DNA of 64,000 nt from Parvibaculaceae bacterium Mf 1.05b.01 (lineage in GTDB: Bacteria; Pseudomonadota; Alphaproteobacteria; Parvibaculales; Parvibaculaceae), in the NCBI GenBank assembly GCA_000509225.1, contig BAOK01000001.1, forward strand, positions 1,178,001 to 1,242,000. The letters run 5' to 3'. Each line of letters starts with the position of its first letter. Position 1 is the stretch's first letter. Below the pieces are notes generated by a model that saw nothing but the letters and a program-made list of their open reading frames with translations, was not told where the DNA came from and searched no databases. Positions 1 to 64,000 of the stretch are shown here, in pieces. Position numbers and translations under genes: made by a program.

Positions 1-24
1 GCGTGTATCCGGGGCGTATGCCAT
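1..24 (-). CDS. 5' end of an unidentified CDS (leaves the window)
   Basis: Only the first eight codons are inside the window (ATG at 24 reading down, residues MAYAPDTR). They are preceded by a strong Shine-Dalgarno GGGAGGA seven bases upstream, which is the reason to call a real start here. It lies 156 bases downstream of the nitronate monooxygenase gene on the same strand, so it could be read from the same transcript or from its own promoter. The product cannot be identified from eight residues. Confidence 0.55.
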
Positions 25-180
25 AATCAATTCCTCCCATTTTGATTGCAGAGAGCCTAAAGGGAGTTTGGTGAACACGAAAGCGGAACTGTTGGCGTCG
101 CGATCAGTCGACTTTGTGCGCCGCAGCAAAGCATGTACAACGCGCCCAGTTCAAAAGTCACTTAGGTGATCTTCGGAGCA

Positions 181-1098
181 TTAGGCTGATTGATACTCAT
201 CGTTTAGTCGATCAACCAATGATTTGACGCTCTCTACCCGCTCTATCGCGCCCACGCCATGGCCCGCCGACCATGTATTGGCCCATCTTTTCACACCAGA
301 CTGTGGGTCGGTGAAATCCACGTCTGGATCAGTCTCAAGTGCATTGGGGTCCATGCCCGCTGTAATGAGCGATTGGCGCAGCCAGTTCGCATGAACGCCC
401 GTTACAGCGTTTGTGAGAATAAGATCATCAATGGTGCTGTCGACCAGCATTTGCCGATAGTCGGTATGTGCCAGGCTTTCATTTGTCGCAATGAACCGTG
501 TGCCCATATAGGCAAGGTCTGCGCCGAGCACTTCCGCTGCTTTGATCGCCCGACCGTCACCAATGCCCCCACCCAGGACAATCGTGCCGTCGAAAAACTC
601 GCGCACTGCTGGGACGAACGCAAACCCCGTCATGTTGCCCGTGTGGCCACCAGCACCGGCAGCAACAAGAACAAGGCCATCAACACCTGCCTCGGCCGCT
701 TTGCGAGCAAAGCGCACTGAGTTCACATCCGCAAACACAGCGCCCCCATAAGCGTGAACCCGATCAACAATTTTGCGCGGACTCCCCAGCGCGGTAATCA
801 CCAGCGGTACTTTGTATTTTTCAACCAGAGCGAGATCATATTCGAGACGATCATTCGATGGATGAACGACAAGATTTGCGGCGAGGGGCCCCGCATCTCG
901 GACGTCGGCCAACCTGCTGGTGATTTCGTCCAGCCACTCGTCGAGGATCGCAGGCGTTCGAGCGTTTGGTGTGGGGAAGCTCCCAACAATTCCTTCCTGG
1001 CACGCTGCTACAACAAGGTCAGGTCCTGAAACCAGAAACATCGGGGCCGCAATCAGCGGTAGTTTCAACTTTCCTTGCAGGCGTTCGGGCAGCGGCAT
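181..1098 (-). CDS. nitronate monooxygenase family flavoprotein
   Basis: A 305-residue FMN-dependent TIM-barrel protein of the nitronate monooxygenase (2-nitropropane dioxygenase) family, which oxidises alkyl nitronates to carbonyl compounds and nitrite; some members are instead enoyl reductases. Visible signs are the N-terminal LPLIAAPMFLVSG strand, the GAGGHTG segment carrying the family His at about residue 150, the glycine-rich phosphate-binding stretch LGGGIGDG and the following GADLAYMGTRF. Its ATG directly abuts the stop codon of the YejA-like gene upstream (TAA at 1101-1099, ATG at 1098), so the two are translationally coupled in one operon. Substrate is not predictable. Confidence 0.85.
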   Translation of the reverse strand: MPLPERLQGKLKLPLIAAPMFLVSGPDLVVAACQEGIVGSFPTPNARTPAILDEWLDEITSRLADVRDAGPLAANLVVHPSNDRLEYDLALVEKYKVPLVITALGSPRKIVDRVHAYGGAVFADVNSVRFARKAAEAGVDGLVLVAAGAGGHTGNMTGFAFVPAVREFFDGTIVLGGGIGDGRAIKAAEVLGADLAYMGTRFIATNESLAHTDYRQMLVDSTIDDLILTNAVTGVHANWLRQSLITAGMDPNALETDPDVDFTDPQSGVKRWANTWSAGHGVGAIERVESVKSLVDRLNDEYQSA

Positions 1099-2895
1099 TT
1101 AGTCCTCCGCCCACCAGGTATTTATTTTGTATCCGTAGAGGGATGTTTCTTCAGGATGCTTCAGACGGGCCCAATGAGCGACCCACTGATCCGGCTGATA
1201 AAAGAGGGGAATAACATAGTCCCCGGACAACAAGACCCGGTCGAGTGCTCTAACGGCCGCCACAAACTCATCTCGTTCGCGGGCCGCGAGCATGGCTTCA
1301 ATCATGCCGTCGACCGCCGGTTCCCTCACGCCCATGTAATTGCGCGTCCCGTCCTGATCAGCAGCGTCTACTCCCCAGTAAAAGCTCTGTTCATTTCCTG
1401 GCGATAGGGATGCGTACCAAAAATTGAAAATCATATCGAAGTCGTATGTCTGGCGAAGCTGCTGATATTGGCTCGAATCGACGTAGCGGACATTACCTTC
1501 CACTCCGATGCTCTTGAGGGCATCGGAATAGTTCAACGCCAGGCGTTGATCTTCTGGCGTTGCGACCGTGATCTCGAACGAAAGAGGCTGGCTCGATGCA
1601 GCATCGACCATCACACCGTCCTTGATGACCCAGCCAGCGTTCTCCAGCGCCTTAATCGCGTCCCGTCGGTTCTGACGATTGCGCGCTGTGCCATCGCTCA
1701 CTGGTGCAATAAAGCCGTTGGCCATTATGTCGTCGCTGACGACGCCCGCATAAGGGGCGAGAAGGGTACGTTCGACATCGCTTGCAGGGCGACCTGTGCT
1801 TGCTAGCTCAGAGCCGTCATAGAAGCTTTGTGTGCGCTTGTAAGCGCTGTAGTAAAAATTTGTATTTACCCATTCAAAATCGAAGACAAGTCCCAGGGCG
1901 GCGCGTACTTTTGGATCGCTGAACACAGCACGGCGTGTGTTGTAGACGAGTGCGCGCATGCCAGATGGTGTTGCTTTCGTGAAACTCAGCAGCTCAATCC
2001 GGCCGTCGCGAACAGCGGGAATGTCAAACCCGGTTGCCCAACGGGTTGGATCATCTTCCGGTCGAATGTCATAAAGGCCTGCCTTGAAGGCTTCAAAGGA
2101 CGCGTTGGCGTCTCGGAAATAGTCGTAGATCAGCCGGTCAAAATTGTAGTGCCCGCGGTTTACAGGCAAGTCTTTTCCCCAATAGTCAGGCGAGCGTGAG
2201 TAGACGAGGCGCGCGCCGGGTTCTACTTCTGTGATCACATATGGACCGCTGCCAATTGGGGGCACAAGCGATGTTTCATCGAAGGTCCGCGTTTCATAGA
2301 TATGTTTGGGAATAATCGGCATCAGCCCCATGATGAGGGGCATTTCCCTATCGCCATCGGGCCCGAACACAAACCTGATGGTTTGGGCGTCAGGCCGAAC
2401 GATCTCTGCAACCTTCGAGTAGTAGTATTTGTGGTTCGGTCGGCCCTTGTCGCGAAGTGTTTCTAACGAAAAGACGACATCATCAACCGTGACCGGTGTG
2501 CCGTCGGAAAAGCGCGCTTCTTCGCGGAGGCGAAATTCCACCCATGATCTGTCATCGGGAGTTTCAACAGTTTGCGCAAGAAGGCCATAGAGGGAGAAGG
2601 GCTCGTCATAGGCGCGTGCCATGAGGCTCTCAAACACGTAATCTCTGATGCCACCACCCGACACACCTTTGATAATGAGTGGGTTAAGGCTGTCGAAGCT
2701 GCCTATGGCCGCGAGCTTCAGGTCACCGCCTTTGGGCGCATCGGGATTTGCATAGGAAAAGTGCTCAAAATCTGGACCATGCAGTGGTGCCCCATGCATG
2801 GCGATGCCATGTTGTGGCTCTGCGAATGCCGCTGAACTCGCCAGGCCAAAAAACACGCTTGATACAAATACGGTGGCTTTTTGCCCGAGACCCAT
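1099..2895 (-). CDS. YejA-like extracellular solute-binding protein (family 5)
   Basis: Periplasmic binding protein of the oligopeptide/microcin C (YejA) class of ABC importers, 598 residues. I place the start at 2895 because TTTGGGAGG lies just upstream; a frame open to 2931 has no such signal. The N-terminus is a classical signal peptide ending near AAFA at residue 25, followed by HGIAMHG and the family signature FSYANPDAPKGGDLK. The length fits YejA proteins. No permease or ATPase gene is in the window, so the cognate transporter is elsewhere or in the unseen sequence below position 1. The zero-gap coupling to a nitronate monooxygenase gene is unexpected for a peptide importer. Ligand unknown. 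Confidence 0.85.
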   Translation of the reverse strand: MGLGQKATVFVSSVFFGLASSAAFAEPQHGIAMHGAPLHGPDFEHFSYANPDAPKGGDLKLAAIGSFDSLNPLIIKGVSGGGIRDYVFESLMARAYDEPFSLYGLLAQTVETPDDRSWVEFRLREEARFSDGTPVTVDDVVFSLETLRDKGRPNHKYYYSKVAEIVRPDAQTIRFVFGPDGDREMPLIMGLMPIIPKHIYETRTFDETSLVPPIGSGPYVITEVEPGARLVYSRSPDYWGKDLPVNRGHYNFDRLIYDYFRDANASFEAFKAGLYDIRPEDDPTRWATGFDIPAVRDGRIELLSFTKATPSGMRALVYNTRRAVFSDPKVRAALGLVFDFEWVNTNFYYSAYKRTQSFYDGSELASTGRPASDVERTLLAPYAGVVSDDIMANGFIAPVSDGTARNRQNRRDAIKALENAGWVIKDGVMVDAASSQPLSFEITVATPEDQRLALNYSDALKSIGVEGNVRYVDSSQYQQLRQTYDFDMIFNFWYASLSPGNEQSFYWGVDAADQDGTRNYMGVREPAVDGMIEAMLAARERDEFVAAVRALDRVLLSGDYVIPLFYQPDQWVAHWARLKHPEETSLYGYKINTWWAED

Positions 2896-3057
2896 AAATT
2901 TCCTCCCAAAACACCAACAAAACGACCCCATTAACGCTTGTCGCGCTTTTTCCAGGAACGTGCAAGGTGGGTGTGCATCTTCAGTCCGCTCAGCATATAC
3001 TACCGGAATCGACGCGGGGGTCGTTGGGGCGGTTGCCCCTGAGCAGAGGAATTTTTT

Positions 3058-3591
3058 ATGTTTGAATTAAGGCGTGCCACAGCTGCGCTATTTGTTGCTG
3101 TGTTTTTCTTGAGTATCTCGATCTCTGCGCAGGCTGAGACCGTCACGGCTGCTGATGGCTCAATGATCGAAAAATTCGGCAACTGGCGCGGGAAATGCGC
3201 TTCCCCTGACGGAACGAACAATATCTGTACGTTATCCTTCGAGATTCGCTCAGAACAGAGTCAATCCGTGGCCCTATTTTTTGCCATCGGCCGTAACCCA
3301 AACAACGAATATTACGCCATCACGATCGTGCCTTTGGGAACACATCTGCCCAATGGTGTAAAATTTAGCGTTGATGGTACAGAGCTTGCCGCCATCCCGC
3401 TTCAGGTCTGCATCCCAATTGGTTGCCAGTCGATATCACCTGTTGCCGGTGATAGCCTTCAACGTCTGAAAGCCGGCAACAATATGACTGTCGATTTTAT
3501 TGATATTCGCAACGGACCTGTGTCGCTCGATGTCAGCCTGTCCGGTATGACGGCGGGGATCAATTGGCTGGACCAACAAGCCCCTAGCTAA
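3058..3591 (+). CDS. invasion-associated locus B (IalB) family secreted protein
   Basis: A 177-residue exported protein resembling the IalB family, small periplasmic proteins common in alphaproteobacteria and linked to host-cell invasion in Bartonella; the molecular function is unknown. Residues 1-26 form a signal peptide (ends SAQA). The mature part has the IalB start pattern (EKFGNWRGKCAS) and four cysteines at about 47, 57, 118 and 123, likely two disulfides. The start is supported by AGAGGA seven bases upstream. A small GGGGC/GCCCC hairpin (3026-3039) sits in the leader. It is divergent from the YejA-like gene and convergent with the small membrane protein at 3603-3707. Confidence 0.8.
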   Translation: MFELRRATAALFVAVFFLSISISAQAETVTAADGSMIEKFGNWRGKCASPDGTNNICTLSFEIRSEQSQSVALFFAIGRNPNNEYYAITIVPLGTHLPNGVKFSVDGTELAAIPLQVCIPIGCQSISPVAGDSLQRLKAGNNMTVDFIDIRNGPVSLDVSLSGMTAGINWLDQQAPS

Positions 3592-3602
3592 TGCCAGGAT
3601 TG

Positions 3603-3707
3603 TCAGTCGCGCGAGGGCACACTGAACATGTAGTAGCCCAAAACCAGCATAAACATGCTGAAGGCGCCCACGACAATCATCAGGTACGTAAAGTCGGCAT
3701 CAGTCAT
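3603..3707 (-). CDS. 34-residue single-span membrane protein, not recognised
   Basis: A short frame of 34 codons plus TGA that I call real because GGAGG stands seven bases before its ATG and the product is a clean membrane segment. It starts MTDADFTYL, has a hydrophobic, methionine-rich stretch at about residues 8-30, and ends with the polar tail SVPSRD. A perfect FNR/FixK box lies 55-68 bases upstream of the start (3762-3775), suggesting oxygen-limited expression. Small single-span proteins under such control are often subunits of terminal oxidases (CydX or CcoQ/CcoM-like), but I see no sequence match to any of these and no oxidase gene is adjacent. Function unknown. Confidence 0.65.
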   Translation of the reverse strand: MTDADFTYLMIVVGAFSMFMLVLGYYMFSVPSRD

Positions 3708-3761
3708 TTTCTGTCCTCCATAATATTTCAAGGACAGAAACGCGGATGCGGTTGGCATTCA

Positions 3762-3775
3762 TTGATCCAGATCAA
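3762..3775. promoter_or_regulatory. FNR/FixK/Anr-type box
   Basis: TTGATCCAGATCAA is a perfect match to the TTGAT-N4-ATCAA binding site of Fnr/FixK-type regulators. It sits between the stop of the acetyltransferase gene (3796) and the start of the small membrane protein (3707). A TSS 41.5 bases from its centre would fall near 3727, but the -10 position there is poor; a better TATTAT (3720-3725) would put the box near -55. Confidence 0.7.
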
Positions 3776-3795
3776 CTACCGGCCAGCTAGACTGC

Positions 3796-4518
3796 TCAGT
3801 CGCGCCGTGTCGGCTTAATCAGGCTGCGCACCCATGTGAAGAGCGTGTTGTGTCGCAGCAGATATCGGCTCAGCTTATCGATTTCGTGATAGAGCGCTTC
3901 GCTGTCGCCTAACATGTCAGAACGCAGGCGGAACTCCCTATCGGGATCCAGTTCCTTGATCACCTTGGCCGGATTGCCTGCAGCGATAACATTTGCCGGA
4001 ATGTCCCGCGTCACAACAGCCCCCGCACCAATGATTGAGTTTTTCCCAATCGTGACACCTTTGCCAACGATCACCCGGCTGCCGATCCAGACATTTTCTT
4101 CAAACGTTACAGGCGCATGTTTGTCCTGCTCGGCCGTGCGATCATAGGTATCGTGCCAATCTGAATCGGAGATGTAACACCCACTGGCGATCATTGTGTT
4201 GCTTCCGATTGTGATCCGCTCCGATGCAATAATCTGATTTCCAGGACTTATCAGAACAAAGTCGCCGATGTGGATTTCCCCAACACGATCTCCGCTGTCC
4301 CATGTGGCCAGACGGATCATGTTTCCTTTGGCGGCGCGGAGGTGCAAATGCGAACCTGCATGTATATTCGCGCCCCACAACTCCACACCTTGCGGGTAGG
4401 CGACGTCCAGCCCAGGTCCGACGCTGTCAAATTGAGGCTCCAGGAATTGTCGAACTTGCCATTTTGAAAATGAATCGCGCAGGCGGCGGATGAAGTAGGG
4501 ACGGGTATCGCGCCGCAT
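3796..4518 (-). CDS. hexapeptide-repeat acyltransferase (CatB/maltose O-acetyltransferase type)
   Basis: A left-handed beta-helix O-acyltransferase, 240 residues from the ATG at 4518, which has AAAGGA eight bases upstream; an upstream GTG at 4539 is possible. Hexapeptide repeats run over about residues 80-190 (VWIGSRVIVGKGVTIGKNSIIGAGAVV is within them), and the loop SDSDWHDTYDR carries the catalytic-type His of sugar and xenobiotic acetyltransferases. The C-terminal NPAKVIKELD end of the helix is typical. Such enzymes transfer acetyl from acetyl-CoA to sugars of polysaccharide or lipopolysaccharide. No glycan cluster surrounds it, so the acceptor is unknown. Confidence 0.8.
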   Translation of the reverse strand: MRRDTRPYFIRRLRDSFSKWQVRQFLEPQFDSVGPGLDVAYPQGVELWGANIHAGSHLHLRAAKGNMIRLATWDSGDRVGEIHIGDFVLISPGNQIIASERITIGSNTMIASGCYISDSDWHDTYDRTAEQDKHAPVTFEENVWIGSRVIVGKGVTIGKNSIIGAGAVVTRDIPANVIAAGNPAKVIKELDPDREFRLRSDMLGDSEALYHEIDKLSRYLLRHNTLFTWVRSLIKPTRRD

Positions 4519-4568
4519 GGTCCATGTCCTTTGTCGCACCTTCTTTCGGGTGCCGTTGGTCTTTGGCT

Positions 4569-4898
4569 TTAGTGCGCCGCTTCACCCCTTAGGGTGTAGA
4601 TGCCACCTTCCATAGGACCAAACATTTTGGGAACATCTGAATGGCCAACAGGGTCACCGGTCTCGTCTTCCAACAGGTTTTGTTCCGACACATAGGCGAC
4701 ATATTCTGACTCGGAATTCTCGGCCAGCAGGTGATAATAGGGCTGGTCTTTGCGCGGCCTGATTTCCTCAGGGATAGACAACCACCACTCTTCGGTATTG
4801 TTGAAGGTTGGATCGACGTCAAAAATCACCCCCCGAAAAGAGAAATATCGATGCTGAACAATCTGCCCGATATGGAATTTTGCCTGTCTGTCGATCAT
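4569..4898 (-). CDS. hspQ: heat shock protein HspQ
   Basis: A 109-residue protein matching HspQ (YccV), a small hemimethylated-DNA-binding-like protein that acts as a specificity factor for Lon protease and affects DnaA stability. The family features are visible: KFHIGQIVQHRYFSFRGVIFDVDP at the N-terminus, the EEWW motif, and QPYYHLLAENSESEYVAYVSEQNLL. I prefer the ATG at 4898; a GTG one codon earlier is equally placed relative to the CAGG upstream. A 9-bp perfect inverted repeat lies between this gene and the next upstream gene (4923-4955). Confidence 0.92.
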   Translation of the reverse strand: MIDRQAKFHIGQIVQHRYFSFRGVIFDVDPTFNNTEEWWLSIPEEIRPRKDQPYYHLLAENSESEYVAYVSEQNLLEDETGDPVGHSDVPKMFGPMEGGIYTLRGEAAH

Positions 4899-4922
4899 CA
4901 CGCCTGTACCTGTGAAGTGGGC

Positions 4923-4955
4923 CTGTAAAATGCCCAGCGGCTCTCAATTTTACAG
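4923..4955. repeat. 9-bp perfect inverted repeat upstream of hspQ
   Basis: CTGTAAAAT at 4923-4931 is mirrored by ATTTTACAG at 4947-4955, with 15 bases between. It lies in the 89-base gap between hspQ (start 4898) and the ChbG-like gene (stop 4988). It is AT-rich and not followed by a T-run in either direction, so an operator or leader hairpin is more likely than a terminator. Confidence 0.5.
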
Positions 4956-4987
4956 TGAATCGGGTACTTTTGATAGCTGCCTTAAGA

Positions 4988-5893
4988 TCATGCGGCAACC
5001 CCTTGTGGAATAAGATCTTTTAGCGCCCTGTATCCGATCAAATGAATGTTTTCCTCCGCGAGGTGGTCCGCCATTTCTCCGCTTAAAAACATTTCGAGGT
5101 CCATCACCCGCGACCGCCAGTCAGGGCATATACCCCTCAATTCCGCGGTGTCATGACTTGGATGCAGGATGAAATAGCTCATCTGCCCCGGTTTGATCGA
5201 ACTCAACGCCTGTTTTGTTTTTCCCGCCCGATCCTCTTCGTCAGAGAGAGACACACTCAATATCCGATCGAGTGTCGGCACCCCCACATCTTCCAATTCG
5301 TCCGTACGGCGCTCGAAAAGCGTACAGCTCTCCTCAGAATAGCCTCCAAATGCCCATTGTTCCGCTGTGAGGCGAAGTGCAAAGGGTGGAATTCCATATT
5401 CAAGCGCGAGATCAACAAACACTTCATAAAGCGGGCCATGCATCACGGACCCCATGTGCGTGTCGATATGGGTGGGCTCAATGCCGGCCGCCTTGGCGTG
5501 CTCAATTTGTGCTCTGAGTTCAGCCTTGACCGCCTGTGGGTCTGCTGCTTTGGCGACTGCTTCTGACGTCTTAGGGAACTTTGCCTCCTGGTCGGTCAAT
5601 CCACCGGTCGCGGCTCCAGAGGTAAGGGGCCCCCAACGATAGGGATGCCATTCACTGGTCAGAGTCGCATGAACGCCCATATCCGCATCAGGGTGCTCCT
5701 GACAATAGTCCGCTGCGGCGTTAAACCAGGCACAGGGAACCATGGCAGATCCACAGGAAACTGCGCCCGCTTGCCATAGGTCGGCGAAGGCACTGACTGA
5801 CGCCTGGCACATCCCAATATCATCGGTGTGCACTAGAACCACACGGTCGGTTTCGGAAAACCCCAGTTTTTTGAGCGCTGGATTCGGTCCCAT
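4988..5893 (-). CDS. ChbG/HpnK (YdjC) family carbohydrate deacetylase
   Basis: A 301-residue protein of the YdjC/ChbG/HpnK family of metal-dependent deacetylases, which remove acetyl groups from N-acetylated sugars such as chitooligosaccharides or act in hopanoid synthesis. Metal-binding motifs are visible: VHTDDIGM at about residues 21-28 (the DD pair), GVHATLTSEW, and THIDTHMG. The start at 5893 has AGGAG five to six bases upstream; the frame is open to 5995 but lacks a comparable signal. It is divergent from the OYE reductase, sharing a 148-base promoter region with an inverted repeat. No chitin or hopanoid genes are adjacent, so the substrate is open. Confidence 0.82.
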   Translation of the reverse strand: MGPNPALKKLGFSETDRVVLVHTDDIGMCQASVSAFADLWQAGAVSCGSAMVPCAWFNAAADYCQEHPDADMGVHATLTSEWHPYRWGPLTSGAATGGLTDQEAKFPKTSEAVAKAADPQAVKAELRAQIEHAKAAGIEPTHIDTHMGSVMHGPLYEVFVDLALEYGIPPFALRLTAEQWAFGGYSEESCTLFERRTDELEDVGVPTLDRILSVSLSDEEDRAGKTKQALSSIKPGQMSYFILHPSHDTAELRGICPDWRSRVMDLEMFLSGEMADHLAEENIHLIGYRALKDLIPQGVAA

Positions 5894-5954
5894 TCTGTCT
5901 CCTGTCAGTATCTGTGTCGGGAATTCTACACCAATCTGCAGAAATACGCCCAAC

Positions 5955-5976
5955 ACCCTTGATCCTGCACAAGGGT
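5955..5976. promoter_or_regulatory. candidate operator, 7-8-7 inverted repeat
   Basis: ACCCTTG (5955-5961), eight bases, then CAAGGGT (5970-5976) is a perfect inverted repeat placed in the divergent promoter region between the ChbG-like gene and the OYE reductase. The symmetry and position suit a dimeric repressor; no regulator gene is adjacent. Confidence 0.4.
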
Positions 5977-6041
5977 CACGCAATATACGCGACACAAAAA
6001 TTCATGACCGGGACTACCGGTTACCTCACAAGGAATATCGC

Positions 6042-7148
6042 ATGAGCAACTCAACCGAGAAGCTGTTTTCGCCATTTTCGTTCAACGGTCTCACCATTCC
6101 AAACCGTGTGGTGATGGCACCGATGACACGGAATTTCTCTCCCGGTGAAGTTCCAGGTGCCGATGTTGCGGCCTACTATCGGCGCCGGGCCGAAGGAGGG
6201 ACGGGCCTCATCATCACAGAAGGCACAACCGTCGGGCACCGTGTATCGACCATGGCGGACAATATCCCTGCCTTCCATGGCCAAGCAGCGCTTGAAGGGT
6301 GGAAGAATGTTGTTTCAGAGGTGCACGAGGCCGGTGGCAAGATCATGCCGCAGCTTTGGCATGTGGGCACAATGCGCAATCAGCAGGAAGCGCCCAACCC
6401 ACAGGAACCGAGCGCCGGACCGTCCGGTCTCTTCGTACCCGGCAAACAGGTCGCGGACCCGATGACCCCTGAAGATATTCAAGCCTGTATCGACGCCTTC
6501 CGGCGTTCTGCGGGCGCTGCGCGTGAAGCTGGTTTTGACGGAATTGAGCTTCATGGCGCCCACGGCTACCTGATTGATCAGTTCTTCTGGGAAGGGACCA
6601 ATCAGCGCGACGATGAATATGGCGGGCAAGATGCCGTCGCTAGAACAAAATTCGCCGTTGATATCATCAACGCGGTTCGGGCAGAAGTAGGGGATGATTA
6701 CCCTCTCATCCTGCGCTTCTCTCAATGGAAGCAACAGGACTTTGACCACAAGATTGCACCAACGTCAGAAGAATTGGCCGCGTTCCTGAAACCGCTGTCA
6801 GACGCCGGTGTCGACGTGTTCCATTGTTCCACACGTCGTTTCTGGGAACCTGAGTTTGAGGGGTCTGATCTCAACCTTGCGGGATGGACCAAGAAACTCA
6901 CCGGCAAGCCCACGATCACTGTGGGCAGTGTCGGCCTGTCAGGCGAATTCATTGCTGCCTTCGCCGGCGAGGGCTCTGAACCCACCAGTATCGATAAGCT
7001 GCTGGATCGCCTGAATGCTGATGAATTCGACATGGTTGCGGTCGGTCGGGCTCTGTTGGTTGACCCGGAATGGGCGAACAAGATCCGCGATGGCCGTGCC
7101 GATGAGCTCAAAAAGTTCTCCCGTGAGGCCATGACAGAACTTGCATAG
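6042..7148 (+). CDS. NADH:flavin oxidoreductase, old yellow enzyme family
   Basis: A 368-residue FMN-dependent ene-reductase of the old yellow enzyme family (NemA/xenobiotic-reductase-like), reducing activated alkenes, nitro compounds or nitrate esters with NAD(P)H. Signs are LFSPFSFNGLTIPNRVVMAPMTR at the N-terminus (19-residue core of it is diagnostic), the FDGIELHGAHGYLIDQFF segment with active-site His, and the C-terminal FMN-phosphate motif FDMVAVGRALLVDPEW. The ATG at 6042 has an ACAAGG signal; the frame is open 300 bases further upstream but that part overlaps the divergent gene. A strong terminator follows at 7159-7196, so it is monocistronic. Confidence 0.9.
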   Translation: MSNSTEKLFSPFSFNGLTIPNRVVMAPMTRNFSPGEVPGADVAAYYRRRAEGGTGLIITEGTTVGHRVSTMADNIPAFHGQAALEGWKNVVSEVHEAGGKIMPQLWHVGTMRNQQEAPNPQEPSAGPSGLFVPGKQVADPMTPEDIQACIDAFRRSAGAAREAGFDGIELHGAHGYLIDQFFWEGTNQRDDEYGGQDAVARTKFAVDIINAVRAEVGDDYPLILRFSQWKQQDFDHKIAPTSEELAAFLKPLSDAGVDVFHCSTRRFWEPEFEGSDLNLAGWTKKLTGKPTITVGSVGLSGEFIAAFAGEGSEPTSIDKLLDRLNADEFDMVAVGRALLVDPEWANKIRDGRADELKKFSREAMTELA

Positions 7149-7158
7149 TTAGACAGTC

Positions 7159-7196
7159 AGGGACTGCCCTTATTATAGGGCGGTCCCTATTTTCTC
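7159..7196 (+). terminator. rho-independent terminator after the OYE gene
   Basis: A 12-bp stem (AGGGACTGCCCT / AGGGCGGTCCCT, one G-T pair) with loop TATTAT is followed by ATTTTCTCTC, eleven bases after the OYE stop codon. Confidence 0.85.
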
Positions 7197-7285
7197 TCTG
7201 TATGGGACTATTGTTTGCCCAGCATCACCGGTTTATAGAGAGATGAGAGGCAATAGGCCTCAGGAAACTGGCATCTGGGGACCAA

Positions 7286-8344
7286 TTGTCAGACATACCT
7301 TCGATAGACCTGCCGGTACGCACCCTCAGCCCGAAATCCATCCTCATCTATTCCTGTGAGGAGGTCATCGGCGACGGCATCTTGAAGCTTAGTTTTGCAC
7401 AACAGGTCCGCCAACGCTTTCCCGACGCAAAGATTACCTGGGTCGCGGGAACCGGGAAAACGGTTTACGCGAGTATTCTCAAACCTATCGCGATGAAGTT
7501 CATTGACGAGGTGATTGAACTGGCGGGTATCGGTGACAAAACGCATCAGCTTTTCACCAAGTGGTCGCCCCTTCCGGGGCGGAGTTTCGATTTGATCATT
7601 GATACGCAACGCCTTGTTGCGCGAACGATGATCGTGAAGCGCACACCCCACAAAATATTCGTCTCCGGCACAGCAGATTTCTTTTTCTCAGATGTGAAAC
7701 CGCCAAAAGGCTTTGAGTCAGACACTTCATTTGTAGGTGGACTGATCGATATGTTGGACCTGATATCTCCTCGGCCAGCAGACGATGGTACAGAGGTCTT
7801 TGATCCTTCAAAAGAACACCGGGCAGCCGCCGCAGCCTTGCTGCCATCAGGTGCCACCTATATCGGCATTGCACCTGGCGCTGGGGACCGTCGGAAACTT
7901 TGGCCAGTCGACCGATATTTCGAGCTGGCGCGAAAACAATTGGCGATCGGGCGCGTACCGGTCTTTCTCCTGGGGCCCGACGAAGCCGAACTGGTGGCGC
8001 AGGTACGTGAGGAAGTTCCAGAGGCACTTCTGCCTGAGTGGGACAGGGTGGACGATTATCCCCACATCAAGGGTCCAATGCTCGTCATGGCCCTCGCAGC
8101 ACATATGTCGGCTGCGATTGCGAACAATTCTGGCACTGGGCATATGCTGGCGGTTGGCGGTGCACCGCTCGTATCGATATTTACGCGACATGATCCGGCC
8201 AAATATGCGGCGCAGGCGAGGGGATTGAAGATCCTCCACGCCCTTCGTGATTATGGCGTCGACGATGCATCGCGCATCCCGCTCTCAGCAGCGCTCGACG
8301 CAATTGATACTTTCGTAAAATATGAAGAGCCTTTGATAAGCTAA
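7286..8344 (+). CDS. glycosyltransferase family 9 (heptosyltransferase-like)
   Basis: A 352-residue protein with the GT-B fold features of glycosyltransferase family 9, the ADP-heptose:lipopolysaccharide heptosyltransferase family. Visible are the N-terminal SILIYSCEEVIGDGILKLSF segment (equivalent to the GDxL motif), the FDLIIDTQ strand, the YIGIAPGAGDRRKLWP nucleotide-sugar region, and the NNSGTGHMLAVGGAPLVSIF motif near residues 275-295 typical of the family C-terminus. The start is a TTG at 7286 with GGGGA upstream; this is the least certain part. It stands alone, converging on the malyl-CoA-lyase-like gene. The acceptor is likely lipopolysaccharide core, which is inference. Confidence 0.82.
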   Translation: MSDIPSIDLPVRTLSPKSILIYSCEEVIGDGILKLSFAQQVRQRFPDAKITWVAGTGKTVYASILKPIAMKFIDEVIELAGIGDKTHQLFTKWSPLPGRSFDLIIDTQRLVARTMIVKRTPHKIFVSGTADFFFSDVKPPKGFESDTSFVGGLIDMLDLISPRPADDGTEVFDPSKEHRAAAAALLPSGATYIGIAPGAGDRRKLWPVDRYFELARKQLAIGRVPVFLLGPDEAELVAQVREEVPEALLPEWDRVDDYPHIKGPMLVMALAAHMSAAIANNSGTGHMLAVGGAPLVSIFTRHDPAKYAAQARGLKILHALRDYGVDDASRIPLSAALDAIDTFVKYEEPLIS

Positions 8345-8353
8345 GGCCGGGTT

Positions 8354-9397
8354 TTAGAGGCCGTAAGCACTACCAAGCTCTGGATCTCGTTCCGCGACAC
8401 GTTTCGCTAGGTCGACAATCACCTTCGCCTGCTTCCAGGTCGCATCGTCCTGCATTTTACCATCCAGCATGACAGCGCCGGTGCCATCCGGCATGGCTTC
8501 GAGGATACGCAGGGCGAACTTCACTTCGTCCACATCCGGGCTGAATACTTTCTTCGCAATATCAATCTGCACAGGGTGCAACGACCAGGCGCCAACGCAT
8601 CCAAGTAGGAAGGAATTGCGGAACTGAACTTCGCAGGCATCTGTGTCCTGAATATCACCAAATGGGCCGTAGAAGGGACGAATGCCGTTGGAGAGGCAAG
8701 CATCCACCATACGAGCTACGGTGTAGTGCCACAGATCCTGTTGCGCGAACACCCGATGGCTTCCATCTTCTTTAGGATCTTCAATCACGCCGTAGGACGG
8801 GTGTCCGCCGCCAACACGCGTGGTTTTCATTCCCCGTGACGCAGCAAGGTCGGCAGGACCCAAGCTCATGCCATGCATGCGCGGGCTCGCCGCCGCAATC
8901 TCGTTCACATTTTTTACACCCTGCGCTGTCTCCAGGATAGCGTGAATGAGGATCGGTTTTTTGACGCCATGTTTTGCTTCAAGCTGCGCCAATAGCTGGT
9001 CCGCGTAGTGGATGTCCCAAACACCTTCCACTTTAGGCAACATAATCACGTCGAGCTTGTCTCCGACTGCACCAACAATCTCAACAATGTCGTCTAAAGC
9101 CCAAGGGCTGTTGAGTGCGTTGACCCGAGTCCAAAGGCCCGTATTCCCAAAGTCATTCTCGCTTGCAACCTTGATGAAACCAGCTCGTGCCGCTTCTTTT
9201 GCGTCAGCGGGTATTGCGTCCTCCAGGTTCCCAAGGATCACATCGACCTTCGGAATGAGATCAGGAATTTTGGAATGAACTTTCTCGTTATGCGCTGGGA
9301 AGAAGTGGATCATGCGCTCTAGCGCCAGTGGCAGCTCTTGGAAGGGCGCTGGTGCACCAATTGACAGGGGCTTATAGAATGTCGCTGGGAGTTTCAT
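8354..9397 (-). CDS. HpcH/HpaI aldolase / CitE-like CoA-ester lyase (malyl-CoA lyase type)
   Basis: A roughly 347-residue TIM-barrel protein of the citrate-lyase-beta/malyl-CoA lyase family, which cleaves beta-hydroxyacyl-CoA esters such as malyl-CoA or beta-methylmalyl-CoA to glyoxylate and an acyl-CoA, or hydrolyses malyl-CoA. Seen: [13 protein letters not shown] (metal-binding Glu-Asp pair), [32 protein letters not shown], and [15 protein letters not shown] near the C-terminus. I start at 9397 (MKLPATFYK), though ATGs at 9409 and 9436 are in frame and none has a convincing ribosome site. It follows the gamma-carbonic-anhydrase-like and MFS genes on the same strand, likely one operon. Confidence 0.85.
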
Positions 9398-9481
9398 GGG
9401 ATTCCACATGTTTGGTGTCGACTTGCGCCGCAGCATAGTGCCCGCGCGGCAATTCTACCAGTTTCAATTTTCTATTTGAAA

Positions 9482-10045
9482 TCAGCCAGTTAGGGCTTTC
9501 TGTTCGCGCGCCATTGCTGCCTTGAATTCAGCGGTCTCAGAAACGCGGTGCTCGCCTTTCGAATAGGCTTTAGCATTCTCGTAGTAGAAAGCTGCATTCA
9601 TGATGTTTGCTTTTGAGCTGTCACGTTCCTTAACGACTTTTCCCGGTGATCCCATGACAATCGAATTGTCTGGGATGATGGTGCCTTCAGTCACGATTGT
9701 ATGCCCGCCAATGATGCAGTTCTTGCCGATCTTTGCGCCATCCATGATCGTTGAGTTGATCCCGATCAGACAATTGTCGCCAATCTCCGCCCCGTGAATT
9801 GTGCAATGGTGGGTAATTGAACAATTGTCACCAATGATTGTCGGCGTGGTATTGCCAACATGAATCATTACGAAGTCTTGGATGTTGGTGCGTCTGCCGA
9901 TCCGCACCTCATACATTTCGCTACGAATGACCGTATAAGGCCAGAGCGATGTTCCCTCATCAATATAGACTTTCCCATAGATGAGGGCCGTTGGATGGAT
10001 AAAGGCTGGCTTGTTAAGTTCTATTCCCGGACCAAAATCAGACAT
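9482..10045 (-). CDS. gamma-carbonic anhydrase-like hexapeptide protein
   Basis: A 187-residue left-handed beta-helix protein of the gamma-carbonic anhydrase/PaaY/CaiE family. Zinc-ligand-type histidines appear in VMIHVGN, SITHHCTIHG and the adjoining turn, so an active metalloenzyme is possible; many members act as CoA-thioester hydrolases or have no known activity. The C-terminal helix carries a family-typical YYENAKAYSKGEHR segment. The ATG at 10045 has GAGGA close upstream; an earlier ATG at 10057 overlaps the MFS stop but lacks a ribosome site. It sits between the MFS carrier and the malyl-CoA-lyase-like enzyme, so it may serve the same CoA-thioester pathway. Confidence 0.8.
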   Translation of the reverse strand: MSDFGPGIELNKPAFIHPTALIYGKVYIDEGTSLWPYTVIRSEMYEVRIGRRTNIQDFVMIHVGNTTPTIIGDNCSITHHCTIHGAEIGDNCLIGINSTIMDGAKIGKNCIIGGHTIVTEGTIIPDNSIVMGSPGKVVKERDSSKANIMNAAFYYENAKAYSKGEHRVSETAEFKAAMAREQKALTG

Positions 10046-10053
10046 GCTTTTCC

Positions 10054-11322
10054 TCATGCTTTTTGTTGTTCTTGTTCAACAGGACCAGCGGCCAGGATTG
10101 CCATAAGACCGATGATCGAGGCCGCTGCTCCATAAAGATAGGAACCGGCATATCCACCTGCCGCTTCATAAATCAGACCATACGCAGCAGGTCCACTAGC
10201 TACGCCGAACGTTGTAAACAGTTGAGATGTCGAATAGATGCGTGCGTAGGCCATCGTGCCAAACGCTTCTGCTACGAGCAGAGGCTGCATCATCAGCAAA
10301 TTGCCTACGGTCACGCCGAACAATGCTGCGACCATCAACAATGTTGTCGGCGTCGCGGCAACCGCGTAGAGGCTTAGAGCAATCGCCTGCACGATAAGAA
10401 GTCCGCCCATGAAGAGCCGCGAAGAGATGTGCGGGAGAACCCAACCGCCCGCCAGACGTCCGGCAATACTGAAACCCGCCATCACCGACACCGCCAGAGC
10501 CGCCAGATCACGATCATCTGCGCGGCCCGCCACCAATGAGAACTGATGGGCGATAGAGCCAACCTGGGCCATCATGGATGTCATGAAGGTAATCGTCGCG
10601 AGGACAAAGAAGCGACTGCGAACGGCTATATGATAGGGGACACCGTTTGCTGACGGTTCAGCACCTGGAGAACCGTCGGGCACGTCGTCACCATCCGCTG
10701 CCAGCCCCATGGATGCGGGGCTTGGACGAAAGAGCAGCACCGCCACAGGCGCAATTCCAAAGAAGAGCCCTGCACCGAGCCAGGGAGCTGCACCGCCAAG
10801 GCCCAACCGTTCTATTAGCTCAGCGGAGATGGGCGTGAGCAAAATCCCTCCAAGGGAGAGACCTGTAGAGGCAACGGACAGAGCCACAGAGCGCTTCTTT
10901 TCAAACCACCGGGCAACAAGAGTGGTGCAGGGCAGGAGCGCACAGGCTGCGTATCCGACGCCAAAGAGCACGTAGAACAGATAAAGCTGCCAAAGTTCAT
11001 TGACCCATCCCGCGCCAGACAGGACAAGACCAGCAAGCACTGCGCCTCCGGCGATGGTCCATCTTGGATCGTACCGCTCGATGAGCCATCCGACTCCGAG
11101 GCCTGCGACACCGGACGACACGAAAAACGCAGCCGTCGCCCCTGACGTGTAGCCAACAGAAAAGCCTCGCTCATCGACAAATGCTTCCAGATAAACGGAT
11201 AAGTTGTAAAAGCCAAAACCAGCCGAAACCGTCATTACGACGAAAGCCGCGAAGACAATGTACCATCCATAGAAGATGGGAGGCCTGCTGGCGGACCCGT
11301 CTGACGTAGCGTTTTCTGTCAT
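10054..11322 (-). CDS. MFS transporter (oxalate/formate or monocarboxylate type)
   Basis: A 422-residue inner-membrane carrier with about 12 hydrophobic segments, resembling the oxalate:formate antiporter/monocarboxylate branch of the major facilitator superfamily (PPIFYGWYIVFAAFVVMTVSAG at the first segment is characteristic, as are LYLFYVLFGVGYAA and WFEKKRSVALS). I start at 11322 (MTENATS), since the frame upstream to 11484 encodes no membrane protein signal and runs into the divergent promoter region. It is first in a strand-wise run with the gamma-CA-like gene and the CoA-ester lyase, which suggests uptake of a carboxylic acid that these enzymes process; that is inference. Confidence 0.82.
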   Translation of the reverse strand: MTENATSDGSASRPPIFYGWYIVFAAFVVMTVSAGFGFYNLSVYLEAFVDERGFSVGYTSGATAAFFVSSGVAGLGVGWLIERYDPRWTIAGGAVLAGLVLSGAGWVNELWQLYLFYVLFGVGYAACALLPCTTLVARWFEKKRSVALSVASTGLSLGGILLTPISAELIERLGLGGAAPWLGAGLFFGIAPVAVLLFRPSPASMGLAADGDDVPDGSPGAEPSANGVPYHIAVRSRFFVLATITFMTSMMAQVGSIAHQFSLVAGRADDRDLAALAVSVMAGFSIAGRLAGGWVLPHISSRLFMGGLLIVQAIALSLYAVAATPTTLLMVAALFGVTVGNLLMMQPLLVAEAFGTMAYARIYSTSQLFTTFGVASGPAAYGLIYEAAGGYAGSYLYGAAASIIGLMAILAAGPVEQEQQKA

Positions 11323-11422
11323 TGGCCTAGTGGGTTTAGAGGATAAGGAATGTCGATTCTTAAGACATACCAGACGTGCCGTCGCTGGCGAGAGCCAATT
11401 TACACCTAATCCGTGAACTGGC

Positions 11423-11442
11423 TTCGCAATTGAATTTGCGAA
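11423..11442. promoter_or_regulatory. candidate operator, 7-6-7 inverted repeat
   Basis: TTCGCAA (11423-11429), TTGAAT, TTGCGAA (11436-11442) is a perfect inverted repeat in the 196-base divergent region between the MFS operon and the GST gene. Arm length and spacing fit a dimeric helix-turn-helix repressor. No regulator gene is next to it. Confidence 0.45.
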
Positions 11443-11518
11443 TATGTGGCGACACAGGTCTTCATCGGCTAAGACTCTAGGCAAACAAATAAAAGATACA
11501 CATTGGGAGAGCTGTCAT

Positions 11519-12136
11519 ATGAAACTTTATAACTCCATTGGGCCGAACCCTCGGGTCGTAAAAATCTTCATGGCTGAAAAGGGGATCGAACTTCCATTTG
11601 AGGAAATCGACATTATGGCAGGCGCCAACCGGCAGGCTGACTATCTTAAAGTGAACCCGGCTGGTCAGCTCCCCGCGCTCGCTCTCGACAATGGCGACAT
11701 TGTCACGGAGATCACCGCCATCTGCGAATATCTTGAAGAACATCAACCAGCACCTGCACTTGTTGGTACGACTGCAGAAGAGCGGGCAGAGACGCGCAAG
11801 TGGGTTCGCCGGGTCGATCTTGGCATATGCGAGCCTTTGGCAAATGGCTTTCGGTTTTCTGAAGGGCTGCCCATGTTCCAAGATCGCTTTCGGTGTCTGC
11901 CAGAAGCTGCCGATGGCTTAAAGGCAACGGCGCAGGACAAGATCAAGTGGCTCGACAAACAGCTCGAAGGCAAGCAGTGGCTTGCTGGTGACCGTTTTAC
12001 GTTGGCAGATATCCTTTTGTTTGGCTTCCTTGAGTTTGGCGCCTCTGTCGGACAAGCCATTGATCCAAACAATAAGAACATTGTTGCCTGGTACGACCGC
12101 GTACAGGCTCGGCCAAGTGTGGCAGCGGCTGCCTGA
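11519..12136 (+). CDS. glutathione S-transferase
   Basis: A 205-residue cytosolic glutathione transferase. The N-terminal thioredoxin-like domain (about 1-80) shows MKLYNSIGPNPRVVKIFMAEKG with Ser/Asn-type active site residues near position 6-8, the cis-proline NPAGQLPAL and the glutathione-binding EITAICEYLEE. The alpha-helical domain has the N-capping motif FTLADILLFGFLEF. ATG at 11519 has GGGAGAG upstream; the longer frame from 11444 has none. It is followed by a terminator at 12146-12175 and then the dienelactone hydrolase-like gene. Substrate unknown. Confidence 0.9.
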   Translation: MKLYNSIGPNPRVVKIFMAEKGIELPFEEIDIMAGANRQADYLKVNPAGQLPALALDNGDIVTEITAICEYLEEHQPAPALVGTTAEERAETRKWVRRVDLGICEPLANGFRFSEGLPMFQDRFRCLPEAADGLKATAQDKIKWLDKQLEGKQWLAGDRFTLADILLFGFLEFGASVGQAIDPNNKNIVAWYDRVQARPSVAAAA

Positions 12137-12145
12137 TGACAATTG

Positions 12146-12175
12146 AGGGGTTGGATATGTTCCGACCCTTTTTCC
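12146..12175 (+). terminator. rho-independent terminator after the GST gene
   Basis: GGGTTGGA (12148-12155), loop TATGT, TCCGACCC (12161-12168) with one G-T pair, followed by TTTTT and a pyrimidine run. It starts ten bases after the GST stop codon. Confidence 0.75.
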
Positions 12176-12202
12176 CTTCTAAAGTCTGTGTCGAGGTCGA
12201 CC

Positions 12203-12931
12203 ATGAACGAAGAAATTCTTTCCATCAAAACGTCTGATGGCGATATGGAAACACTTGTGGTTTCCGATAGCGATGGCGCGAAACCGCCTGTGGTCATCTA
12301 TATGGATGCACCGGGCATTCGTGAAGAATTGTATGGCTTTGCACGCCGTATCGCGGCGGAGGGCTACACCGTTCTGTTGCCAGATATGTATTACCGGCTC
12401 GGGCGTCTTCGTTTCAACTTGGCAAAGGCAGATGACTCTGTTCGCGAGGAAATGTTCTCTGCCATGCGGTCCCTCAACAATGCGCTCGTCATGTCCGACA
12501 CTGCCGACATTCTTGCGTGGATGGAGCAAGACCCACGGATTAAACCCGGGCCGGTCGGTTGCATTGGTTACTGTATGAGCGGGCAATATGTTGTGTCTGC
12601 CGCGGGCACATATCCCGACCATTTTGCAGCCTCCGCATCGCTTTACGGAGTCGGCATTGTAACCGATGCTCCCGATACGCCCCACAAACTTGCATCCAAT
12701 ATCAAGGGCGAGCTTTATCTTGGTTTTGCTGAATCTGACGAGTGGGTGCCGGACAATGTCATCCCGGATCTGCGTTCAGAACTGGACGGGCACTCTGTCT
12801 CCTACACGTTGGATGTTTGGCCAGGGACGGGCCATGGGTTTTGTTTTCCAGAACGTGAGGCATATGTGAGAGATGCTGCTGAGCAGGTCTGGGGGAAGGT
12901 CTTTGACATGTACAAGCGCAAGCTCTGCTAA
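12203..12931 (+). CDS. dienelactone hydrolase family protein
   Basis: A 242-residue alpha/beta hydrolase of the dienelactone hydrolase family, which opens dienelactones in chloroaromatic degradation and includes broader esterases. The catalytic triad is recognisable: Cys at about 124 in GCIGYCMSGQ (the family uses Cys instead of Ser), Asp in GFAESDEWVP and His in GTGHGFCFPE. The MDAPGIREELYGFARR segment near residue 35 is typical. The ATG at 12203 is preceded by GAGG; the frame is open upstream but into the terminator. A physiological substrate cannot be assigned. Confidence 0.87.
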   Translation: MNEEILSIKTSDGDMETLVVSDSDGAKPPVVIYMDAPGIREELYGFARRIAAEGYTVLLPDMYYRLGRLRFNLAKADDSVREEMFSAMRSLNNALVMSDTADILAWMEQDPRIKPGPVGCIGYCMSGQYVVSAAGTYPDHFAASASLYGVGIVTDAPDTPHKLASNIKGELYLGFAESDEWVPDNVIPDLRSELDGHSVSYTLDVWPGTGHGFCFPEREAYVRDAAEQVWGKVFDMYKRKLC

Positions 12932-12967
12932 GGCATTCGAACTGGTAAACAACCTTTACTTCTTTGG

Positions 12968-13008
12968 CGCCGCTGCGATAAAGTCTGAAGAAGCGGCGGG
13001 GGTCGTTG
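12968..13008 (+). promoter_or_regulatory. leader hairpin and motif shared with the IalB-like gene
   Basis: CGCCGCT (12968-12974) and AGCGGCG (12992-12998) form a 7-bp perfect inverted repeat with a 17-base loop. Overlapping its right arm is the 13-mer GCGGGGGTCGTTG (12996-13008), which also occurs at 3014-3026 in front of the IalB-like gene. Both copies precede genes for small exported cysteine-containing proteins. Confidence 0.4.
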
Positions 13009-13023
13009 AGGTGGAGGGTCTAC

Positions 13024-13416
13024 GTGCGTATTTTCGTTCAAGCATTCATGCTGCTGGGTGCAGTCATAGTCATTTCGACGCTGGGCGCTGCTACGGCTAC
13101 GGCCCAGCCGACCTATGAAGAATTTCGACACTGCCTCGACAGTCCAACACAGGGGAATCGGGCGGCTGGAGATGGTTGGTGGAGCCGGCGCAGTGCCCAA
13201 GAACAGCGGTACATGATCGAACTACCCTGTGAAGAAAAATACATCGTGGCGATCTGCGTCTTCCTCTACGACCCCGACCTTAAAGGCTGTACCAATAAGG
13301 GCGTCGCTCGCTTTCGAGCTGACCGACATTGTGCGGCTCAAGGGCATGAGATTTTGTCGGCGGAAAGAGCTGCTTGCTCGCAAGAGTACGTAGCGAATTT
13401 CAAACCGGTGTTTTAG
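13024..13416 (+). CDS. small secreted cysteine-rich protein, not recognised
   Basis: A 130-residue exported protein I cannot assign to a family. The start is the GTG at 13024, with GGAGG six to seven bases upstream; it begins MRIFVQAFMLLG and has a signal peptide ending near ATATAQ at about residue 28. The mature part contains cysteines in HCLDS, LPCEEK, AICVFL, GCTNKG, HCAAQG and ACSQEY, an even number suited to disulfides, so a periplasmic or secreted role is likely. It is followed nine bases later by the hotdog thioesterase gene on the same strand. Confidence 0.65.
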   Translation: MRIFVQAFMLLGAVIVISTLGAATATAQPTYEEFRHCLDSPTQGNRAAGDGWWSRRSAQEQRYMIELPCEEKYIVAICVFLYDPDLKGCTNKGVARFRADRHCAAQGHEILSAERAACSQEYVANFKPVF

Positions 13417-13425
13417 TATCCTTGC

Positions 13426-13842
13426 ATGCATGATCTTCCTCCTGTTGACCAGGAGTCTCCGGCTGCGGAGACACTCGGTAAAAAAGTCTTAGAACTTGAT
13501 CCGGAACGCGGCTACGTCAAAGCCTCCTATTTTGCTGGCGAAAATTTCGTCAATCGCGGAGGGCGTATCTATGGTGGTTTCCTTGCCGCTATGCTGGATG
13601 GCCTCTGCGGCCACGCAGTGCGTTCAACAACCAGCACGCCAACACCCCAGGTGACGCTTGAACTCAAAACAAGTTTTCTTGGCCGCGCAGATCAGGGAAC
13701 CCTTATCGGTGAAGGTTGGGTTCGACATCGGGGAAAATCGATTGCCTTTGCTGAGGCGGAGCTCCGTCGTGAAGATGGTGAGCTTGTCGCCCGAGCCAGT
13801 GCTACATTTAAGCTCGGACGACCATCACACCCAGCCGGTTAA
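13426..13842 (+). CDS. PaaI-type hotdog-fold thioesterase
   Basis: A 138-residue acyl-CoA thioesterase-like protein with the single hotdog domain of the PaaI family. The central helix and active-site segment read NFVNRGGRIYGGFLAAMLDGLCGHAV, followed by the strand pattern TLELKTSFLGRA and VRHRGKSIAFAEAELRREDGELVARASATF, which is typical of PaaI. The active enzyme would be a tetramer hydrolysing acyl- or aryl-CoA thioesters in the cytoplasm. No strong ribosome site is visible for the ATG at 13426. It is convergent with the AIM24-family gene, four bases apart. Confidence 0.82.
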   Translation: MHDLPPVDQESPAAETLGKKVLELDPERGYVKASYFAGENFVNRGGRIYGGFLAAMLDGLCGHAVRSTTSTPTPQVTLELKTSFLGRADQGTLIGEGWVRHRGKSIAFAEAELRREDGELVARASATFKLGRPSHPAG

Positions 13843-13846
13843 GCGT

Positions 13847-14629
13847 CTACCTCTCGAAGATGCGTGAGGCGCCGCCCAGGAGTGATCCTTCGCCTTGGTC
13901 GGTGCCGCCTGCAGATGGCGCGTGTTCCAGGACACGGTCAGCCAGACGCGAGAAGGGCAGGCTTTGCAGCCATACGGTGCCGGTGCCTTGCAGGGTTGCC
14001 AGGAAGAGGCCTTCGCCCCCAAAAACCATCGATTTCAAGCCGCCTGCGCGCTCAATGTCGTACTCAAGCGAAGGCGTGAAGGCGACGATACAGCCGGTGT
14101 CTACTCGGAGCTTTTCACCGGTGAGCTTCTTTTCGACGATCGTGCCTCCTGCATGTACGAAAGCCATGCCGTCGCCTTGAAGCCGCTGGAGGATGAAGCC
14201 TTCGCCCCCGAAGAACCCTGCACCCAGCTTTTTCTGGAAGGCAATGTCTATGCTGGTGCCCAAGGCAGCTGCGAGGAATGAATCTTTCTGACAAAGGATC
14301 TCACCGGTCATCGCCTGATTGAGCGCAATGATCTTACCGGGGAAGGGGGCTGCAAAAGCAACACGCGCCTTTTTCGATCCCTTATTGGTGAAGTGAGTCA
14401 TAAAAAGAGACTCGCCTGTGAAACTGCGCTTCGCGGCGGAAAAGATTTTCCCCATGACACCTTCGTCGGGCTTCGACCCATCACCGAGACGTGCCTCGAA
14501 TTCGATCCCATCTTCCATGTAGTTCATGGCGCCAGCTTCAGCGACAACAGTCTCACCTGGATCGAGTTCAACCTCCACCAGCTGCATATCATCACCGATG
14601 ATCTCGAAATCGACTTTGTGGCAGTTCAT
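13847..14629 (-). CDS. AIM24 / TIGR00266 family protein
   Basis: A 260-residue protein of the AIM24 (TIGR00266) family, a beta-rich fold of unknown biochemical role found from bacteria to mitochondria. Recognisable segments are [52 protein letters not shown] and the terminal [12 protein letters not shown]. The ATG at 14629 has GGGGGAG upstream; the alternative at 14659 would overlap the carboxylase. It lies 23 bases behind the acyl-CoA carboxylase gene on the same strand, so the two are probably one transcript. Confidence 0.85.
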
Positions 14630-14652
14630 GTTCTTCTCCCCCGTAGTGCCAC

Positions 14653-17600
14653 TCACCATGTATCGATGAATGGTCGTTTAGGTGTCGCATCCTGCGACTT
14701 AGGCGGCAGCGACTTCAAGCCTCGCATGATCCAGTGACGTGTTTCCAGCGGATCGATGACCCCATCGATTTCCAAGAAAGAGGCCATGTTGATGGCCTTG
14801 CCTCTGGCGTAGGAACTGGCGACCATCTTCTCGAAGAACTCCTGGCGTTCCGCCTCATCTTCGATCGCTTCCATTTCGCGGCGGTACCCGAGACGCACCG
14901 CACCCTCCAGCCCCATTCCACCAAACTCACCAGTCGGCCACGAAACATTAAAGAAGGGGGCATGGAATGTGCCTCCCGTCATCGCCTGCGCGCCCAGACC
15001 GTAGCCTTTGCGGAGGACAATGGTGAAGACCGGAACCGACATGTTGGCCGCGACGACAAACATCCGCGATACGTGACGCACCTGTGCCGTCTCTTCAACT
15101 TCCGGACCCACCATGAAGCCTGGCGTGTCACAGAAGGAGAGGATGGGGAGACCAAACGCATCACACAATTGCATGAAGCGGGCAGCTTTATCTGCCGCAT
15201 CCGCATCAATCGCACCGCCCAGGTGGAAAGGGTTGTTGGCAATCAGGCCCATCGGGCGGCCTTCAATCCGGATGAAGCACGTTAGAATACCAACACCAAA
15301 ATCTCTGCGCAGTTCAAGCACACTTTCTTTGTCTGCGACTGTGTCGATAACCGTTCGGACGTCGTAGGCCCTGAGGCGGTTTTCTGGAATCAGATGTCGC
15401 AGCTCTCTTTGGTCTGCAGCCTCCCAGTTTTTTAGGCGACCCTGGAAGTAGGAGAGATATTTCTTTGCGGCGGCAACTCCCTCGGCTTCATCTGAGACGG
15501 CGATATCAACGACGCCGTTTTTCTTGTGGACATCAATCGGGCCAATGTCTTCTGGCTTGTAGGCGCCCAGTCCGCCACCTTCAATCATGGCAGGACCGCC
15601 CATACCGATATTTGAGTCGGCCGTGGCGATGATCACATCACTACATCCTACAAGTGCCGCGTTGCCGGCAAAACACCGACCAGAGACAATACTTATGACC
15701 GGCACATTGCCGCTCAGTGCTGCAAAATTTTTGAACGTTGGAACATCAAGCCCCGCGACACCTGCTGTGTCCGTATCACCTGGACGTCCGCCGCCGCCCT
15801 CCCCAAAGAGAATGAGTGGCAGGTTCCATTGATGCGCCAGACCCAGCATGCGGTCGGTCTTCTTGTGGTTCATATGGCCCTGGGTGCCTGCAAAGACGGT
15901 AAAGTCGTAGGCAAGGACCATTGCCCGTGAGGCTTCTTCGTCAAAGTCCTCGCCATTGATTGACCCAACACCGGTAATCATTCCATCCGCCGGACTCATT
16001 TTGATCAGGTCTTCCATCGACCGTCGGCGACGCTGAGCCGCCAGGACCAACGCGCCATACTCAATGAAACTATCGGGATCACAGAGGTCATCAATGTTTT
16101 CCCGTGCGGTGCGTTGATTGCGTCCGCGACGGCGTGCGACCGCGTCCGGGCGGCGTTCATCCAGCCCAATGGCGTGCCGCTCAATAACCTCTTCCAAGTC
16201 AGGGCGAATATAGTCCAAGTCGACAGCGGCAGCTGCTGCACTTTCAGACATCCCCACATCTCGTTCTTCAATGAAGAGGAGAGGCGCCCCCTCAAACACT
16301 GTGTCATCTGGTTTAGCTGCCATCTCACGCACAATGCCGCCTGTTTCCGCGGAGACGATGTGCTCCATTTTCATCGATTCAAGGACCGCAATCTGCTGGC
16401 CGGGCGCAACGCTGTCGCCTTCAGATACGTCGATACTCACGACACGTCCTTGAAGATGCGCGCTCAGAGGACGGGTGCCGTCGGGTCCTGTCGCTTGCAC
16501 GGACGGGGCAACCACCGCGCCTGTTTCCTTGCTCGCTGCATACCGAGATCGGCGCGCACTGTCTTTCGTCAGCGCAGCTGTATGATCCGCGATGAAGGTC
16601 GTGTAGACGTCGTTTGATGCAAAAGTGGGTATGCGCAAGAGGTTTTGATGAAGCGGAATGTTGGTCTTCACCCCGTCGATAAAAAACTCATCCAACGCCC
16701 GCTGGGCACGCTTCACAGCATCCTGGTAGTCAGTGCTCGGAGAGTAGGCGATCAGTTTCGCAAGCAATGAATCATAGTGAGGGCTGCTTGTGTATCCGGT
16801 GTATCCAAACCCATCGACGCGAATACCAGGACCGCTGGGCGCCTGATAGGCTGTCAGCGTTCCGCCTGACGGCAGCGCCTCACCATCCGCATTCATGCTC
16901 TCCATGTTGATCCGCAATTGGATCGCGTAGCCTCGCGGCTCAGGAACTATGCCAAGACCGATTGCGCTCAAGGTCTTGCCTGCAGCAATGCGCAATTGGG
17001 TTTTGACAAGATCGACACCGGTTATTTCTTCGGTGACCGTGTGCTCCACTTGCAGGCGGGCATTTGTCTCCATGAAGGCAAAGCTCTGGTCCGCTTCATC
17101 CACCAGAAACTCGAATGTGCCGATATTGTCGTATGAAGCTTCCTTTGCGAGTTTAACAGCCGCGTCAGTAAGCTGTTTCCGTAATCCTTCGCTGAGCGTT
17201 GGACTGGGCGCGATTTCCACTAGTTTCTGGCGACGACGTTGAAGAGAGCATTCGCGCTCTCCAAGGTGAACAACATCTTTACCATCGCCCACGATCTGAA
17301 TTTCTATGTGGCGCGCTTTTGTAATGAGCCGTTCCACATACACCGAGTCATCCCCAAAGGCAGATTTGGCTTCGGACTGGCACCTGGCATAGGCCTCATC
17401 AATCTCGTCGGCCCGGTGGACCGGGCGCATGCCGCGACCGCCGCCGCCCGAGACAGCTTTAATCATCATGGTGGCATTGGAACCTAGGCTTTTGAAGAAG
17501 GCCTTCGCTTCTTCAAGGCTGGTCGCCCCATTTGTGCCGGGCAGGAGGGGAACGCCCACTTGTTCCGCCAATGCCCGGGCACGGGCTTTATCGCTAAAGA

Positions 17601-17934
17601 GGGCGAGGGCGTCGGGGTTTGGTCCGATGAAAGTGAGGCCCGCATCCTTACAGGCGCGTGCGAACTCAACATTCTCACTCAGAAAGCCGTACCCAGGATG
17701 GATCGCGTCACATCCAGACGCTTTGGCCGCGTCAATGATTTGCTTGGCATCGAGATAGGCTGGAACACCGCTGCCTCTCAGAGCAACAGATTCGTCGGCT
17801 ACCTGCACATGGAGCGAGGCCGCGTCATCTTCGGAAAAAATAGCAACTGACCCGATTTCCATCTCCGCAGCCGCACGCGCAATGCGCACCGATATCTCGC
17901 CGCGATTGGCGATCAACAGTTTCTGAAACCCCAT
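14653..17934 (-). CDS. single-chain biotin-dependent acyl-CoA carboxylase (LCC type)
   Basis: A 1093-residue protein that joins all parts of a biotin-dependent acyl-CoA carboxylase. Residues 1 to about 450 are biotin carboxylase ([18 protein letters not shown]-grasp loop SGGGGRGM at 162-169, [16 protein letters not shown]). A biotinyl domain has the attachment lysine at 522 in ESMKMEH. From about 565 to the end there is a full carboxyltransferase with both halves ([68 protein letters not shown]). Usually these parts are on two or three chains; the length and single-chain plan match the long-chain acyl-CoA carboxylases described in actinobacteria and some proteobacteria. Substrate chain length is not readable. 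Next gene: AIM24 family. Confidence 0.93.
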
Positions 17935-18054
17935 GAAGTGTTTGCCCCGTTTGCTCCCCAGTCAGGCAATGGTCGCCCGCTGATGGTTATTGTGAATTTC
18001 GATGGCTTTAAACTACCAGAATGAGGGCAGAGGGATCAAAAATCGCTGCTGCCG

Positions 18055-18783
18055 TCATTCCCTCCCTGGCCTTCCCTGGGCGGAGACAATTATCTGCATC
18101 AGCGGTGCGCGATTCAGGATTGTGATTTTTCCATATGAAACGTCGATCCATGCTTTTTTCTTCCAGGTGCTGAGTTGACGGCCTACCGCCTCTCGGGTGG
18201 CCCCGACCATCTGACCCAACTCTTCCTGGGGGAGATGCAGGTCAATCAGAACGCCCTGATCAGCTGACACCCCGTGTTTGTCGGCGAGATCCAGCAGGCG
18301 TTTTGCCAGGCGGAAGGTCACATCATGAAAGACTGTCTCCTGGAGCAACTCGCCCACCAGTTGGATTCGGGCCCCTAAGAGCTCGACAATCGGCATGAAC
18401 ATTGCCGGTTCGCTGGTTGCGAACGCCAGCATGTCGTCTCGGCTTAGACAAAGAAGATCTGTTGGTTCTGCAGCTGTTGCATCAACGAGCCGGGTGCCCC
18501 CCTCAAACAATCCTAACTCCCCAAACCACTCACCCGTGTCAGCTTGATTGAGCGCTACAGTCTTGCCATCGGCTGAGTCCACCGACAGACGTAGGCGACC
18601 TTTGAGGATGCCGAAATACCGGTCTGAGGCATCTCCGCGGGCATAAAGAGGGTCGCCAGCGTCCAAGGAGAGCGGTCGCGCCCGTTCCAACACAGCGGAT
18701 CGGGCATGCTCTGGGAGGACTGAAAAGAGGGGACTCATCATGACCAGGTCGTCAGCGCTGATTTTCTGGCCTGATTTCCCCAT
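18055..18783 (-). CDS. Crp/Fnr family transcriptional regulator
   Basis: A 242-residue regulator with an N-terminal cyclic-nucleotide-binding-like beta-roll (about 20-140, including GILKGRLRLSVDSADGKTV and GEWFGELGLFEGG) and a C-terminal winged helix-turn-helix (LPQEELGQMVGATREAVGRQL). There is no N-terminal cysteine cluster, so it is Crp-like rather than an iron-sulfur Fnr. The GELGLFEGGTRLVDATA segment keeps the arginine of the cNMP phosphate-binding cassette pattern. It is divergent from the class II aldolase gene, and a CRP-like box lies 34-49 bases upstream of its start, consistent with autoregulation and control of the aldolase. Confidence 0.87.
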   Translation of the reverse strand: MGKSGQKISADDLVMMSPLFSVLPEHARSAVLERARPLSLDAGDPLYARGDASDRYFGILKGRLRLSVDSADGKTVALNQADTGEWFGELGLFEGGTRLVDATAAEPTDLLCLSRDDMLAFATSEPAMFMPIVELLGARIQLVGELLQETVFHDVTFRLAKRLLDLADKHGVSADQGVLIDLHLPQEELGQMVGATREAVGRQLSTWKKKAWIDVSYGKITILNRAPLMQIIVSAQGRPGRE

Positions 18784-18816
18784 AGATTCCCTCTTTTTTG
18801 CATTCGTCCGTGTAAA

Positions 18817-18832
18817 TGTGACCCAGATCGCA
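18817..18832. promoter_or_regulatory. CRP-like box in the crp-type/aldolase divergent region
   Basis: TGTGACCCAGATCGCA matches the TGTGA-N6-TCACA pattern with one mismatch (TCGCA). It lies between the divergent starts at 18783 and 18905, a natural place for the neighbouring Crp-type protein to bind. Confidence 0.5.
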
Positions 18833-18904
18833 GTCTGATTTCCAGCTTCCCGTTAAGAGAGTGGCATGGCCTGACAGAGGCCGCATGCAAACGGAGGAAA
18901 AGCC

Positions 18905-19678
18905 ATGTCAGTTCAAGAAGCCGCCGCAATCAGTGTTCGTGAAACTGTCTCCCCAGAGGAATGGGAAGCTCGGGTCAATCTCGCGGCCTGTTATCGTCTT
19001 GTCGCCCATTATGGCTGGGACGATATGATCTTCACTCACATTTCTTCGAAACTCTCTGACGGGACCTTTCTCATCAACCCTTATGGGTTTTTCTTTGATG
19101 AGATCACCGCCAGCAGCTTGGTGAAGATCGACCTTGAGGGCAATAAGCTGGATGACTCACCGCATTTCGTGAATCCAGCTGGCTTTACTATTCACAGCGC
19201 CGTCCACGAAATCCGCCATGACGCCAATTGCGTCATTCATCTGCACACAATCCCCGGCACGGCGGTCTCGACGGCAGAAGAGGGGCTTCTGCCACTCAAT
19301 CAAACAGCGATGCTGATCCGCGAAGAGCTCGCCTACCACGAATATGAAGGCGTCGCTGTTGATCATGATGAGCGTCCACGGCTTCAGGAAGACCTTGGTG
19401 ACAAGAACATGATGCTCTTGTGGAACCACGGCACGCTGACCGTTGGTGAAACTGTCGCTGAGGCCTTTATGCGGATGTACTATCTGGAGCGTGCCTGTGA
19501 AATGCAGGTGGCAACACTCTCGTCTGCCAAGCAGCTTCACAACCCTATGCAGGGCATCCCGGAGAGAACCGCGACACAGGGGACCGACCCTGAGCTTGCT
19601 CAAAAGGTGACAAACCACTTGGCATGGCCTGCGATGCTTCGGAAACTGGACCGGATTGATCCGTCCTATCGTGACTAA
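18905..19678 (+). CDS. class II aldolase/adducin family protein
   Basis: A 257-residue protein of the class II aldolase/adducin family (fuculose-phosphate aldolase-like fold). Zinc-ligand histidines of the family are visible in CVIHLHTIPG, and the WNHGTLTVGETVAEAFMRMYYLERACEMQ segment is the typical C-terminal part. Many bacterial members of this subgroup have no known substrate. A good GGAGGAAAAG ribosome site precedes the ATG. The neighbouring Crp-type regulator is divergent and a hairpin terminator follows at 19697-19730. Confidence 0.87.
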   Translation: MSVQEAAAISVRETVSPEEWEARVNLAACYRLVAHYGWDDMIFTHISSKLSDGTFLINPYGFFFDEITASSLVKIDLEGNKLDDSPHFVNPAGFTIHSAVHEIRHDANCVIHLHTIPGTAVSTAEEGLLPLNQTAMLIREELAYHEYEGVAVDHDERPRLQEDLGDKNMMLLWNHGTLTVGETVAEAFMRMYYLERACEMQVATLSSAKQLHNPMQGIPERTATQGTDPELAQKVTNHLAWPAMLRKLDRIDPSYRD

Positions 19679-19696
19679 AACTCCAAAGGCACGAGA

Positions 19697-19730
19697 AAGG
19701 CGGCACCTATCTGGGCGCCGCCTTCTTTGT
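19697..19730. terminator. hairpin terminator between convergent genes
   Basis: AAGGCGGC (19697-19704) and GCCGCCTT (19717-19724) form an 8-bp perfect stem with a 12-base loop, followed on the plus strand by CTTTGTT. It lies between the stops of the class II aldolase (19678) and the oxidoreductase (19750) and may serve both. Confidence 0.65.
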
Positions 19731-19749
19731 TGAGTGCATGGAGCGTGGA

Positions 19750-20925
19750 TTACGCTTCCACCTCAAAGGTCAGACCGGCGTTGGCGCGCAAGCGATCGAT
19801 GATCTCCATGCCAAAGGCCGGAGCTGGCGTATAAATGCCACCTGGCAGGTCTGCCACGTTCTGGATCAGGCAGATCGCGCTTTCTGAAATCATCTTGGAC
19901 GTTGAGCCGTAACCAGGGTCTTTATCGCCCGTTACACCAACCTTGATCGAGGCACCGTCGGGCATTTCGCCGACAAAGAGAACATCATAATTGCCTGCTT
20001 CACGCTCTTCCTTGGAAGGGCCTTCGCCAGGCTTTGGTGCATCGTCACCGCCAGTAATGTCGGTCGCCGCAATCGCATCTGCCGTTTTCTTGCCGGTTTC
20101 ACCGGGGCCTGCCAGCATCATCTCGTCATACTGGAAATCCGTGCCATAGGCGTTGTCCATCAGGAAGTTTGAGCGATGGATGTTCTTGGTGTTGATTACC
20201 GCCATAAAGAAAGGCGCGACCCACATGCCCACTGCAGGGTCCTCATAGGGTTTCATGCCATCTGGCTGCTCAATGCCTTCATAGCCTGGAGCCAGGGAGT
20301 AGGGATTGAAGAGATGAGCCATCATTGCCGGGTCCTTCTGAGCCAACTCGAAAGTCGCCCGGCCACTGGCCGCCGTACCACCTGAAAGCGTGCCGTTCAT
20401 CGCCCGAACGCGGCCTTTGACCCGCGGTGCGGGTTTGCCAAACTTGGCTTTCGCCTGGTCCTGGAGGAAATAGACACCCATGTCGAACGGGATTGAGTCA
20501 AAGCCACAGGAGAAGACGATCCGTGCGCCAGATTTTTTGGCGGCATCCTCATGAGCGTCGATCATTTTCCGCATGAAGGGCACTTCACCGCAGAGGTCCA
20601 CATAGTCTGTCCCAGCTGCCGCACAGGCTGCCACGAGCGGCTCCCCGTAGAGTAGATATGGCCCAACAGTGGTGATCACGACTTTGGTGCTCTCGACCAT
20701 CTTCTTCAGCGCAGCAGGATCGGCTGCGTCAGCGGCAATCAGCGGTGTATCGGCTGGTGCGCCGATCAAATCACGGACAGAGGCGAGCTTTTCAGCGCTC
20801 CGGCCGGCCATGGCCCATTTTACCGAACCATCTGCATATTGTTTGCTCAGATATTCCGCTACCAGGCGGCCGGTAAACCCGGTGGCGCCGTATACGACAA
20901 TGTCGAACTCTCTTGTCCCTGCCAT
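19750..20925 (-). CDS. saccharopine dehydrogenase-like NAD(P)-binding oxidoreductase
   Basis: A 391-residue protein with an N-terminal Rossmann fold (FDIVVYGATGFTGRLVAEYL, a GxTGxxG nucleotide motif) and the body of the saccharopine-dehydrogenase-like/trans-acting enoyl reductase family: VVITTVGPYLLYGEPLVAACAAAGTDYVDLCGE and ARIVFSCGFDSIPFDMGV are characteristic. Relatives include SCCPDH and mycobacterial Rv2449c/Rv2953-type enzymes of lipid synthesis; saccharopine itself is unlikely to be the substrate. I choose the ATG at 20925 over a GTG at 20958, since the family begins close to the Rossmann strand. Divergent from the RNA helicase gene. Confidence 0.83.
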   Translation of the reverse strand: MAGTREFDIVVYGATGFTGRLVAEYLSKQYADGSVKWAMAGRSAEKLASVRDLIGAPADTPLIAADAADPAALKKMVESTKVVITTVGPYLLYGEPLVAACAAAGTDYVDLCGEVPFMRKMIDAHEDAAKKSGARIVFSCGFDSIPFDMGVYFLQDQAKAKFGKPAPRVKGRVRAMNGTLSGGTAASGRATFELAQKDPAMMAHLFNPYSLAPGYEGIEQPDGMKPYEDPAVGMWVAPFFMAVINTKNIHRSNFLMDNAYGTDFQYDEMMLAGPGETGKKTADAIAATDITGGDDAPKPGEGPSKEEREAGNYDVLFVGEMPDGASIKVGVTGDKDPGYGSTSKMISESAICLIQNVADLPGGIYTPAPAFGMEIIDRLRANAGLTFEVEA

Positions 20926-21120
20926 CACTTTATCTTTCTTCTTTTGTACGTTTCTCACCGCAGAAAAGCGGCTGAAGCCTTGAGGAACCTACCACGGGGT
21001 AACCATATTCAACAGGGACCTCAAACTTCGATTAGCGGTTTTCGTCAAAACCATATAAGACCCGGGTTTGCCAGCGCGGCAGCTCCCTCGCCAGCGCTCA
21101 GAGCCGGAACATAAGAAACT

Positions 21121-22983
21121 ATGTCAGATCCCCATAACATCAACCCTGTCCTCGCGCATGCGCTTGAGAAAAAGGGATATGTCTCTTTGACAGAGGTGCA
21201 GGAAGCGGTGATCGCGCCTGAGACTGATGGTAGAGACCTTCTGGTTTCCGCGCAGACGGGGTCGGGCAAAACCGTTGCCTTCGGCCTCACGATTGCACCA
21301 ACCATTCTTGGGACCCAAGAGACATTTGGGCCGGCGGTTCTTCCTCAAGCATTGGTCGTCGCGCCTACACGTGAGCTCGCCATCCAGGTGCAGCGGGAGC
21401 TGACCTGGCTCTTTGGCGAAGCAAAAGGGAAGATTGCGTCCTGTGTGGGCGGCATGGACCCGCGGGCGGAACGCCGGGCATTGGCTCGGGGGGCCCATGT
21501 GGTGGTCGGAACACCCGGTCGCCTGCGTGACCATATTGAACGCGGTGGGCTCGATATGTCTGGTCTTCGTGCCGTCATACTCGACGAAGCTGATGAGATG
21601 CTCGACTTCGGGTTCCGTGAAGATCTCGAGTTTATTCTCGACACTGCGCCCAAAGAGCGTCGGACATTGATGTTCTCCGCGACCGTCCCGCGCACAATCA
21701 GCAATATGGCCAAGCGCTATCAGAAAGACGCTCTACGGATTTCGACCGTCAGCGAACGCGGACAACATAGCGATATTGAATATCGGGCTCTTTCGGTCGC
21801 ACCAAGCGACAAGGAAAACGCCATCATCAATGTTCTGCGATACTATGATGCAGAAAGCGCCATTGTCTTTTGTAAGACACGTCAGGATGTCAATCGTCTG
21901 TCGAGCCGATTTGGCAATCGCGGTTTCTCCGTCGTCTCTCTGTCTGGCGAACTGAGCCAGAACGAACGAACCCATGCACTTCAAGCCATGCGCGATGGCC
22001 GAGCGCGGGTCTGCATCGCAACAGATGTTGCTGCGCGCGGCATCGACCTGCCGGGTCTTGAGCTGGTCATCCACGCTGACCTGCCCACCAATAGCGATGT
22101 ATTGAAGCACCGTAGTGGCCGGACAGGTCGCGCAGGCAAGAAGGGCATTTGCGCTCTTATTGTTCCTCACACCATGCGCAAACGCGCGCAGCGACTGCTA
22201 CAGGGCGCACGGCTTGAAGTCGAGTGGGCGGCAGCGCCTAGCCTGCAGGAAATCCAGGCAATGGATACCGAGCGCCTTCTCACTGATCCATTGCTTACAC
22301 AAACCTACGACGAGAAAGCCCTCAAACTCGCTCAAGAGCTCTTGGAGCGCCATGGTGCAGAGCAAGTGGCCGCTGCCTTCCTGCAACAGCGACAGACCGA
22401 CACGCCCTCAGCGGAAGAGCTTCTCGATGCGCCTGTCCACAAAGAAACCCGCGCGAAACGCGAAAAGCAGCAGCAACAGCGCGAGCGGGAGCCGTTTGGG
22501 GATAGCGTCTGGTTCAAAATGACGGCTGGCCGCAAAGAGCGAGCAGAACCCAGCTGGCTGTTGCCGATCATCTGCCGTCTGGGCCATGTGACCAAACGGG
22601 AAGTCGGTGCCATCAAGATCGGCGAAACCGAAACCCGTTTTGAGATCAAAGCGAAAGACGCCGGCCGCTTCATCGATGCCGTAGCAGCCTCTGGCGGTGG
22701 CGAAAAATCCATCCGGATCACCCAGGAAGAAGGGGCCACGGCTGAGTGGGTTCCCGAAGTCACGTCGCTTGAACGCCCCACGCCTCCTGCAAAAAAGAGG
22801 GATGGAGAGCGGAGCAAATCCAAACCACGGAAGAAAGAAAAGTGGACCCGCGCGCAGAAAAACGCCGCTAAGAAAAACAAAGCCAAAGCACAGTCCGCCG
22901 ACAAAAAGAAGGCTCGAAAGTCTGATGCCGGGTCAGGCGGTATGGAGGCTCTTATCCGGAAGCCGAAAAGAAAACCGTCCTAA
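21121..22983 (+). CDS. DEAD-box ATP-dependent RNA helicase (DeaD/CsdA-like)
   Basis: A 620-residue RNA helicase. Core motifs are present: SAQTGSGKT (Walker A, about 43-51), APTRELAIQ, GTPGRLRDH, LDEADEMLDFG, FSATVPRTI, and in the second lobe CIATDVAARGIDLPGL and HRSGRTGRAGKKG. Residues about 455-540 form a DbpA-type RNA-binding domain (VWFKMTAGRKERAEPSWLLPII), and the last 60 residues are a lysine-rich basic tail. This layout matches DeaD/CsdA proteins of ribosome assembly and cold adaptation. The gene has a 195-base divergent upstream region with a GGTTTT-CGTC-AAAACC inverted repeat. Its stop overlaps the convergent sulfotransferase stop by four bases. Confidence 0.93.
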   Translation: MSDPHNINPVLAHALEKKGYVSLTEVQEAVIAPETDGRDLLVSAQTGSGKTVAFGLTIAPTILGTQETFGPAVLPQALVVAPTRELAIQVQRELTWLFGEAKGKIASCVGGMDPRAERRALARGAHVVVGTPGRLRDHIERGGLDMSGLRAVILDEADEMLDFGFREDLEFILDTAPKERRTLMFSATVPRTISNMAKRYQKDALRISTVSERGQHSDIEYRALSVAPSDKENAIINVLRYYDAESAIVFCKTRQDVNRLSSRFGNRGFSVVSLSGELSQNERTHALQAMRDGRARVCIATDVAARGIDLPGLELVIHADLPTNSDVLKHRSGRTGRAGKKGICALIVPHTMRKRAQRLLQGARLEVEWAAAPSLQEIQAMDTERLLTDPLLTQTYDEKALKLAQELLERHGAEQVAAAFLQQRQTDTPSAEELLDAPVHKETRAKREKQQQQREREPFGDSVWFKMTAGRKERAEPSWLLPIICRLGHVTKREVGAIKIGETETRFEIKAKDAGRFIDAVAASGGGEKSIRITQEEGATAEWVPEVTSLERPTPPAKKRDGERSKSKPRKKEKWTRAQKNAAKKNKAKAQSADKKKARKSDAGSGGMEALIRKPKRKPS

Positions 22984-23729
22984 CAGATCTCTTGTCTGTA
23001 TCGCGCCATCCATTGTCGGCTTTCCTCGTCTGCCATTTTTGCGGTCACCGGTTGCACGTTCTGTGAGAGTGCCGGATTGTGCCCCGACGCTGTTAATATC
23101 TGAGCCACCACAGTCTGCGGATCAGTGGCGAGATCCTCGTAAGTGACTTGCAAGGGTGTCACGTTCTGGCGCTCGAACCAGGTCTGCCAGGCGGTGTCAT
23201 CTCGGGTGAGGCCTGCAATCTCATTTTCAATCGCCTGAGCATCGTAGCTGATTGGTTGCGATGTTTTCCTTCCCTGTCGCACCGATCCATCAGATGAAAG
23301 GTGCCACTGGCCACTTTGCTTAGCTCTAACGAGCGAAACCGCTTGAGCTACTTTGTCTTCGCGAACAAGGCCTATATATAGCGGACGGTCGAATGCCGTC
23401 TCAAACAAGGCTGCATTGCTTTGTTGGTCCGGGAAGAGCTTTGAGAGGCGACCGACGAGACCCTCAACACTGTCCCACATGAGACGCAGACCAAACATGC
23501 CTGAGGCATCAGTTTCGTGTTGTCGGATCGCTGCCAGATAGGCACGCTCAAACTCTTCTGACCCCGCCTCTTTATCTATACCCAACCGTTCGGCCCAGTC
23601 AGGGATCGACCTTGGTCGATAGAATGAGGCAGGTCGTCCAAGCACACCTGTCGACGCCATTAGATCACACAGCATGGTGCTGCCGCTTCGCGGATTGGCG
23701 CATAGGATGATGGACTGAAAGTCAGACAT
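22980..23729 (-). CDS. Stf0 family sulfotransferase
   Basis: A 249-residue PAPS-dependent sulfotransferase resembling Stf0, the trehalose 2-sulfotransferase of mycobacteria. The phosphosulfate-binding loop CANPRSGSTMLCDLM lies near residue 10, and the PLYIGLVREDKVAQAVSLVRAKQSGQWH segment is a family hallmark (3'-phosphate binding). I start at 23729 because the longer frame to 23795 would run into the katG terminator hairpin. The acceptor in this organism is unknown; marine alphaproteobacteria often carry such genes alone. It is probably transcribed from a promoter between the terminator and its start, or by readthrough. Confidence 0.85.
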   Translation of the reverse strand: MSDFQSIILCANPRSGSTMLCDLMASTGVLGRPASFYRPRSIPDWAERLGIDKEAGSEEFERAYLAAIRQHETDASGMFGLRLMWDSVEGLVGRLSKLFPDQQSNAALFETAFDRPLYIGLVREDKVAQAVSLVRAKQSGQWHLSSDGSVRQGRKTSQPISYDAQAIENEIAGLTRDDTAWQTWFERQNVTPLQVTYEDLATDPQTVVAQILTASGHNPALSQNVQPVTAKMADEESRQWMARYRQEIC

Positions 23730-23775
23730 GGCATCAGCGTAGGTTTCGCCGACCAAAGCAGGCAAGAGGCACGGC

Positions 23776-23807
23776 AAAGAAAAAGGCCGCAGCACATGCC
23801 GCGGCCT
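23776..23807 (-). terminator. rho-independent terminator of katG
   Basis: Read on the minus strand: AGGCCGC (23807-23801), a ten-base loop, GCGGCCT (23790-23784), then TTTTCTTT. It starts about 50 bases after the katG stop codon. Confidence 0.8.
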
Positions 23808-23857
23808 CTTACAGGTGGCGTGGATCAGACAGGGTCCGCCGATCCAGCCTCTCTCAC

Positions 23858-26092
<2,235 letters not shown>

Positions 26093-26352
26093 GGGGTAAT
26101 CGCTCCAATTTTGAAAAAAGTACTGTCACCATTTGCGCAAGAGTTTCAGCCCAAATTGGTTTGATGAACAGGCCCCGGTCAGCCAGTGACCTCTTAGAGG
26201 TTGATCAATGCCGAACCATGTTTCGGCGCTACAAATATAAGGACGAGTGTTGGAGAGGTGGGGTTCGAGCCATCTGCAATGCGCAAGCGCAATGCGTACC
26301 TTAAGGGGTGGGTTCGGTATCCCACCTATGCCAGGTCTGACTGAAAGGAAAG
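26093..26352. other. gene-free stretch between katG promoter and tRNA-Ser
   Basis: No supported coding frame. It holds a 22-base stretch at about 26252-26275 that resembles the 3' end of the neighbouring tRNA-Ser (GGAGAGGTGGGGTTCGAGCC against GGAGGGGGTGGGATTCGAACC), a short direct repeat GCAATGCG/GCAATGCG around 26276-26296, and a hairpin GGTGGG-N8-CCCACC (26307-26326). The hairpin lies downstream of the tRNA on the minus strand but has no T-run. Confidence 0.5.
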
Positions 26353-26442
26353 TGGCGGAGGGGGTGGGATTCGAACCCACGAGACGCTTGCACGCCTGCC
26401 GGTTTTCAAGACCGGTCGATTCAACCACTCTCGCACCCCTCC
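26353..26442 (-). tRNA. tRNA-Ser(UGA)
   Basis: Ninety bases including an encoded CCA. The acceptor stem is GGAGGGG paired with CCCCTCC, followed by discriminator G and CCA. The anticodon arm is CCGGT-CTTGAAA-ACCGG, giving anticodon TGA, which reads UCA serine codons. A long variable arm follows and the T-arm reads GTGGG-TTCGAAT-CCCAC, as expected for a class II (serine) tRNA. Confidence 0.95.
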
Positions 26443-26467
26443 GCAGGGGCATTCAAAGTCGTTTGTC

Positions 26468-26516
26468 GTATTTCCGATGGAAATACTGTGGCGACTCACC
26501 GGACATTTCCCCGGTG
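26468..26516. repeat. two tandem perfect hairpins upstream of tRNA-Ser
   Basis: GTATTTCC-GAT-GGAAATAC (26468-26486, 8-bp stem with three-base loop) and CACCGG-N8-CCGGTG (26497-26516). They lie between the 119-residue hypothetical gene and the tRNA on the minus strand. Neither has a T-run, so termination is doubtful; a processing or attenuation structure is possible. Confidence 0.4.
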
Positions 26517-26572
26517 CGGTGATCGTTTAGCAAATATCGCTTCGGTGCACAAAAGAAAGCTTCATCAAATTT

Positions 26573-26932
26573 CTAGCGCTGGATTTCGCTGATAGGCAGG
26601 GGCACCGGCTGGACCCAATCGGTCTTGCTCTCGATCGCCAGTTCGACGCCCGTGTCGGTCACAACGATCCGCTTCCCTGCTCTTGCAGGCAGCGGCACCT
26701 TGTTTTCGATGCAATAGGCAATGAGGGAGGCGACGATGTCGGTTTCGGTGAAGCTGATGGTTTCTTCATCGTCGAAAGTGATCTCCGTCGATCCAGCCCC
26801 AGTCTTATCGACCCCAACACCTCTGATCTGAGGTGCGCGATAGCGAATGCCTCCACGCATTTCGTTGTAGCGCATCAACGCTTCCAAAAATTCGTTCATT
26901 GAAAAGACGATTTCACGTTTTTCATGCGGCAT
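26573..26932 (-). CDS. conserved-looking hypothetical protein, 119 residues
   Basis: I do not recognise a named family. The product is soluble and slightly acidic (MPHEKREIVFSMNEFLEALMRYN at the start), with a predicted alternation of short strands (GSTEITFDDEETISFTETDIVASLIAYC) and no signal peptide or membrane span. The frame has codon usage like its neighbours and ends 130 bases before the tRNA-Ser gene. The ribosome site before 26932 is weak, and an ATG at residue 12 is an alternative. It looks like a small housekeeping protein of alphaproteobacteria, but that is inference. Confidence 0.6.
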   Translation of the reverse strand: MPHEKREIVFSMNEFLEALMRYNEMRGGIRYRAPQIRGVGVDKTGAGSTEITFDDEETISFTETDIVASLIAYCIENKVPLPARAGKRIVVTDTGVELAIESKTDWVQPVPLPISEIQR

Positions 26933-27137
26933 GGTGAATCTGCCCGTTCGGCGCTGATGGTTAAGCTGGTTTAATCAATCCCGAGGGAAACAAGGTTAAC
27001 GAGGATGATTTTGCGCTCATCGAATGAATAAATCTGTAAGAAATGGACTTTGCCAAGTTTCCCGCAGTTTGCCACAATGCGCCGCAACAGACCGGCGTCA
27101 GGGGGCGCCGTAAAAAAGAACGAGTTGGGTGGAGTTT

Positions 27138-27404
27138 ATGGCGATTGATTTTACGCAGTGGTGGGTACCGGCAATCATAATGCTCGTGTTGGGCACAGGA
27201 ATTTTTATTGCTGGCCTGCGCGAATACAGAATGCCGACACCAGTTGCTCCAGCCCCTGCTGAAGTAGAAGAAGCCAGTGCCGAGGCAGCAGCTGCCCCCA
27301 CGGCTAAACAGAGAAGCGGCCTTCTCGTCCGGACAAGTTGGATTTGGGGTTCCATCCTTGTTGGCGCGGCGGCGCAGGCTTATCTGAGTTACATCGCCGT
27401 TTAA
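27138..27404 (+). CDS. small two-span membrane protein, not recognised
   Basis: An 88-residue protein with a membrane segment at about residues 9-28 (WWVPAIIMLVLGTGIFIAGL) and another at about 66-85, joined by an alanine/proline/glutamate-rich linker (about 35-58). I use the ATG at 27138, close behind GGTGGAG; a GTG at 27129 is also possible. It is convergent with the MmgE/PrpD gene, 14 bases apart. No family or function recognised. Confidence 0.6.
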   Translation: MAIDFTQWWVPAIIMLVLGTGIFIAGLREYRMPTPVAPAPAEVEEASAEAAAAPTAKQRSGLLVRTSWIWGSILVGAAAQAYLSYIAV

Positions 27405-27418
27405 CGACGAGCTAATCT

Positions 27419-28834
27419 CTAAAGACCATCAGGCAAAGCAGGCAATTGGCCGTCGTCGGCAAGTGCCAACACAGCATCGATGAACCGTGTCGATTCCTCT
27501 ATCTGTGCGTGGTTCAGCAACATGGTCGCCTTGCCGATCATTTCTTCGCGTGAGAGGGCCGCTTCAGGATCACCTTTCGCGTGGCTCCGCGTCTCTGAGA
27601 TGGTCTCCCCAGACTTGAGCGTCAGGGTGACGGAACTTCCCCAGGCCCGGGGATAAGCAGACGCATAGCGCTCTTCAACATATGGACGCACTTTTGCCCC
27701 GAGCGATTGAAGCCGTGCGCGCGCGCTTTCTCCAAAAGCCGCAAAATCAACCTGATCAAAAAGCAGCCCTGCAGCGACCGTGTGGTGAAGCGAAAATTTG
27801 GCTTCATATTCTGTCATCGGACGAACTCGGTCACAAACATCGATGGAAGCCTGATAGACACCTACATCAACTGCTTCGATCAGGTCGTCAGTCAGAGGCT
27901 GCCCTTTTTCTTTGAATGCTGCGCGGATGGTTTGAGCAGCATCAATCGCAGGATGAGTGTGCCTGCAGGAAGGCCAGGGTTTGATGGACGTGGTTGTGAG
28001 CTGCCAGGGCGCATCCGCGTCTGCAAGGACTGCGGACGGATCAGCATCGGGGCAGGCGGCTTTAAAAAAACCCTTTTTCCCCTCAAGAATTTTCGGCGGT
28101 CCTGTGAACCCATGTTTTGCAAGTTCGGCGGCGCGGACGCCTGCCTCTGCTGCATGACCTGCGTGGAGATGTTTTGTCATCGCGCCGGTCTCAAGAAACT
28201 CCCAGAGGCCTGACGCCTGACTTCCCGCATTACCAAGGGCATGCGTCGCTTGCTCGTCGTCCAAGCTCAAGAGATCGGCGGCGGCCATGGCCGACCCAAA
28301 TGGACCGCAGGTCGCCGTGTTATGCCAAATTCTGTAGTGCTCTGGGCCCACGGCCATGCCAATGCGGGTCGTCGCCTCAAATCCGTGGAGCACTGACGTC
28401 AAAAACGCCCGCCCTGAAACACCGTGTTTCACCGCGAGCACCCAAGCCGGCGGCACGACGACACAGCCAGGGTGAACAACGGACCCCCGGTGCAGATCAT
28501 CTGTTTCCAAAATATGCGTCAGCGCGCCTAGCAGGAATGCACGTTTCCCAGTGTCAGGCTGCATATTTCCCGTGCCTTCAGCACCGCTCCAGGCGAGCAG
28601 GGCTCGGCCCGGATCAGAATTCTGCCCGGCACACGTATTCGCAATGGCATCCAGAACAAACAGGGCGGCAGAAGAGAGATCTGCCTCTGTTACTGGTTTT
28701 GATCGGATCAGGCTCACCAGGGAGCGTGTCAAGGACGGTTCCGGACGGGTCAAATCATGAACTCTCATAAAGGTTTTCTTCGCACTCTCAGGGACAAAAT
28801 CAGATGTCCTAGGCAAGTCTGTTTTGGGCGCCAT
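27419..28834 (-). CDS. MmgE/PrpD family protein
   Basis: A 471-residue protein of the MmgE/PrpD family, which includes 2-methylcitrate dehydratase, cis-aconitate decarboxylase-like enzymes and many uncharacterised members. Family signs are the helical N-terminal domain with the ILETDDLHRGSVVHPGCVVVPPAW segment, HNTATCGPFGSAMAAADLLSL, SGLWEFLETGAMTKHLHAGHAAEAGVRAAELA, and KPWPSCRHTHPAIDAA. The ATG at 28834 is preceded by GGGAGG; the frame upstream to 28861 is not supported. No methylcitrate-cycle genes are nearby, so a PrpD role in propionate use is not supported by context. Confidence 0.87.
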   Translation of the reverse strand: MAPKTDLPRTSDFVPESAKKTFMRVHDLTRPEPSLTRSLVSLIRSKPVTEADLSSAALFVLDAIANTCAGQNSDPGRALLAWSGAEGTGNMQPDTGKRAFLLGALTHILETDDLHRGSVVHPGCVVVPPAWVLAVKHGVSGRAFLTSVLHGFEATTRIGMAVGPEHYRIWHNTATCGPFGSAMAAADLLSLDDEQATHALGNAGSQASGLWEFLETGAMTKHLHAGHAAEAGVRAAELAKHGFTGPPKILEGKKGFFKAACPDADPSAVLADADAPWQLTTTSIKPWPSCRHTHPAIDAAQTIRAAFKEKGQPLTDDLIEAVDVGVYQASIDVCDRVRPMTEYEAKFSLHHTVAAGLLFDQVDFAAFGESARARLQSLGAKVRPYVEERYASAYPRAWGSSVTLTLKSGETISETRSHAKGDPEAALSREEMIGKATMLLNHAQIEESTRFIDAVLALADDGQLPALPDGL

Positions 28835-28970
28835 ACTGACCTCCCGGGGCAAGAGACGCAACGAACTCTGTTTCAGCTAGGCTGAGTTTCATGGCGCCTG
28901 GATATTTGGGGCGGTATAAGAGAATTCAGAGGATTTGACCTGATTCGGTTAAACGCAGGCAGTGCAGAAC

Positions 28971-30023
28971 ATGGACAATCAGAAAGCCACCGATACGACA
29001 TTCCGTAGTGGCAGGGGCATGAAAGCCATGCCGCGACCAAAACGTCCTTCACTCCGACGGCTATCGGCGGTGGTTGGCTTGTTGATGAGCCCCTTGGTGG
29101 CTGCGGGATGCGCAGAAGCTCAATTGGGTGCCCATGTTGCCAAGTCTCTGGGTCAAGGCACAGGCGGCGGTGTCTACAAGGTCGGCAATCCCTACAAAAT
29201 TGATGGCGAGTGGTATTACCCGGCAGAAGATGAAAACTATGACCAGAAGGGCGTTGCTTCCTGGTATGGGCCGAATTTCCACGGGAAACCAACAGCCAAT
29301 GGTGAAGTGTTTGATCAGAACCTCGTAACCGCCGCACATCCCACGCTGCCCATGCCGATCTATGCACGGGTGACAAACCTCGAAAACGGTCGGTCGCTTG
29401 TTGTCCGGATTAACGACCGGGGCCCGTTTGCTGCCGATCGAGAAATTGATCTTTCGAGACGATCCGCTGAACTTTTGGGATTCATAAGGCAAGGCACAAC
29501 ACAAGTTCGGGTTCAGTATCTGCGGCGCGCTCCCTTGGAGGGTGATGTCCCGAACGTTCAATCCGTTGTCGCCGAAAATGGTTTTACATCGCCACCACCT
29601 CAACAACCATCAGATCGTCGCAATGTGATCGCTGCCCCGACAGAAGCGGTGCAAGTCGCATCGCTGACCCCAACCTATCCAGTGAGCGCCGCTGCAGGCA
29701 CTTTGCTGCCAACCGACATGGCGCCGATCCCCGATACGCCTGCTGCAACGCAGCCGTCTCCCGCTCAGTCTGCCAATGTGATCGCGCCCGTGTTGCCGGG
29801 TACTTATGTACAAGCGGGCGCTTTTGCCAATCAGGCCAATGCAGAAGCTCTCAGAATCCAGCTATCTGACCTCGGACCTGTGGATGTGAATCCGATCAGT
29901 GTTAACGGTACAGAGCTCTACCGTGTCCGCGTCGGCCCTCTGCAAGACCCGCAGGCAGCCAATAGCATGTTGCAACAAATAACCGGGCGCGGTCACACAA
30001 ACGCCAGAGTTGTCATCGAATAG
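28971..30023 (+). CDS. rlpA: RlpA-family septal ring lytic transglycosylase with SPOR domain
   Basis: A 350-residue cell-envelope protein. A lipoprotein-like N-terminus (lipobox LVAAGC near residue 48 of the long form) is followed by the double-psi beta-barrel domain of RlpA: GVASWYGPNFHGKPTANGEVFDQ, with catalytic-type His and Asp also in VVRINDRGPFAADREIDLSRRSAELL. A low-complexity proline/alanine linker leads to a C-terminal SPOR domain (about 280-350, YVQAGAFANQANAEALRIQL), which binds denuded glycan at the division septum. The start is uncertain: ATG at 28971 or a GTG at 28962. It heads the block with D,D-carboxypeptidase and tmk. Confidence 0.9.
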   Translation: MDNQKATDTTFRSGRGMKAMPRPKRPSLRRLSAVVGLLMSPLVAAGCAEAQLGAHVAKSLGQGTGGGVYKVGNPYKIDGEWYYPAEDENYDQKGVASWYGPNFHGKPTANGEVFDQNLVTAAHPTLPMPIYARVTNLENGRSLVVRINDRGPFAADREIDLSRRSAELLGFIRQGTTQVRVQYLRRAPLEGDVPNVQSVVAENGFTSPPPQQPSDRRNVIAAPTEAVQVASLTPTYPVSAAAGTLLPTDMAPIPDTPAATQPSPAQSANVIAPVLPGTYVQAGAFANQANAEALRIQLSDLGPVDVNPISVNGTELYRVRVGPLQDPQAANSMLQQITGRGHTNARVVIE

Positions 30024-30077
30024 TGCATGGTACGCTGATAGCTTGCGCGCCTCAACATCCAAAATCTGAAGAGTCAC

Positions 30078-31232
30078 ATGATCGTTCGCCTTATTTCTCA
30101 CAGCATTATCGCACTGCTTTTTGTCGCTGGCTCATTCTCAGCGGCCTCTGCATCGGGTTTTGAAACCAAAGCCACTTTCGCCGTTCTGATGGACGGGGAG
30201 ACAGGTGACATCCTCTATGAGAAAGAAGGGGATGTCCTGATGGCGCCTGCCAGCATGACCAAGCTGATGACCATGACGCTCCTGTTCGAGGCCCTGAAAG
30301 AAGGACGTCTCAGCCTCACCGACACAATGACTGTCAGCGAAAATGCCTGGCGTCGTGGCGGAGCCGCATCTGGCTCGTCGACTATGTTCGCAGAGGTCAA
30401 CTCACGGATCCCTGTTGAGGATCTGATCAGGGGCGTGATTGTCCAATCGGGAAATGATGCCTGCATTGCCATTGCCGAAGGTATGAGCGGTTCGGAAGAA
30501 GCCTTTGCCGAAGAGATGACGCGCCGCGGCAGAGAACTCGGTCTCGCGCAGGCTGAATTTCGAAACTCAACCGGCTGGCCACATCCGGAACATAAAATGA
30601 CTGCGCGGGAGCTTGCGCAGCTAGCCCGCCATCTGATCTATGATTTGAGCGATTATTATCCTTATTACAACGAGCGCGAATTCACCTGGAACGGCATTAC
30701 GCAATCCAACCGCAATCCGCTTCTCTATATGAACCTAAATGCCGACGGACTGAAAACCGGCCACACTGAGGCTTCCGGGTATGGTCTTGTCGCTTCAGGT
30801 GAACAGAATGGCCGACGGCTTATTCTGGTGGTGAACGGTCTTAGTTCCGAACGCGAGCGCTCAGAGGAAAGTGAAAAGCTTCTTCGTTGGGGTTTCCGGG
30901 AGTTCAAGACCTATGACCTGTATGCAGCCGGTGACGTCGTGGAAAACGCTGAAGTCTGGCAGGGTGTCTATGACCTTGTGCCTTTGGTCGTCGCTGAGGA
31001 TGTAAGTCTGACACTGACCCGCGCGGCGCGGCGCGATATGAAAGTGTCAGCAAACTGGGACGGCCCCATTGCCGCGCCGATTAAGGCGGGGCAGGAAGTG
31101 GGAACATTGACCATTGAGGCTCCTAACGCGCCCACACGACAGTTCCCGATTTATGCGGGTGCCAATGTCGATCAGATCGGCCTTTTTGGACGTGCCATGA
31201 GTTCGGTCCTTCAGATGGTTACAGGCGAATAG
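30078..31232 (+). CDS. D-alanyl-D-alanine carboxypeptidase (PBP5/6 family)
   Basis: A 384-residue penicillin-binding protein that trims the terminal D-Ala of peptidoglycan stem peptides. A signal peptide (about 1-26, ends ASAS) exports it. All three serine-peptidase motifs are visible: SMTK at 59-62, SGN at 124-126 and KTGH at about 226. The C-terminal domain (about 275-365) is the PBP5-type beta domain, and the last 15 residues may form a membrane-associating amphipathic helix. It lies 54 bases after rlpA and 6 bases before tmk, so co-transcription is likely. Confidence 0.93.
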   Translation: MIVRLISHSIIALLFVAGSFSAASASGFETKATFAVLMDGETGDILYEKEGDVLMAPASMTKLMTMTLLFEALKEGRLSLTDTMTVSENAWRRGGAASGSSTMFAEVNSRIPVEDLIRGVIVQSGNDACIAIAEGMSGSEEAFAEEMTRRGRELGLAQAEFRNSTGWPHPEHKMTARELAQLARHLIYDLSDYYPYYNEREFTWNGITQSNRNPLLYMNLNADGLKTGHTEASGYGLVASGEQNGRRLILVVNGLSSERERSEESEKLLRWGFREFKTYDLYAAGDVVENAEVWQGVYDLVPLVVAEDVSLTLTRAARRDMKVSANWDGPIAAPIKAGQEVGTLTIEAPNAPTRQFPIYAGANVDQIGLFGRAMSSVLQMVTGE

Positions 31233-31238
31233 GTCCTC

Positions 31239-31883
31239 ATGAACGCCGGTCGCCCACATCCAGGACGCTTCATCACATTTGAAGGCGGTGAGGGGGCCGG
31301 CAAATCGACTCAGATACGTCTTCTCAGTGAAGCCCTGGAGAAAGCCGGACACGCCGTGTTACAGACCCGTGAACCTGGTGGGTCACCTGGTGCTGAAGAA
31401 ATTCGGTCGCTGCTGGTCACTGGCGACGGAGACCGATGGACGGGCATGACGGAAGTTCTGTTGCATTTCGCAGCACGTGCGGACCATCTGGAACGCGTTG
31501 TTCGTCCCGCCCTGAGTGAAGGGAAATGGGTTCTGTGTGACAGGTTTGTTGACTCGTCCATGGCCTATCAGGGCGTCGCGCAGGCATTGGGCAGGCATTT
31601 GATACGCGATCTCACCAACCTTGTGGTGACGACCACGATGCCGGACCTCACCCTGATCCTCGACCTTCCGGTGACCGATGGCCTTGCGCGGGCGGGCGCC
31701 CGCGACGATGGCGAAGACAGGTACGAGAAAATGGGGCAGGCGTTTCACGAAACCCTGCGTCAAGCTTTTCTGGACATTGCCACAGATGAGCCTCAGCGCT
31801 GCAAAGTGATTGACGCAACAACCGATATAAACGCCGTTCATCACGCGATCTGGGCTGCTACAGCAAAGCGCTTCGACCTCTGA
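31239..31883 (+). CDS. tmk: thymidylate kinase
   Basis: A 214-residue dTMP kinase that makes dTDP for DNA synthesis. The P-loop GGEGAGKST lies at 16-24, the REPGG substrate motif near 46, and LCDRFVDSSMAYQG carries the DR(F/Y) motif. The lid region ARAGARDDGEDRYE follows. Length is normal for the family. It sits between the D,D-carboxypeptidase and holB, an arrangement common in alphaproteobacteria. Confidence 0.96.
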   Translation: MNAGRPHPGRFITFEGGEGAGKSTQIRLLSEALEKAGHAVLQTREPGGSPGAEEIRSLLVTGDGDRWTGMTEVLLHFAARADHLERVVRPALSEGKWVLCDRFVDSSMAYQGVAQALGRHLIRDLTNLVVTTTMPDLTLILDLPVTDGLARAGARDDGEDRYEKMGQAFHETLRQAFLDIATDEPQRCKVIDATTDINAVHHAIWAATAKRFDL

Positions 31884-31925
31884 CAGTCTCTGACAGATTG
31901 GGGCAAGCCATGCTAAGCTTGAGAC

Positions 31926-33041
31926 ATGAGTGATCTTCCAGAACCCGACCGACTTGGTGATTTCAAACATCCCAGGGAAACCTCCTTTCTCTATGGGCAT
32001 AGCCATGCCGAAGAAGCACTGTTTGACGCCTTTATGAGTGGCCGGATGCATCACGCCTGGCTGTTGACGGGCCCCAAAGGGATTGGCAAGGCGACGCTCG
32101 CATATCGAATGGCGAAGTTCGTGCTTACCTATTCCGACGCGGAAAAGGCACAGGCCATGGGCACAGATAATCTGTCTGTCGCTGAGGACATGCCTGCGGC
32201 GCGTCAGATACTCGCTCAGGGACATCCGGACCTGCTCGTCATCCGGCGCCCGGTTGATGAAAAGACGAAGAAAGCCAAATCCGTCATACCTGTTGACCAG
32301 GTCCGAAAGACCTCTGGCTTTTTTGGCAAAAGCGCCGGAGCGGGCGGGTGGCGTGTCTGTATCGTGGACAGCGCAGATGAGATGAATGCGAATTCGGCCA
32401 ATGCATTGCTCAAGGTACTGGAAGAACCTCCTGCAAAGTCCCTGTTCCTACTTGTAAGCCACCAGCCTGGACGGCTGCTGCCAACCATTCGATCCAGATG
32501 TCGGCAGCTCGCCATGCCGGCGCTCAGCAGCAGCGCTATGGATCAGGTGCTCGGCGCCAATGGAGCTGATCTCGGCGCTGATGATATCGCGGCTATCGAC
32601 GTTTTGGCTGAGGGAAGTGCCGGGCGGGCGCTCACCATTGCGTCCGGCGATGGTCTGGAGCTCTATCGATCCATGGTCAGGCTGATCTGCCAGCTACCAA
32701 GGCCGGACATCGCGGCGATGCACACCCTTGCGGACAAAGCTGCCAGACGGGGTGCTGAGCAAACATTTGAGATATTGATCGATCTGATGCGCGATTGGGT
32801 TGCCCGGGCGGTACGCCAGGGCGCCGGAGGTCCCCCAAGCCCCGAAATCGTTCCCGGCGAGGCTGCGGCCATGGCCATGCTGGTTCATGGGCAAAACCTT
32901 GATCGCTGGGTCGAGGTGTGGGAAAAGATCGGCGAATTGGCCACCCGCGCAGAGGCGCTTAACATGGATCGCAAGTTGGTGATTTTGAACGCATTTTCGT
33001 TGCTTGAGGCAGCTGCTTCCAGCATGGCCCAGTCTGCGTAG
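31926..33041 (+). CDS. holB: DNA polymerase III delta' subunit
   Basis: A 371-residue clamp-loader subunit. Features are the AAA+ P-loop LLTGPKGIGKATLAYR at about 47-62, the sensor region SADEMNANSANALLKVLEEPP, and the SRC motif in LLPTIRSRCRQL. It works with the tau/gamma and delta subunits to load the beta clamp. Tmk precedes it by 42 bases and metG follows by 69 bases, all on the same strand. The length is slightly above the Escherichia coli protein, as usual for this class. Confidence 0.93.
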   Translation: MSDLPEPDRLGDFKHPRETSFLYGHSHAEEALFDAFMSGRMHHAWLLTGPKGIGKATLAYRMAKFVLTYSDAEKAQAMGTDNLSVAEDMPAARQILAQGHPDLLVIRRPVDEKTKKAKSVIPVDQVRKTSGFFGKSAGAGGWRVCIVDSADEMNANSANALLKVLEEPPAKSLFLLVSHQPGRLLPTIRSRCRQLAMPALSSSAMDQVLGANGADLGADDIAAIDVLAEGSAGRALTIASGDGLELYRSMVRLICQLPRPDIAAMHTLADKAARRGAEQTFEILIDLMRDWVARAVRQGAGGPPSPEIVPGEAAAMAMLVHGQNLDRWVEVWEKIGELATRAEALNMDRKLVILNAFSLLEAAASSMAQSA

Positions 33042-33110
33042 ATTGTCAGCCGAAGCTATCGCCCGCACCCGTTTCATTCCCACATGTCATCCTGAAAAGT
33101 GCTTCTTAAA

Positions 33111-34664
33111 ATGTCCGCCGCAAAATCCTTCTACATCACGACCCCGATCTATTACGTCAATGACGTACCGCATATCGGGCATGCCTATACGACGCTCGCG
33201 TGCGATGCGTTGGCACGCTTCAAACGGCTTGATGGCTACGATGTTCTCTTCCTGACAGGAAATGATGAGCACGGTCAGAAGGTGGAGAAGTCAGCGGAAG
33301 CGCAGGGCATCACGCCGCAGGAACTCTGCGCCCAGATTTCGGGTCGCTTTCAGTCTCTTGCAGAGATGATGAATTTCTCCATCGATGACTTCATCCGCAC
33401 GACCGAAGAGCGGCACATTAAAGCGGTGCAGGACATCTGGAAGCGGATGGCTGACAAGGGCGATATCTATCTCGACTCCTATGCCGGCTGGTACTCTGTC
33501 CGCGACGAGGCGTTCTATGGCGAAGACGAGCTAAAAGAGTCTCCCTCTGGCGACAAGATTGCGCCGACCGGTGCACCTGTTGAGTGGGTTGAGGAGCCAA
33601 GCTATTTCTTCAGGCTTTCCGCCTATCAGGACAAACTGCTCGAGCTTTATGAGCAGCCCGGCTTCATTCGGCCGGAAAGCCGCCGCAACGAAGTTGCGAG
33701 CTTTGTTAAAGGCGGGTTGAGAGATCTTTCGATTTCCAGAACAACGTTCAACTGGGGCGTCCCGGTGCCTGGTGACCCGGATCACATCGTCTATGTCTGG
33801 CTCGATGCGCTCACCAACTATATTGCAGCAGCTGGTTATCCCGATGCTGAGAGTGAACTGTTTGAAAAGTTCTGGCCTGCAGACGTGCATGTCATCGGTA
33901 AAGACATTTTGAGGTTTCACGCAGTCTACTGGCCAGCGTTCCTTCTCTCTGCCGGCATTGAGCTGCCGACGCAGGTGTTTGCCCATGGATGGTGGACCAA
34001 TGAAGGCGAGAAGATCTCCAAGTCCCTTGGCAATGTGATTGACCCGTTCGAGCTCGTGGACACGTATGGGCTCGACCCGGTCCGCTACTTCCTGCTGCGA
34101 GAAGTGCCGTTTGGCAATGATGGTGACTTCTCCAAGACCGCGCTCATCAACCGGATTAATTCAGACCTCGCTAATGATCTTGGCAATCTCGCCCAGCGCT
34201 CGCTTTCCATGTTGAACAAAAATCTGGGCGGGGTCCTTCCCGAGCCCAAAGATCTGCAGCCCCAGGATAAAGCCATTCTCGCACAGGCGGACGCGGCGCT
34301 TGATCTAGCTCGCGGTCATATGGAAGACCGCGCCCTTCACAAGGCCCTCGGCGCCATTTGGGATGTCGTGGCTGAAGCCAACCGCTATTTCGCGGGCGAA
34401 GAGCCCTGGGCATTGAAAAAAACAAACCCGGAGCGCATGGGCACGGTGCTTTACGTGACAGCTGAAGTGGTGCGAAATGTGGCGCTGCTCGCGCAACCGG
34501 TAGTGCCCGCCGGGGCTGCCAAATTGCTCGACGTGCTGGCCGTGCCCGAAGGCGAACGGACGTTTGACTATTGCGGGCGGGAGCATCGCCTGAAACCCGG
34601 CACTGAGTTGCCAAAGCCAGAGCCCGTCTTTCCCCGCTATGTGGAGCCGGAGGTGGCCTCATGA
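33111..34664 (+). CDS. metG: methionyl-tRNA synthetase
   Basis: A 517-residue class I aminoacyl-tRNA synthetase that charges initiator and elongator tRNA-Met. The HIGH signature is at 21-24 and the KMSKS-type loop is KISKS at 301-305. [20 protein letters not shown] and the anticodon-binding helical domain ([18 protein letters not shown]) are characteristic. It belongs to the shorter type without a C-terminal tRNA-binding extension. The ATG at 33111 is chosen over a GTG at 33099; neither has a strong ribosome site. It overlaps the tatD-type gene by an ATGA. Confidence 0.96.
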
Positions 34665-35458
34665 ATGCGCGCCTGGTCGACAGTCACTGCCATCTGGACT
34701 TTAAAGACTTCAATGGCGAGCTGGATGAAGTCGTTGCGCGCGCAGGCGAGGCAGGTGTTGGCCTGATGGTCACCATCGGCACAACGCTGCGCGGCTTTGA
34801 CGGCGTGCTGAAGGTCGCAGAGACTTACGATAATATTGTCTGCACGGTCGGTATCCACCCACATGAAGCGGAAGCCGAACCGGACGTTGATACGGCGCGG
34901 CTCATTGAATTGGCTCAGCATCCGAAGGTCGTCGGCATCGGCGAGACGGGGCTCGACTATTTCTATGAACACAGCCCGCGCGACGCGCAGAAGACAAACT
35001 TCCGGGCGCATATCGAAGCCTCGCGGGAGACACAGCTGCCGCTCATCATCCATACGCGTGACGCGGACAATGACATGGCGGAAATCCTGACAGAAGAAAT
35101 GGGGAAGGGGGCGTTTCCCGCACTGCTCCATTGTTTCAGTTCGGGTCGGGCGCTTGCCATGACGGCCCTTGATCTCGGGCTCTACATTTCGCTGTCGGGC
35201 ATCGTCACATTCAAGAGCGCCGCAGACCTTCAAGCCACCGCGAAAGATGTACCGCTGGAACGCCTGCTCGTGGAAACTGACGCGCCTTATCTCGCACCGG
35301 TGCCGAAACGCGGCAAGCGGAACGAACCCTCCTTTGTGGCCCATACCGCCGCGAAAGTCGCTGAGCTGCAGAATATTGAGGTCGATGCACTGGCGAATGC
35401 CACGACAGATAATTTCTTCCGGCTCTTTACCAAGGTCTCGCGGGAGCGCCTCACATGA
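34661..35458 (+). CDS. TatD family metal-dependent hydrolase (YcfH type)
   Basis: A 265-residue TIM-barrel hydrolase of the TatD family, proteins with DNase or other phosphoesterase activity. All metal-ligand motifs are present: DSHCHLDF at the N-terminus, [32 protein letters not shown] and VETDAPYL. It overlaps metG upstream and the MBL gene downstream by four bases each, so these three are translationally coupled; the metG-tatD-MBL order is widespread in proteobacteria. Confidence 0.95.
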
Positions 35459-36261
35459 CCACCCGCTTTACTGTTCTCGGGTCCGGCTCGTCGGGCGGTG
35501 TGCCACGCATTGGCGGTTATTGGGGTGCCTGTGATCCGGAGGAACCGAAAAACCGCCGCAGCCGCTGCTCACTTCTCGTGGAACGCTGGAAAGATGATCC
35601 GGAGAAAAAGACGACGGTGCTGATCGACACCTCGCCGGATATGCGCGAACAGCTCCTCAAAACTGGTACCCAGTGGATCGATGGGGTGCTCTTCACCCAT
35701 GACCATGCGGACCAGAGCCACGGGATTGATGATCTGCGTATGGTGGCGATCAACCGGATGCAGCGGGTTCAGACCTATATGGATGCCTACACATCAGAAA
35801 CCCTGATGACCCGGTTCGGCTATTGCTTCCAGACCCCGGAGGGATCGAGCTATCCGCCGATCCTGACCGCGCATCTGATCCGTCCGGGCGAGCCTGTGAC
35901 GATTGACGGGGAAGGGGGCACCATCACCGCCCTGCCGTTTGATCAGGACCATGGAGATATCCGCTCGCTCGGGTTTCGGATTGACTCTGTTGCCTATTCC
36001 GCCGATCTGGTGGGATTGCCGGATGAGAGTTTCGCGGCCCTTGAGGGGGTTGAGCACTGGATCGTGGATGCGCTGCGCTACAAGCCGCATCCAAGCCACG
36101 CCCATGTGGAAATGACGCTGTCATGGCTTGAGCGGCTGAAGATCAGCCACGGCGTGCTCACGAACCTCCATGTGGATCTAGATTATGCAACGCTCGCCAA
36201 AGAGCTGCCTCAGGGCCATGAGCCCGCCTATGACGGGCTGACGATTACCGTCGAAGACTAG
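35455..36261 (+). CDS. MBL-fold metallo-hydrolase (PhnP-like)
   Basis: A 268-residue metallo-beta-lactamase-fold phosphoesterase-like protein. It begins [20 protein letters not shown] and carries the zinc motif FTHDHADQSHGIDDLR, then FDQDHGDIRSLGFRIDSVAYSADL and HPSHAHVEMTLSWLERL near the C-terminus. It resembles PhnP-type cyclic phosphodiesterases, though the genomic link to metG-tatD suggests a housekeeping role still undefined. Last gene of the coupled block. Confidence 0.9.
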   Translation: MTTRFTVLGSGSSGGVPRIGGYWGACDPEEPKNRRSRCSLLVERWKDDPEKKTTVLIDTSPDMREQLLKTGTQWIDGVLFTHDHADQSHGIDDLRMVAINRMQRVQTYMDAYTSETLMTRFGYCFQTPEGSSYPPILTAHLIRPGEPVTIDGEGGTITALPFDQDHGDIRSLGFRIDSVAYSADLVGLPDESFAALEGVEHWIVDALRYKPHPSHAHVEMTLSWLERLKISHGVLTNLHVDLDYATLAKELPQGHEPAYDGLTITVED

Positions 36262-36288
36262 GGCTGCACCACAGCACAAGGTGAAGAT

Positions 36289-36735
36289 ATGTCGGTAAGT
36301 ACCTGGAAACGTGAAGGTTTTGAGATTTCGACAGATCTCGCGCGGCTTGATAAAGACTGGCTTCTTGGCGCGCTCGCCAAAACCTATTGGGCCGCTGAAA
36401 ACACCCCCGAAACCCTCTGGAACAGCATTCAGCATGCGCGAGGCTACGGCATTTATGGGCCGGATGGCGCCCAGGTCGGCTTTGCCCGCGCCGTCACAGA
36501 CATGGCGCGGTTTGCCTGGATCTCGGACGTTGTGATTGATGACGCAGCACGGGGCCGAGGCCTTGGCAAATGGCTCATGGAGACCATGGTGAGCGACCCG
36601 GCGCTCAAAACCGTGCACCTATGGACGCTCGCCACGGATGACGCGCACGGCCTTTATGAAAAGTCCGGCTTTGAGGTCACGGCCCAGTCAGCGCTGGCGG
36701 ACCAGTTCATGCACCTCAAACGCCAGAAGATGTGA
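36289..36735 (+). CDS. GNAT family N-acetyltransferase
   Basis: A 148-residue acetyltransferase of the GNAT superfamily. The acetyl-CoA-binding motif is visible as VVIDDAARGRGLGKWLMETMV (Q/RxxGxG/A pattern in RGRGLG), with LWTLATDDAHGLYEKSGFEV at the C-terminal substrate lobe. The acceptor is not predictable. It follows the MBL gene after 27 bases and converges with the CDGSH gene. Confidence 0.85.
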   Translation: MSVSTWKREGFEISTDLARLDKDWLLGALAKTYWAAENTPETLWNSIQHARGYGIYGPDGAQVGFARAVTDMARFAWISDVVIDDAARGRGLGKWLMETMVSDPALKTVHLWTLATDDAHGLYEKSGFEVTAQSALADQFMHLKRQKM

Positions 36736-36745
36736 GCAGCAGCCG

Positions 36746-36985
36746 CTAAAGGTCGTTATGGGCACCGTCGCAGAACGGCTCGCGTTTCGTGTGTTTGCAC
36801 TGGCAGAAGAAAAGCGTGCGGTCTTTCTCAGCCTTGTATTCCATGGGCTCAAAGGACGTGCCCTGGTGAGAGCCGTCGCAGAAGGGCTGGTTGGCTGACT
36901 TCCCGCAGCGGCACCACCAGTAGCTCTCACCGGCTTTGACGTCGACCTGAGCGGGCTCTTTCGCCGCGATTGTGGGTTTGTCCAT
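36746..36985 (-). CDS. tandem CDGSH iron-sulfur domain protein
   Basis: A 79-residue protein with two CDGSH-type [2Fe-2S] motifs: CRCGKSANQPFCDGSH and CQCKHTKREPFCDGAH. Each provides the three cysteines and one histidine that bind the cluster in the mitoNEET-related family. Bacterial tandem members are small soluble redox or cluster-transfer proteins. It is monocistronic by position, convergent with the GNAT gene, and has an upstream gap of 80 bases to the formamidase-like gene. Confidence 0.93.
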   Translation of the reverse strand: MDKPTIAAKEPAQVDVKAGESYWWCRCGKSANQPFCDGSHQGTSFEPMEYKAEKDRTLFFCQCKHTKREPFCDGAHNDL

Positions 36986-37065
36986 AAATGTCTCCTCCAG
37001 ACGTGGAATGTCGCAGATTCCTTAGGTTCTATAGAAGCCTATGCTTGTGGTCAGGTCGACCGAAA

Positions 37066-37953
37066 TCACCTCACATCATCAAAAAGAGACCGAACCGCCA
37101 TGAACAGTGCTGAGGTTGGGGTGGTCAGCTCACGATTGACGGTGACATGGTTGGTGCCGGGCGATGGAATGTCTGCTTTAAAAACATCTGGCCAGCGCTC
37201 GGCGATCAACCTGTTCTGAGCGTGAAAAGCTGCCGTTTCATCACCACCAACGCAGGTAATCAACGGCGCGGATGTCGGAGGCTTCAACCGGGCTGGGCTA
37301 TGGTCGCGGACGTCTTCGTCGCTCAGCTTCAGTATGTCTTTAAGAAAGGGCGCCCGACGAAATGGCTCCAAATCATGGAGGCCACTGATCGACGCTCCAG
37401 CTTTCAATAGTTCTTTAGGCAGGTCTGGCTGCAATTGCGGCAGGTCTGGCTGCAATTGCGGCCAGTCCGTCGCCAACATCATGGCAGTCAGGTGACCGCC
37501 AGCAGAACTCCCAGCAACAACCATCCTTGATGCATCAAACCTCAACAAATGCTGTTGCTGCCAAAGCCAGATGATTGATTGTCTCACATCAGCAACTATG
37601 GTTCCCATTGAAACGTCGGGTACCAGGCGATAGTTCACGACAGCGACTGCCACACCGACGCTGTTCCATGCCTCGCCGACAGTTGAGAAAAACTGCTTGT
37701 CGAAGGCGTGCCAATAGCCGCCGTGGATGTAGATGAGGAGAGGCGCGTTATCGTGTGCCGGGAAGTAGTCCAGCTTCTGCAACGCTGAATCGCCGTAAGC
37801 ATATTCACGATATCCAGAATGCTTGCTGCGAACGAGTGCGTTGGGCGCCACCAGAACCTCAGCAATTGTTTCAATCTCTGGTGCGGCAACGCTGATGTCG
37901 TATTGACGATCCAGCTCAGCTGGATCGTCAAAGTCTATACCTGTTGCGGTCAT
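37066..37953 (-). CDS. alpha/beta hydrolase, kynurenine formamidase-like
   Basis: A 295-residue esterase/amidase of the hormone-sensitive-lipase side of the alpha/beta hydrolases, closest by eye to arylformamidases (kynurenine formamidase). Seen: N-terminal AELDRQYDI like the family, the oxyanion motif IHGGYW at 76-81, nucleophile Ser150 in AGSSAGGH, an Asp in VGGDET and a His in GTNHVTV. A heptapeptide QLQPDLP is duplicated at 166-179 by a 21-bp tandem repeat. Its ATG overlaps the RidA stop (TAATG), so both belong to the DJ-1/RidA operon. Hydrolysis of N-formyl amides is a fair guess, not proven. Confidence 0.83.
   Translation of the reverse strand: MTATGIDFDDPAELDRQYDISVAAPEIETIAEVLVAPNALVRSKHSGYREYAYGDSALQKLDYFPAHDNAPLLIYIHGGYWHAFDKQFFSTVGEAWNSVGVAVAVVNYRLVPDVSMGTIVADVRQSIIWLWQQQHLLRFDASRMVVAGSSAGGHLTAMMLATDWPQLQPDLPQLQPDLPKELLKAGASISGLHDLEPFRRAPFLKDILKLSDEDVRDHSPARLKPPTSAPLITCVGGDETAAFHAQNRLIAERWPDVFKADIPSPGTNHVTVNRELTTPTSALFMAVRSLFDDVR
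37420..37461. repeat. 21-bp in-frame tandem duplication
   Basis: Two identical 21-bp units, 37420-37440 and 37441-37461, each starting CAGGTCTGGCTGC. Because 21 is divisible by three, the hydrolase frame is kept and seven residues (QLQPDLP) are doubled. Perfect identity points to a recent event. Confidence 0.9.
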
Positions 37954-38357
37954 TATGAGCCGCCGTCGATTTTTGCATGTCCTTCGATTTCGATGAGGTA
38001 TTCAGGCGACAGCAAAGCCGTCACGCCGATCAGCGAAATCGCAGGCAGGTATCCGTCTGGGAATGTTGAAAAAATCGCACCTTGGAGCTCGGCAGCGTGC
38101 GCCGCAAACGCTTCCATGTCAGCGACGAATATTGTGAGCTTTGCGACATCTCCTATGCCACCGCCCGCAGTCGTTACGATTGCTTCAATATTTTCAAGCG
38201 CGACTTTCGCCTGAGATGCAATCCCGTCAACAGTTGCTCCGGTTTTTCTGTCAATACCAACCTGACCTGCAATGAACAAGTCGTCACCAGACAGGATGGC
38301 ATTTGCGTGCGTCTGAGGTTGCGCATTTGGGTTGGGTTCAATTCGTTTCATCATCAC
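37953..38357 (-). CDS. ridA: RidA family (YjgF/YER057c) protein
   Basis: A 134-residue RidA-family protein. RidA hydrolyses reactive enamine/imine intermediates, protecting PLP enzymes. The fold pattern is seen in NAILSGDDLFIAGQVGIDRKTGATVDGIASQAKVALENIEAIV and the C-terminal PEYLIEIEGHAKI. The arginine that binds carboxylates in archetypal RidA (in the VARxxLP context) is not evident here: the equivalent segment reads GYLPAISLIGVTAL, so it may belong to a divergent Rid subgroup with another activity. It lies nine bases after the DJ-1-family gene and overlaps the hydrolase start by one base. Confidence 0.85.
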   Translation of the reverse strand: MMMKRIEPNPNAQPQTHANAILSGDDLFIAGQVGIDRKTGATVDGIASQAKVALENIEAIVTTAGGGIGDVAKLTIFVADMEAFAAHAAELQGAIFSTFPDGYLPAISLIGVTALLSPEYLIEIEGHAKIDGGS

Positions 38358-38366
38358 TCGGTTCCT

Positions 38367-39056
38367 TTACACATCAATCTTGGCAGCAGATGCAGAGACA
38401 ACCTCTGCCAGGTCGAGATCACCTGCACCGGCAATGAACATGGCGGTAACGGCCTCTAACGTTTCCGGGCGGGCTTCTTCGGGCGTTCCCGATGAGAAGG
38501 GGGGCTTGGGTGAATATTCCATTCCCAACTGGGATTGACGTGCTGTTTCCTCACCACAAATGTGAGCCATGAGCGCCAGTCCGAAATCGATACCAGCGGT
38601 TACACCACCGCCAGAAGCTCTGTTGCGATCAATGACCCACCGCTCATGCACGACCTCCGCGCCATAGGCAGTCAGCAGGTCACGGGCGAACCAATGCGAC
38701 GTCGCTCGATATCCCTTGAGCAGCCCAGCAGCGCCCAGAAGAATTGACCCGGTACAAACGCTGCCGATCCATTCGGCATGCTCTCCGCGATCAGCCAGGA
38801 ATTTCATCGCCTTCTGATCCGCAAGAAGTTCGAAAGTGGGGGCAGGACCGCCCGGCACAAACAGGATATCCGGCTTGCTCCAAGCTTCATCGAACGTATG
38901 ACTTGCATTCACGCTAAGCGCTGAGTCCGTTGAAACCGATCCTGGCTTTTCCGCAACCAGCTGAAATTCTGCATCGGGCCAGCTGTTCCAGGTCTGTAAC
39001 GGGCCAACCAAATCGAGCAACGTCATGCCCGGATACATAAACATCTGAATTTTCAT
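38367..39056 (-). CDS. DJ-1/PfpI family protein, isonitrile hydratase-like
   Basis: A 229-residue DJ-1/PfpI-fold protein. The nucleophile elbow is GSVCTGSILLGAAGLL with Cys101, and the acid residue Asp15 or Glu-type partner is in MTLLDLVGPL. Both length and the VCTGS-LLGAAGLL segment resemble the isonitrile hydratase of Pseudomonas putida, for which I recall an essential Cys101. The ATG at 39056 has AAGGA about 11 bases upstream; the frame is open to 39098. It is divergent from a GlxA-type regulator with a 70-base shared promoter region. DJ-1 proteins vary widely, so the hydratase role is inference. Confidence 0.83.
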   Translation of the reverse strand: MKIQMFMYPGMTLLDLVGPLQTWNSWPDAEFQLVAEKPGSVSTDSALSVNASHTFDEAWSKPDILFVPGGPAPTFELLADQKAMKFLADRGEHAEWIGSVCTGSILLGAAGLLKGYRATSHWFARDLLTAYGAEVVHERWVIDRNRASGGGVTAGIDFGLALMAHICGEETARQSQLGMEYSPKPPFSSGTPEEARPETLEAVTAMFIAGAGDLDLAEVVSASAAKIDV

Positions 39057-39092
39057 TGTGGAGGTGTTCCTTTCCGTTGTTGGAAGGAACAT

Positions 39093-39131
39093 AGACATGC
39101 AGGGTAATGTCTGTTATGACATATAAATGTC
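39093..39131. promoter_or_regulatory. four ATGTC half-sites in the divergent glxA/DJ-1 region
   Basis: AGACAT-N8-ATGTCT (39093-39112) and GACAT-ATAA-ATGTC (39118-39131) are two perfect inverted repeats sharing the half-site GACAT/ATGTC. The second overlaps the ATG of the GlxA-type gene (39127). An AraC-type regulator encoded by that gene is the natural candidate to bind. Confidence 0.5.
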
Positions 39132-40095
39132 CATTTCTGACAAAACAAAACGGATCATTGTTGTGGGCTTCGAGGGCGTTCAACTCCTCGACCTTGCCGG
39201 ACCATCTGATGTGTTTTCAGTTGCCAACGTGTTTGTGCCCGATGCCTACGAAGTCAATTTCGTGGGCACGCAATCAGATGTCGCCGCTACAAGCGGTCTA
39301 AAGCTGGGTTTGAACCGGCTTCCAAGGATCACAATGTCCGATACAATTTTGGTGCCTGGCGGGCCTGCGAAAGCAGTCCGAGCCGCAATGAATGATCAGG
39401 TGCTGATGAAGTGGCTTCGACGTTCAGCAGAAAACGCAGGGCGTGTTGCGTCTGTTTGCTCGGGGGCATTTGTACTTGCCGAACTTGGCTTACTAGACGG
39501 GAAGCGGGCGGTGACACATTGGTCGGCGACCAAGCAGCTCGCCAAAGAACGCGCCAACGCACGGATTGAAGAAGAGGCAATCTTTGTCGAGGACGGCAAG
39601 ATCTGGACGTCCGCTGGGGTTACGACAGGCATTGATATGGCGCTGGCACTTGTAGCCCGTGACCTGGGGGATGCTGTCGCGCTCAGGGTGGCGCGCAGCT
39701 TGGTGGTTCATCTCATGCGGTCAGGAAACCAATCACAATTCTCTGAGCCACTATCATTGCAGCTCACCGCAGGACCTGATCTCAGCAAACTCATCCCATG
39801 GCTTGAAAACCGGATTGACCAGCCAACAAGCGTGCAGGACATGGCGTCAAAGGTTGGGCTGAGTGAGCGTCAATTTCATCGCAAGTGCGTCGCGCAGTTT
39901 GCGCTGACACCAGCCAAGCTGCTTTTAGAGCTCAGACTCGATCGGGCGCGACACTTACTGCGGGACCCGGACGCCCGCATTTCAACGCTCCATACAAAAT
40001 GCGGTTTTGAGAGCGCGGCTGCGCTCTCGAAAGCATTCAAGAAGCAGTTCGCTGTGTCTCCGAAGGCATACCGGACACACTGGGTTAGCCGGTAG
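39127..40095 (+). CDS. GlxA family transcriptional regulator (DJ-1-like domain plus AraC DNA-binding domain)
   Basis: A 322-residue regulator. Residues about 8-180 form a DJ-1/PfpI-like domain (GFEGVQLLDLAGPSDVF, then VASVCSGAFVLAELGLLDGKRAVTHW with Cys111 at the elbow), and about 215-320 carry the two helix-turn-helices of AraC proteins (VQDMASKVGLSERQFHRKCVAQF and ISTLHTKCGFESAAALSKAFKKQFAVSPKAYR). Such regulators sense small nitrogenous compounds and commonly control a divergent operon. Here the divergent operon encodes a DJ-1-fold enzyme related to its own sensor domain. Confidence 0.9.
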   Translation: MSISDKTKRIIVVGFEGVQLLDLAGPSDVFSVANVFVPDAYEVNFVGTQSDVAATSGLKLGLNRLPRITMSDTILVPGGPAKAVRAAMNDQVLMKWLRRSAENAGRVASVCSGAFVLAELGLLDGKRAVTHWSATKQLAKERANARIEEEAIFVEDGKIWTSAGVTTGIDMALALVARDLGDAVALRVARSLVVHLMRSGNQSQFSEPLSLQLTAGPDLSKLIPWLENRIDQPTSVQDMASKVGLSERQFHRKCVAQFALTPAKLLLELRLDRARHLLRDPDARISTLHTKCGFESAAALSKAFKKQFAVSPKAYRTHWVSR

Positions 40096-40146
40096 CAAGC
40101 GGGAAAAGCCCCAGAGTTCCAGCATTTACAGACAATACTTTTTTAC

Positions 40147-40162
40147 CATAATATAAATTATG
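40147..40162. promoter_or_regulatory. inverted repeat CATAAT-ATAA-ATTATG
   Basis: A perfect 6-4-6 inverted repeat with the same ATAA centre as the element at 39118-39131. It lies 52 bases after the GlxA-type stop codon and about 90 bases before the start of the DUF6817-like gene, within an AT-rich likely promoter. Confidence 0.35.
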
Positions 40163-40248
40163 CGCCTTTTTGATATCTTGTAGCGCGTGATACGGACGCT
40201 CAGAACTGCTACTCCCTTCGTCGGTTTCAACTATCGGCGAGTCCTCCA

Positions 40249-40794
40249 ATGCGATCTTACGACGATAAGTTCCAACGTCTGTCTGACCTTGGTGCCGGCG
40301 ACTTTGCCCATCTGAACGGTTCCTTGGAGGAGCATTTTGTCGGCGTCTACGACCTCCTCGTTGAATGGAACGCGGCGCGACCTCTTCAGGATGCCGGGCT
40401 GTTTCACGCAGCTTACGGCACCAGCGGCTTTACTGATCAGATGGTATCACTCGACCAGAGGCATCTGATTGCCGAGATTATCGGTGAGGAAGCCGAGGCG
40501 ATTGTTTATCTCTACTGTTCCTGCGACCGGGACGTCTTTTGGCCCCGGATTGGCGTGGCAGAGCCCCTGCTCTTCAAAGACCGGTTTTCCGATACAGAAC
40601 TTGAACCGTCACAGCAGCAATTACGTGAATTTTGCGAACTGACAGCCGCCAACGAGCTTCAACTCGCCGCCGCAGATCCCAGTTTTGCCGACCAATATCG
40701 CGCGGAATTCATTGATGTCTTTGCTCGTATGGCCCCCTGGCTCACACTCCAGGCGACGGCCTATTCGCGATCTGTCCTTAGGAGCACTGGCTGA
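40249..40794 (+). CDS. DUF6817-like hypothetical protein
   Basis: A 181-residue soluble protein that appears to belong to the DUF6817 family: it shows HLNGSLEEHFVGVYDLLVEWNAARPLQDAGLFHAAYGTSGF, a His-rich helical arrangement recalling HD-like metal sites (H-x4-HxxG and FHxxYGT), followed by LIAEIIGEEAEAIVYLYCSCDR. Function is unknown. The ribosome site of the ATG at 40249 is weak. It is followed by a GST gene on the same strand after 79 bases. Confidence 0.65.
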   Translation: MRSYDDKFQRLSDLGAGDFAHLNGSLEEHFVGVYDLLVEWNAARPLQDAGLFHAAYGTSGFTDQMVSLDQRHLIAEIIGEEAEAIVYLYCSCDRDVFWPRIGVAEPLLFKDRFSDTELEPSQQQLREFCELTAANELQLAAADPSFADQYRAEFIDVFARMAPWLTLQATAYSRSVLRSTG

Positions 40795-40873
40795 TCGAAA
40801 CACTTGCGCTGGCCCCTCTCCTCAGACAGTGTTTGGCAAACGCATTCCAAAAAAGAACTTCAGGGGGGTTCCC

Positions 40874-41482
40874 ATGCTCAAACTTCATTTCGCACCGAAT
40901 TCGCGCGCGCAGCGCTCACTCTGGCTGCTGGAGGAGCTGGGTCTTCCGTATGAGTTGAACCGCATGGAGTTCAACCCGAAAGACCTGAAGTCAGATGAGC
41001 ACAAAGCGCGCCATCCCCTTGGCCGCATTCCGGTTTTGGACGATGGTGACGTCTCCATCTTCGAGAGCGGCGCGATTGCCGAATATATTCTTGAGCGGCA
41101 CAAGAATGGCGGTCTGAAGCCCGCCGTCGACGACCCGCTCTACCCGGAATATCTGCAATGGTTCCACTATTGCGAAGGCATGGTGATGCCGCCAGTGAAC
41201 ACGATCGTGGTGCACACCCTGCTCCTGCCGCCAGAGCGGCAGGACGAAACCGTGCGCGGCCAGGCCCAGCGCCTGCTTACCCGCGCCCTCGCCCCGGTCA
41301 ACGAAGCCATGGAAGGTCGCGAGTATATTCTCGGCGACTTCTCCGCGGTTGATACGATGCTCGGCCACGCCATCTACATGTCCAACCGCCTAGGCTGCGT
41401 CACCGACGAGATGACGAACCTCAAAGCCTATGTTTCGCGACTGGAAACCCGCCCCGCGTTTCAGAAAGCCATGTCGGCGTAA
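40874..41482 (+). CDS. glutathione S-transferase
   Basis: A 202-residue glutathione transferase. The thioredoxin-like half has MLKLHFAPNSRAQRSLWLLEELGLPYEL (Ser/Asn near residue 9-10), the cis-proline HPLGRIPVLDDG, and the glutathione-binding IFESGAIAEYILE. The helical half includes LGDFSAVDTMLGHAIYMSNR, the N-capping motif. ATG at 40874 has AGGGGGG upstream. It is only distantly similar to the GST at 11519. Substrate unknown. Confidence 0.9.
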   Translation: MLKLHFAPNSRAQRSLWLLEELGLPYELNRMEFNPKDLKSDEHKARHPLGRIPVLDDGDVSIFESGAIAEYILERHKNGGLKPAVDDPLYPEYLQWFHYCEGMVMPPVNTIVVHTLLLPPERQDETVRGQAQRLLTRALAPVNEAMEGREYILGDFSAVDTMLGHAIYMSNRLGCVTDEMTNLKAYVSRLETRPAFQKAMSA

Positions 41483-41533
41483 CACGGGTCGCTCCGCCGA
41501 AATCCCGATTTCTCGGTCTTGTCCCTTCGTTCG

Positions 41534-41555
41534 ATATAGGACTATATACCTATAT
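41534..41555. promoter_or_regulatory. 7-8-7 inverted repeat upstream of the 80-residue gene
   Basis: ATATAGG (41534-41540), ACTATATA, CCTATAT (41549-41555) is a perfect inverted repeat about 31 bases before the ATG at 41586. Its AT-rich symmetrical form suggests a repressor operator over a promoter. A weaker hairpin (41497-41516, CCGAAAT/ATTTC-CGG) after the GST stop may be its terminator. Confidence 0.45.
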
Positions 41556-41585
41556 TGATAGTTCCGTAAGTGGTGGAGGCAGGCG

Positions 41586-41828
41586 ATGGCGACAGGCAGG
41601 TATAAGGGCAAAAAAGACCGAATGAGCCCGGATGAGTGGCATGACAGCCTCATGGCCATGCGTCCGGCCTATGGGGAGTTGGTGAAAATCACCATGACCC
41701 ATCGGATTCAATCGGTTCAGTACAGTGCGGCCCTTATCTGCATGAACGCCATGGCGGACCTCGCCAAGCTGCATGGGCGGCACCTGCACCATTATTTTGG
41801 CTCGATCCCGGATCACAAGAGCTATTAG
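41586..41828 (+). CDS. small hypothetical protein, 80 residues
   Basis: Unrecognised. The ATG at 41586 is supported by GGAGG about seven bases upstream. The product has a basic N-terminus (MATGRYKGKKDRMSPDEWHD) and a helical, His/Met-rich body ending LHGRHLHHYFGSIPDHKSY, with no signal peptide or clear membrane span. It stands alone between the GST and the glyoxalase-II-like gene, behind a candidate operator. Confidence 0.55.
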   Translation: MATGRYKGKKDRMSPDEWHDSLMAMRPAYGELVKITMTHRIQSVQYSAALICMNAMADLAKLHGRHLHHYFGSIPDHKSY

Positions 41829-41858
41829 GGTCGCTTTCCTTTGGGGGTCCTCACCCGC

Positions 41859-41888
41859 TATAAAGCCTCATCTTTATAAAGCTTCATC
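41859..41888 (+). repeat. 14-bp direct repeat upstream of the glyoxalase-II-like gene
   Basis: TATAAAGCCTCATC (41859-41872) and TATAAAGCTTCATC (41875-41888) differ by one base and repeat with a 16-base period, 28 bases before the ATG at 41916. The junction also contains the palindrome CTTTATAAAG. Confidence 0.4.
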
Positions 41889-41915
41889 CTATTTGGCAGT
41901 TCCAAGGTGGTCCCC

Positions 41916-42569
41916 ATGTCTCTTAAAGCCGCGATTATTCCCGTGACACCGCTTGAGCAGAATTGCTGCCTGCTCTGGAACGATGAAAACATGCTGGGCG
42001 CCGTCACGGACCCAGGCGGTGATATCGAAAAGATCGAAGATGCGATCAGTCAAATGGGGGTGAAGCTCGAAAAGGTGCTGCTGACACACGGTCATCTGGA
42101 CCACGCGTCAGCCGCCGGTGAGCTTGCCAAAAAGCATGGCGTACAGATTGAAGGGCCCCACCGGGACGATCAGTTCCTGATCGATGACCTGCCCGAGCAA
42201 GGCGCGAAATATGGCATGCCGAGCTATGACGCTTTTCTGCCGGATCGCTGGCTTGAGGATGAAGACACGGTTGAGCTTGCAGGTCTCACACTCCGTGTCC
42301 GCCACTGCCCTGGCCACACACCGGGCCATGTGGTTTTCATCCACGAGCCCTCAAAACTCGCCATCGTGGGCGACGTGATCTTTCAAGGCTCCATTGGGCG
42401 CACAGATTTTCCCCGCGGTAATCATGAGCAGCTCATCTCGTCTATTCGCGAGCGTCTGTTTCCGCTCGGTGGCGAAATTGCCTTCGTGCCGGGTCACGGC
42501 CCCATGTCGACTTTTGAATTCGAGAAGAAGAGCAATCCGTTTTGCTCGGACATGGCAGTCGGCGCGTAA
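41916..42569 (+). CDS. MBL-fold hydrolase, glyoxalase II-like
   Basis: A 217-residue metallo-beta-lactamase-fold thioester hydrolase related to hydroxyacylglutathione hydrolase but shorter, like the YcbL/GloB2 subgroup. Metal ligands are in LLTHGHLDHASAAGELA, CPGHTPGHVVF, VGDVIFQGSIGRTDFPRGN and FVPGHGPMSTFEFE. ATG at 41916 has AAGGTGG upstream. Glyoxalase II acts on S-D-lactoylglutathione; the subgroup's real substrate is less certain. It is convergent with the methyltransferase-like gene. Confidence 0.9.
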   Translation: MSLKAAIIPVTPLEQNCCLLWNDENMLGAVTDPGGDIEKIEDAISQMGVKLEKVLLTHGHLDHASAAGELAKKHGVQIEGPHRDDQFLIDDLPEQGAKYGMPSYDAFLPDRWLEDEDTVELAGLTLRVRHCPGHTPGHVVFIHEPSKLAIVGDVIFQGSIGRTDFPRGNHEQLISSIRERLFPLGGEIAFVPGHGPMSTFEFEKKSNPFCSDMAVGA

Positions 42570-42582
42570 AAAGCAGCCTGGC

Positions 42583-44175
42583 TTAAGACACAAGCAATCC
42601 GCTTCGGGCCGCATGTCCAAGGACGCGCATGGTCGTTGCTTTGGCGCGCGCTTCTGGCGTCCCCTCGATCGCGGCGAGTGTGACCTCGCCTTTGGCGACC
42701 GCCGTCGCAAGTTCGTCAGCGATCTGACCCACAGTCTGCGTCCCATCCAGCCGACCGAGGATGAAGCGCGCGGTATTGTCGACGGCAATGGAATGCGGCA
42801 GCAGGCTCGCCAGATGAGACGCACCGCTACGTGCCTGCATGAGAGCCAGCGGCGCAAGAACGGGACGTTCTGACAACCAGGGGATCGCTCTGCTCTCGGC
42901 CTGGTGGGCGACGATGGCGCCTGCAGGCAGAAGTTTCGCTGTGACAGCAAGTAGAATCTTCGACACCTCGGCATGGTCAGCGGGCTGGATGCCGGTCGGT
43001 TTCAGTGCCGTGACAACGTGGTCGACCAGACGATCGCCCCGCACGGGGAAGTATCTATGCCGCTCCATCAGCGCAAGCGCTACGATTTCAATCGGGTTCG
43101 TCGTCCGATAGGTCAGCGGCCCGACGAAAGCCACCTGCGCGCCCGAAAGCAGCGCCTTGTCCGATAGAGATTTGTCGCCGCGGGTGAGTTCGCTGGTAAA
43201 GCAGAGTGAATTGAATGCCGTGCTCAACTCAAACTCTTCTTTCGACCGTTCTGCATGCACCAGGAGAACGTGGCGCCGTCTTATGTTCGTATATTGGTCA
43301 ACCAAGCCAAACAGGTCAGCCGTGCTGAGCGGAGAACTATCGGCAGGACGCTTCGACGTTGGTATCCGACTAAGATTGGACTTTGCGGGATCAAGATCAC
43401 CGATAGGCTTCAGTTTTGCCGCGTCTGCCATTGCTAAAAATGCCGCAATGGAATGAGATTGATGTTGGGGGTTCAAAAGGTCCCTATAGACCTCCGCATC
43501 CGACGCGCGCGCCAAGCGAACGAGCTCGGCCAGGAGCGGGCGTTGGTCGTCTGCCTTTTCAGCAGACATTGTTTTTGCGAGATTCGTTACACGGGTCCGG
43601 ACTGTGTTTACCTGCTCTCTTAGATCGGCAGTTCGGTCCAGGTCTGCGCAGAAACGGGCTCTGAGACCTTCAATCAGATCCCAACCGGGACTGACATCAA
43701 CGCCGATGCAGGCAACGCCGTTCTCGCTCAGATGCTTCTTTACCAGCACCAGGAGGGCCATGCGCTCCGCTGCTGTCGCCGTTGAGAAAACGTCTGCCGC
43801 AGTGACGAAATCAAACATGCCCAGACCGTCGCTCTCGAAATTGGCGAGATTGATGCCGGTCGAGGCGAGGTTTTGCACGCCCACCTTTTGCGCAAGGTCC
43901 GCACCTTCCGAACTGGGAGTGGTCGATGCAGCGGTGAACATGACTTGCGGACAGGAGGTGGCATGGGCTGCAAGGTTGATGGCTGGTCGGTTGGCAACGT
44001 CTAGATAGCTCGCCCCTTCAAGAGCCGGTGCGCCGTAGCCTTCGACAAGAGACCGTGCAGCCAGTCTGGAAGGCGACAGGTCGGGCAGCACTTTTTGAGG
44101 ACCCGCATCAAGATCCGCCGCGCGCAGAGGCGTGGCGTAGCTTTGCTTATCTGTGGCGAACGTCGTCACGTTCAT
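42583..44175 (-). CDS. PKMT-like protein with degenerate methyltransferase domain
   Basis: A 530-residue protein with the plan of rickettsial-type protein lysine methyltransferases: N-terminal Rossmann-like domain, a methyltransferase regulatory domain and a C-terminal winged-helix/PqqD-like end. The post-Rossmann part is recognisable (FDFVTAADVFSTATAAERMALLVLVKKHLSENGVACIGVDVSPGW, PGW at 163-165), as is the regulatory domain at 228-262 (AEVYRDLLNPQHQSHSIAAFLAMADAAKLKPIGD). Motif I, normally a glycine-rich DxGxGxG, reads YLDVANRPAINLAA at 57-70 with no glycines, so SAM binding is doubtful. Residues about 460-500 (FILGRLDGTQTVGQIADEL) look PqqD-like. It may be a pseudoenzyme or regulator. Convergent with the MBL gene. 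Confidence 0.7.
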   Translation of the reverse strand: MNVTTFATDKQSYATPLRAADLDAGPQKVLPDLSPSRLAARSLVEGYGAPALEGASYLDVANRPAINLAAHATSCPQVMFTAASTTPSSEGADLAQKVGVQNLASTGINLANFESDGLGMFDFVTAADVFSTATAAERMALLVLVKKHLSENGVACIGVDVSPGWDLIEGLRARFCADLDRTADLREQVNTVRTRVTNLAKTMSAEKADDQRPLLAELVRLARASDAEVYRDLLNPQHQSHSIAAFLAMADAAKLKPIGDLDPAKSNLSRIPTSKRPADSSPLSTADLFGLVDQYTNIRRRHVLLVHAERSKEEFELSTAFNSLCFTSELTRGDKSLSDKALLSGAQVAFVGPLTYRTTNPIEIVALALMERHRYFPVRGDRLVDHVVTALKPTGIQPADHAEVSKILLAVTAKLLPAGAIVAHQAESRAIPWLSERPVLAPLALMQARSGASHLASLLPHSIAVDNTARFILGRLDGTQTVGQIADELATAVAKGEVTLAAIEGTPEARAKATTMRVLGHAARSGLLVS

Positions 44176-44334
44176 CCCCCAATTGGTCAGCCCAGTCGTC
44201 TAGTAAGTTAGACCTAGAAGCTTAACGTGGGGTGGACATTTCCGCCCGAATAGGCTTCCTTGTTAAGAAATGACAAAAAGTCAAAAAGTACGGACCACCT
44301 GTACTCAAAACGGTTGAATACCCGGGGAGACACA

Positions 44335-45819
44335 ATGAGTGACAATCGACTGCCACGTTGGCGGATCGCGATGTTCAGCTTGCCATCAATTCCAATTTCA
44401 GCGCTGGGCCTGCCCATTGTTGTTTATCTTCCTCCGTTCTACGCCAGCGAGATGGGCCTTTCCCTCACGTTGGTGGGAACCATCTTTCTGATCGCGCGGC
44501 TCTGGGATGTGTTTACAGATCCGGTCCTTGGAATCGTTTCCGACCGTATTCCAAGCCGTTGGGGTCGCCGGCGGCATTGGATTGTAATTTCGGCGCCGTT
44601 CTTAATGATCTCTGCGTTTATGCTTTTCATGCCGACGACCCCTCTGACGGGAACGGGAATGTTCAGCTGGGTTTCAAGTCTCTGGACGTTTGTAGATGGC
44701 ACGCCCAACGAGACAGCTGTCTATCTGCTCTGTTGGATGGTCATCCTCTACATTGGATGGACATTGATCACCATCTCCCACATGAGCTGGGGGGCAGAGC
44801 TATCGCCAGATTATGATGAGAGATCCATCATTCAGGGGTGGCGGGAATTTGCCCTGATCTTTGGCATGTTCACCGTTCTCGCCCTGCCCGCGATCCTTGA
44901 AGGGATTACCGGTGAAGGATCAGGTGCTGCGGGCGTCGCTACGATGGGCTGGTTCATCATTATCCTCCTTCCCATCACCATCACGCTTGCAGTCTGGTTC
45001 GTACCGGAACGCCCATCGGTTAAGCCCGCTGCGTTTGACGCCAGAGAAGCTCTGTCGATCCTCCTGAATAACCGGTTGCTCCAAAGAATATTGGTGGCTG
45101 ACCTCCTGGTTGGGATCGGGCCATCGATCACCGGCGCCCTCTACATTTTCTTCGCGTCACAGGTAATGGGCCTTCCGCAATTCGCGAGTACGCTCTTGCT
45201 CGTCTATTTCATCGCTGGCTTTATCGGCATTCCCATGTGGATCAAGCTGGCAACTGTCTCGGGCAAGCACCGGACACTGGCCTATGCGATGATCTACGGA
45301 GCGATCTCGCTCCCGATGGTCATCTTTTTCCCAACCGAAAGTTTCTGGTGGCTCTTCTTCGGCAACACTGCCTACGGCATCGCTTATGGCGCGGGTTCGT
45401 TTCTGCTGCGGTCGGTCATGGCTGACGTCACCGACTATGACAATCTTGAAACCGGCGAACAGCGCACGGGCATGTATTATTCCTTACTGACAATGACCGG
45501 CAAAGTCGGCGCTGCACTTGCCATCGGTATTACCTACCCGCTTCTAGACTGGATTGGGTTCGATGCCAGCGGTGGGAATTCGCAGGAGACGCTGGATCAG
45601 CTCCTCTATATCTATGTTGGTTTCCCAGCCTTGTTCATGCTGGCTGCAGCTGCTGTGATGTGGAACTTTCCTCTGAATAGGACCGAACAAAAACTATTGC
45701 GGGAGCGGATTACCGAGCGTGACCAGCATAAGCTGGACGAGCATCCGTTAAGTGATGCTGCCGCCGCAGTGACGCAGGTGGGCACAGGCGGCGGTGTTGC
45801 CGACGCACCAACTAAATAG
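44335..45819 (+). CDS. MFS transporter, glycoside-pentoside-hexuronide (GPH) type
   Basis: A 494-residue inner-membrane carrier with about 12 hydrophobic segments. The GPH/MelB pattern is seen in LTLVGTIFLIARLWDVFTDPVLGIVSDR and the loop RWGRRRHWIVISAPF, then LRSVMADVTDYDNLETGEQRTGMYYSLLTMTGKVGAALA. Many alphaproteobacterial GPH proteins carry sugars or unknown compounds. ATG at 44335 follows GGGGAGA; the upstream 158 bases are divergent from the methyltransferase-like gene. It is 10 bases ahead of mazG and probably on the same transcript. Confidence 0.87.
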   Translation: MSDNRLPRWRIAMFSLPSIPISALGLPIVVYLPPFYASEMGLSLTLVGTIFLIARLWDVFTDPVLGIVSDRIPSRWGRRRHWIVISAPFLMISAFMLFMPTTPLTGTGMFSWVSSLWTFVDGTPNETAVYLLCWMVILYIGWTLITISHMSWGAELSPDYDERSIIQGWREFALIFGMFTVLALPAILEGITGEGSGAAGVATMGWFIIILLPITITLAVWFVPERPSVKPAAFDAREALSILLNNRLLQRILVADLLVGIGPSITGALYIFFASQVMGLPQFASTLLLVYFIAGFIGIPMWIKLATVSGKHRTLAYAMIYGAISLPMVIFFPTESFWWLFFGNTAYGIAYGAGSFLLRSVMADVTDYDNLETGEQRTGMYYSLLTMTGKVGAALAIGITYPLLDWIGFDASGGNSQETLDQLLYIYVGFPALFMLAAAAVMWNFPLNRTEQKLLRERITERDQHKLDEHPLSDAAAAVTQVGTGGGVADAPTK

Positions 45820-45829
45820 AGGGTACTTC

Positions 45830-46642
45830 GTGAAAGAAATTCCGGAAGATCTCCGGTCGATCGACGCACTACTCAAAATCATGGCCTCGTTGCGAGACCC
45901 TGATGGCGGATGTCCGTGGGATCTGCAGCAGGATTTCCGAACGATCTCGCCTTACACACTGGAAGAGGCCTACGAGGTCGCGGACGCCATTGAGCGTGGC
46001 GATCTGGATGATCTTAAAGAGGAGCTCGGCGATTTGCTTCTGCAGGTTGTCTTCCACGCTCAAATGGCTGAGGAGCAGGGTTCGTTTTCCTTTGACGATG
46101 TGCTTGAGGGCATCTCGTCGAAGATGGTGAGGCGCCACCCACATGTTTTTGCAGACGGGACGTCTGATACACCCGAGGGTGTCGCGGCAACCTGGGATGA
46201 GATCAAGCAAGCGGAAAAAGACGCCAAGGGCAAAAAACCATTGGGTTTGCTGGATGACGTGCCGGCGGTGCTTCCCGCCCTCACCCAGGCTGTGAAGCTT
46301 CAGAAACGCGCGGCGAAGGTCGGGTTCGACTGGCCCAGCGCAGCCCCGGTGCTCGACAAAATTGAAGAAGAAATCGGCGAGCTGCGCGTTGAAGTCGCGG
46401 CGGAAGATCAAGACAAGACTGAGGAAGAGTTTGGCGACCTTCTGTTTGTTCTCTCAAATTATGCGCGCCATCTGAAAGTAGATCCTGATGCGGCGCTGCG
46501 CAGGGCAAACCAAAAATTCAGAAGCCGGTTTTCCAAGATGGAACAATTAGCTGGGTCTCGAAACACTGATCTGGCAGACCTGTCGCTGGAGCAGCTTGAA
46601 GAATTATGGGTCCAGGCGAAGAAGCAGGAAAAAAGAGATTAG
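45830..46642 (+). CDS. mazG: nucleoside triphosphate pyrophosphohydrolase MazG
   Basis: A 270-residue NTP pyrophosphohydrolase that removes aberrant (d)NTPs and lowers (p)ppGpp in some species. Two MazG repeats are visible. The first is PDGGCPWDLQQDFRTISPYTLEEAYEVADAIE with ELGDLLLQVVFHAQMAEE; the second is KIEEEIGELRVEV with EEEFGDLLFVLSNYARHL. The EExxE and ExxD metal-binding patterns are intact. The start is a GTG at 45830 with GAGGGT upstream. Its stop overlaps the convergent phosphatase stop by four bases. Confidence 0.95.
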   Translation: MKEIPEDLRSIDALLKIMASLRDPDGGCPWDLQQDFRTISPYTLEEAYEVADAIERGDLDDLKEELGDLLLQVVFHAQMAEEQGSFSFDDVLEGISSKMVRRHPHVFADGTSDTPEGVAATWDEIKQAEKDAKGKKPLGLLDDVPAVLPALTQAVKLQKRAAKVGFDWPSAAPVLDKIEEEIGELRVEVAAEDQDKTEEEFGDLLFVLSNYARHLKVDPDAALRRANQKFRSRFSKMEQLAGSRNTDLADLSLEQLEELWVQAKKQEKRD

Positions 46643-47451
46643 GCGAGGACGTCCCGGGCGGCGTGCCACAGCGCCTCGTTGGCGGCCAATACATGGGGAC
46701 CTTGAAGCGTCCGCGGACGATAGTCTTCGCCGGTTTCCACATTTCGAGCCACACCGCCCACCTCACTCAAGATCAGACTGCCAGGTGCATGATCCCAGGG
46801 CAGCATGCGGTGGTAGGACGCCAGGTCTTTCTCGCCTCTTGCAATATCGGTGTATTCCCGCGCAGCACACATCTCATTTTGTGTACTGCTGACCTGACCT
46901 TTTAGACGGGTAAGACCTTGCGCCCACTTTTCCGGAAAATGTTTTGTGTAAAAGGCGGCGGCGGCACTCTCGAGCCGTTTAGGTGATGTCCTCTCAGAGA
47001 GCATTGAAGAAGTGTCGGCACCAATGAAGCGAGCCCCACCACCCTTCTCTGCAAGAAACAGCTCATTGAGAACTGGGAAGTAAATCGCGGACTGAACAAC
47101 CTCACCGTTGACGGCAAGGGCAACCATGGTCGCAAAGCCAGGTTCTCCATCGACGAAGAGTGCTGTTCCATCAATCGGGTCCACATACCAGGTCGGCTCC
47201 TCACCCGCCGTCTTTTCCAGTAGATCCGGATCGGCCGCGGTGGCTTCTTCTCCAACTACAATTGATCCTGGATGCAAGTCCATCAGCCGGGGTGTCAGAA
47301 AGAGCTCAGCTTCCCGGTCAGCAATAGTGACAAAATCGCCCCTGCTTTTCTCCTCAATGTCTTGAGAGGAAAGAGACCTGAATCTGGGCAAGATCTTCTC
47401 TGCGGCGGTCTCTCGCAGCAATGCTGCGAGTTGATCCACATTTACGGTCAT
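46639..47451 (-). CDS. inositol monophosphatase family protein
   Basis: A 270-residue Mg-dependent phosphatase of the inositol monophosphatase/CysQ/HisN family. The metal sites read VVGEEATAADP, YVDPIDGTALFVDG and WDHAPGSLILSEVGGVA. The family includes inositol-1-phosphatase, PAP phosphatase and histidinol-phosphatase; no histidine genes are here, so the specificity is open. Its ATG overlaps the hflX stop (ATGA), so it belongs to the hfq-hflX transcription unit. Confidence 0.88.
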   Translation of the reverse strand: MTVNVDQLAALLRETAAEKILPRFRSLSSQDIEEKSRGDFVTIADREAELFLTPRLMDLHPGSIVVGEEATAADPDLLEKTAGEEPTWYVDPIDGTALFVDGEPGFATMVALAVNGEVVQSAIYFPVLNELFLAEKGGGARFIGADTSSMLSERTSPKRLESAAAAFYTKHFPEKWAQGLTRLKGQVSSTQNEMCAAREYTDIARGEKDLASYHRMLPWDHAPGSLILSEVGGVARNVETGEDYRPRTLQGPHVLAANEALWHAARDVLA

Positions 47452-48857
47452 TCAGCGGCATCCGCGAACTCAGCCAGTGCGCCTCTGACGATCAGCGGAA
47501 ATTTCTTTTCAAAGCGGCCCATTTCGGGTCCGCCAAGGTCAACATCGACATGCGTTATACCGTCATCATCCGGCTCGCTCTGTCGGACGTTGCCGTGCCG
47601 ATGCAGCCACGCGATTGCCTCCCCATCCTGAGGTTCTATCGCCAGATGAAGACTCGTCGTGTCGCCATCAAGCAGATCATCAAGACGGCTCAGAAGCTCC
47701 TCAACGCCGGCACCATTCAGTGCGGAGGTTAGGATGATATTATCGTCTCTTGTCGCCAATTCTGCATATGCCTCAGCTGCATCTTCGTCGAGCAAGTCTG
47801 ACTTGTTCAAAACCTCGATCAGCTTGCCTTCGTCGCGGGTTTCGAGGTCAACCCCCAAGCTCTTCAACACGTCGGCGACATCAGCCTTCTGGGCTTCTGT
47901 TTCGTCATGCGCCACATCTCGCACATGCAGGATGATTTCGGCTTCCAGCACTTCTTCCAGTGTCGCCCTGAAGGACGCAATCAGGTGCGTGGGAAGATCC
48001 GAGATAAACCCTACCGTGTCAGACAGGATAACTTTTCGACCGCTTGGAAGTTCAATGGCCCGCATGGTCGGGTCGAGCGTGGCGAAGAGCAGGTCTTTGG
48101 CGAACACATCGGACTCGGTGACCCGGTTGAACAGAGTTGATTTGCCGGCATTTGTGTAGCCCACGAGCGCGACAACGGGATATGGCGCTGACCTTCTCGT
48201 TTTGCGATGCAACTCACGGGTTTTCTTGACCTTGCCAATATCTCTTTCAAGGCGATTGATCTTGTCCTGCAGCGCCCGTCTGTCCGCTTCAATCTGAGTC
48301 TCCCCGGGCCCGCCCAGAAAGCCCACACCGCCACGCTGGCGTTCCAAGTGAGTCCAGGATCGCACCAGGCGGCTTTTTTGATAGGTCAGGTGGGCGAGTT
48401 CAACCTGCAGACGCCCTTCGCGGGTCCGGGCGCGTTCGCCGAAAATCTCCAGGATCAATCCGGTACGGTCGAGCACCTTGACCTTCCAGGCCCGCTCCAG
48501 ATTGCGCTGCTGGACCGGTGAGAGTTGACCATCAACAATCACAAGGTCGACTTGTTGTTTCTTGATTTTCGCGCCGAGTTCTTCAACCTTCCCACTCCCC
48601 AAAAGCGTTGCCGGTTTAATCGCAACGAGCGGGATGATATCTGCAGACTGGATATCCAAGTGTATTGCTGCGGCCAGACCAACGGCTTCTTCAAGTCGTT
48701 CGGCGGCAGAGCGTCGCTGATCGGCTCCCCGCTTTAGCCAGGGAAGTAACACGAGAGCTTTGGTTACCGGTTGGTCGTCGACCTGAAAAGCGGCCCGAGA
48801 GTGTTTTTCACTCTCGGTTCTGTTCACGTCACCCCACTTTGGATGGTCAGTCGTCAA
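47448..48857 (-). CDS. hflX: ribosome-associated GTPase HflX
   Basis: A 469-residue GTPase that splits stalled or hibernating 70S ribosomes under stress. The N-terminal HflX subdomain has LLGSGKVEELGAKIKK and QQRNLERAWKVKVLDRTGLILEIF; a helical linker follows with the GGPGETQIE motif. The G domain shows G1 VALVGYTNAGKSTLFN, G2/G3 ATLDPTMR and LSDTVGFI, and G4 VLNKSDLL. Six bases behind hfq, as is common in proteobacteria. Confidence 0.96.
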   Translation of the reverse strand: MTTDHPKWGDVNRTESEKHSRAAFQVDDQPVTKALVLLPWLKRGADQRRSAAERLEEAVGLAAAIHLDIQSADIIPLVAIKPATLLGSGKVEELGAKIKKQQVDLVIVDGQLSPVQQRNLERAWKVKVLDRTGLILEIFGERARTREGRLQVELAHLTYQKSRLVRSWTHLERQRGGVGFLGGPGETQIEADRRALQDKINRLERDIGKVKKTRELHRKTRRSAPYPVVALVGYTNAGKSTLFNRVTESDVFAKDLLFATLDPTMRAIELPSGRKVILSDTVGFISDLPTHLIASFRATLEEVLEAEIILHVRDVAHDETEAQKADVADVLKSLGVDLETRDEGKLIEVLNKSDLLDEDAAEAYAELATRDDNIILTSALNGAGVEELLSRLDDLLDGDTTSLHLAIEPQDGEAIAWLHRHGNVRQSEPDDDGITHVDVDLGGPEMGRFEKKFPLIVRGALAEFADAAE

Positions 48858-48863
48858 GCGACC

Positions 48864-49106
48864 TCAACTTTCCTCTTCTTCTCCCTCAAACAGGGAGACA
48901 GGTTGTCCTGGCATAATCGTTGATATTGCATGCTTGTATACGAGTTGGGAGTGCCCATCCCGGCGCAGCAATACGCAGAAATTATCAAACCAGGTTATCA
49001 CACCCTGAAGCTTAACGCCGTTCACCAGAAAGATTGTGAGCGTCGTCTTGTTTTTTCGGACGGTGTTGAGAAACGTATCTTGGAGATTTTGCGGTTTATC
49101 CGACAT
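48864..49106 (-). CDS. hfq: RNA chaperone Hfq
   Basis: An 80-residue Sm-like RNA chaperone that pairs sRNAs with mRNAs. Sm1 ([29 protein letters not shown] with the ...FLNTVRK helix) and Sm2 ([10 protein letters not shown]) are intact, and the short acidic tail is typical of alphaproteobacteria. A 255-base upstream region separates it from the aminotransferase gene; it contains an inverted repeat GCGGGA-N11-TCCCGC (49241-49263) and presumably the promoter. Confidence 0.98.
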
Positions 49107-49240
49107 TTTTTTCCATTCCAGGTCCCGCTGATATCATCTTCTGCCGAATTTTCCTTCTTTGGCATGAGATGAACACTGCACGAACCTTATATTGCAAGGC
49201 GGCGTCATTTCCACATCAACGCTGCCTTCCTCCTGATTTA

Positions 49241-49263
49241 GCGGGAGCGGGCCGCCATCCCGC
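49241..49263. repeat. 6-bp hairpin in the hfq upstream region
   Basis: GCGGGA (49241-49246), 11 bases, TCCCGC (49258-49263), located about 100-120 bases after the aminotransferase stop and 135 bases before hfq. There is no T-run, so it is at best a weak terminator or part of an hfq leader. I see no other gene in the 255-base gap. Confidence 0.3.
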
Positions 49264-49361
49264 CGTGATCACTCCAACCCCGACCTGGCCCTGCATTATC
49301 ATATAGGCCAAATCGACACCTGGTCAGTACCCAACCAGCCGAAAAATCGAAATCCCTTACG

Positions 49362-50222
49362 TTAAGGCGACTTTCCTGCCCTCTCTTGATAAAGACCATT
49401 CAGTTTTTGTGTCATTGGTCCCGGTCTGCCATTCGATATCTGATTCTGGTCAATTGAGATGACTGGCAACGCGCCTATCGTCGATGCTGAGGAGAAGGCC
49501 TCTGTAGCAGCCAGAGCCTCCATCCTTGAGAAAGCACGCTCTTCTATGGAGACGCCAAGGCCTTGAGCGCATTCCAGAAGTGCCAGGCGTGTGACGCCAC
49601 CCAGAATATGACTGTCTAACTGACGCGTGACGAGGGTACCGGCATCAGTGACGATCCAGGCATTCGTCGATGTTCCCTCGGTGATGTTGTCCTCTCCATC
49701 CACAAGCCAGGCTTCATGGGCTCCAGCGCTTCTGGCACTTTGTTTCGCCAGCACGTTCGCGAGCAGTCCCGTCGACTTGATATCACACCGGGCCCAGCGC
49801 TCATCTGGGCGGGTTACGACCGCGACACCTTCGGAGCGGCGTCTGGCGAGCGCTTTCTCATCAGTCGGTTTTGCCGTGACGACGAGCGTTGCGGGCACCT
49901 GTTTCGCCGGAAACTCATGATCACGACGCGCGACGCCGCGGGTCACCTGGCAGTAGACGATAGCGGTGCGAAGTCGATTTCGACGAAGAACCTCCCGGTA
50001 GATAACGGCCAACACATCCGATGTAACCGGGACCTTGATTTCCAATTGATTGAGCGATCGCTGGAGCCGATCGAAGTGCCATTGTTCATCGATCAAGTGT
50101 CCACTCTCTACCGCGCAGACCTCATAAACGCTGTCTGCGAACTGGAACCCGCGGTCTTCAATGTGTATTGCGGCATGGCCGTGGGGCACATAGCGGCCAT
50201 TCACATAGGCGATACGGGTCAC
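49362..50222 (-). CDS. aminotransferase class IV (D-amino-acid aminotransferase-like)
   Basis: A 286-residue fold-type IV PLP enzyme, most like D-alanine aminotransferases. Features: GRYVPHGHAAIHIEDRGFQFADSVYEV at the N-terminus, the PLP lysine in WARCDIKSTGLLANVLAKQSA, the Glu in EDNITEGTSTNAW, and the phosphate-binding SSASTIGALPVISID. The start is a GTG at 50222, 17 bases after the trkH stop, with AAAGGA upstream; longer frames lack a ribosome site. The trkH-aminotransferase-hfq order is common in alphaproteobacteria. D-alanine or branched-chain specificity is not decided by sequence alone. Confidence 0.88.
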   Translation of the reverse strand: MTRIAYVNGRYVPHGHAAIHIEDRGFQFADSVYEVCAVESGHLIDEQWHFDRLQRSLNQLEIKVPVTSDVLAVIYREVLRRNRLRTAIVYCQVTRGVARRDHEFPAKQVPATLVVTAKPTDEKALARRRSEGVAVVTRPDERWARCDIKSTGLLANVLAKQSARSAGAHEAWLVDGEDNITEGTSTNAWIVTDAGTLVTRQLDSHILGGVTRLALLECAQGLGVSIEERAFSRMEALAATEAFSSASTIGALPVISIDQNQISNGRPGPMTQKLNGLYQERAGKSP

Positions 50223-50238
50223 GTCACCATTTCCTTTC

Positions 50239-51699
50239 TCAGCTTTGCCACTGTTCGCGACTGAACAGCGCAACAAGAGCGAGCAGTTCCAGCCGACCCA
50301 GCACCATCCCAACCACCAATACCCATTTTGTGATCTCTGCCATTTCCGGATAAGACGGGCTTTCACCCAGCATGGAGGGTCTCACCAGGTCATACGCAGG
50401 ACCCGCATTTCCGAGTGCCGATGCAGCAGCGACCAATGCGGCTTCGAACCCGAGCCCCGTAGCTGCCAAGAGCATCGCCAAAATTGCGAAGACTATTAGG
50501 AACAGAACGAAGAAGCTCCAGACGGATTTCATAATCTGAATCGTGATGGAGCGCCGCCCGAAATTGGTTCGAATAATCCCATGGGGATGTGTTAACCGCT
50601 TTAACTCTCGAGAGCTCTGCTTCACCAACAGCGCGATGCGCATCAACTTAATCCCACCGGCCGTGGAGAGCGTCGCCCCGCCGACAAGAATCAAACCGAT
50701 CACAAACACACTCGACAAACCCGAATTTAGTGATGGATCTGGTGACATGTATGCCGTTCCAGAAATCAGACTCATTGCCAGGAACAATCCGTTACCCAGC
50801 GCTGCAACAACATCTCCCGTCTCCCCAAGCGCGAGAAAGGCAAACAATATGCCTGCGGCCAATACAGCGGCACCAAGATAGACAAGCTCCGGGTCTTCTC
50901 GGTATTCCGCCCCTCTTCCACGAAACCCAGCCCGGTGAGTAGCGAAATTGATGGCACCTAACCCCATGAACACAAAGAGAAATGCCATCGCCCATGGAGC
51001 TCTAAACTCCGAAAGTGCGGTGTCCGATGGCATGAAACCGCCTGTCGAAATGGTAGACAGGGCTATACAAAACGCCTCGAAAGGCGGAACCCCACCGGCC
51101 CAGATCGACAGGAATGCGGCGACCGTAAACACCGCATAAATGCCGCCGACAGCTTCGGCTGTGCCGCGAAATCTGTCCAGTGCGCGTGATTTATCTGCGC
51201 GGGTCAAGGGCGATACGCGCAGCTCCATACCACCAACACCAAGCGGCGCCAAAACTGCCGCCCCCATGACAATGCTCGCCCACCCCCCAAACCATTGAAG
51301 AACCGCACGCCACATGATGATGGCTCTATCAACATCATCCAATGTCGGAAGGACCGAGGCGCCCGTCGTGGTGAATCCTGATATGGCCTCGAAATAGGCA
51401 TCTGTCAGATTTCCCAAAAAGCCGGAAACGTAGAACGGAATCGCGGCAAATAGAGGGATCACGAGCCAGCCCACGACAACAAGGGTCAACAGGTCGTATT
51501 TTGAGGGGCGGTACTTTACGTCACGAAAAGCCATGATGAGGACACCGCCGGAAAACCCGACAAAAAGAAGAGCTAGCGAAAATGCGATGACCGACTGGGT
51601 CTCAGCATTGTACACGGCCGTTGCCCATGGCAGCAGAATTGCACCCGCCAATAGCAGGAGAAGCCAACCGAGGGCATGCAGGATAGTGCTGTAACTCAT
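50239..51699 (-). CDS. trkH: Trk/Ktr-type potassium uptake protein TrkH
   Basis: A 486-residue polytopic membrane protein, the potassium-translocating subunit of the Trk system. The four pore-loop segments are recognisable by selectivity-type glycines: GFTTTGASVLPTL, ISTGGFMPSDTAL, SGTAYMSPDPSLN-like third loop, and ASALGNAGPAYDLV. TrkA, its cytoplasmic gating subunit, is encoded 22 bases upstream. Start and length fit the family. Confidence 0.93.
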   Translation of the reverse strand: MSYSTILHALGWLLLLLAGAILLPWATAVYNAETQSVIAFSLALLFVGFSGGVLIMAFRDVKYRPSKYDLLTLVVVGWLVIPLFAAIPFYVSGFLGNLTDAYFEAISGFTTTGASVLPTLDDVDRAIIMWRAVLQWFGGWASIVMGAAVLAPLGVGGMELRVSPLTRADKSRALDRFRGTAEAVGGIYAVFTVAAFLSIWAGGVPPFEAFCIALSTISTGGFMPSDTALSEFRAPWAMAFLFVFMGLGAINFATHRAGFRGRGAEYREDPELVYLGAAVLAAGILFAFLALGETGDVVAALGNGLFLAMSLISGTAYMSPDPSLNSGLSSVFVIGLILVGGATLSTAGGIKLMRIALLVKQSSRELKRLTHPHGIIRTNFGRRSITIQIMKSVWSFFVLFLIVFAILAMLLAATGLGFEAALVAAASALGNAGPAYDLVRPSMLGESPSYPEMAEITKWVLVVGMVLGRLELLALVALFSREQWQS

Positions 51700-51721
51700 G
51701 GTTCAGCCCACATCGACGTGA

Positions 51722-53098
51722 TCAGAAAAATTCAAGGCTGACACGAAACATTTGTTCGACGGTCGCGACCTGATCGCGTTGGGCAAACATAACCACCTTG
51801 TCGCCGGATTGAATCTCTGTAGAACCGCTCGGCGTAATGACTTCACCATTTCTTGCGATCGCACCAACAATTAGACCATCAGGCAATTCCACTTCCCTCA
51901 ACGGCTGCCCTACCAAGGGGGAGGTCTCCAGTGCTTCCGCCTCAATCACCTCCGCGGCGCCATCCTGCACCGCCTGGAGCCCTCGGATACGTCCACGCCT
52001 TACGTGACGCAACACGTGGCTCACTGTTGTCGACCGCGGGTTCAAAAATGCATCAATCCCAAGGGATTGCATAAGCGGCGAATAGGTTTGGTTGTTAATG
52101 AGACTAAGGGCGCGGCTCGCCCCTTCTCTTTTTGCCAGCACACATGTGAGCAGATTGACCTGATCGTCATTGGTCAGTGTCACAATGGTCTCAGTCTCCT
52201 GGACGCCCGCTTCGCGCAGAAGTTCTGGATCGAGCCCGTCGCCATTTAGGACGATGGCGCGTTGTAGCCTGTCAGCTGCAAATATGGCGCGCTCTCGCTT
52301 CTTCTCGAGCACCTTCACTCGGACACCACTATGTTGCTTTTCCAGTTCTTGCGCCACATAGAGGCCGATGTTCCCAGCACCAACAATCAGCACTTTCCGG
52401 GCTTCCTGCTCTTCATGGCCAAAAATCGAAAGAGTCCGGCGAACTTCCGAAGCGTCAGCGGCGAAGTAGACCTGATCGCCCACAACCATCTGATCTTCCG
52501 AGTGCGGAACAAAAAGATTGCCATTTCGGACGATCCCAACCACTCGGGCTTTCAGGTCCGGGAACAACTCGGTGAGCTGCCTCAATGGTGTGTTCACGAT
52601 GGGACAATCTTCATCCAACGCGACACCCACAACATTCACCGCGCCATCGGCGAATTCGAGAATGTCAAAGGCACCTGGCACGGCCAATCGACGTAGAACT
52701 GTACGTCCAACTTCCAGTTCTGGAGAGATAATGACATCGATCGGCATATGATCGCGGGCGAATAGATCCTGGAATCCCGCCTGCAGATAGCTCTGCGCCC
52801 TAATCCTGGCAATCTTGGTCGGTACATTAAAAACCGAATGCGCCACCTGACAAGCGACCATGTTTACTTCGTCATGAAAGGTCACGGCGATCAACATGTC
52901 GGCGTCCGGGGCCCCTGCGCGTTCAAGCACATCTGGATGAGCACCATGCCCGACGATTGCTCGAACATCCAGGATATCAGAGACGCGCTGCACCAATTTT
53001 GCCGACTGATCGACGACGGTTACGTCATTGTTTTCAGCAGCCAATTGTCGGGCGATACCAAAGCCTACCTGCCCAGCGCCGCATACGATGACTTTCAT
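51722..53098 (-). CDS. trkA: Trk system NAD-binding subunit TrkA
   Basis: A 458-residue peripheral membrane protein with two RCK units. Each has a Rossmann NAD-binding domain (KVIVCGAGQVGFGIARQLA at the N-terminus and VLIVGAGNIGLYVAQELE in the second half) followed by a TrkA-C domain (the first near 140-225, the second near 370-455). It gates TrkH in response to nucleotides. It is 57 bases after ntrX, an arrangement typical of alphaproteobacteria. Confidence 0.95.
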   Translation of the reverse strand: MKVIVCGAGQVGFGIARQLAAENNDVTVVDQSAKLVQRVSDILDVRAIVGHGAHPDVLERAGAPDADMLIAVTFHDEVNMVACQVAHSVFNVPTKIARIRAQSYLQAGFQDLFARDHMPIDVIISPELEVGRTVLRRLAVPGAFDILEFADGAVNVVGVALDEDCPIVNTPLRQLTELFPDLKARVVGIVRNGNLFVPHSEDQMVVGDQVYFAADASEVRRTLSIFGHEEQEARKVLIVGAGNIGLYVAQELEKQHSGVRVKVLEKKRERAIFAADRLQRAIVLNGDGLDPELLREAGVQETETIVTLTNDDQVNLLTCVLAKREGASRALSLINNQTYSPLMQSLGIDAFLNPRSTTVSHVLRHVRRGRIRGLQAVQDGAAEVIEAEALETSPLVGQPLREVELPDGLIVGAIARNGEVITPSGSTEIQSGDKVVMFAQRDQVATVEQMFRVSLEFF

Positions 53099-53155
53099 AT
53101 CATCTGTTCTTTCTTGAACATGTTGTTGGGTTTCGGTCCATTCCGGTCCACATTT

Positions 53156-54550
53156 CTAGACCTGCAGCGAAGCGCGGTCGGAGGTGTTAACACCGAGAGA
53201 CTTCAGCTTTCGGTGAAGGGCAGATCGCTCCATCCCAATAAAGGCAGCCGTTCTGGAGATATTGCCCCCAAAGCGGCCAATCTGCGCAATCAAATAGTCC
53301 CGCTCAAAAGTCTCACGCGCTTCACGCAGAGGCATCGACATAATGTGCTCCCCGCCTGATCCGTTCATTCCATTTGACGGCATGGTGCTTTCATCTGTTG
53401 GCAGCTTATCGGCGGTGATCGTCGCATTCGGATCCGACGATGTCAGTATCATCAAACGCTCTATATTATTCCTAAGCTGACGCACATTCCCTGGCCAGGA
53501 GTAAGACTGCAGTGCGGCCATGGCATCTTCGCTCACGCGACGCGGCGGCAAACCTGAAGACCTGGAAATCTGCGCGACAAAATGTTCCACGAGCAGCGGA
53601 ATATCATCTCTGCGCTGCTCCAGCGAGGGCACATTTATCGGCACAACATTCAGACGATGGAAGAGATCTTCGCGAAACCGTCCCGCTGAAATTTCTTCAC
53701 GAAGATCTTTGCTTGATGACGATACGACGCGCACATCGACTTTTACTTTATTGTTGCCGCCGACACGTACAAAGGTCTGTTCAACGAGGACGCGCAAAAT
53801 TTTGCTTTGAGTTTCGATCGGCATATCCGCGACTTCATCCAGGAACAGCGTTCCACCGTGAGCCTGTTCAAATACACCGACCTTGCGCGGTCCATCTGTT
53901 CCCTCTTCTGTACCAAAGAGTTCGACCTCCATCCGGTCCGGGGCCATGGTTGCCGCATTGATCGCGAGAAAGGGGCTGTTTGCGCGTCTGGATGATGCAT
54001 GAAGCAAACGAGCGACAACTTCTTTCCCACATCCGGAGGGGCCGCAGATCAAGACACGGCTTCCTGTTGGGGCGACTTTCTCAACGGTTTGCCGGACGAT
54101 ATTCATATTTGGCGATGCGCCTATCAAAGTCGTTTCCTGGCCGACCTTGACGCGCAATTCTGCATTCTCTTTGCGAAGACGATCCGCCTCAATTGCCCGC
54201 CTGATAATCAGGATCAACCGATCAGCCTTGAAGGGCTTTTCAACAAAGTCATAAGCGCCTTTTTTGATAGCCGAGACAGCGGTCTCAATGTTCCCATGAC
54301 CACTGATGATCACAACAGGCAGGTCTGGATATCGCTCTGAAATCACATCCAGCACCTCGAGACCATCCAGGCGACTTCCCTGCAACCAAATATCAAGCAC
54401 CACAAGACTCGGCATGCGTTGTTCCAACGCCTGCAGTACGCCATCACTGTCCGCGGCCACACGCGTATCATACCCCTCGTCAGACAGGATGCCTGAGATC
54501 AGTTCGCGAATATCCGCTTCATCGTCAACAATTAGTATTTCGGAAGCCAT
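53156..54550 (-). CDS. ntrX: response regulator NtrX
   Basis: A 464-residue sigma-54-type response regulator. Receiver domain with phospho-acceptor Asp53 in VVLDIWLQG; AAA+ domain with Walker A CGPSGCGKE and Walker [14 protein letters not shown]-terminal Fis-type helix-turn-helix ISRTAAFIGMERSALHRKLKSLG. The sigma-54-contact motif GAFTGA is missing: the region after ELFGTEEG reads TDGPRKVGVFEQAHGG. NtrX with its sensor NtrY regulates nitrogen, redox and cell-cycle functions. Its ATG shares one base with the ntrY stop. Confidence 0.95.
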   Translation of the reverse strand: MASEILIVDDEADIRELISGILSDEGYDTRVAADSDGVLQALEQRMPSLVVLDIWLQGSRLDGLEVLDVISERYPDLPVVIISGHGNIETAVSAIKKGAYDFVEKPFKADRLILIIRRAIEADRLRKENAELRVKVGQETTLIGASPNMNIVRQTVEKVAPTGSRVLICGPSGCGKEVVARLLHASSRRANSPFLAINAATMAPDRMEVELFGTEEGTDGPRKVGVFEQAHGGTLFLDEVADMPIETQSKILRVLVEQTFVRVGGNNKVKVDVRVVSSSSKDLREEISAGRFREDLFHRLNVVPINVPSLEQRRDDIPLLVEHFVAQISRSSGLPPRRVSEDAMAALQSYSWPGNVRQLRNNIERLMILTSSDPNATITADKLPTDESTMPSNGMNGSGGEHIMSMPLREARETFERDYLIAQIGRFGGNISRTAAFIGMERSALHRKLKSLGVNTSDRASLQV

Positions 54551-56856
54551 CAGCCGCCTCTACCTGTTTCTACTAAACTCAATTGGTCCACTTTTACGGA
54601 CTCTTTGTTCTCATCGTCGGGCGCATCATCTGACTGGTGATTGATACATGGGAACCGAAGCGCCACCCTCGCGCCACTCGCCCATCCCTCTTCTTTCGGT
54701 GCGTCCAAAAGGTCGAGGGTCCCGCCATGGTCTTCCATGATTTTTTTGACGATCGCCAATCCTAGCCCCGTCCCTTTTGTACGCGTTGTCATGTAGGGCT
54801 CGGTCAAGCGCATCCGCCCGGTGTTCGGGAGTCCCCTACCAGTGTCAGTAACCAATATCTCAATGTCGCGCCCATCAGATGTTACGCGGGTTTCAATTCT
54901 TTCGGTGCCGTCCGGCGCCTCTTGCTCTTTGCCCTCAATCGCTTCTGCTGCGTTCTTCAAGATATTGGTAAGAGCCTGGCTAATCAGTCGCGCGTCGCCT
55001 TGAAATCTAATCGGTGCCTCTTGCACAGAGAGTTCATACTCAATTTCGGGCTGTGCCACGCGCTGCAGAAAGACAGCTTGGCGAACTATTTCGCCAAGGT
55101 CAGCGTCTTTCATCACTGCCTCAGGCATCCGCGCAAAGGAGGAGAACTCATCCACCATTCGTCCAATATCGCCCACCTGACGAATGATCGTATCTGTACA
55201 TTGCTGAAACACTTCTGGGTCGTTTGCCACTTCGTCTGCATATTTCCGACGTAGACGCTCAGCTGATAGCTGAATTGGCGTCAGCGGGTTTTTGATTTCG
55301 TGGGCGATGCGCCGCGCAACGTCCGACCAGGCGGCATTGCGCTGAGCGGCAACGAGTTCCGTAATGTCATCGAAGGTCAGAACATATCCTTGAAGGTCGC
55401 CTCCAGATTTCTCACCTGTGACGCGGACATTAAGCGTTCTCTCTCTCCCAGAACGGAGCAAGACCACTTGGTCCCTCGCAGACCCACGCACCTGGCGCAT
55501 CGCGGCAAGAACGACGGAGGACAATTCAGGTGCCGCCTCTGACAAAAGGTGGCCATCAAGCGAAGTTTCATCAAAGCCCAAAAAGTCTCGAGCAGCACGG
55601 TTCGCATGATTAATACGCATGTCAGCGTCGAGGCCGACCACACCTGCGCTAACACCTGCGAGCACCGCTTCAGTAAAGCGGCGACGATCATCAAGCTCAT
55701 AGTTGGCTGTCACCAACTCATTTTGTTGGTTTTCGATTTGGCTGGTCATGCGATTGAACGCCCGGCCCAGCGTTTCAATCTCATCATCATTGTTGCCGAT
55801 ATCGACCCGTGTTGAAAGGTCGCCACCACTGACACGTTCGGCAGCACTCACGAGGCTTCCGATCGGCGAGACGATCCGGTTTGCAGCCCATAGGCCTAAC
55901 CAAATAGCCGCAAGCAAGACAACGAGCGCCAAAGTCACATAAATCAGAGCGAAGGTAACCTGAACAGAGCTCAGGCCACCTTCGAGCGTTTCATACTCAG
56001 TCACCGCCGCTTGTGTAAGTGCAAGGTGATCGAGTACACGCGCATCAACAAACCGCGCAACGTAGAGATAGGTGTTGTCAAACGCCGGCAGCTTTACGAG
56101 CGCTCGAATTTGATCGCCATCGTTCGCCGTATAGAGCACGACCAGCCCTTCATCGGCCTTATCAAACTGATCGGCGCCGGGAATGCCCATGGATGGCGCA
56201 ACGGCAGCAGTCGCGCGCAACACCGTCTTGCCTTCGCGGTCAACTAGGTAGGCTGCAGGGAGCGACCGAAGTGCGGCCTGGGTCGCCAGGAGCTGCTGCC
56301 CCCGTTGATAGTTTGACGTGAGGTATGGTGCGGCCCGGTTAAGATCGTTTGCCATGGCCAGTACATCCAGCCGCAAAACCTGATGGTGCTCGTCAAGATA
56401 GGCTTCCGCAACTTGCAGGGCATTGTCGATGATGGCGCGGGTGCGTTCGCTGAACCAGGTATCAAGACCTCTGTCCAGTGTAACGACGGCGAAGACCGCG
56501 ACCGTAATTGCGGGCAAAATAGCGATGAGAGAAAACATCATTACCAGACGGGCGTGTAGTTTCGCCCCTGCGATGCCGCTCTGACGCTCCATCACCAGGC
56601 GGATGACCCGCCACCCGATGAGACCCGCAAGCACAAGCGCAACGAGGAAATTGGCAAGCAAAAGGGCCGTCACAACACCTTTTGTTGTCGGCGCAAACGG
56701 CGTGAGCCCCGTCAAGGTCATATAGGTGAAGGTGCCCAGGAATACCGCCACGACAACAAGGCCGATAGGCAAAGTTGTGCCCAGCCGAAAGCGTCTGCCC
56801 AGATCGGACTTCCGCACCCAGCCGGACCAAGCCGTCATATAGTCGATTGTCGCCAT
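54550..56856 (-). CDS. ntrY: sensor histidine kinase NtrY
   Basis: A 768-residue membrane sensor. Several membrane segments flank an extracytoplasmic region (about 25-330), followed by HAMP (RIVSPIGSLVSAAERVSGGDLSTRVDI), PAS, HisKA with the phospho-accepting His in [21 protein letters not shown], and an HATPase with GTGLGLAIVKKIMEDHGG. It phosphorylates NtrX. I start at 56856; a TTG 42 bases upstream is possible. The 172-base gap behind ntrC suggests its own promoter. Confidence 0.94.
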   Translation of the reverse strand: MATIDYMTAWSGWVRKSDLGRRFRLGTTLPIGLVVVAVFLGTFTYMTLTGLTPFAPTTKGVVTALLLANFLVALVLAGLIGWRVIRLVMERQSGIAGAKLHARLVMMFSLIAILPAITVAVFAVVTLDRGLDTWFSERTRAIIDNALQVAEAYLDEHHQVLRLDVLAMANDLNRAAPYLTSNYQRGQQLLATQAALRSLPAAYLVDREGKTVLRATAAVAPSMGIPGADQFDKADEGLVVLYTANDGDQIRALVKLPAFDNTYLYVARFVDARVLDHLALTQAAVTEYETLEGGLSSVQVTFALIYVTLALVVLLAAIWLGLWAANRIVSPIGSLVSAAERVSGGDLSTRVDIGNNDDEIETLGRAFNRMTSQIENQQNELVTANYELDDRRRFTEAVLAGVSAGVVGLDADMRINHANRAARDFLGFDETSLDGHLLSEAAPELSSVVLAAMRQVRGSARDQVVLLRSGRERTLNVRVTGEKSGGDLQGYVLTFDDITELVAAQRNAAWSDVARRIAHEIKNPLTPIQLSAERLRRKYADEVANDPEVFQQCTDTIIRQVGDIGRMVDEFSSFARMPEAVMKDADLGEIVRQAVFLQRVAQPEIEYELSVQEAPIRFQGDARLISQALTNILKNAAEAIEGKEQEAPDGTERIETRVTSDGRDIEILVTDTGRGLPNTGRMRLTEPYMTTRTKGTGLGLAIVKKIMEDHGGTLDLLDAPKEEGWASGARVALRFPCINHQSDDAPDDENKESVKVDQLSLVETGRGG

Positions 56857-57028
56857 TGAGGCTTCGAACCATTCTGAACTGTTGCCGCTCTGCCCCAAGC
56901 AGGGTCAGAACCTGTGTCGCGAAGGTCACGGACCACCGACGACCGGCGCATTCTGGCGCTTGTTGCGCGCTCTTTCAACAACAATGTTGCAGGATTACAT
57001 CAGTTTGCAGAACTGGTTGCGATGGAGG

Positions 57029-58471
57029 TTAACGGGGCATTCGCACGACCTGAACATCCAGTTCGCGTATCTTCTTCCGAAGTGTGTTGCGATTAATGCC
57101 GAGAAGCTGAGCGGCCTTAATCTGGTTGCCCCTGGTCGCTGCCAAGCTGATCGTGAATAGCGGTTTCTCAATATCCTTGAGAACTCTCTCATAGAGGCCT
57201 TCTGGTGGCAGCTGGTCGCCATGCGACGCGAATTCGCGACTGAGCGCGCGTTCCACCATCTCCATCAAACCCTCATCCACCGCCGCAGGTTCGGATACCT
57301 GACCGAAAGCGGGTTCGGTCAACTCAGTCTGCAGAACAGAAAGCCCAATCGTGTCTTCCGTGTATAGAGCCGCCAGGCGGCGAACGAGGTTTTCAAGTTC
57401 GCGCACATTTCCGGGCCAGCGATAACGCTTCAAAAAATCCATGCCGTCGGTATCAACCGTCTTGGGCGGCAACCCTTCTTCCTGTGCCAAGGTAAGGAAG
57501 TGCCTCACAAGGTCAGGGATATCTTCGGTACGCTCGCGTAATGGTGGGAGCCTGATGGGAACAACGTTCAACCGGTAAAACAGATCCTCACGAAACAGTC
57601 CCTGATTAATGAGTTGCCTCAAATCGCGGTTGGTCGCAGCAACGATGCGAACATCGGTTTTGATGGGTGTTCGGCCACCGACTGTCGTGTACTCGCCTTC
57701 TTGAAGCACGCGCAAAAGTCGGGTTTGGGCTTCCATTGGCATATCGCCAATTTCATCGAGGAAGAGTGTACCACCTTCTGCTTGCTGGAAACGCCCAGTG
57801 CTTCTCTGGCTGGCGCCGGTAAAAGCCCCTTTCTCATGACCAAAGAGCTCGCTTTCGATCAATTCACGGGGAATTGCCGCCATGTTGATGGCCACAAATG
57901 GGCCGTGGCGGCGTTTTCCATAGTCATGCAGTGCCTTTGCCACCAGCTCCTTGCCAGTTCCACTTTCGCCTGAGACCATCACGGAGAGATCGGTCTGCAT
58001 CAGGCGCGCAAGCACCCGGTAGATTTCCTGCATGGCAGGAGACCGGCCTATCAGCGGGATTTTGTCTTCGTCATCCGGCTGGGCCGTCGGCACAGCGCTC
58101 ACGCCAGGTGTCGACAGGGCTCGTTCGGCAACGGCCACCACTTCATTCAGATCAAATGGTTTTGGAAGATACTCGTAAGCCCCGCGTTCAGCAGCGGTGA
58201 TTGCTGTCATCAACGTATTCTGGGCGCTCATTACAATGACGGGCAAATCCGGCCGTACCTTCTTGATCCGCGGCAGGAGATCAAACCCGTTTTCGTCTGG
58301 CATGACCACATCCGTAAAAACCAGGTCGCCCTCACCCTGGTTTGCCCAGCGCCAAAGCGTCGCTGCATTGGATGTTGTTCGCACGTCGTACCCCACCCGA
58401 CCAAGGGCCTGGCTCAAGACAGTTCGGATAGCGGCGTCATCATCTGCAATAAGAATTGTTCCAGACGGCAT
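57029..58471 (-). CDS. ntrC: nitrogen regulation response regulator NtrC
   Basis: A 480-residue sigma-54-dependent activator of nitrogen assimilation genes. Receiver with Asp54 in [15 protein letters not shown]+ domain with GESGTGKE, an intact GAFTGA in [14 protein letters not shown], and [13 protein letters not shown]-terminal Fis-type helix-turn-helix ([22 protein letters not shown]). It starts three bases after ntrB. Confidence 0.97.
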
Positions 58472-58474
58472 AGG

Positions 58475-59602
58475 CTAGTTATCCCTTAGTTGGGTTGCAT
58501 CATCTACTGAGTGCATCGGCAGCAACACACGGAAAATGGTACGCCTTGGTTGGCTGTCGCACTCAATGATGCCGCCATGATCCCCGATAATTTTTGCAAC
58601 GAGCGCCAGACCCAGTCCGGTTCCTGACGCTTTCGTTGTGACGAAAGGGTCGAACAGATAGGGCAGTAAATCGTCAGGAACTCCCGGCCCGTTATCGATA
58701 ATGCAGATCTCAATCGGAAGACCGACGCGCTCCTGACTACCTGGAACAGAGAGACGAACTCCCGGCCGAAAGGCAGTCGTCAACGTGATCTCACCCTCGG
58801 GTTTGTCAATCGCTTCTGCAGCGTTCTTCACCAGATTCAAGAACACCTGGATGAGCTGATCCTGATCGCCTGGAACCGGTGGCAGCGACGGATCATATTC
58901 TTCGGTAATCTTAATGGAGCTGGCAAAGCCATTGGTCGCCAGCTGCTTTACCCGGCCCAACACAACGTGAATGTTTGTGGGTACGCGTGGTATCGGTCTT
59001 TCGTCAGAAAAGACTTCCATGCGATCAACCAACCCACAGATACGATCCGTTTCGTCACATATCAGACGTGTCAGCGCACGATCATCTTCGCTGGCCGCTT
59101 GTTCGAGCAATTGCGCAGCGCCGCGAATGCCCGAGAGTGGGTTCTTAATTTCATGAGCCAGGACACCGGCCATGCCGGCAACTGACCGCGCGGCCCCTCT
59201 GTGAGTCAGCTGGCGGTCCATCTTGTGAGCCATGGTGCGCTCTTGCAGAATGACCAGCACCGTCCCTGGCGCATCAACGATCGGCGACACCTGAATGTCG
59301 ACAGACCGCTCACCAAAACGAGGGGACGCCAGCTCCACGCCATACTCGTTAACAGATGCCTTATTCTCCATGACCTGGCCAATCAAGGACAGTAGAGGGC
59401 TTCCAAAAGAAACAAATTCGGACAGCGGATACCGGGTGAGCACTGCACGGCTCGCGTCAAAAAACTGCTCAGCTGCGTCATTCACAAAATTGGCCTGCAG
59501 ATTGTCACCAACTGAAATCACCGGATGTGGCATGGCATTCAGCAACTGAGCAGCGTCCGGCGAAACGCCACCGCCATTTGCGTTCAATTCATGAACACTC
59601 AT
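58475..59602 (-). CDS. ntrB: nitrogen regulation sensor kinase NtrB
   Basis: A 375-residue cytosolic histidine kinase/phosphatase. A PAS domain (about 18-125) precedes HisKA with His150 in [21 protein letters not shown], then an HATPase with N-box [13 protein letters not shown] and [21 protein letters not shown] controls its activity on NtrC in relatives. It overlaps dusB (nifR3) by four bases, as in the classical nifR3-ntrB-ntrC operon. Confidence 0.96.
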
Positions 59603-60600
59603 GCCGCTATCCTTTCGGCTTCATGTGCGAAAAACTGCTCAAGACCTTTCAAGACAAAGGTCGGGTCGTCGCTTGGGAGAATCTGCGCCTTAAGCGAGGC
59701 GACATCGCTTTGCCAATCCGTTGCGACAGCGTCCAAATACCAGCCCAGATGTTTTCGAATGATCCGACTTCCCAGCCGTTCGCCATAAAGCTCCAACGCA
59801 TCCAAATAGTGGGATCTGACAATCTCCCACCTGCTTTCAGCATCGGGTGCTTGCGTCACATCCCGGTTCGACAAGACATCATCAATCTGCTGAAGGAGCC
59901 AGGGTCGGCCATTGGCACCGCGACCAATCATGACACCATCGGCCCCAGATGCATTCAGACAGGCTTTTGCATCCTCAATTGAGAGCACATCACCATTGGC
60001 GATCACGGGGATGTCGACAGCCTCTACAACTGGACGAATTGCTCCCCAATCGGCCTGTCCCTTGTAAAACTGACACCGAGTGCGCCCATGAACTGTCACA
60101 AGTTTGATACCTGCAGCTTCTGCCCGGGAGGCAAGTTCAGCCGCATTAAGTGAATTGTGATCCCAGCCAAGGCGCATCTTGAGAGTGACCGGCAGCGCTG
60201 TTGCTTCAACAGTCGCTTCTATGAGCGTCAGTGCATGATCGAGATCCCGCATAAGCGCAGAGCCTGACAATCCAGATGTCACCTGGCGCGCGGGACAGCC
60301 CATATTGATATCAATGACATCGGCCCCAGCCTGCTCCGCAAGCATGGCCCCCTCCGCCATCCAACGAGGCTCACGCCCAGCGAGCTGGATCACCAGCGGA
60401 TTGAGGACCCCGCTTCCTGCTGCACGGCGTACGACATCCGGTCTGGCGCGTGCCAGCTCCTCACTCGCAACCATTTCAGAAACGAGAACCGCTGATGAGG
60501 TCTTCGAGACAGCCACACGGTATGGCAGATCCGTTACGCCAGACATTGGAGCCAGAAAGACCCGACTCGGGTAAGTATGCGCCCCGACAGAGATGGTCAT
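59599..60600 (-). CDS. dusB: tRNA-dihydrouridine synthase DusB (NifR3)
   Basis: A 333-residue FMN enzyme that reduces uridine in the D-loop of tRNA. Key segments: [35 protein letters not shown] with the catalytic Cys, [29 protein letters not shown] and [13 protein letters not shown]. It is the first gene of the dusB-ntrB-ntrC operon, divergent from ispDF over 146 bases; a possible promoter TTGCGC-N17-TACTAA lies in that gap. Confidence 0.96.
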
Positions 60601-60746
60601 TATTTAGGCATATCTCATGTTGCTTATTTCTTGAGCAATTAGTACCTACTCCATCGCTCTAGCGCAATGTCTAAGTCGCAAAAACCTGAAAAAACAAAGG
60701 AAAACCCATACTTGCCAAGCCCGCAGTTAGGTGCGAAACGAAGAAT

Positions 60747-61913
60747 ATGCGTGTTGTTGCCCTTATTGTCGCCGCAGGTCGTGGGACCAGAGCAGGCGAA
60801 GGCTTGCCCAAGCAATACCGGTCTGTGGGCGGTGTGCCCATCCTTGCGCGTACACTCAGCGCCTTTAGTAGCCATCCAGGCATCGAGAGTGTCCTTGCGG
60901 TCATCCATCCCGATGATCGGGCGCATTACGACAGATGTACTGAGGATCTACCGAAGCTGCTGCCGCCCGTTGCAGGAAGCGCAACCCGGCAAGCGTCGGT
61001 GCTTGCCGGACTGGAGGCGTTAGCTGACGTCGACCCTAGCCATGTACTGATCCACGATGGCGCCCGCCCCTTTGCGGCGCCAGAAGAGATTGACCAGGTC
61101 GTCTTGGGTCTCAAGCATCATGACGGCGTACTGCCCAGCCTGGCGGTGACCGACACTCTTCGCATACAGGTGGACGGTGTGGCTGGCGAAACGGTTGATC
61201 GATCCAAGCTCGTCCGCGCGCAGACCCCGCAAGGCTTTGCATATAATGCCATTCTGGATGCGCACCGGGCCCATCAATCCGAGGAATTTACAGACGATGT
61301 CGCGCTTGCATTGAAAGCAGGCATTCAAACTCAGCTTGTGAACGGATCAGAGGATAATTTCAAAGTGACAACGCCGGAAGATTTCGACAGAGCGGAGCGT
61401 TTCTTGAGTGCCTCTAGCGAAACACGGTCAGGGTCCGGATATGACGTGCATCGTTTCACCGACGGCACCCACGTCACTTTGTGCGGCGTGTCCCTCCCCC
61501 ATACACATAGTCTCTTGGGTCATTCTGACGCCGACGTTGGACTGCATGCGATCACCGACGCTTTGCTCGGTGCAATCGGCGCCGGTGACATTGGCGATCA
61601 CTTTCCGCCCTCTGACCCGCAGTGGAAGGGCGCGCCTTCGAGGGTATTCCTCGCGCATGCAGCCAGTTTATTGGCCGAGCAAAACGGACGAGTTTCAAAT
61701 GTGGATGTCACGCTTATTTGCGAAGCCCCTAAGATCGGTCCTCATAGAGAGGCGATGCGTACTGCAATCGCAGAGATCGTTGGTGTCTCTGCAGATCGGG
61801 TGAGCGTTAAAGCGACAACAACTGAAGGTCTCGGCTTCACCGGCCGTGGCGAAGGCATCGCCGCTCAAGCGCTTGTCACCGTTACACTTCCCAGATCGGC
61901 GGGCACGGAATGA
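60747..61913 (+). CDS. ispDF: bifunctional IspD/IspF isoprenoid enzyme
   Basis: A 388-residue fusion that performs steps 3 and 5 of the MEP pathway. Residues 1 to about 225 are IspD (CTP-binding [21 protein letters not shown], later [11 protein letters not shown] and [10 protein letters not shown]). From about 230 it is IspF ([11 protein letters not shown] metal site, [54 protein letters not shown]). Fusions of this type are known in alpha- and epsilonproteobacteria. It overlaps pgpA by four bases. Confidence 0.97.
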
Positions 61914-62374
61914 CCCGACTTGCAGAGCTGGTTGCAACATGGTTTGGATCTGGCTACCTGCCCAAAGCACCGGGCACCTGGGGTTCGCTCGCGGCACTCC
62001 CTTTCGCATGGGTGATCCTAAGTTTCTTTCCAGGCCCCTATTTCCTTCTTGCTGCAAGTGCCGTCTTGCTGCTCGTTGGTGTGTGGGCGTCAGCGCTGCA
62101 CAGCAAAACTCTGGGGACCCATGACGCTGGTGAGATCGTCGTCGACGAAGTGGTCGGCCAGTGGATCGTTCTCGCCGTTGCGCCCTTTTCTCTTTTGGGC
62201 TGGCTTGTTGCCTTTGTCCTTTTTCGCCTTTTTGATGTGCTCAAGCCCTGGCCGATCAGCTGGATCGACAAGCGCGTATCAGGTGGTTGGGGTATCATGT
62301 TGGATGACGTTGTAGCCGGGCTCTTCGGCGCGCTGGCTATTTCATTGATCGTTTTCCTCGTTGGAGATTTTTGA
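61910..62374 (+). CDS. pgpA: phosphatidylglycerophosphatase A
   Basis: A 154-residue membrane phosphatase that makes phosphatidylglycerol. The family signature runs from [25 protein letters not shown] through the acidic motif [15 protein letters not shown], and ends [35 protein letters not shown]. Four membrane segments are expected. Its stop codon abuts the ATG of the CinA-like gene, so translation is coupled. Confidence 0.95.
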
Positions 62375-62875
62375 ATGTCTTTGTTTCCTCGCCCGATTCT
62401 CCAACTCGCGGAACTCGTACTGGCTGATGCCAGCGAAAAGTCCTTGAAGATTGTCACGGCTGAAAGCTGCACAGGTGGTCTGGTCGCAAGCTGCCTTACC
62501 GAGGTTGCGGGCTCGTCCGCGGTCGTGGAACGAGGCTTTGTGACCTATTCCAATGAAGCTAAACGGGACATGCTGGGTGTGCCAGGTGACATGATCGCGG
62601 ACCATGGTGCGGTCAGCGAACCGGTCGCACGGGCCATGGCTGAGGGCGCGCTGGAAGACTCGCGCGGGCATGTCAGCGTCTCCATCACAGGCATTGCCGG
62701 CCCTGGCGGCGGCACCGCCTTAAAGCCGGTGGGTCTTGTTCATATGGCCGCCGCGCGCCTGCGCCATAGCATCATTCACGAGGTTTATCGGTTCGGAAAT
62801 GTGGGACGGGATGAAGTGCGGATACAGGCAGTGCAGGCTGCTCTGGAGCTGCTTCGTCGACAGATTGACCGCTGA
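62375..62875 (+). CDS. CinA-family nicotinamide-nucleotide amidohydrolase
   Basis: A 166-residue stand-alone CinA C-terminal domain (PncC/YgaD type), which deamidates nicotinamide mononucleotide in NAD salvage. The catalytic Ser and neighbours are in VTAESCTGGLVASCL, followed by VVERGFVTYSNEAKRDMLGV and SVSITGIAGPGGGTALKPVGLVHMA. It lacks the N-terminal MoaB-like half, as usual for this subgroup. Convergent with ratA, three bases apart. Confidence 0.94.
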   Translation: MSLFPRPILQLAELVLADASEKSLKIVTAESCTGGLVASCLTEVAGSSAVVERGFVTYSNEAKRDMLGVPGDMIADHGAVSEPVARAMAEGALEDSRGHVSVSITGIAGPGGGTALKPVGLVHMAAARLRHSIIHEVYRFGNVGRDEVRIQAVQAALELLRRQIDR

Positions 62876-62878
62876 GAC

Positions 62879-63334
62879 CTATCCCTCTGGATCTGCGTAG
62901 AGCTCATCTGCTCGATCAAAAAATGCGGTGACAATTTTGTGCACGGCTTTATCGAACATGCCGGTAATCATCTTTTCCATCATTCGGCTTCGAAACTCAA
63001 AGTCGACCGCGAAATCGACCTCAGTTCCCTCTGCGGTCGGTTCAAAGCGCCAGTGATTGTCGAGATGTTTGAAGGGGCCGTTGACATACTCCACGTCAAT
63101 TGTTCGGTGTTCCGGATTTAGTGTTACGCTGCTTCGAAACGTCTCGCGGAACATTTTGTAGGAGATCAGGACATCCGCGATGATGACCTGATTTTCGCCG
63201 GCATTGCCCCGGCTGCGGACGCGCACGCCGGTTACCCACGGCAAAAACTGCGGATAGCTTTCAATATCCGAGACAAGTTCATAGAGCTTCTGCGGTGGAT
63301 GCGCGACGAGACGACGTTCTTTATGTGCGGGCAA
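62879..63334 (-). CDS. ratA: RatA/COQ10-type START-domain protein
   Basis: A 151-residue polyketide cyclase/START-fold protein of the RatA/COQ10 family. In Escherichia coli RatA blocks 70S assembly; in alphaproteobacteria and mitochondria the relatives bind coenzyme Q. Seen: KLYELVSDIESYPQFLPWVTGVRV, SYKMFRETFRSSVTLNPEHRTIDVEYVNGPFKHLDNHWRF, and DFEFRSRMMEKMITGMFDKAV. I use the TTG at 63334 that starts LPAHKERRLVAHP, since upstream frame overlaps lipA; it is five bases after the lipA stop. Confidence 0.88.
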   Translation of the reverse strand: MPAHKERRLVAHPPQKLYELVSDIESYPQFLPWVTGVRVRSRGNAGENQVIIADVLISYKMFRETFRSSVTLNPEHRTIDVEYVNGPFKHLDNHWRFEPTAEGTEVDFAVDFEFRSRMMEKMITGMFDKAVHKIVTAFFDRADELYADPEG

Positions 63335-63338
63335 GGAG

Positions 63339-64000
63339 TCAGCTTTTGGAAAGTTGCGCTTCTCGCGCGGCACGCAATGCCGCGAAATCTGCATCTGCAT
63401 GATAAGACGAGCGCGTCAACGGTGTCGCAGACACCATCAAAAAGCCTTTGGACCGCGCGGTTGTTTCATAACCTTGAAACTCCTCAGGCGTTACGAAGCG
63501 ATCAACCGCCGCGTGTTTGCGTGTTGGCTGTAAATACTGCCCAACAGTCAGGAAATCGATGTCGGCGGAACGCATATCGTCCATTACCTGCATCAGTTCT
63601 TCGCGGGCTTCTCCGAGCCCAACCATGATGCCAGACTTTGTGAAAATGGTGGGGTCTAGTTCCTTCACCCGTTGCAGCAGCCGGATGGAATGGAAATATC
63701 GTGCGCCTGGACGGATCGACAGATAGAGCCGTGGCACGGTTTCCAGATTGTGATTGAACACATCAGGCCGCGCTTCGACGACGACCTCAAGTGCCCCTTC
63801 TTTCCGCAGGAAATCAGGCGTCAGAATTTCAATGGTTGTCTCTGGCGTGCGCTTGCGAATAGCGCGTATGGTCTGCGCGAAATGCTCAGCACCGCCATCG
63901 TCCAGGTCATCGCGATCAACAGACGTGATCACTACATGACGCAGGCCAAGTTTCTCAACGGCATTTGCGACATTTTCTGGCTCTTGGCTGTCTAGGGCGT
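63339..64000 (-). CDS. lipA: lipoyl synthase LipA, C-terminal part (leaves the window)
   Basis: The last 219 codons of lipoyl synthase, a radical-SAM enzyme that inserts sulfur into octanoyl groups of lipoate-dependent dehydrogenases. The fragment starts inside [18 protein letters not shown] and continues [65 protein letters not shown] and [23 protein letters not shown], all characteristic. The two N-terminal cysteine motifs lie beyond position 64000. The frame is open and intact. lipA-ratA order is common in alphaproteobacteria. Confidence 0.97.

What the first reader, a model, noticed from the sequence alone, without database searches (positions are those of the whole stretch)
37066..40095. 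Candidate isonitrile/N-formamide detoxification module under a GlxA-type regulator
Seen: one operon (DJ-1/PfpI protein, RidA, alpha/beta hydrolase with 1-9 base gaps or overlaps) divergent from a GlxA-type AraC regulator. The DJ-1 protein matches isonitrile hydratase in length and in the VCTGS elbow with Cys101. Isonitrile hydratase makes N-substituted formamides; the hydrolase resembles kynurenine formamidase, which hydrolyses N-formyl amides to amine plus formate; RidA handles enamine/imine products. The three steps form a plausible chain isonitrile to formamide to amine. The regulator's sensor domain shares the DJ-1 fold with the enzyme it would control. The combination as one regulated operon is not known to me.
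Basis: partly seen in the sequence, partly recalled or inferred. Interest (0 to 1): 0.6.

Follow-up and report, generated by a model that had tools for sequence, protein, structure and literature searches.

The report
Acquired isonitrile-hydratase gene cassette with regulator
A four-gene block that looks as if this bacterium gained it as one unit carries a likely isonitrile-hydrating enzyme, a formamidase-like hydrolase, a small Rid-family protein and their probable switch, which makes a short detoxification pathway plausible but not proven.

Summary
Observation confirmed: a DJ-1 protein, a Rid protein and an alpha/beta hydrolase form a tight minus-strand operon divergent from a GlxA/FtrA-type regulator. 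The DJ-1 protein passes each residue test against solved isocyanide hydratase (Asp17, Cys101, Thr102, Gly150, IJ linker). The hydrolase groups with kynurenine formamidase, 2pbl and 'Lipase 1' above other esterases; its substrate is open. New finding: a same-genus genome has the empty site. Exactly 37061-40141, these four genes, replaces 17 bases there, and third-position GC is lower than in flanking genes, so the unit was probably acquired whole. No other genome examined has all three genes together, but pieces recur: GlxA divergent from InhA in 11 of 37 other class-sample genomes, InhA directly followed by a Rid gene without the Arg in one, and hydrolase near Rid in three loci. Relatives of Rid and hydrolase often lie in kynurenine/2-aminobenzoate-type clusters, the main rival. 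Interpretation partly supported; new variant of a known kind.

The parts
37061..40141 (.). acquired four-gene cassette; the same-genus genome G001 has 17 bases here
   Evidence: flanks 36201-37060 and 40142-41000 align at 81.9% each to neighbouring stretches of L215; gene order
38367..39056 (-). DJ-1/PfpI protein, isonitrile (isocyanide) hydratase type, 229 aa
   Evidence: 42% identity to ICH (3non) over 195 columns; D15, C101, T102, G150 at ICH positions 17, 101, 102, 150; proline-rich IJ linker
37953..38357 (-). Rid-family protein (PF01042) without the catalytic Arg; start GTG 38357 or ATG 38354/38351
37066..37953 (-). alpha/beta hydrolase (BD-FAE), kynurenine-formamidase-like group, 295 aa; HGGYW motif, Ser150, His269
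39127..40095 (+). GlxA/FtrA-type regulator: DJ-1/PfpI sensor plus AraC-type HTH, 322 aa; sensor keeps Asp22, Cys111, Ser112
39065..39091 (.). 8-bp perfect inverted repeat TGTTCCTT-N11-AAGGAACA between the divergent starts; possible operator, one arm overlaps the likely DJ-1 ribosome-binding site
   Evidence: 93 of 2000 shuffles of the 101-base stretch also hold such a repeat, so weak

Best explanation
A self-contained, regulated cassette gained as one unit. The DJ-1 enzyme probably adds water to an isonitrile (R-NC) through a Cys101 thioimidate, with the Asp as acid/base, giving an N-substituted formamide. The co-translated kynurenine-formamidase-like serine hydrolase probably cleaves that formamide (or a related amide or ester) to amine and formate. 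The Rid protein is not an imine deaminase of the RidA type; it is a helper of unknown chemistry. The divergent GlxA/FtrA-type regulator, whose sensor is an InhA relative, probably switches the operon on in response to the substrate. Shown here: operon structure, family memberships, active-site residues, presence as one unit against an empty site in a sister genome. Inferred: direction of the change (gain), substrate, the deformylation step, regulation.
For: Hydratase residues and IJ linker kept. Divergent GlxA-InhA pairs occur in 11 of the 37 other class-sample genomes examined (of 38 others with a match), plus two on one Cupriavidus plasmid. In G237 InhA is followed on the same strand, after 7 bases between its reading frame and the first Rid start, by a Rid gene that also lacks the Arg. 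The hydrolase model (pLDDT 91.5) gives Z 35.4 to 9n8r, 33.7 to 2pbl and 28.9-29.2 to kynurenine formamidase, against at most 25.5 for the next entries. A relative overlaps kynA in a kynU-kynA-hydrolase operon, yet the window's genome shows no tryptophan 2,3-dioxygenase (the control rings in 2 of 14 genomes), so another N-formyl substrate would be needed. The four genes fill exactly one insertion; GC3 is 0.49-0.58 against 0.62-0.75 in seven flanking genes.
Against: No second example of the three-gene set was found. The nearest solved relative of the hydrolase is named a lipase and the best NCBIfam model is a hormone-sensitive lipase (141.6 bits, cut-off 320). The Rid protein does not fit the proposed chain. 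The nearest solved DJ-1 relative, 3ewn, bears no function in these results. No member of this hydrolase group lies beside InhA in 41 other genomes or plasmids looked at. Isonitrile as the substrate is untested; the search for an isonitrile synthase (PF05141) found none but its control was silent.
Confidence: 0.4

Rival explanations
1. Aromatic-amine module: the hydrolase and the Rid protein come from kynurenine / 2-aminobenzoate-type catabolism and act together on an N-formyl or N-acyl aromatic amine; the DJ-1 enzyme supplies or protects that pathway and its natural substrate is not an isonitrile.
For: Rid relatives: 4 of the 6 plasmid contexts looked at (of 15 rows listed, 52 records matched) have kynureninase plus tryptophan 2,3-dioxygenase genes, or a CoA ligase plus thioesterase. 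Hydrolase relatives L101 and L102 have a Rid gene just upstream (L101) or 0.9 kb upstream (L102) and an AMP-binding ligase before it. Paracoccus yeei has hydrolase, TRAP transporter and Rid on one strand. The residue change at the Arg position is shared in part: Ile in the window, Met in 5 of 6 relatives aligned.
Against: Tryptophan 2,3-dioxygenase is not found in the genome and no ligase, oxygenase or transporter lies in the cassette; the DJ-1 protein is plainly hydratase-like.
Confidence: 0.27
2. Ordinary GlxA-InhA pair with two passengers: the regulator controls the hydratase, and a general esterase and a Rid protein merely joined the transcript without a pathway.
For: The GlxA-InhA pair is common and stands without this hydrolase or a Rid gene in the 11 other class-sample pairs; hydrolase relatives have varied neighbours.
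Against: Start/stop overlap between Rid and hydrolase, and presence as exactly these four genes against an empty site; an InhA-Rid pair in G237.
Confidence: 0.23
3. The DJ-1 protein is a DJ-1-type stress protein (glyoxalase/deglycase-like) and the operon deals with reactive carbonyls.
For: DJ-1 superfamily; NCBIfam lists DJ-1 family glyoxalase III and PfpI deglycase models far under cut-off.
Against: Asp at ICH position 17, CTGS elbow and IJ linker; best PDB matches at 1e-44 to 1e-51 are ICH entries and 3ewn, DJ-1 itself only about 1e-4.
Confidence: 0.06

Closest known systems
Isocyanide (isonitrile) hydratase InhA/ICH of Pseudomonas (3non, 6ni4 and others)
   Same: DJ-1 domain, D17/C101/T102/G150 equivalents, proline-rich IJ linker
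   Different: 42% identity; in an operon with a hydrolase and a Rid protein; activity untested
3ewn, ThiJ/PfpI family protein (source organism recalled as Pseudomonas syringae)
   Same: best phmmer match, E 4e-51
   Different: CSGS elbow and Ala at the G150 position; no function in the molecule name
Kynurenine formamidase, alpha/beta hydrolase type (4e11, 4e14, 4e15, Drosophila)
   Same: HGGYW motif, serine elbow, fold Z about 29
   Different: 19-21% identity; no tryptophan 2,3-dioxygenase found in the genome
Lipase 1 of Pseudomonas chlororaphis PA23 (9n8r)
   Same: nearest fold, Z 35.4, 28% identity
   Different: substrate of the window protein unknown
Rid proteins of kynurenine/2-aminobenzoate-type clusters (Thalassospira, Arthrobacter pAL1)
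   Same: Arg replaced (by Met), Glu120 kept
   Different: 33% identity; other partners
GlxA/FtrA-type AraC regulators divergent from inhA
   Same: sensor plus HTH; divergent from an InhA gene in 11 other class-sample genomes
   Different: of the pairs examined, only here with hydrolase and Rid

Membership tests
Isocyanide hydratase (InhA/ICH) | DJ-1/PfpI domain | tested here: met
   PF01965 E 1.7e-22
Isocyanide hydratase (InhA/ICH) | nucleophile Cys101 and essential Asp17 (roles from passages of PMC10971408) | tested here: met
   C101 and D15 align to them
Isocyanide hydratase (InhA/ICH) | Thr102 (importance recalled, not read) and Gly150 | tested here: met
Isocyanide hydratase (InhA/ICH) | proline-rich IJ linker that marks ICH homologs (PMC10971408) | tested here: met
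   alignment: EYSPKPPFSSGTPEEA against EYAPAPPFNAGSPDTA; that this stretch is the IJ linker is my reading of the paper's description
Isocyanide hydratase (InhA/ICH) | hydration of isocyanides to N-formamides | not testable with these tools
   needs enzyme assay
Isocyanide hydratase (InhA/ICH) | structure superposes on ICH | tested here: inconclusive
   single-sequence model failed, pLDDT 37; not searched
Kynurenine formamidase, alpha/beta hydrolase type | alpha/beta fold with HGGYW, serine elbow and catalytic His | tested here: met
   H77-W81, S150, H269 invariant in all 15 rows
Kynurenine formamidase, alpha/beta hydrolase type | works in tryptophan catabolism with tryptophan 2,3-dioxygenase | tested here: not met
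   no PF03301 match in the genome, control rings in 2 of 14
Kynurenine formamidase, alpha/beta hydrolase type | hydrolysis of an N-formyl amide | not testable with these tools
   needs enzyme assay
RidA / Rid1-Rid3 imine deaminases | PF01042 domain | tested here: met
RidA / Rid1-Rid3 imine deaminases | conserved Arg105 (PMC4433059) | tested here: not met
   Ile in LPAISL
GlxA/FtrA-type AraC regulator | DJ-1/PfpI sensor fused to AraC-type HTH | tested here: met
GlxA/FtrA-type AraC regulator | FtrA equivalog score | tested here: not met
   220.3 bits, cut-off 425
N-substituted formamide deformylase NfdA | amidohydrolase-superfamily enzyme (recalled) | tested here: not met
   the window hydrolase matches alpha/beta hydrolase families only

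The most novel reading that the evidence does not exclude
A mobile, complete isonitrile-utilisation cassette: a hydratase and a new alpha/beta-fold formamide deformylase take an isonitrile to amine and formate, a Rid protein without the catalytic Arg takes part in this chemistry (as the InhA-Rid pair of G237 hints), and the regulator is a hydratase turned sensor that keeps the Asp and Cys and has Ala at the position where G150A slows ICH about sixfold, so that it could hold the covalent thioimidate as its signal.
Probability: 0.16. Interest if true: 0.66.

Novelty: new variant of a known kind. Interest (0 to 1): 0.4.

Why it matters
Isonitrile hydratase is a model enzyme for protein dynamics, yet its biological setting is only presumed to be defence against isonitrile natural products (PMC10971408, PMC10792529, passages read). 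A gained cassette that pairs it with a formamidase-like hydrolase and its own regulator gives a direct genetic test of that role and offers an alpha/beta hydrolase candidate for the deformylation step. If the sensor is a slowed hydratase, it would be a clear case of an enzyme turned covalent sensor.

Tried and rejected
Considered and set aside. (1) RidA as imine deaminase: the Arg is missing. (2) A general lipase as the hydrolase: the fold comparison puts it with 9n8r, 2pbl and kynurenine formamidase, 3.4 Z units or more above the next entries, although 9n8r itself is called a lipase. (3) Ala at ICH position 150 as a mark of the sensor: not specific, since 29 of 59 enzyme rows with D/C/T also have it. 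(4) Asp17 retention as a mark of linkage: 14 of 14 InhA-divergent and 19 of 19 DJ-1-adjacent regulators keep it, but so do 8 of 17 others, and the sets were not drawn evenly, so it may be a clade property. (5) Operator: the 8-bp dyad appears in 93 of 2000 shuffles. (6) Sigma-70 promoter scan: 2 found against 1.7 expected, none between the divergent starts. (7) Hydrolase tree: the window protein is a long branch with unresolved place. (8) Single-sequence model of the DJ-1 protein failed and was not searched. (9) My first Rid profiles were insensitive: they missed the annotated P. yeei Rid protein, and one built with it as a seed still found only three. A profile from alignment A2, which finds three Rid genes outside its seeds, replaced them and turned up the InhA-Rid pair in G237 that I had missed; because of it and the other recurring pieces I raised the best explanation from 0.37 to 0.40 and lowered the passenger rival from 0.26 to 0.23. 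(10) Isonitrile synthase search PF05141: control silent, uninformative. (11) Literature on a regulator of inhA or such an operon: searches gave one listing each, not on the subject by title and abstract start; searches (20 listed; 25 listed of 42,961; 2 listed) showed none by title and abstract start. Not seen in this library is not the same as not in print.

Limits of the surveys. Class sample: 385 genomes drawn evenly; one genome with an InhA match, G261, was never fetched. Flanks of fetched loci ran from about 1.5 to 6 kb. One search covered 70 loci: those of the 37 other class-sample genomes, G595 and three plasmids. It found a Rid gene beside InhA in 1 of these 41 (G237); G367 has one about 5.9 kb away. 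Hydrolase-profile matches near InhA were only of the separate hormone-sensitive-lipase type: G002 and G003, where it follows the genus paralogue, and G393, 2.6 kb away. The lists were cut at low scores. The genome-contig scan used six short hydrolase patterns and gave 22 loci. Hydrolase near Rid was seen in L099, L101 and L102 only, of some 45 hydrolase loci searched with the insensitive profiles.
Full report
What is there. The window holds a minus-strand operon: DJ-1 protein (38367-39056), Rid protein (37953-38357) and alpha/beta hydrolase (37066-37953). It is divergent, 70 bases between start codons, from a regulator with a DJ-1-type sensor and an AraC-type HTH (39127-40095). The DJ-1 stop lies 9 bases from the first Rid start codon, and the Rid stop and hydrolase start share one base. 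The longer DJ-1 frame from 39098 lacks a ribosome-binding site by my reading; the ATG at 39056 gives a start in line with ICH.

The unit was probably gained whole. Same-genus genome G001 has the same neighbours but not the cassette: on one side tatD, a metallo-hydrolase, a GNAT gene and a short frame near 36740-36990; on the other the 40249 gene, a GST, a second metallo-hydrolase and the gene at 42583-44175. GNAT, GST and DUF6817 (40249) are by Pfam; the other names are my reading, and the short frame matched no Pfam family. Window 36201-37060 and 40142-41000 align at 81.9% each to that genome, where 17 bases separate the two matches. So 37061-40141 holds exactly the four genes. Loss in G001 is less likely: none of six same-genus genomes has the hydrolase at E 1e-20; their best DJ-1 matches, at most 45% identical, are orthologues of the paralogue; and of 40 genomes of the order only its own has a DJ-1 match at E 1e-55. 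Third-position GC is 0.57 (hydrolase), 0.49 (Rid), 0.56 (DJ-1) and 0.58 (regulator), against 0.62-0.75 for seven flanking genes. In the other same-genus genomes read, the cassette is likewise not at the site, but one side is rearranged or cut by a contig end.

DJ-1 protein. Best solved relatives are 3ewn (E 4e-51) and the ICH/InhA entries (E 1e-45), with DJ-1 itself at about 1e-4. After correcting chain numbering by three residues, which I first got wrong, the window protein has Asp15, Cys101, Thr102 and Gly150 at ICH positions 17, 101, 102 and 150, and the proline-rich linker. Asp17 and Cys101 are acid/base and nucleophile, G150A and G150T slow ICH about sixfold, and the IJ linker is called distinctive of ICH homologs (PMC10971408, passages). 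Of 95 DJ-1-type rows aligned, 59 have D/C/T at 17/101/102, the window's among them. Closest homologues found: a Phyllobacterium plasmid protein (54% by tblastn) and 50% in G126 and G595. A paralogue at G000:C2:2342247 (44%) is conserved in the genus (76-96% in six rows).

Rid protein. PF01042, but Ile stands where the YjgF protein 1qu9 has the Arg. PMC4433059 (abstract and passages) states that RidA and Rid1-Rid3 have this Arg and that Rid4-Rid7 lack it and appear not to hydrolyse imines. Of six relatives aligned, five have Met there; the sixth, P. yeei, aligns Ala with an Arg one column on. Six plasmid contexts were read, of 15 rows listed and 52 records matched: Thalassospira and Sagittula with kynureninase, tryptophan 2,3-dioxygenase, AMP-binding protein and thioesterase; Arthrobacter pAL1 with a salicylyl-CoA 5-hydroxylase-type enzyme, AMP-binding protein and thioesterase; Marinovum with ligase, thioesterase and thiolase; Aminobacter with AMP-binding protein and flavin oxidoreductase; Natronococcus with oxidoreductases.

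Hydrolase. BD-FAE/Abhydrolase_3 by Pfam; best NCBIfam model a hormone-sensitive lipase far under its cut-off. The model (pLDDT 91.5) matches 9n8r (Z 35.4), 2pbl (33.7) and Drosophila kynurenine formamidase (28.9-29.2); the next entry is at 25.5. A Deinococcus relative (37.5%) overlaps kynA in a kynU-kynA-hydrolase operon, and its own PDB matches at E 1e-8 are the same three. Betaproteobacterial relatives L101 and L102 (41-42%) have a Rid gene upstream, adjoining in L101 and 0.9 kb off in L102, after an AMP-binding ligase. Other relatives have varied neighbours. The genome shows no tryptophan 2,3-dioxygenase, so the usual tryptophan route is not the role. The serine elbow is GSSAGGH, with Ser149 where 13 of 14 relatives have His.

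Regulator and linkage. The sensor's best solved relatives are InhA entries (E 5e-23); it keeps Asp22, Cys111 and Ser112, with Ala at the G150 position. Of 39 class-sample genomes with an InhA match at E 1e-45 (385 searched), 38 were looked at: the window's own and 11 others have a GlxA-type regulator divergent from InhA; two more pairs lie on one Cupriavidus plasmid. In 70 loci from 37 other class-sample genomes, G595 and three plasmids, a sensitive Rid profile found one Rid gene beside InhA: in G237 it follows InhA on the same strand and also lacks the Arg (Thr there, 25% identity to the window's). That locus has no regulator of this type within 900 bases. No hydrolase of the window's group was found beside InhA. 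So the recurrent core is regulator plus hydratase; Rid joins it at least once more; the hydrolase is particular to this cassette, though it goes with Rid elsewhere.

Reading. I take it as an inducible module for an isonitrile or close electrophile, with the hydrolase acting on the formamide. The first step rests on strong residue evidence, the second on fold and context, the Rid step on linkage alone. The main rival is an aromatic-amine module, because relatives of both added genes are found in kynurenine and 2-aminobenzoate-type clusters. A paper on a marine sponge and its microbiome reports daytime up-regulation of genes related to isonitrile hydratase in Alphaproteobacteria (PMC12879404, passages), a setting where such substrates may be met and nothing more.

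Noticed in passing
L225-L240 (16 same-family regions chosen because they hold GlxA plus DJ-1 genes) and L163 (G000:C2:2342247): In each of the 16, a GlxA-type regulator and one or two DJ-1/InhA-like genes are followed on the same strand, 0.1-2.2 kb on, by an Abhydrolase_3 hydrolase 65-71% identical to one in the window's genome; an enoyl-CoA hydratase lies nearby (Pfam in L225). In the window's genome and 4 of 6 other genus members the same hydrolase follows the paralogous hydratase: a second, unrelated hydratase-hydrolase neighbourhood.
   Followed up: partly
L018-L027: One of the paired DJ-1 genes in these clusters has Asn instead of Thr at ICH position 102 while keeping Asp17 and Cys101 (10 rows), a natural variant of the hydratase active site.
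   Followed up: no
window 37418-37459: Perfect 21-base tandem duplication inside the hydrolase gene, seen as a seven-residue insert absent from the 14 relatives aligned.
   Followed up: partly
G000:C2:316237-317606 (L004, L005, L164): A GlxA-type regulator stands divergent from a second DJ-1-domain protein (364-residue frame, DJ-1 domain only by Pfam); the same pair is seen in four other genus members (L168, L169, L170, L176).
   Followed up: partly
L099 (Paracoccus yeei plasmid): A hydrolase of this family, a TRAP transporter, a Rid protein and a pyridoxamine-5'-phosphate-oxidase-family protein on one strand, near insertion sequences: a possible uptake-plus-hydrolysis operon.
   Followed up: no
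L197 3001-4087 (G237): Two-gene InhA-Rid operon in another family of the class, with a Rid protein that also lacks the catalytic Arg.
   Followed up: partly
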